Of a stretch of DNA of 14,367 nt, positions 1 to 14,367 are shown in pieces. Positions within the stretch are counted from its first letter, which is position 1, and each line of letters begins with the position of its first letter. This stretch comes from Lachnospiraceae bacterium (GTDB lineage Bacteria > Bacillota > Clostridia > Lachnospirales > Lachnospiraceae). The notes beneath the pieces were generated by a model. It saw nothing but the letters and a program-made list of their open reading frames with translations, ran no database searches and was not told the DNA's origin. Position numbers and translations under genes: made by a program. The stretch is from NCBI GenBank assembly GCA_003488445.1, contig DNLO01000223.1, positions 1-14,367 on the forward strand, given 5' to 3'.

Positions 1-405
1 TTCTTCTTCGGGAGGAGCATGTCGATGATGTTCGTGGATGCATCGGAGACAGCGGTGCTTGATGCCGCAGGACTGTATCTTGCAAGACTCGGTCTGTTCT
101 ACTGGGCCCTCGGCATCCTCAATGTATCCAGGATGGTGACTCAGGGGCTGGGCTTTGCAGGCCGTACCATCTTCTCGGGACTCACCGAGATGATAGCCCG
201 TATCGTAGTGGCTTTCGTATTCGTGCCAAGATACGGATTCGATGCCATCACCTGGTCGGATCAGGTGGCATGGATCTCGGGGATCTTCTACATATTCCCC
301 ATGTGTCTAATCTGTATAAGAAGCATAGAGAAGAAGCTGAGCAGAGAATATCAGCTGGAAGCAGCGGTGGAGCTGCAGAAGAGAACCGGAGCCGGCAATG
401 GATAA
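1..405 (+). CDS. MATE-family efflux transporter, C-terminal part (5' end outside window)
   Basis: The reading frame is open from base 1 and ends at TAA 403-405, so this is the last ~134 residues of a longer membrane protein. Two or three hydrophobic helices can be seen (around LGLFYWALGILNVSRM, IARIVVAFVFVPRYG and VAWISGIFYIFPMCLICI), followed by a short charged cytoplasmic tail (IEKKLSREYQLEAAVE). The spacing, and the GLGFAGRTIFSGLTEMIAR type of segment between helices, match the C-terminal half of MATE (multidrug and toxin extrusion) cation antiporters, which export organic cations or drugs. The internal ATG at 19 is not a credible start because it would remove most of the transporter. The stop overlaps the next gene by 8 bases, suggesting co-transcription. 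Family call is by eye; substrate unknown. Confidence 0.72.
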   Translation, partial: FFFGRSMSMMFVDASETAVLDAAGLYLARLGLFYWALGILNVSRMVTQGLGFAGRTIFSGLTEMIARIVVAFVFVPRYGFDAITWSDQVAWISGIFYIFPMCLICIRSIEKKLSREYQLEAAVELQKRTGAGNG

Positions 406-700
406 TTCCGAAAGGTTCTTTTGCAATAAGGAATGCAGGTATTTCCCGTGTCATAAGGGAGTGAGCGAGGATGAGTTCAACTGCCTTTTCTGTTATTGTC
501 CTCTTTACAGTATGGGAAGTGACTGCGGAGGTGACTATGTCATGAAGAACGGGGTCAAGTCCTGTATCGGATGTATCAGACCTCATATAGCTGCAAACTT
601 CGATGAGATAAACGAAGCTCTGAGAAAACATAAGACAGTCGCGATACGCTCCCTTGAAAGCAGAGCGCATGATTTGGTAAAATCAGATAGCAATAAATAA
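398..700 (+). CDS. Cysteine-rich small domain protein (PF04071-type, putative metal binding)
   Basis: This 100-residue cytosolic protein has nine cysteines in its first 60 residues: C9, C13, C18, C29, C32, C34, C43, C56 and C59, with H19 and H63 close by. The pattern F-F-x-N-x-x-C-x-x-F-P-C-H, then F-N-C-L-F-C-Y-C-P-L-Y, then C-G-G, then C-x-x-C-x-x-P-H is what I recall for the 'cysteine-rich small domain' family (PF04071), presumed metal-binding and sometimes found near cobalamin genes. No cobalamin gene is present here. The start is ATG 398 with GGAG at 388-391 (6-nt spacer), and it overlaps the MATE stop by 8 bases. The C-terminal ~35 residues are helical and charged without cysteine. Function is unknown; the family call is fairly firm. 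Confidence 0.8.
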   Translation: MDNSERFFCNKECRYFPCHKGVSEDEFNCLFCYCPLYSMGSDCGGDYVMKNGVKSCIGCIRPHIAANFDEINEALRKHKTVAIRSLESRAHDLVKSDSNK

Positions 701-706
701 TATACC

Positions 707-712
707 GGGAGG
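707..712 (+). promoter_or_regulatory. Ribosome binding site GGGAGG that fixes the PilZ gene start
   Basis: GGGAGG lies 6 nt before ATG 719. A TTG codon in frame at 713 directly abuts this site and would leave no spacer, so ATG 719 is the start to use. Confidence 0.75.
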
Positions 713-718
713 TTGTAT

Positions 719-1060
719 ATGGGGAAAGAAGAAAGACGCAAGAATCTGAGACACAGCTTATCCATCATGGTCTATATGACTAAGGTCGCTGACGACAGCG
801 AAAAGATACCTGTAGAGGTATTGGATGTGTCCAGGACAGGGATAGGCTTCTATTCTCCGAAGGAGCTTGAGAACGGTACTGTGTATCAGGCTGATATCAA
901 GATATGGACAGGTGATACCATACATGCATTCATCGAGATCGTAAGAGTGCAGCAAAAGGATGAAGGCGCCATCTACGGAGGCATATTCATAGGTATGCCC
1001 GAGGCAGACTGGTCAAGGATCAGGGTATATGAGACCTACCAGGATATGGATGGCCAGTAG
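719..1060 (+). CDS. Stand-alone PilZ-domain protein (c-di-GMP receptor)
   Basis: This 113-residue protein consists of little more than one PilZ domain. Both c-di-GMP-binding signatures can be read: R7-x-x-x-R11 (RKNLR) near the N-terminus, and D36-x-S38-x-x-G41 (DVSRTG) about 25 residues later, followed by alternating hydrophobic strands (GIGFYS, YQADIKIW, AFIEIVRV, YGGIFIG). PilZ proteins change conformation on c-di-GMP binding and act on motility, secretion or polysaccharide machinery; the partner here is unknown. There is no transmembrane segment and no fused output domain. The gene lies 18 bases after the cysteine-rich gene and 26 bases before tyrA, so it is probably in the same operon. 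Membership is well supported; whether it binds c-di-GMP is inferred from the retained Arg and Asp/Ser/Gly residues. Confidence 0.85.
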   Translation: MGKEERRKNLRHSLSIMVYMTKVADDSEKIPVEVLDVSRTGIGFYSPKELENGTVYQADIKIWTGDTIHAFIEIVRVQQKDEGAIYGGIFIGMPEADWSRIRVYETYQDMDGQ

Positions 1061-1075
1061 GATCAGGTTCTGACC

Positions 1076-1080
1076 GGGAG
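1076..1080 (+). promoter_or_regulatory. Ribosome binding site GGGAG for the UUG start of tyrA
   Basis: GGGAG ends 6 nt before TTG 1087. No ATG or GTG lies in frame near the first glycine motif, so this site supports the UUG start. Confidence 0.65.
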
Positions 1081-1086
1081 ACAGCT

Positions 1087-1935
1087 TTGAAGATAGGTTT
1101 TGTCAGTCTGGGTCTCATAGGAGGCTCTGTTGCCATGGCTTTAAGGGAAAACTACCCTGAGGCCCGAATAGTAGCCTACAACAGGTCAAAAGAGCCGCTG
1201 GATGCGGCCCTGTCCGACGGAGTGATAGATACGGGTGTACAGGAGATAGATGACAGCTTCTCAGGCTGCGACTATATTTTTCTCTGCGCTCCGGTAGAGA
1301 CCAACATTTCATTTATACCCAGGCTTCTGCCCTATATTACGGAGGACACGGTGCTCACCGATGTGGGCTCCACAAAGGGCAATATCCATGAAGCAATGAA
1401 AAGACTTGCTCCCGATGTGCATTTCATCGGGGGACATCCAATGGCGGGCAAGGAGAAGTCCTCCTATTTCAATGCGTCGGGAGAGCTTATTGACGGATGC
1501 TATTATTTCCTGACACCTTCTGAGGCTGTAACGGATGAAGAGGTGTCTGATTTCGAGAAGCTGATATCATCCCTCGGCTGTCATCCCATCACGGTACAGC
1601 CGGACAGGCATGATTTCATAGTCGGTGCCATATCCCATGTCCCTCATATGGCAGCTTATTCCCTTGTAAAGCTGGTGCAGGACGAGGACACTCCAGAAGA
1701 GTATATGAGAGTGACCGCAGCCGGCGGCTTCAGGGATATCACGAGAGTCGCATCCTCAGACCCTACCATGTGGGAGGAGATCTGCATCGCCAACAGAGAC
1801 AACATCACGAAGCTCATGGATATCTATATCGACAAGCTTCGTGAAGTAAGAGAGCATATAGCGGCAGGAGAGGGAGAGGCCCTGTATGATATCTTCAAAG
1901 GAGCCAAGGAATACAGGGACTCGATGCTGAAATAA
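1087..1935 (+). CDS. tyrA: Prephenate dehydrogenase
   Basis: The enzyme oxidatively decarboxylates prephenate to 4-hydroxyphenylpyruvate with NAD(P)+, the committed step to tyrosine, in the cytosol. Its 282 residues hold an N-terminal Rossmann domain (residues 3-14, then CAPV 67-70 and DVGSTKG 92-98) and a helical C-terminal dimer domain. Family motifs present include GGHPMAGKE (115-123, H117 as likely catalytic His by comparison with the Aquifex enzyme), SHVPH 183-187, GGFRDITR 213-220 (R220) and SDPTMW 224-229. No C-terminal ACT domain and no fused chorismate mutase are present, so feedback control by tyrosine is not visible. The first glycine of the GxGxxG nucleotide motif is Ser7 (SLGLIGG). 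The start is UUG with GGGAG 6 nt upstream. It shares one base with aroA (TAATG), indicating translational coupling in an aromatic-pathway operon. Confidence 0.93.
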   Translation: MKIGFVSLGLIGGSVAMALRENYPEARIVAYNRSKEPLDAALSDGVIDTGVQEIDDSFSGCDYIFLCAPVETNISFIPRLLPYITEDTVLTDVGSTKGNIHEAMKRLAPDVHFIGGHPMAGKEKSSYFNASGELIDGCYYFLTPSEAVTDEEVSDFEKLISSLGCHPITVQPDRHDFIVGAISHVPHMAAYSLVKLVQDEDTPEEYMRVTAAGGFRDITRVASSDPTMWEEICIANRDNITKLMDIYIDKLREVREHIAAGEGEALYDIFKGAKEYRDSMLK

Positions 1936-3230
1936 TGAGCGTATCCGTAACCAGAAGAAAAGAAGGACTGAAAGGTACATACAGGGTCCCCGGAGACAAA
2001 TCCATATCTCACAGGGCCGTGATGCTGGGGGCTATAGCCGACGGCGACACTCATGTGACAGGATTTCTGAACGGGGCAGACTGCACCTCCACCATCGGCT
2101 GCTTCAACGCCATGGGGGTGGATATCGACTATGACGGCGGCACGGATGTGACGGTACATGGCGTGGGACTTTGCGGTCTGAGGGAGCCTTCGGACACTCT
2201 GGACTGCGGAAATTCAGGCACCACGACCCGTATAATATCGGGACTTCTTTCTGGACAGTCCTTTGCATCCTCTCTTACCGGCGACGATTCCATCAAAAGA
2301 CGCCCCATGAAGCGTATCATAGATCCGTTAAGACTCATGGGAGCAGATATACGTTCAGTAAAGGACAACGGGTGTGCACCTCTTGCCATATCACCTTCCG
2401 TACTGCATGGTATAGAGTATCATTCTCCGGTGGCTTCGGCACAGGTGAAGTCATGTCTTCTCATGGCTGCTCTATATGCAAGGGGAGCCACTACCGTACA
2501 TGAGCCTGCTTTATCCAGGGACCATACCGAGCTAATGCTGAAGGCTATGGGAGCGGATATAAAAAGAGCGGGTCTTGCCGTCACCCTCACTCCCGGAAGA
2601 TCTCTGCATGCACTTGATATACATATCCCGGGAGATATCTCATCTGCAGCATATCTTATAGGGGCAGCGCTGCTGGTCCCGGAATCTGATATCATCATAG
2701 AGAACGTGGGGATCAATCCAACAAGAGACGGGATCCTGCGCGTATTTCGCGGGATGGGAGCTGATATTGAACTGGAGGGGAGTCATACCGAGGCCGGAGA
2801 GGATGTGGCTGATATCCGGGTGAGGTATTCCGACCTTCACGGTGTGAATATAGGCGGGGATATCATACCTGCCCTTATCGATGAGATCCCTCTCATAGCA
2901 GTGGTAGCAGCCTGTGCTGAGGGCACCACCGTGATAAAGGATGCAGGAGAGCTCCGTGTCAAGGAATCGGACAGGATAGCTCTCGTTACATCAAATCTCA
3001 AAGCCATGGGAGCCGATATAGAGGCTTCGGATGACGGGTTTATCATAAACGGAGGCGGAGAGTCTCTCCCCCTTCACGGGACCGGGATAGATGATGCACT
3101 GGATCACAGGATAGCCATGTCTTTTGCCATAGCGGGGCTTGTGGCTGAAGGAACGACCGTGATATCTCATCCCGAATGCGTGTCCATATCATATCCCGGC
3201 TTTTTCGATTTATTCAGGACAGTATCATAA
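1935..3230 (+). CDS. aroA: 3-phosphoshikimate 1-carboxyvinyltransferase (EPSP synthase), class II type
   Basis: It transfers the enolpyruvyl group of PEP to shikimate 3-phosphate, giving EPSP in the shikimate pathway. The 431 residues are full family length. Active-site landmarks: PGDKSISHR 19-27 (K22), GNSGTTTR 92-99, SAQVK 168-172, DEIP 316-319 (D316, the catalytic Asp position), LRVKESDR 340-347 and DHRIAMS 390-396. The barrel's internal repeats are visible as MG(A/V)DI copies near residues 60, 135, 205, 274 and 358. All four class II EPSPS motifs occur: GDKS, SAQVK, RDHTE (195-199) and NPTR (261-264). The start ATG 1935 overlaps the tyrA stop by one base and lacks a well-spaced Shine-Dalgarno site, so translation is probably coupled to tyrA. 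No other shikimate gene is in the window. Confidence 0.96.
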   Translation: MSVSVTRRKEGLKGTYRVPGDKSISHRAVMLGAIADGDTHVTGFLNGADCTSTIGCFNAMGVDIDYDGGTDVTVHGVGLCGLREPSDTLDCGNSGTTTRIISGLLSGQSFASSLTGDDSIKRRPMKRIIDPLRLMGADIRSVKDNGCAPLAISPSVLHGIEYHSPVASAQVKSCLLMAALYARGATTVHEPALSRDHTELMLKAMGADIKRAGLAVTLTPGRSLHALDIHIPGDISSAAYLIGAALLVPESDIIIENVGINPTRDGILRVFRGMGADIELEGSHTEAGEDVADIRVRYSDLHGVNIGGDIIPALIDEIPLIAVVAACAEGTTVIKDAGELRVKESDRIALVTSNLKAMGADIEASDDGFIINGGGESLPLHGTGIDDALDHRIAMSFAIAGLVAEGTTVISHPECVSISYPGFFDLFRTVS

Positions 3231-3235
3231 CCTGA

Positions 3236-3264
3236 TTGAATACGGGAAATCTGTAGATTATAAT
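3236..3264 (+). promoter_or_regulatory. Candidate sigma-A promoter for the lipid kinase gene
   Basis: TTGAAT at 3236-3241 (-35, four of six matches) and TATAAT at 3259-3264 (-10, perfect) are separated by 17 nt. The predicted transcription start is about 3271, essentially at the ATG of the next gene (3272). It is the best promoter-like sequence in the window; activity is inferred. Confidence 0.55.
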
Positions 3265-3271
3265 CAAATGT

Positions 3272-4180
3272 ATGAAGAGAAAGAAAGCTCTGATACTGAT
3301 AAATAATTCTGCAGGGATGTCCATGGGACACAGCGAAACCTTCGCAATAGTGACGGAGTTCGCAAAAGCCGGCTACGAGCCCGTAGTATATCCCATCATA
3401 CCCGGAAGTGATCTGACATCCGAGGAGCTCGTCGCAGACTACGGCAGCTCGGCAGATATCATAATGTGCGTCGGAGGAGACGGGACGCTGAATCACACCA
3501 TGAGCTCCATCATGGAGCTGGATGAGAGTGTCAGGCCGCCTCTGGCCTATGTGCCATCCGGCAGCACCAATGATTTCGCCAGATGCCTGGGAGTCCCCGA
3601 CATCAGGAAGAAAGCGATAAGAGCTGCGGTCAAAGGCAAAGCCTTCCGCTACGATGTAGGCCGGATGAATGACAGGTATTTCAACTATGTGGCTGCTTTC
3701 GGTGCTTTCTCGGAGATCAGCTATGACACAGACCAGGGGCTGAAGAATGTATTGGGATATGCGGCCTATGTGCTGAATGCCATCACCAGACTGCCGAAGG
3801 ATCTGGGATACGGTGTCTGCATGAAGATAAAGACAGATACTGCAAGCTATGAAGGAGAATATGTCTTCGGAGCGGTATGCAATTCAGTATCGGTCGGAGG
3901 GATGAAGCTGTTTGAAAATGCGGATGTCCAGCTGGATGACGGCAGCATGGAGCTGCTTCTCATACGCTCCCCCAGGAGCCTGTCCGATCTGAATTCCGTA
4001 ATTTCTTCACTGGCAACGGGCAATGTGGACAATCCGAACATATCGATACATCCTGTGAAAACAGCTGAGTTTCATTCCGACGAGGATGTATCCTGGACTC
4101 TGGACGGAGAGTACGGAGGCAGCAGCTGCGATACGGAGATATCCGTGATACAACGGGCTATGACAATTAAAATACCCTAA
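3272..4180 (+). CDS. Diacylglycerol kinase family lipid kinase (DagK/YegS-like)
   Basis: This 302-residue protein is of typical length for the family that phosphorylates diacylglycerol or related lipids with ATP at the membrane face. The nucleotide-binding motif GGDGTLN is at 68-74 and the second signature PSGSTNDFAR at 95-104 (family usually PxGTxNDFAR). The C-terminal domain carries DDGSME at 222-227 and the late DGE at 278-280, both associated with catalysis or metal binding in this fold. The N-terminal strand KKALILINNSAG argues for ATG 3272 as the start; the next Met is residue 16, after this strand. There is no Shine-Dalgarno site, and a strong promoter ends 7 bases upstream. An out-of-frame 12-codon frame from ATG 3268 overlaps the start and also lacks a binding site. 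The lipid substrate cannot be told from sequence. Confidence 0.88.
   Translation: MKRKKALILINNSAGMSMGHSETFAIVTEFAKAGYEPVVYPIIPGSDLTSEELVADYGSSADIIMCVGGDGTLNHTMSSIMELDESVRPPLAYVPSGSTNDFARCLGVPDIRKKAIRAAVKGKAFRYDVGRMNDRYFNYVAAFGAFSEISYDTDQGLKNVLGYAAYVLNAITRLPKDLGYGVCMKIKTDTASYEGEYVFGAVCNSVSVGGMKLFENADVQLDDGSMELLLIRSPRSLSDLNSVISSLATGNVDNPNISIHPVKTAEFHSDEDVSWTLDGEYGGSSCDTEISVIQRAMTIKIP
4145..4173 (+). promoter_or_regulatory. Weak candidate promoter for the STAS-PP2C pair
   Basis: GTGATA at 4145-4150 (four of six) and TAAAAT at 4168-4173 (five of six) are 17 nt apart, inside the end of the lipid kinase gene. Transcription would begin near 4180, just before the AAAGGAG site at 4182-4188. Read-through from upstream is equally possible. 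Confidence 0.3.
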
Positions 4181-4197
4181 GAAAGGAGATCACAGAA

Positions 4198-4503
4198 ATG
4201 CTTAATATCGATGTGAAGAGTGAAGGTAGGGAAGCAGTACTTACGCTTGGAGGAAAGCTGGATGCGAATACTGCATCAGAGCTGAAGCAGAAGCTTGAAG
4301 AGCTGCCTGAAGAGGTGAAGGATATCAGTCTCGATCTGTCCGGTCTTGCCTATACTTCCTCGGCCGGGCTCAGGCTTTTCATGCAGTATCACAATAAGCT
4401 TGGCAAAGCAGGAGGGAAGCTGGTGCTCATGCACCCCAATGAGATGATCTGTGAGATCTTCGACGATACAGGCATGACCGGCTGCCTTAATATAGAGAAA
4501 TAG
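4198..4503 (+). CDS. STAS-domain anti-sigma-factor antagonist (SpoIIAA/RsbV-like)
   Basis: This 101-residue single-domain STAS protein has alternating strands and helices: an N-terminal strand pair, GKLDANTASELKQKLEE as first helix, ISLDLSGLAYTSSAGLRL around the regulatory serine, and a C-terminal helix with MHPNEMICEIFDDTGM. S54 or S55 in YTSSAGLR occupies the place phosphorylated by SpoIIAB/RsbW-type kinases; the usual Asp before the serines (DSSG) is Thr and the Gly after is Ala, a variant I regard as common in gut Clostridia. In the known scheme the unphosphorylated protein binds the kinase and frees its target, and a PP2C enzyme removes the phosphate. The PP2C gene starts 2 nt downstream, which fits that role. 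A strong AAAGGAG site (4182-4188) lies 9 nt before ATG. No kinase gene is adjacent. Confidence 0.9.
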   Translation: MLNIDVKSEGREAVLTLGGKLDANTASELKQKLEELPEEVKDISLDLSGLAYTSSAGLRLFMQYHNKLGKAGGKLVLMHPNEMICEIFDDTGMTGCLNIEK

Positions 4504-4505
4504 CA

Positions 4506-6356
4506 TTGTTTCGGGACAACAGCACCAAAAAAGTAGGCACGATCATCAAGAGATGGCTGTTCATAGTCATCTTCGCGGCCTTTGTAATTTCCATTGCAGG
4601 CATCATTGCCGTGCAGTCTTTCTATCAGCAGTTATATTCTTTTTCTCTCATCGAAGAGGGTGTGAAGGATGTCAGCGAGGATGTGGACCAGACCTTCAGT
4701 GACTTGTTGTATGACTACACCCATGATTTTACCGAGCTGATAGAAGACAACAAATCCAACATGAAAGATCCGGCCTGGCTTTCGGATCTGGTGGATATGA
4801 ACTCCGCATTCGTATCCGAGATCAATATCGTGGATAATCAGGGCTTTATCACGAACTCCTCCATGCCCGAATACATAGGCTGGGACATGAACTCCGAAGA
4901 GCAGTCGGCAGAGTTCATGTGTCTTTTGAACGGCAGGGAATACTACGAGCAGGACATGCGCGGTAATGCATATGATGAGAGTATACAGATGGTCTATGCA
5001 GGAGCGAGATTCTCTGACGGGAGCGGGTTCCTCCAACTGGGAATAAGCAAGGAAAACTATATCAGCTACCTGCAGGATACTCTGGCCTCTGAAGTGCGTA
5101 ACAGACGCATAGGCGTGAAAGGCATGTATGTGATAGTCGACAGTGACCACAGGATAATCGGGAGCACCGATGATGCCTTTAACGGACATACCGTTGTCAG
5201 AACAGAGATACTCGCGAACAGGGAGGGTGAATTCAGGCGTTCCAGAATTAACCTCTTCGATCAGGACTGCTATGTGGTATCCACTCTGAAGAACGGATAT
5301 TATTTCGTAGGCGGATTCCCCGTCTCGGAGGCAGGCCATTTCGGCAGGATCGACAAGATACTCATCATCACGGTGAACATTCTGATGCTTCTATGCATCT
5401 TCGGTATCCTGTCAAGACTTCTGAACACTCACGTAGTAAAGGGTATAGAGGATATAAACGATTCCCTGACAAAGATCACCGGCGGAGACCTGGATGAGAA
5501 GGCTGAGGTCACGAACTCACTTGAATTTACAGAGCTCTCCCGTGGTATTAATTCCACGGTGGACAGGCTGAAGCAGATGATAGCAGAGGCCGATGCGAGG
5601 ATAGACGAGGAGCTGGCCATGGCCAACAACATACAGCAGGCCTCACTTCCGGACTGCAGCAGGGAATTCCGTGAAAATGAACGCTTCAGTCTGTATGCGA
5701 GTATGGAGACCGCCAAGACCGTAGGGGGAGATTTCTATGATTTTTACAAGCTCTCGGATGATCTTCTGGCAGTGACCATAGCCGATGTGTCCGACAAGGG
5801 CATACCTGCCGCGATGTTCATGATGCGGGCAAAGGCCGTGATGAAGCGAATGGCGGAAGAAGGCAGATCCGTAGAGGATATGGCAGCTGCAGCTAACAGA
5901 GAGCTGTGGGAGAATAATGAAGGAAACATGTTCGTCACCGTATGGACCGGCATCCTGGATCTGAGGACGGGAGTGATGAGATATGTCCATGCAGGACATA
6001 CCTGCCCGGTGCTGTTCGGTATAGACGATCCGGTATTCGTGAAGCAGAAGAGGGATCTGATGCTTGGGGCCATGCCGGAGGTGACCTACCACGGACAGGA
6101 GATCAGACTGCGTCACGGAGAGGCTCTGTTCCTGTATACCGACGGAGTGACGGAGGCTGAAGAGGCAGGTGGGAAGCTGTACGGAAATGAAAGACTTACG
6201 TCCCTTCTTGCAGCGAAGGATAAAGAGCTGAAAAAAGACGGAGCAAAGGAATACTGCAGGGAGATATGCGATGCGGTGATATCGGATGTACATGAATACA
6301 GCAAAGACGTGCCCCAGTCGGACGATATCACGGTGCTGTGTCTCAAATATCGTTGA
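4506..6356 (+). CDS. Membrane sensor PP2C (SpoIIE-type) serine phosphatase with HAMP domain
   Basis: This 616-residue protein dephosphorylates phospho-STAS proteins, presumably the one encoded just upstream. In order: TM1 ~17-37; an extracytoplasmic sensor ~40-280 with two PAS/Cache-like strands (INIVDNQGFI ~107-115 and MYVIVDSDHRII ~207-218), suggesting a dCache-type sensor; TM2 ~285-305; HAMP ~306-360; a helical linker with ANNIQQASLP; and the PP2C domain ~395-616. Metal ligands appear intact: D409 (GGDFYD), D427 and D430 (ADVSDKG), D546 (YTDGVTEA) and D606/D607 (SDDITV). The start is UUG, 2 nt after the STAS stop, with only a weak AGAG at 4494-4497, so translation is probably coupled and the membrane enzyme kept less abundant than its substrate. 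The ligand of the sensor is unknown. Confidence 0.9.
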   Translation: MFRDNSTKKVGTIIKRWLFIVIFAAFVISIAGIIAVQSFYQQLYSFSLIEEGVKDVSEDVDQTFSDLLYDYTHDFTELIEDNKSNMKDPAWLSDLVDMNSAFVSEINIVDNQGFITNSSMPEYIGWDMNSEEQSAEFMCLLNGREYYEQDMRGNAYDESIQMVYAGARFSDGSGFLQLGISKENYISYLQDTLASEVRNRRIGVKGMYVIVDSDHRIIGSTDDAFNGHTVVRTEILANREGEFRRSRINLFDQDCYVVSTLKNGYYFVGGFPVSEAGHFGRIDKILIITVNILMLLCIFGILSRLLNTHVVKGIEDINDSLTKITGGDLDEKAEVTNSLEFTELSRGINSTVDRLKQMIAEADARIDEELAMANNIQQASLPDCSREFRENERFSLYASMETAKTVGGDFYDFYKLSDDLLAVTIADVSDKGIPAAMFMMRAKAVMKRMAEEGRSVEDMAAAANRELWENNEGNMFVTVWTGILDLRTGVMRYVHAGHTCPVLFGIDDPVFVKQKRDLMLGAMPEVTYHGQEIRLRHGEALFLYTDGVTEAEEAGGKLYGNERLTSLLAAKDKELKKDGAKEYCREICDAVISDVHEYSKDVPQSDDITVLCLKYR

Positions 6357-6367
6357 TGTATCATGTG

Positions 6368-6397
6368 TTGCCAGAAAAGGCAGGACATTCGTATACA
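6368..6397 (+). promoter_or_regulatory. Candidate promoter for the double-glycine leader gene
   Basis: TTGCCA at 6368-6373 (five of six) and TATACA at 6392-6397 (four of six) are separated by 18 nt and would start a ~32-nt leader before ATG 6436. It could also be fortuitous, with the small gene transcribed from upstream; no terminator is visible between 6357 and 6435. Confidence 0.35.
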
Positions 6398-6435
6398 ACT
6401 ATAAAGAGCTATGATTACACCAAGGAGGTATCAAA

Positions 6436-6711
6436 ATGAGCGAAAACACAAAGAAAAAGCTGAAAGAAGAGGAACTCGAAGGCATCGCCGGCGGTATGAT
6501 ATATCATAACGAAGATCTGTCTGATCCGTTACGTGATCCCAACAGAACCTGGGAGGTCATCAACAACAACAACGGAAAGGTGATGGGGCAGTTCATGACT
6601 CAGGGCGAAGCGTGTGAATTCGCAGGTCACTTCGGAAAGGATTCGTACAACAAAATGATCATCACAAAGGAAATACTGGACAACCTGCGCAAGTTCCCTC
6701 ATTCCACATGA
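6436..6711 (+). CDS. Small protein with bacteriocin-type double-glycine leader
   Basis: This 91-residue protein begins with a charged helical stretch ending in E-E-E-L-E-G-I-A-G-G (residues 11-20), the double-glycine leader type that C39-peptidase ABC exporters cut after GG. The predicted mature part is 71 residues, has one cysteine (C60), and reads as a small folded unit: a strand pair (TWEVINNNNGKVMGQF), a helix (GEACEFAGHFG) and a strand/helix (KMIITKEILDNLRK). That looks less like a lanthipeptide or thiopeptide core, since Cys is scarce, and more like a secreted small domain. AAGGAGGT at 6422-6429, 6 nt before ATG, is the strongest ribosome binding site in the window. It follows the PP2C gene by 79 bases and converges on the channel gene, 5 nt away. 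No exporter, immunity or modification gene is in the window. Function unknown. Confidence 0.8.
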   Translation: MSENTKKKLKEEELEGIAGGMIYHNEDLSDPLRDPNRTWEVINNNNGKVMGQFMTQGEACEFAGHFGKDSYNKMIITKEILDNLRKFPHST

Positions 6712-6715
6712 TCCT

Positions 6716-6732
6716 GTCAGCCCTTCGCTGAC
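6716..6732. other. Perfect 6-bp hairpin at the convergent gene junction
   Basis: GTCAGC (6716-6721), loop CCTTC, GCTGAC (6727-6732). It overlaps the stop and last codons of the minus-strand channel gene and starts 4 bases past the plus-strand stop. Neither strand has a following T tract, so it is not a standard intrinsic terminator, but it is the only structure available at this 5-nt junction. Confidence 0.4.
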
Positions 6733-8087
6733 TTGACTACGATGAATTCGACTCTCTCGCGGTCTATACTTACCTTGATATCACTAGCCATTGAGGTAAG
6801 TATGGACTCGCCGAGGTCTTTTTGATTGACCCCGCCTTCATTCATACTCCACTCATAGTTCTCTTTTTTGCTGAGACCTGTGGTCATCACTTCCCATATC
6901 TTGCCGGAGAAGCCCTGTATGGCCTCATTCTTTCCGGTGGATGACAGATTCAGCAGCTTCTTGTATTCATCACTTCCCACACTGGCATCGAACCGGACAT
7001 GTATCCTGTATTTCAGACCGCTTCCCTCTATCCAGAAGTCAGTCTTCACATTCTCCACTATAGCCCCGACCACTCCAAGAGCCTCCTCACACATGATCTC
7101 CAGCTGCATCTTGCTGTTCTCATCCAGCCTCTGTCTTAAGGCATAGCGTTCAGCCACCTTGATAGCCTCGCCGGCATGGGCTGCAGATGCAGGGATCTTT
7201 ACGGTGTTCGTACGGTAAAGACGTTTGGAGGGAAGAGTCTTTTTCTTTTCGGAGGCCGTCCGCTCATCAATTTCTTCCTTTGAGCCTTCGTATTCAACGA
7301 CATTGACATAGTTGTACGGGATCTCTATTCCGTTCTCTCTGAACGCATTATTTACCCGCAGGTTGATATCCGTGATGGCTGTATAGCTGTTAGTATTCTT
7401 TGTGACCCATATGGTGGTATCCAGAAGCAGAGCACTTTCGGCAAATTTAAGAAAATATACAGGACCTGAGTCTTCCACGATCCCATTATTCTCCACGCTC
7501 AGCGTATAAGGACTCTCCACGACACAGTCCCTTATTATATCCATGGCTTTCTGTACATCGGTATCATAGCTTACGGAATACTGAAGATGGATGCCGCGCC
7601 TGTCGGGCATGCCATAGCTGGTGTTGGTGAGTATCTTGCCGTTCAGCTCACTGTTGGGGACTATTATCCTCAGGTCATCATATATCCGGATCACTATATG
7701 CCTCAGGGTGATGTCTTCCACTATGCCGGGCTCCTGTCCCTCTATGACGATCCTGTCGCCTATATCGAAAGGCTTGTGGATACTTATCAGAAATCCGCAT
7801 ACGATATCGGATATGGCCGGCTGCGCCGCGAAACCTACAATGGCTACCAGAAGAGCAGAGCCCTGCAGGAACATGCGTCTGATATCCATGTTGGGATTCA
7901 TGACGGCGAGGATCTCCGCAAGACACATCGTGATCACGATAAGCCGCAAAAGATGAAGCAGGTATCTTTGATGCAGCTTTTTGTGCTTTTTTCTCTTTTT
8001 GCTGAGCATTATCCCTGTCACGACGGTGAAAGCGACAGCGATCACTATAAACAGTATTATGCTCTTTACATCACCAGGACTCTTCAT
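6717..8087 (-). CDS. MscS-family mechanosensitive channel with C-terminal HATPase-like domain
   Basis: The N-terminal ~262 residues form an MscS channel: TM1 ~8-28, TM2 ~43-63, a pore helix ~76-103 (GSALLVAIVGFAAQPAISD), then the beta domain with PFDIGD 106-111, IVPNSELNG 142-150 and the alpha/beta vestibule. Such channels release solutes during hypo-osmotic shock. After a charged linker (265-292) comes a ~165-residue domain unlike the usual MscS tail. It can be aligned by eye to SpoIIAB: VKIPAS strand, long helices, MCEEALGVV 332-340 (N-box position, Asn replaced by Val339), a strand pair, D367-A-S-V-G371 (DxGxG position) and LGESILTSMASDIKVS ending 440 (GxG plus final helix). ATP binding is doubtful without the Asn. 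ATG 8087 has GGAGAG with a 6-nt spacer. Channel call firm; C-terminal call inferred. Confidence 0.88.
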   Translation of the reverse strand: MKSPGDVKSIILFIVIAVAFTVVTGIMLSKKRKKHKKLHQRYLLHLLRLIVITMCLAEILAVMNPNMDIRRMFLQGSALLVAIVGFAAQPAISDIVCGFLISIHKPFDIGDRIVIEGQEPGIVEDITLRHIVIRIYDDLRIIVPNSELNGKILTNTSYGMPDRRGIHLQYSVSYDTDVQKAMDIIRDCVVESPYTLSVENNGIVEDSGPVYFLKFAESALLLDTTIWVTKNTNSYTAITDINLRVNNAFRENGIEIPYNYVNVVEYEGSKEEIDERTASEKKKTLPSKRLYRTNTVKIPASAAHAGEAIKVAERYALRQRLDENSKMQLEIMCEEALGVVGAIVENVKTDFWIEGSGLKYRIHVRFDASVGSDEYKKLLNLSSTGKNEAIQGFSGKIWEVMTTGLSKKENYEWSMNEGGVNQKDLGESILTSMASDIKVSIDRERVEFIVVKSAKG

Positions 8088-8112
8088 ATCATTCTCTCCG
8101 GCATCTCATGTT

Positions 8113-8123
8113 CAGTCAGACTG
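8113..8123. repeat. 11-base palindrome CAGTC-A-GACTG
   Basis: This perfect odd-length inverted repeat lies in the predicted 5' leader of the channel mRNA, between its promoter and its start codon. It could be a small operator or chance. Confidence 0.3.
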
Positions 8124-8138
8124 CTTCAGCCTGTACCG

Positions 8139-8153
8139 ATGCTTTTTTTGCAT
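8139..8153. repeat. Inverted repeat ATGC-T7-GCAT near the predicted channel transcription start
   Basis: Four-base arms flank seven T residues, with the right arm ending near the expected start of the minus-strand transcript (~8153). The stem is too short and the T run too internal for a terminator. A role in initiation or binding is conceivable but unproven. Confidence 0.3.
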
Positions 8154-8159
8154 AATATA

Positions 8160-8188
8160 TGTATATCAGATAACAGTTCAGCATTCAA
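8160..8188 (-). promoter_or_regulatory. Candidate promoter for the MscS-type channel gene
   Basis: Read on the minus strand, TTGAAT (8188-8183) and TATACA (8165-8160) are separated by 17 nt. Transcription would begin near 8153, giving a leader of about 65 nt before ATG 8087. Spacing is ideal and each box has four of six matches. Confidence 0.45.
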
Positions 8189-8229
8189 ATCATATGCCTC
8201 TGTCTTTGTGCGGTTTGAACAAAAAAGAT

Positions 8230-8258
8230 TTGTATACAGAGGGTTATTTTGTTAAAAT
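8230..8258 (+). promoter_or_regulatory. Candidate extended -10 promoter for the EF-G-like gene
   Basis: TAAAAT at 8253-8258 (five of six) is preceded by TG at 8250-8251, an extended -10 element. TTGTAT at 8230-8235 is a weak -35 at 17-nt spacing. Transcription from about 8265 would leave a ~70-nt leader before ATG 8336. Confidence 0.5.
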
Positions 8259-8322
8259 ATATCTGTTCGGTGCGCGCCTCCTGTATACGGGATAGCGGCT
8301 CCGGGTCATCAATCTATATAAT

Positions 8323-8327
8323 GGAGG
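8323..8327 (+). promoter_or_regulatory. Ribosome binding site GGAGG that fixes the EF-G-like start
   Basis: GGAGG lies 8 nt before ATG 8336. The in-frame ATG at 8321 overlaps this site and the longer frame from 8249 begins inside the -10 element, so both earlier starts are discounted. Confidence 0.8.
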
Positions 8328-8335
8328 ATCTGCTA

Positions 8336-10432
8336 ATGAAAGTCTACACTACCGACAAGATTCGTAATGTTGCCATCCTTGGACACGGCGGAGCAGGCAA
8401 GACAAGCCTCGTCGAAGCCATGGCATTGCTCTCCGGGCTGACCACCAGGCTTGGAAAGGTCGATGACGGAAACACCATCAGCGACTTCGACAAGGAGGAG
8501 CAGAAGAGGAAGTTCTCCATTTCCACATCCGTGATACCCATCGAATGGGAAGATACAAAGATAAACATACTCGACACCCCCGGCTTCTTTGATTTCGTGG
8601 GCGAGGTGGAGGAGGCGCTCTCTGCGGCAGCTTCAGCCATCATAGTGATAAACGGCAAGGCGGGCGTGGAGCCCGGAACGAAGAGGGCATGGGATCTTTG
8701 TGAGAAATACAATATCCCCAGATACTTCTATATCTCGAACATGGATGTAGATGATGCTTCATTCAGGAAGATACTCGAGGAGCTGACGGAGCTCTACGGC
8801 AAGAAGATCGCTCCCTTCAACTTCCCTATAAGAGAGAATGAGAAATACGTAGGATACGTGAACGTCGTATCCGAAAAGGGCTTCAAATGGAATGCCCAGA
8901 ACAAGGCTGAAGAATGCGATATCCCCGATTATCTTTCGGAGTATCTCACCACATACAGAGACTCCCTTATGGAGGCTGTCGCCGAGACTTCGGAGGATTT
9001 CATGGACCGTTACTTCAACGGAGAGACCTTCTCGGATGATGAGATAAGAGCCGCACTGCATATGTCGGTATGCGACGGCACCATCGTGCCTCTCTGCTGC
9101 GGATCCAACACTCTGGTGCAGGGTATATACACTCTGCTGGATGATATAGTGAAGTATCTTCCTTCTCCTCAGGGCAGGAAGTTTGCCGGCATCATGACCT
9201 CCACATCAGAGGTGTTCCAGGCAGATTACGACTTCAGCAAGCCGAAGTCAGCCTTCGTATGGAAGACACTTGTGGATCCTTATATCGGCAAATACAGCAT
9301 CATCAAGGTCGCATCCGGAGTGGTGAAGGCAGGAGACGTGATGTTCAACGATTCCAGAGACCAGGAGATCAAGATCTCGAAGCTCTATATCATGTGCGGC
9401 AGCAAGACCTCAGAGATAGGCGAGCTGCACGCAGGAGATATAGGTGCTCTGTCGAAGCTGGATCTGACAAGGACGGGAGATACACTCTCCACCAAGCAGA
9501 ACCCCATACATTATGCGATGATCCCGATACCTACGCCCTACAATCCCATGCGTTACAGGCCTGTGAACAAGGGTGATGTGGACAAGATATCCCAGGCTCT
9601 CGCAAAGATGTGTGCCGAGGATCTGACTCTGAAGAACATCAACGACTCCGAGAATCATCAGACTCTGCTGGTGGGAATGGGTGACCAGCATCTCGATATC
9701 GTGAAATCAAAGCTGCTCTCCGACTACAAGGTGGAGATCACTCTCAGCAAGCCCAAGGTCGCATACAGAGAGACAATAGTGGGACAGTCGGACGTAGAGG
9801 GCAAGTACAAGAAACAGACCGGCGGCCACGGCCAGTACGGTCATGTTAAGATGCGCTTCTCGCCCCTGGGGGACAACACAAAGACCTTTGAGTTCGATGA
9901 AGAGGTCGTGGGAGGAGCGGTACCGAAGAACTTCTTCCCGGCTGTGGAGAAGGGACTGGCAGATTCTGTGGACAGAGGTCCTCTTGCGGCATACCCCGTG
10001 GTAGGCGTCAAGGCAGTGCTGTACGACGGATCCTTCCACCCGGTGGATTCATCGGAGCAGTCCTTCAAGATGGCTACGAAGATGGCCTTCAAGGAAGGCT
10101 TTATGAAGGCTACACCCGTGCTGCTGGAGCCCATAATGAGCCTCAAGGTGGATGTGCCCGACAAGTACACGGGAGATGTGATGGGCGATCTGAACAAGAG
10201 GAGAGGAAGAGTGCTCGGTATGAACCCTACCGGCAACGGCAGGCAGGTGATAGAAGCCGAGATCCCCGAGGCCAATATATTCGGATACAATACCGATCTT
10301 CGCTCAATGACCGGAGGATCAGGTGATTTCTCATACGAGTTCAACCGTTACGAGCAGGCACCTTTTGATGTGCAGCAGGCCGAGATAGAGGCCAGAAAGG
10401 ATAAGCTTGTCGATATTTCCGAAGAAGATTGA
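8336..10432 (+). CDS. EF-G-like translational GTPase (EF-G paralogue type)
   Basis: The 698 residues cover the full five-domain EF-G layout: a GTPase domain (P-loop GHGGAGKT 16-23, DTPGFFDF 80-87), domain II, domain III, domain IV starting near GGHGQYGHVK (~490) and domain V with LEPIMSLKV and GDVMGDLNKRRGRVLGM (~595-627). The P-loop GHGGAGKTS in place of AHIDAGKTT, and R-K-F-S-I in place of R-G-I-T-I in switch I, mark it as the divergent EF-G-like/EF-G2 branch rather than the housekeeping factor, whose gene usually sits with rpsL-rpsG and tuf. The G4 motif NKxD reads S134-N-M-D137. It probably binds GTP and the ribosome; its exact role (translocation back-up, stress or recycling) cannot be told. 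It stands first after a promoter and overlaps the next gene by 26 bases. Confidence 0.92.
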   Translation: MKVYTTDKIRNVAILGHGGAGKTSLVEAMALLSGLTTRLGKVDDGNTISDFDKEEQKRKFSISTSVIPIEWEDTKINILDTPGFFDFVGEVEEALSAAASAIIVINGKAGVEPGTKRAWDLCEKYNIPRYFYISNMDVDDASFRKILEELTELYGKKIAPFNFPIRENEKYVGYVNVVSEKGFKWNAQNKAEECDIPDYLSEYLTTYRDSLMEAVAETSEDFMDRYFNGETFSDDEIRAALHMSVCDGTIVPLCCGSNTLVQGIYTLLDDIVKYLPSPQGRKFAGIMTSTSEVFQADYDFSKPKSAFVWKTLVDPYIGKYSIIKVASGVVKAGDVMFNDSRDQEIKISKLYIMCGSKTSEIGELHAGDIGALSKLDLTRTGDTLSTKQNPIHYAMIPIPTPYNPMRYRPVNKGDVDKISQALAKMCAEDLTLKNINDSENHQTLLVGMGDQHLDIVKSKLLSDYKVEITLSKPKVAYRETIVGQSDVEGKYKKQTGGHGQYGHVKMRFSPLGDNTKTFEFDEEVVGGAVPKNFFPAVEKGLADSVDRGPLAAYPVVGVKAVLYDGSFHPVDSSEQSFKMATKMAFKEGFMKATPVLLEPIMSLKVDVPDKYTGDVMGDLNKRRGRVLGMNPTGNGRQVIEAEIPEANIFGYNTDLRSMTGGSGDFSYEFNRYEQAPFDVQQAEIEARKDKLVDISEED
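10396..10401 (+). promoter_or_regulatory. Ribosome binding site AAAGGA for the UUG start of the glycosyltransferase
   Basis: AAAGGA lies inside the end of the EF-G-like gene, 5 nt before TTG 10407. No in-frame ATG or GTG occurs before the first transmembrane helix, so this pair is the best start. Confidence 0.5.
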
Positions 10433-11981
10433 CAGCAGGATAATAACAGCGATCGAGTACGCAGCCGTAGCAATATGCGGCTGCGTATTCGTGCTTCTGT
10501 CAGCGAGCTGGGTGAGCCCCATATTCCATGATGCATACGGGTATGATTCCTCCTGGTACAGCATGATGGGAAGGGCTATCACACAGGGGATGGTACCCTA
10601 CAGGGATTACTTCGATCTCAAAGGTCCGGTATTCTTCTTTATCGAGGCTATAGGCCAGGCCTTCATCCGAGGGCGTAACGGCATATTCCTCATTGAATGT
10701 GTTGCTGCGGCAGTATCGTGTGTCTTCATCTGGAAGACCTGCCTTCTCTATGTAAGAAGATGGCAGGCCTGCATCATCCTTCTACTCACGGCACTTGTAG
10801 CCATGGGACCGTTCTGGGGCGGCAATACCTGCGAGGAATATATGCTCCCCTTCAACTATGCCTGCATCTATCTCACGCTGAAATATCTGAAGTACGGCTA
10901 TTATGACGAGTATTCCGAGCCGGCTCTTGTGTTCGGGCTGTCCTTCGGGATCATGCTCCTGTCGAAGGTGACGACCTGTGCCCCCATGGCTGCCTGCGGT
11001 GTCACCGTGCTCATCGTCCTTATCAGAGCGAAGCTTGCAAGGCTCATCCCAGGCATACTCGGATATTTTGCTCTGGGCTTTGCCATCATCTTTGTCCCGG
11101 TCTGCGTGTATTTTGCCCTGAACGGAGCCTTCAATGATTTTATCTATGCGGCATTCATTTTTGCATACAAAAGGGGTACCGATTACTATGAGAAGTTCTC
11201 ATATGACTGGGAAGTCAAGATGATCATATGCTACATATGCTTCCTTGTGACCCTGCTTGTCCCCGTCAAAAGGGTGAGCCGGGATATGGATTATCTCAAG
11301 ATATTCGGCTTCATCCTGCCTTTTCTTACCTGGGCCGCACTTCATCTGGGCACGCCCTATGATTATTATTTCCTGCTGACGCTGCCTTCATTCATATTCA
11401 TGCTCCTGCTGATCTTCATATACTGGAGCAGACCTCCCATATACGATTCGGAAGATGGTGCCATCTCCGCAACCGCTGAAGGTGGTGAGGTAAGATCACC
11501 GACGAAAAAGCAGATATGGACCAGGAAGCGCATCAGACTGCAAAGACGCATATTATGGGTGATACTCATACTCGTGGTACTGGATCATTATTATATTGAT
11601 ACAAAAAACAAGATCAGAGAAAACATAGAGATCTCCAAACGCACGGAAGACTCCTACGTGGAGGAGTGCAAGGCAGTATTGAGATACATTCCGAAAAACG
11701 AATGGAACGATATCTATGATCTTGAGTCCGGGATGATATTCTATGAGGTCAACCAGCTTCTGCCTGCGAACCAGTATCCGGTGAACCTGCCGTATTTCAT
11801 GCATCTCAATCCTGCGATCAAGACGAATGTGATGAATTATCTCGATATCATCAAGCCTCATTACATCATCTCCGAGCAGATGGATGCCTTTGATGATGAG
11901 GATGTCAAAGCATATGTCTTCGGACATTACGTGCTCTATGAGGACGTTGGTGCCGAGGAGATCTACGTGAGAGTGGATTAG
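10407..11981 (+). CDS. GT-C fold polytopic membrane glycosyltransferase (PMT/ArnT-like)
   Basis: This 524-residue polytopic protein has about nine to eleven hydrophobic helices between residues ~14 and ~400 and a soluble tail of ~120 residues. After TM1 comes the GT-C loop signature: YGYDSSWYSMMGRA with D47, the likely catalytic Asp position, then PYRDYFDLKGP (64-74), a pattern I associate with PMT/ArnT-type enzymes that take sugars from polyprenyl-phosphate donors outside the membrane. A charged cytoplasmic loop (~342-385, many Arg/Lys) separates the last helices. Acceptor and sugar are unknown. The start is UUG 10407, inside the EF-G-like gene (26-base overlap, different frame), preceded by AAAGGA. 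The gene ends 9 bases before mobAB, so it lies in a run with cofactor genes to which it has no evident link. Confidence 0.82.
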   Translation: MSIFPKKIDSRIITAIEYAAVAICGCVFVLLSASWVSPIFHDAYGYDSSWYSMMGRAITQGMVPYRDYFDLKGPVFFFIEAIGQAFIRGRNGIFLIECVAAAVSCVFIWKTCLLYVRRWQACIILLLTALVAMGPFWGGNTCEEYMLPFNYACIYLTLKYLKYGYYDEYSEPALVFGLSFGIMLLSKVTTCAPMAACGVTVLIVLIRAKLARLIPGILGYFALGFAIIFVPVCVYFALNGAFNDFIYAAFIFAYKRGTDYYEKFSYDWEVKMIICYICFLVTLLVPVKRVSRDMDYLKIFGFILPFLTWAALHLGTPYDYYFLLTLPSFIFMLLLIFIYWSRPPIYDSEDGAISATAEGGEVRSPTKKQIWTRKRIRLQRRILWVILILVVLDHYYIDTKNKIRENIEISKRTEDSYVEECKAVLRYIPKNEWNDIYDLESGMIFYEVNQLLPANQYPVNLPYFMHLNPAIKTNVMNYLDIIKPHYIISEQMDAFDDEDVKAYVFGHYVLYEDVGAEEIYVRVD

Positions 11982-11990
11982 ACCGGGCTT

Positions 11991-13073
11991 ATGGATGATA
12001 AGAAGGAGCTTATGAATATCTCCGTAGGTATACTTGCCGGCGGAGAGAGCACAAGGATGGGAGAGGACAAGGCTCTCATCAGGATCGGAAATGAGCGTAT
12101 CATAGACAGGCTCATATCAGAGCTGTCACCATATCATGAGATACTGATCTCCGCTGCAAAGCACGGTATTTATGATGATATGGGATACCCTGTGGTATAT
12201 GACGAGCATGCACGGACAGGCCCCATAGAGGGTATACGCCGTGTTCTTTTGGAGGCAGCTTCTGAATATGTCTTTATCTGTGCCGCCGATATGCCCAATA
12301 TAAACAAAGATATCGTGTCTTATCTGGCAGGGTATATCTCTTCCGACTATGACTGCTACGTAATAGCCGATGAGGATCATATCCAGCCTCTCTGTGCCAT
12401 ATATTCAAAGGCTGTGCTTCCTGTGATAGAAGAGCTTATGGAAGAGGGCAGATACCGTCTGAGCGATATACTGAAGAGAGTACGTACCAGATATATCTCA
12501 CTGGAATATACATGCTTTGACAGGAATACAGTCCGGAACATAAACACAAGGCAGGAGCTTCTGGAGCTTAGAAAGCCCTTGATATTCTGTGTGAGCGGAT
12601 ACAGTGACAGCGGAAAGACAGGACTCATCGTAAAGCTCATCAATGAGTTCATAGCTGAGAAGATGACAGTCGGAGTGATAAAGCATGACGGACATGACAG
12701 CATAAAGGAGGCACCCGGAAGCGACACAGAAAGAGTGCGTGAGGCCGGAGCCATCTGCACTGCCGTATATTCCGCCGGAGAATACGCCGGGCATTTCAGT
12801 GAAGGCATCGGAGCAGCCGGGCTCATCGAGCATATGAAAAGGCTGAAGTCGCCGCCTGATGTGATAATCGTGGAAGGTCTCAAGACTTCTCACTATCCCA
12901 AGATCGAAGTGGTGAGAGAAGCTGTCTTCGACAGAAGTGTCTGTGAAGGATCGACTCTCATATGTATCTCTTCCGACTGCATATCCCCTGAAAGCGTCAG
13001 CTGCCCCGTATACGGTGCCGATGATACAAAGGGGATCTTCTTATGTCTGAAGGAGTATTTCGGCATAGGGTAA
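11991..13073 (+). CDS. mobAB: MobA-MobB fusion: molybdenum cofactor guanylyltransferase with GTP-binding adaptor
   Basis: Residues ~8-190 are MobA, which joins GMP to molybdopterin: LAGGESTRMGEDKAL 15-29 (GTP-binding loop with R22 and K27), RTGPIEGI 75-82, AADMPN 98-103 and VRNINT 181-186. Residues ~195-360 are MobB: P-loop GYSDSGKT 203-210, KHDGHD 231-236, SDTERVREAGA 244-254 and VEGLK 294-298. LAGG with DK rather than LAAG favours the guanylyl (MobA) over the cytidylyl (MocA) enzyme, so the organism probably makes guanine-dinucleotide cofactor for a DMSO-reductase-family enzyme such as formate dehydrogenase; none is in the window. ATG 11991 has a poor ribosome binding site. ATG 12012 (residue 8) has AAGGAG at 12003-12008 but only a 3-nt spacer and may be the real start. 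Confidence 0.92.
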   Translation: MDDKKELMNISVGILAGGESTRMGEDKALIRIGNERIIDRLISELSPYHEILISAAKHGIYDDMGYPVVYDEHARTGPIEGIRRVLLEAASEYVFICAADMPNINKDIVSYLAGYISSDYDCYVIADEDHIQPLCAIYSKAVLPVIEELMEEGRYRLSDILKRVRTRYISLEYTCFDRNTVRNINTRQELLELRKPLIFCVSGYSDSGKTGLIVKLINEFIAEKMTVGVIKHDGHDSIKEAPGSDTERVREAGAICTAVYSAGEYAGHFSEGIGAAGLIEHMKRLKSPPDVIIVEGLKTSHYPKIEVVREAVFDRSVCEGSTLICISSDCISPESVSCPVYGADDTKGIFLCLKEYFGIG

Positions 13074-13095
13074 GACTACGATACAAGGTGAAAGT

Positions 13096-14130
13096 ATGAA
13101 GCAGATAAAAACAACAGAAGCGGTCGGGCATGTGCTCTGTCATGATATCACCCAGATCATACCCGGAGTGAAGAAGGGACCGGTGTTCAGGAAAGGTCAC
13201 ATAGTGACTGAGGAGGATATACCGGTGCTGCTCTCGGTAGGCAAGGAGAGCCTGTATGTCTGGGAGAAGCAGCCGGGTATGCTCCATGAAGATGAGGCGG
13301 CCTGTATCCTGAAGGAAATATGCATGAAGGATCAGACGACCATGAGCGCATCCGGGCCTTCAGAGGGCAAGATCACCATAAGAGCGGCGGTGAACGGTCT
13401 GCTGAAGGTCGACAGCAGGAGACTGGAAGAGGTCAACAGTCTGGGTGAGATGATGATAGCCACTGTCCATGGCAATTTTCCTGTGAAAGAGGGAGATCAG
13501 ATAGCCGGCACCCGCATCATACCTCTCGTCATAGAAGAGCGAAAGATGGACAGAGCCAGGCAGGCCGCAGGTGACACCCCGCTGCTTTCCATACTTCCCT
13601 TCAGGCAGATGAGAGCGGCTATAGTGACCACAGGCAACGAAGTGGCCTCGGGCCGGATAAATGATGCCTTCGGGCCGGTACTGAAGGAAAAGCTCCTGGA
13701 ATATGATGCGGAGATCATAGGACAGAGGATACTTCCGGATGAGCCTGAGGGGATCACTGAAGCGATCAGATATTTCTCCGATAAGGGCGCAGATATAGTG
13801 CTGGTGAGCGGTGGCATGAGTGTCGATCCCGATGACAGGACTCCGAAAGCGATAAAGGATACCGGTGCCGAAGTGATATCATACGGAGCACCGGTCCTGC
13901 CGGGAGCCATGTTCATGCTCTCTTATCTAAAGCAGGATGACCGTACGGTGGCAGTCATGGGACTTCCGGGGTGCGTGATGTATGCCAGACGTACAGTCTT
14001 CGATCTGGTCCTGCCGAGGATTATGGCTGGAGAAAGACTTCAGGCTTCAGATATGTACGCATACGGTGAGGGCGGGCTATGTCTTGGATGCGACATATGC
14101 CGCTTCCCCAACTGCGGATTCGGAAAGTAG
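13096..14130 (+). CDS. Molybdopterin-binding protein (MoeA/MogA-type domain) with C-terminal Cys motif
   Basis: This 344-residue protein lies between two cofactor-synthesis genes. Its C-terminal half is a MoCF-binding domain: [17 protein letters not shown] (~172-188, the TGNEL-type motif), [11 protein letters not shown] (~215-225), [18 protein letters not shown] (~234-251, SGG-S-D-D motif) and [19 protein letters not shown] (~283-301). The N-terminal half resembles the first part of MoeA-like proteins ([15 protein letters not shown]), but the protein is shorter than MoeA (~400), so a role in molybdate insertion is inferred, not certain. The last 16 residues hold C329-x2-C332-x2-C335-x4-C340, which could bind a metal or Fe-S cluster; I recall similar tails in clostridial relatives. 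AAGGTG (13085-13090) lies 5 nt before ATG; mobAB ends 22 bases upstream. Confidence 0.85.
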
Positions 14131-14158
14131 ATTTTATAATACGATAACGGAGACGGAA

Positions 14159-14367
14159 ATGAACGAGCTGACACATATCGATAAGAGCGGTAATGCGGTA
14201 ATGGTGGATGTCACCGATAAGGAGGTGACATACAGGAGTGCTACGGCTTCCGGCAGGATACATATGAACCCCGAGGCGATACAGGCGGTATATGACGGCA
14301 GGATGCCCAAGGGTGACGTGCTATCCACTGCACGTATAGCCGGTATCATGGCTGCAAAGAGGACATC
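14159..14367 (+). CDS. moaC: Cyclic pyranopterin monophosphate synthase, N-terminal part (3' end outside window)
   Basis: The 69 complete codons visible are the start of MoaC, which with MoaA turns GTP into cyclic pyranopterin monophosphate, the first stage of molybdenum cofactor synthesis. Diagnostic residues: THID (5-8), MVDVTDK (15-21), ATASGRI (28-34) and [19 protein letters not shown] (51-69), the strongly conserved core before the LIPLCHP motif that must lie just outside the window. GGAG (14149-14152) is 6 nt before ATG 14159. It follows the molybdopterin-binding gene by 28 bases and extends the cofactor operon. Confidence 0.95.

Follow-up and report, generated by a model that had tools for sequence, protein, structure and literature searches.

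The window, a stretch of 14,367 nucleotides of Lachnospiraceae DNA, carries on its minus strand an open reading frame of 456 amino acids (6717..8087) encoding an MscS-type channel with a C-terminal domain that we term pseudo-RsbW. Both MscS models were matched above cut-off, the beta domain at residues 92-157 (7617..7814, minus strand; Pfam PF00924, E 1e-13) and the MscS C-terminal domain at residues 168-256 (7320..7586, minus strand; Pfam PF21082, E 7e-11), and the closest PDB entries by sequence were MscS channels, with the match confined to residues ~10-275. By its sequence the gene is an MscS channel, for which a mechanosensitive conductance is predicted. Alignment placed a linker at residues ~257-289 (7221..7319, minus strand), variable in its middle and rich in lysine near its end, which is followed by the tail at residues ~290-456 (6717..7220 including the stop codon, minus strand), assigned from AlphaFold2 modelling, PDB fold matches and family comparison.

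Two genes on the opposite strand converge on the channel gene. A STAS protein of the anti-anti-sigma type, and thus a possible partner, is encoded at 4198..4503 (plus strand; PF01740, 3.8e-15; TIGR00377 above cut-off) and is directly followed by a SpoIIE/PP2C phosphatase with a HAMP domain at 4506..6356 (plus strand; PF07228, 2.9e-44; PF00672, 4.9e-6). The STAS protein bears an SSAG motif in which S55, assigned from SpoIIAA, is presumably the phosphorylated serine, and the same motif is kept at each of the 44 STAS places next to tail genes elsewhere. The gap between the phosphatase and channel genes holds an open reading frame of 91 amino acids (6436-6711, plus strand) with no Pfam or NCBIfam match, which by eye has a bacteriocin-like, double-glycine-type leader (EELEGIAGG). 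The STAS-SpoIIE pair was considered as a conserved partner locus and dropped, as neither gene was found in the flanking DNA examined of the three best-scoring MscS-tail genes of the same genus (L129-L131); the arrangement in the window therefore proves nothing alone. The genome assembly of the window, which is 61.8% complete, held four STAS, four SpoIIE and four HATPase_c_2 places, of which one HATPase_c_2 place was above cut-off (in a MATE - HATPase_c_2 - HD protein) and three were below. No short RsbW gene turned up in this assembly; one may lie in the part that is missing.

The tail was described in a preliminary description as unlike a normal MscS end, and this was borne out, as residues ~285-456 had no Pfam or NCBIfam family match. 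A search with residues 280-456 recovered 28 further proteins with 39-98% identity, all bearing at least one MscS domain, although the length limits of this search leave out short free-standing relatives. The same tail is hence present on MscS homologues, and its conservation in these proteins marks it as a genuine domain and not a chance resemblance. Twenty-five tail residues were invariant in the resulting 29-row alignment (P286, R289, R292, Q319, E334, E335, W352, G355, S356, G357, Y360, H363, E374, G385, N387, E388, A389, G404, W413, E427, S428, I429, L430, I437 and V439). Four of these lie in GKNEA, a conserved loop in the lid region at residues 385-389 (6921..6935, minus strand), where K386 is lysine or arginine in the 29 MscS-tail rows; N387 was also kept in 96 of the 108 domains of the wider family alignment.

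PDB sequence searches with the tail, as a single sequence or as a profile, gave no match, so the tail was not placed by sequence alone. AlphaFold2 predicted a confident fold (pLDDT 84), for which the best PDB fold matches were SpoIIAB, RsbW, the SigF anti-sigma factor UsfX and SiaB, in comparison to histidine kinases that scored far below. A free-standing relative modelled separately also matched these four before other GHKL proteins, and a SpoIIAB-type GHKL fold is accordingly predicted for both the channel tail and the free form. The order of elements that had been drawn by eye agrees with the model (strand, helix, N-box helix, strand pair, lid helices and a final strand pair), and the enlarged lid proved to be real, yet this region is modelled with the lowest certainty. 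Neither a fold outside GHKL nor a profile match to another known MscS-associated tail emerged from these analyses. The occurrence of a SpoIIAB/RsbW-like tail on an MscS channel is thereby confirmed as an observation.

Profile comparison with hhalign gave a probability of 74% and a score of 37.2 for 53 free proteins against an RsbW profile, 12.7% and 25.7 for 18 MscS tails alone, and a score of 19.1 for the best of 20 shuffled profiles. All 108 domains compared with 30 RsbW domains gave 67% and a score of 34.3, with 35%, 58% and 46% for subsets of 69 free, 29 MscS and 8 hydrolase domains, while 15 decoy families scored 17.1 or less. The scores of tail profiles against true RsbW hence exceeded every shuffle and decoy tried. 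The hhalign values are suggestive when taken alone and convincing once the fold match is added. PF13581 and the NCBIfam anti-sigma models matched neither the channel nor seven free-standing relatives.

The N-box, G1 and G2 residues of this fold serve in ATP and Mg binding. The N-box glutamate was kept in all 108 domains, with EE334-335 aligned onto it (7071..7088, minus strand, together with V339 at the Asn position), whereas the N-box Asn position was occupied by Met (64), Ile (14), Leu (13), Val (8), Phe (8) or Thr (1) and never by Asn. The proposal of an N-box helix whose Asn has been replaced thus held throughout the family. DxGxG was absent from the aligned G1 columns and GGxG from any position in all 108 domains; ten sequences have DxGxG elsewhere, in one case (L017) two residues further along the loop that holds the G1 columns. 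The 30 control RsbW domains, taken from the tail-gene loci as those matched at E < 1e-15, retained the N-box Asn in 29, the G1 Asp in 30 and GGLG in 29. The earlier assignment of D367-A-S-V-G371 as a G1 remnant did not survive, as position 367 is Asp in only 2/23 MscS tails and 12/36 free domains, and it was dropped. It is the absence of the N-box Asn, G1 and G2 that fits a degenerate reading, to which D367 to G371 adds no weight. The tail family is probably a catalytically degenerate pseudo-kinase as judged from these motifs, and neither its motifs nor its profile justify classing it with the RsbW/SpoIIAB kinases.

The tail family has no Pfam or NCBIfam name and occurs in Clostridia as a free protein of ~200 amino acids or as a fusion, with MscS or with an alpha/beta hydrolase. 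Scanning genome contigs with the single tail sequence found no relative, in comparison to 29 loci with the tail alignment. A profile search of proteins gave 84 matches, mostly of ~175-210 residues with no Pfam domain. An MscS domain was present in three, and some of the shorter matches may be incomplete proteins; the sources, named for a few, were Lachnospiraceae, Aristaeellaceae and other Clostridia. Among whole genomes, that of the window included, the domain was present in 41/48 of the genus, 22/299 of the family sample, 31/391 of the class sample and 4/398 of the phylum sample; one class-sample match (G530, locus L148) was not confirmed by a profile built in this analysis and was set aside. 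With one of 116 removed as a duplicate, 115 tail-domain genes with surroundings comprised 70 free, 34 MscS-fused (including that of the window) and 11 other forms. The last are two tandem duplications beside STAS genes (L074 5974-7173, L084 6247-7446) and nine fusions in which an alpha/beta hydrolase follows the pseudo-RsbW domain (L089, L140-L147), the hydrolase being recognised by Pfam in L141 (Abhydrolase_3, E 2.1e-45) and read by eye in the other eight. In L147 the frame of domain and hydrolase appears by eye to run on into an AMP-ligase-like region. A putative STAS-tail fusion in L087 was dropped, as its STAS match spans 28 residues only. In a tree made before later loci were added, 22 of 23 fused tails fell in one clade (support 0.74) and L088 stood apart; it is not certain that the MscS fusion arose only once.

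Gene neighbourhoods link many members of this family to partner switching. Of the 70 free genes, 38 had a STAS gene in the same orientation no more than 250 bp away, in comparison to a mean of 1.7 and a maximum of 7 such neighbours when each gene was placed at random within its own locus in 1000 trials. For 46/70 free genes, at least one of STAS, RsbW and SpoIIE lay within 3 kb in the same orientation; 19/70, some near contig ends, had no such gene within 3 kb in either orientation. Individual rows include RsbW - SpoIIE - STAS - tail in L033, which unites all three switch genes with a free tail gene, and RsbW - STAS - tail in L150 and L156. Among the 34 MscS-fused genes, three (L006, L015, L016) lie in a STAS - MscS-tail - RsbW row that lacks SpoIIE and whose RsbW proteins bear canonical motifs, and one (L088) lies in an MscS-tail - tail - STAS row; the remaining 30 had no same-strand STAS, RsbW or SpoIIE gene within 3 kb. 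The first three represent one conserved locus, as their flanking genes are common to all. Taken with the predicted fold, the worn motifs and the family, this context of many members supports a degenerate SpoIIAB/RsbW-type domain that probably works like a partner-switching component. The gene neighbourhood does not itself say whether the partner is STAS, RsbW or something else, and the partner named below is one that we infer.

The explanation that we favour, and regard as moderately probable, is that the tail is a degenerate SpoIIAB/RsbW-fold docking module for a STAS protein whose phosphate is added by RsbW and removed by PP2C, and that the channel is tuned in this way. The tail would offer a SpoIIAB-like surface without ATP chemistry, and the phosphorylation state of STAS would be set by the PP2C phosphatase and an active RsbW-type kinase, which would be encoded elsewhere or be missing from the incomplete assembly. 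The cytoplasmic cage of MscS is heptameric. One form of STAS, by analogy the unphosphorylated one, may dock on the tails under this cage and shift either the tension at which the channel opens or its open probability. The module also occurs free-standing and in front of an alpha/beta hydrolase, and therefore has the look of a general adapter, linking partner switching with a variety of outputs. We tentatively extend this to a pseudo-RsbW adapter through which STAS switches control non-sigma outputs, with a channel gate set by partner switching in addition to tension and a hydrolase controlled in the same genus, a reading that is plausible and a little short of an even chance. Several results weigh against STAS docking. 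The similarity of tail and RsbW sequences is weak (hhalign 12.7-74% by set), 31/34 MscS-fused genes have no same-strand STAS within 250 bp, 19/70 free genes have no switch gene nearby, the three STAS - MscS-tail - RsbW rows count as one locus, and the STAS and SpoIIE genes of the window lie on the opposite strand with a reading frame between, in a genus where L129-L131 have no such pair nearby.

SpoIIAB and RsbW act as dimers, and the tail could alternatively pair with RsbW itself in a mixed pseudo-kinase/RsbW dimer, in which case the channel would anchor or regulate the kinase, and tension on the channel would feed into the switch instead of being its output. This is consistent with the three rows in which RsbW follows the MscS-tail gene and with the RsbW domains encoded within 250 bp of 7/70 free genes, four of which directly follow a gene for a SpoIIE-RsbW fusion (L180, L183, L185, L187). 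However, STAS adjacency (38/70) is much commoner than RsbW adjacency, and the hydrolase fusions suggest a role on the effector side, so that we consider pairing with RsbW unlikely. It is quite improbable that the tail is an old fusion now serving only channel assembly or stability with no partner switching, as could be read from the 31/34 fused genes that are not beside a same-strand STAS and from MscS subfamilies with other added domains, which according to the available part of the source differ by additions at either end (PMC4560390); against this, the free forms have no channel to stabilise, and EE334-335 (108/108), W413 (101/108) and S428 (98/108) are kept in free, channel-fused and hydrolase-fused forms alike. 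It is similarly improbable that the tail remains an active, SiaB-like kinase whose nucleotide site is unusual and which phosphorylates STAS while attached to the channel, given Asn in 0/108 domains and no aligned G1 or G2 motif; in several loci, moreover, a canonical RsbW gene is a neighbour, so that a second kinase would be superfluous there.

STAS docking to the tail as proposed above can be set beside several known systems. The tail resembles SpoIIAB/RsbW kinases (HATPase_c_2, PF13581) in predicted fold, N-box Glu and the STAS genes adjoining its relatives, but differs by its lack of a PF13581 match, of the N-box Asn and of G1 and G2 boxes, by its longer lid, and by being tied to a channel or hydrolase in place of a sigma factor. 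The bCNG channels combine an MscS core with a cyclic-nucleotide-binding tail and thus also have an added cytoplasmic regulatory domain, although their partner is a small ligand and that expected for the pseudo-RsbW tail is a protein. Two MATE - HATPase_c_2 fusions likewise join a membrane transport protein to an RsbW-like domain, one in the genome of the window with an additional HD-CE domain (L001 100-2754) and one that shares its neighbourhood with a tail gene and STAS (L079 2074-3837), although their HATPase_c_2 domain is recognised by Pfam and their transporter is a MATE protein. The SiaABCD system of Pseudomonas aeruginosa is a partner switch with a non-sigma output, and SiaB was among the best fold matches, this comparison being one of fold; to our knowledge SiaD has no SpoIIAB-like domain. 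As far as the available parts of the sources describe it, SiaC is a DUF1987 protein that activates the diguanylate cyclase SiaD, the output of the system, unless phosphorylated by SiaB (PMC8457831, PMC7647112). Partner switching mainly frees sigma factors and has few enzyme outputs in the portions available of these sources and of a STAS review (PMC8256260), which covers systems whose targets are unknown. Among the titles and abstract beginnings listed from the open-licence literature, none reported an MscS channel linked with partner switching. If the proposal is correct, a STAS-docking domain on a channel would constitute a phosphorylation-controlled ion or solute valve, the tail would be a candidate receptor for sets of STAS, RsbW and SpoIIE with unknown target, and a domain left blank by Pfam and NCBIfam in rumen and gut Clostridia would be explained.

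Further genes were observed near tail loci. Frames of ~590-610 amino acids that are MATE-like by eye occur near tail genes in L155, L157, L169 and L175, and proteins of ~530-570 amino acids with both a STAS and an RsbW domain in L026 (5286-6962), L170 and L175. NHLP bacteriocin export genes (L027 8601-9092, L067 5733-8168) adjoin a STAS - tail - RsbW locus and an MscS-tail locus, respectively, with TIGR03796 above cut-off in L067 and TIGR03794 partial and below cut-off in both, and a link of partner switching with peptide export is possible.
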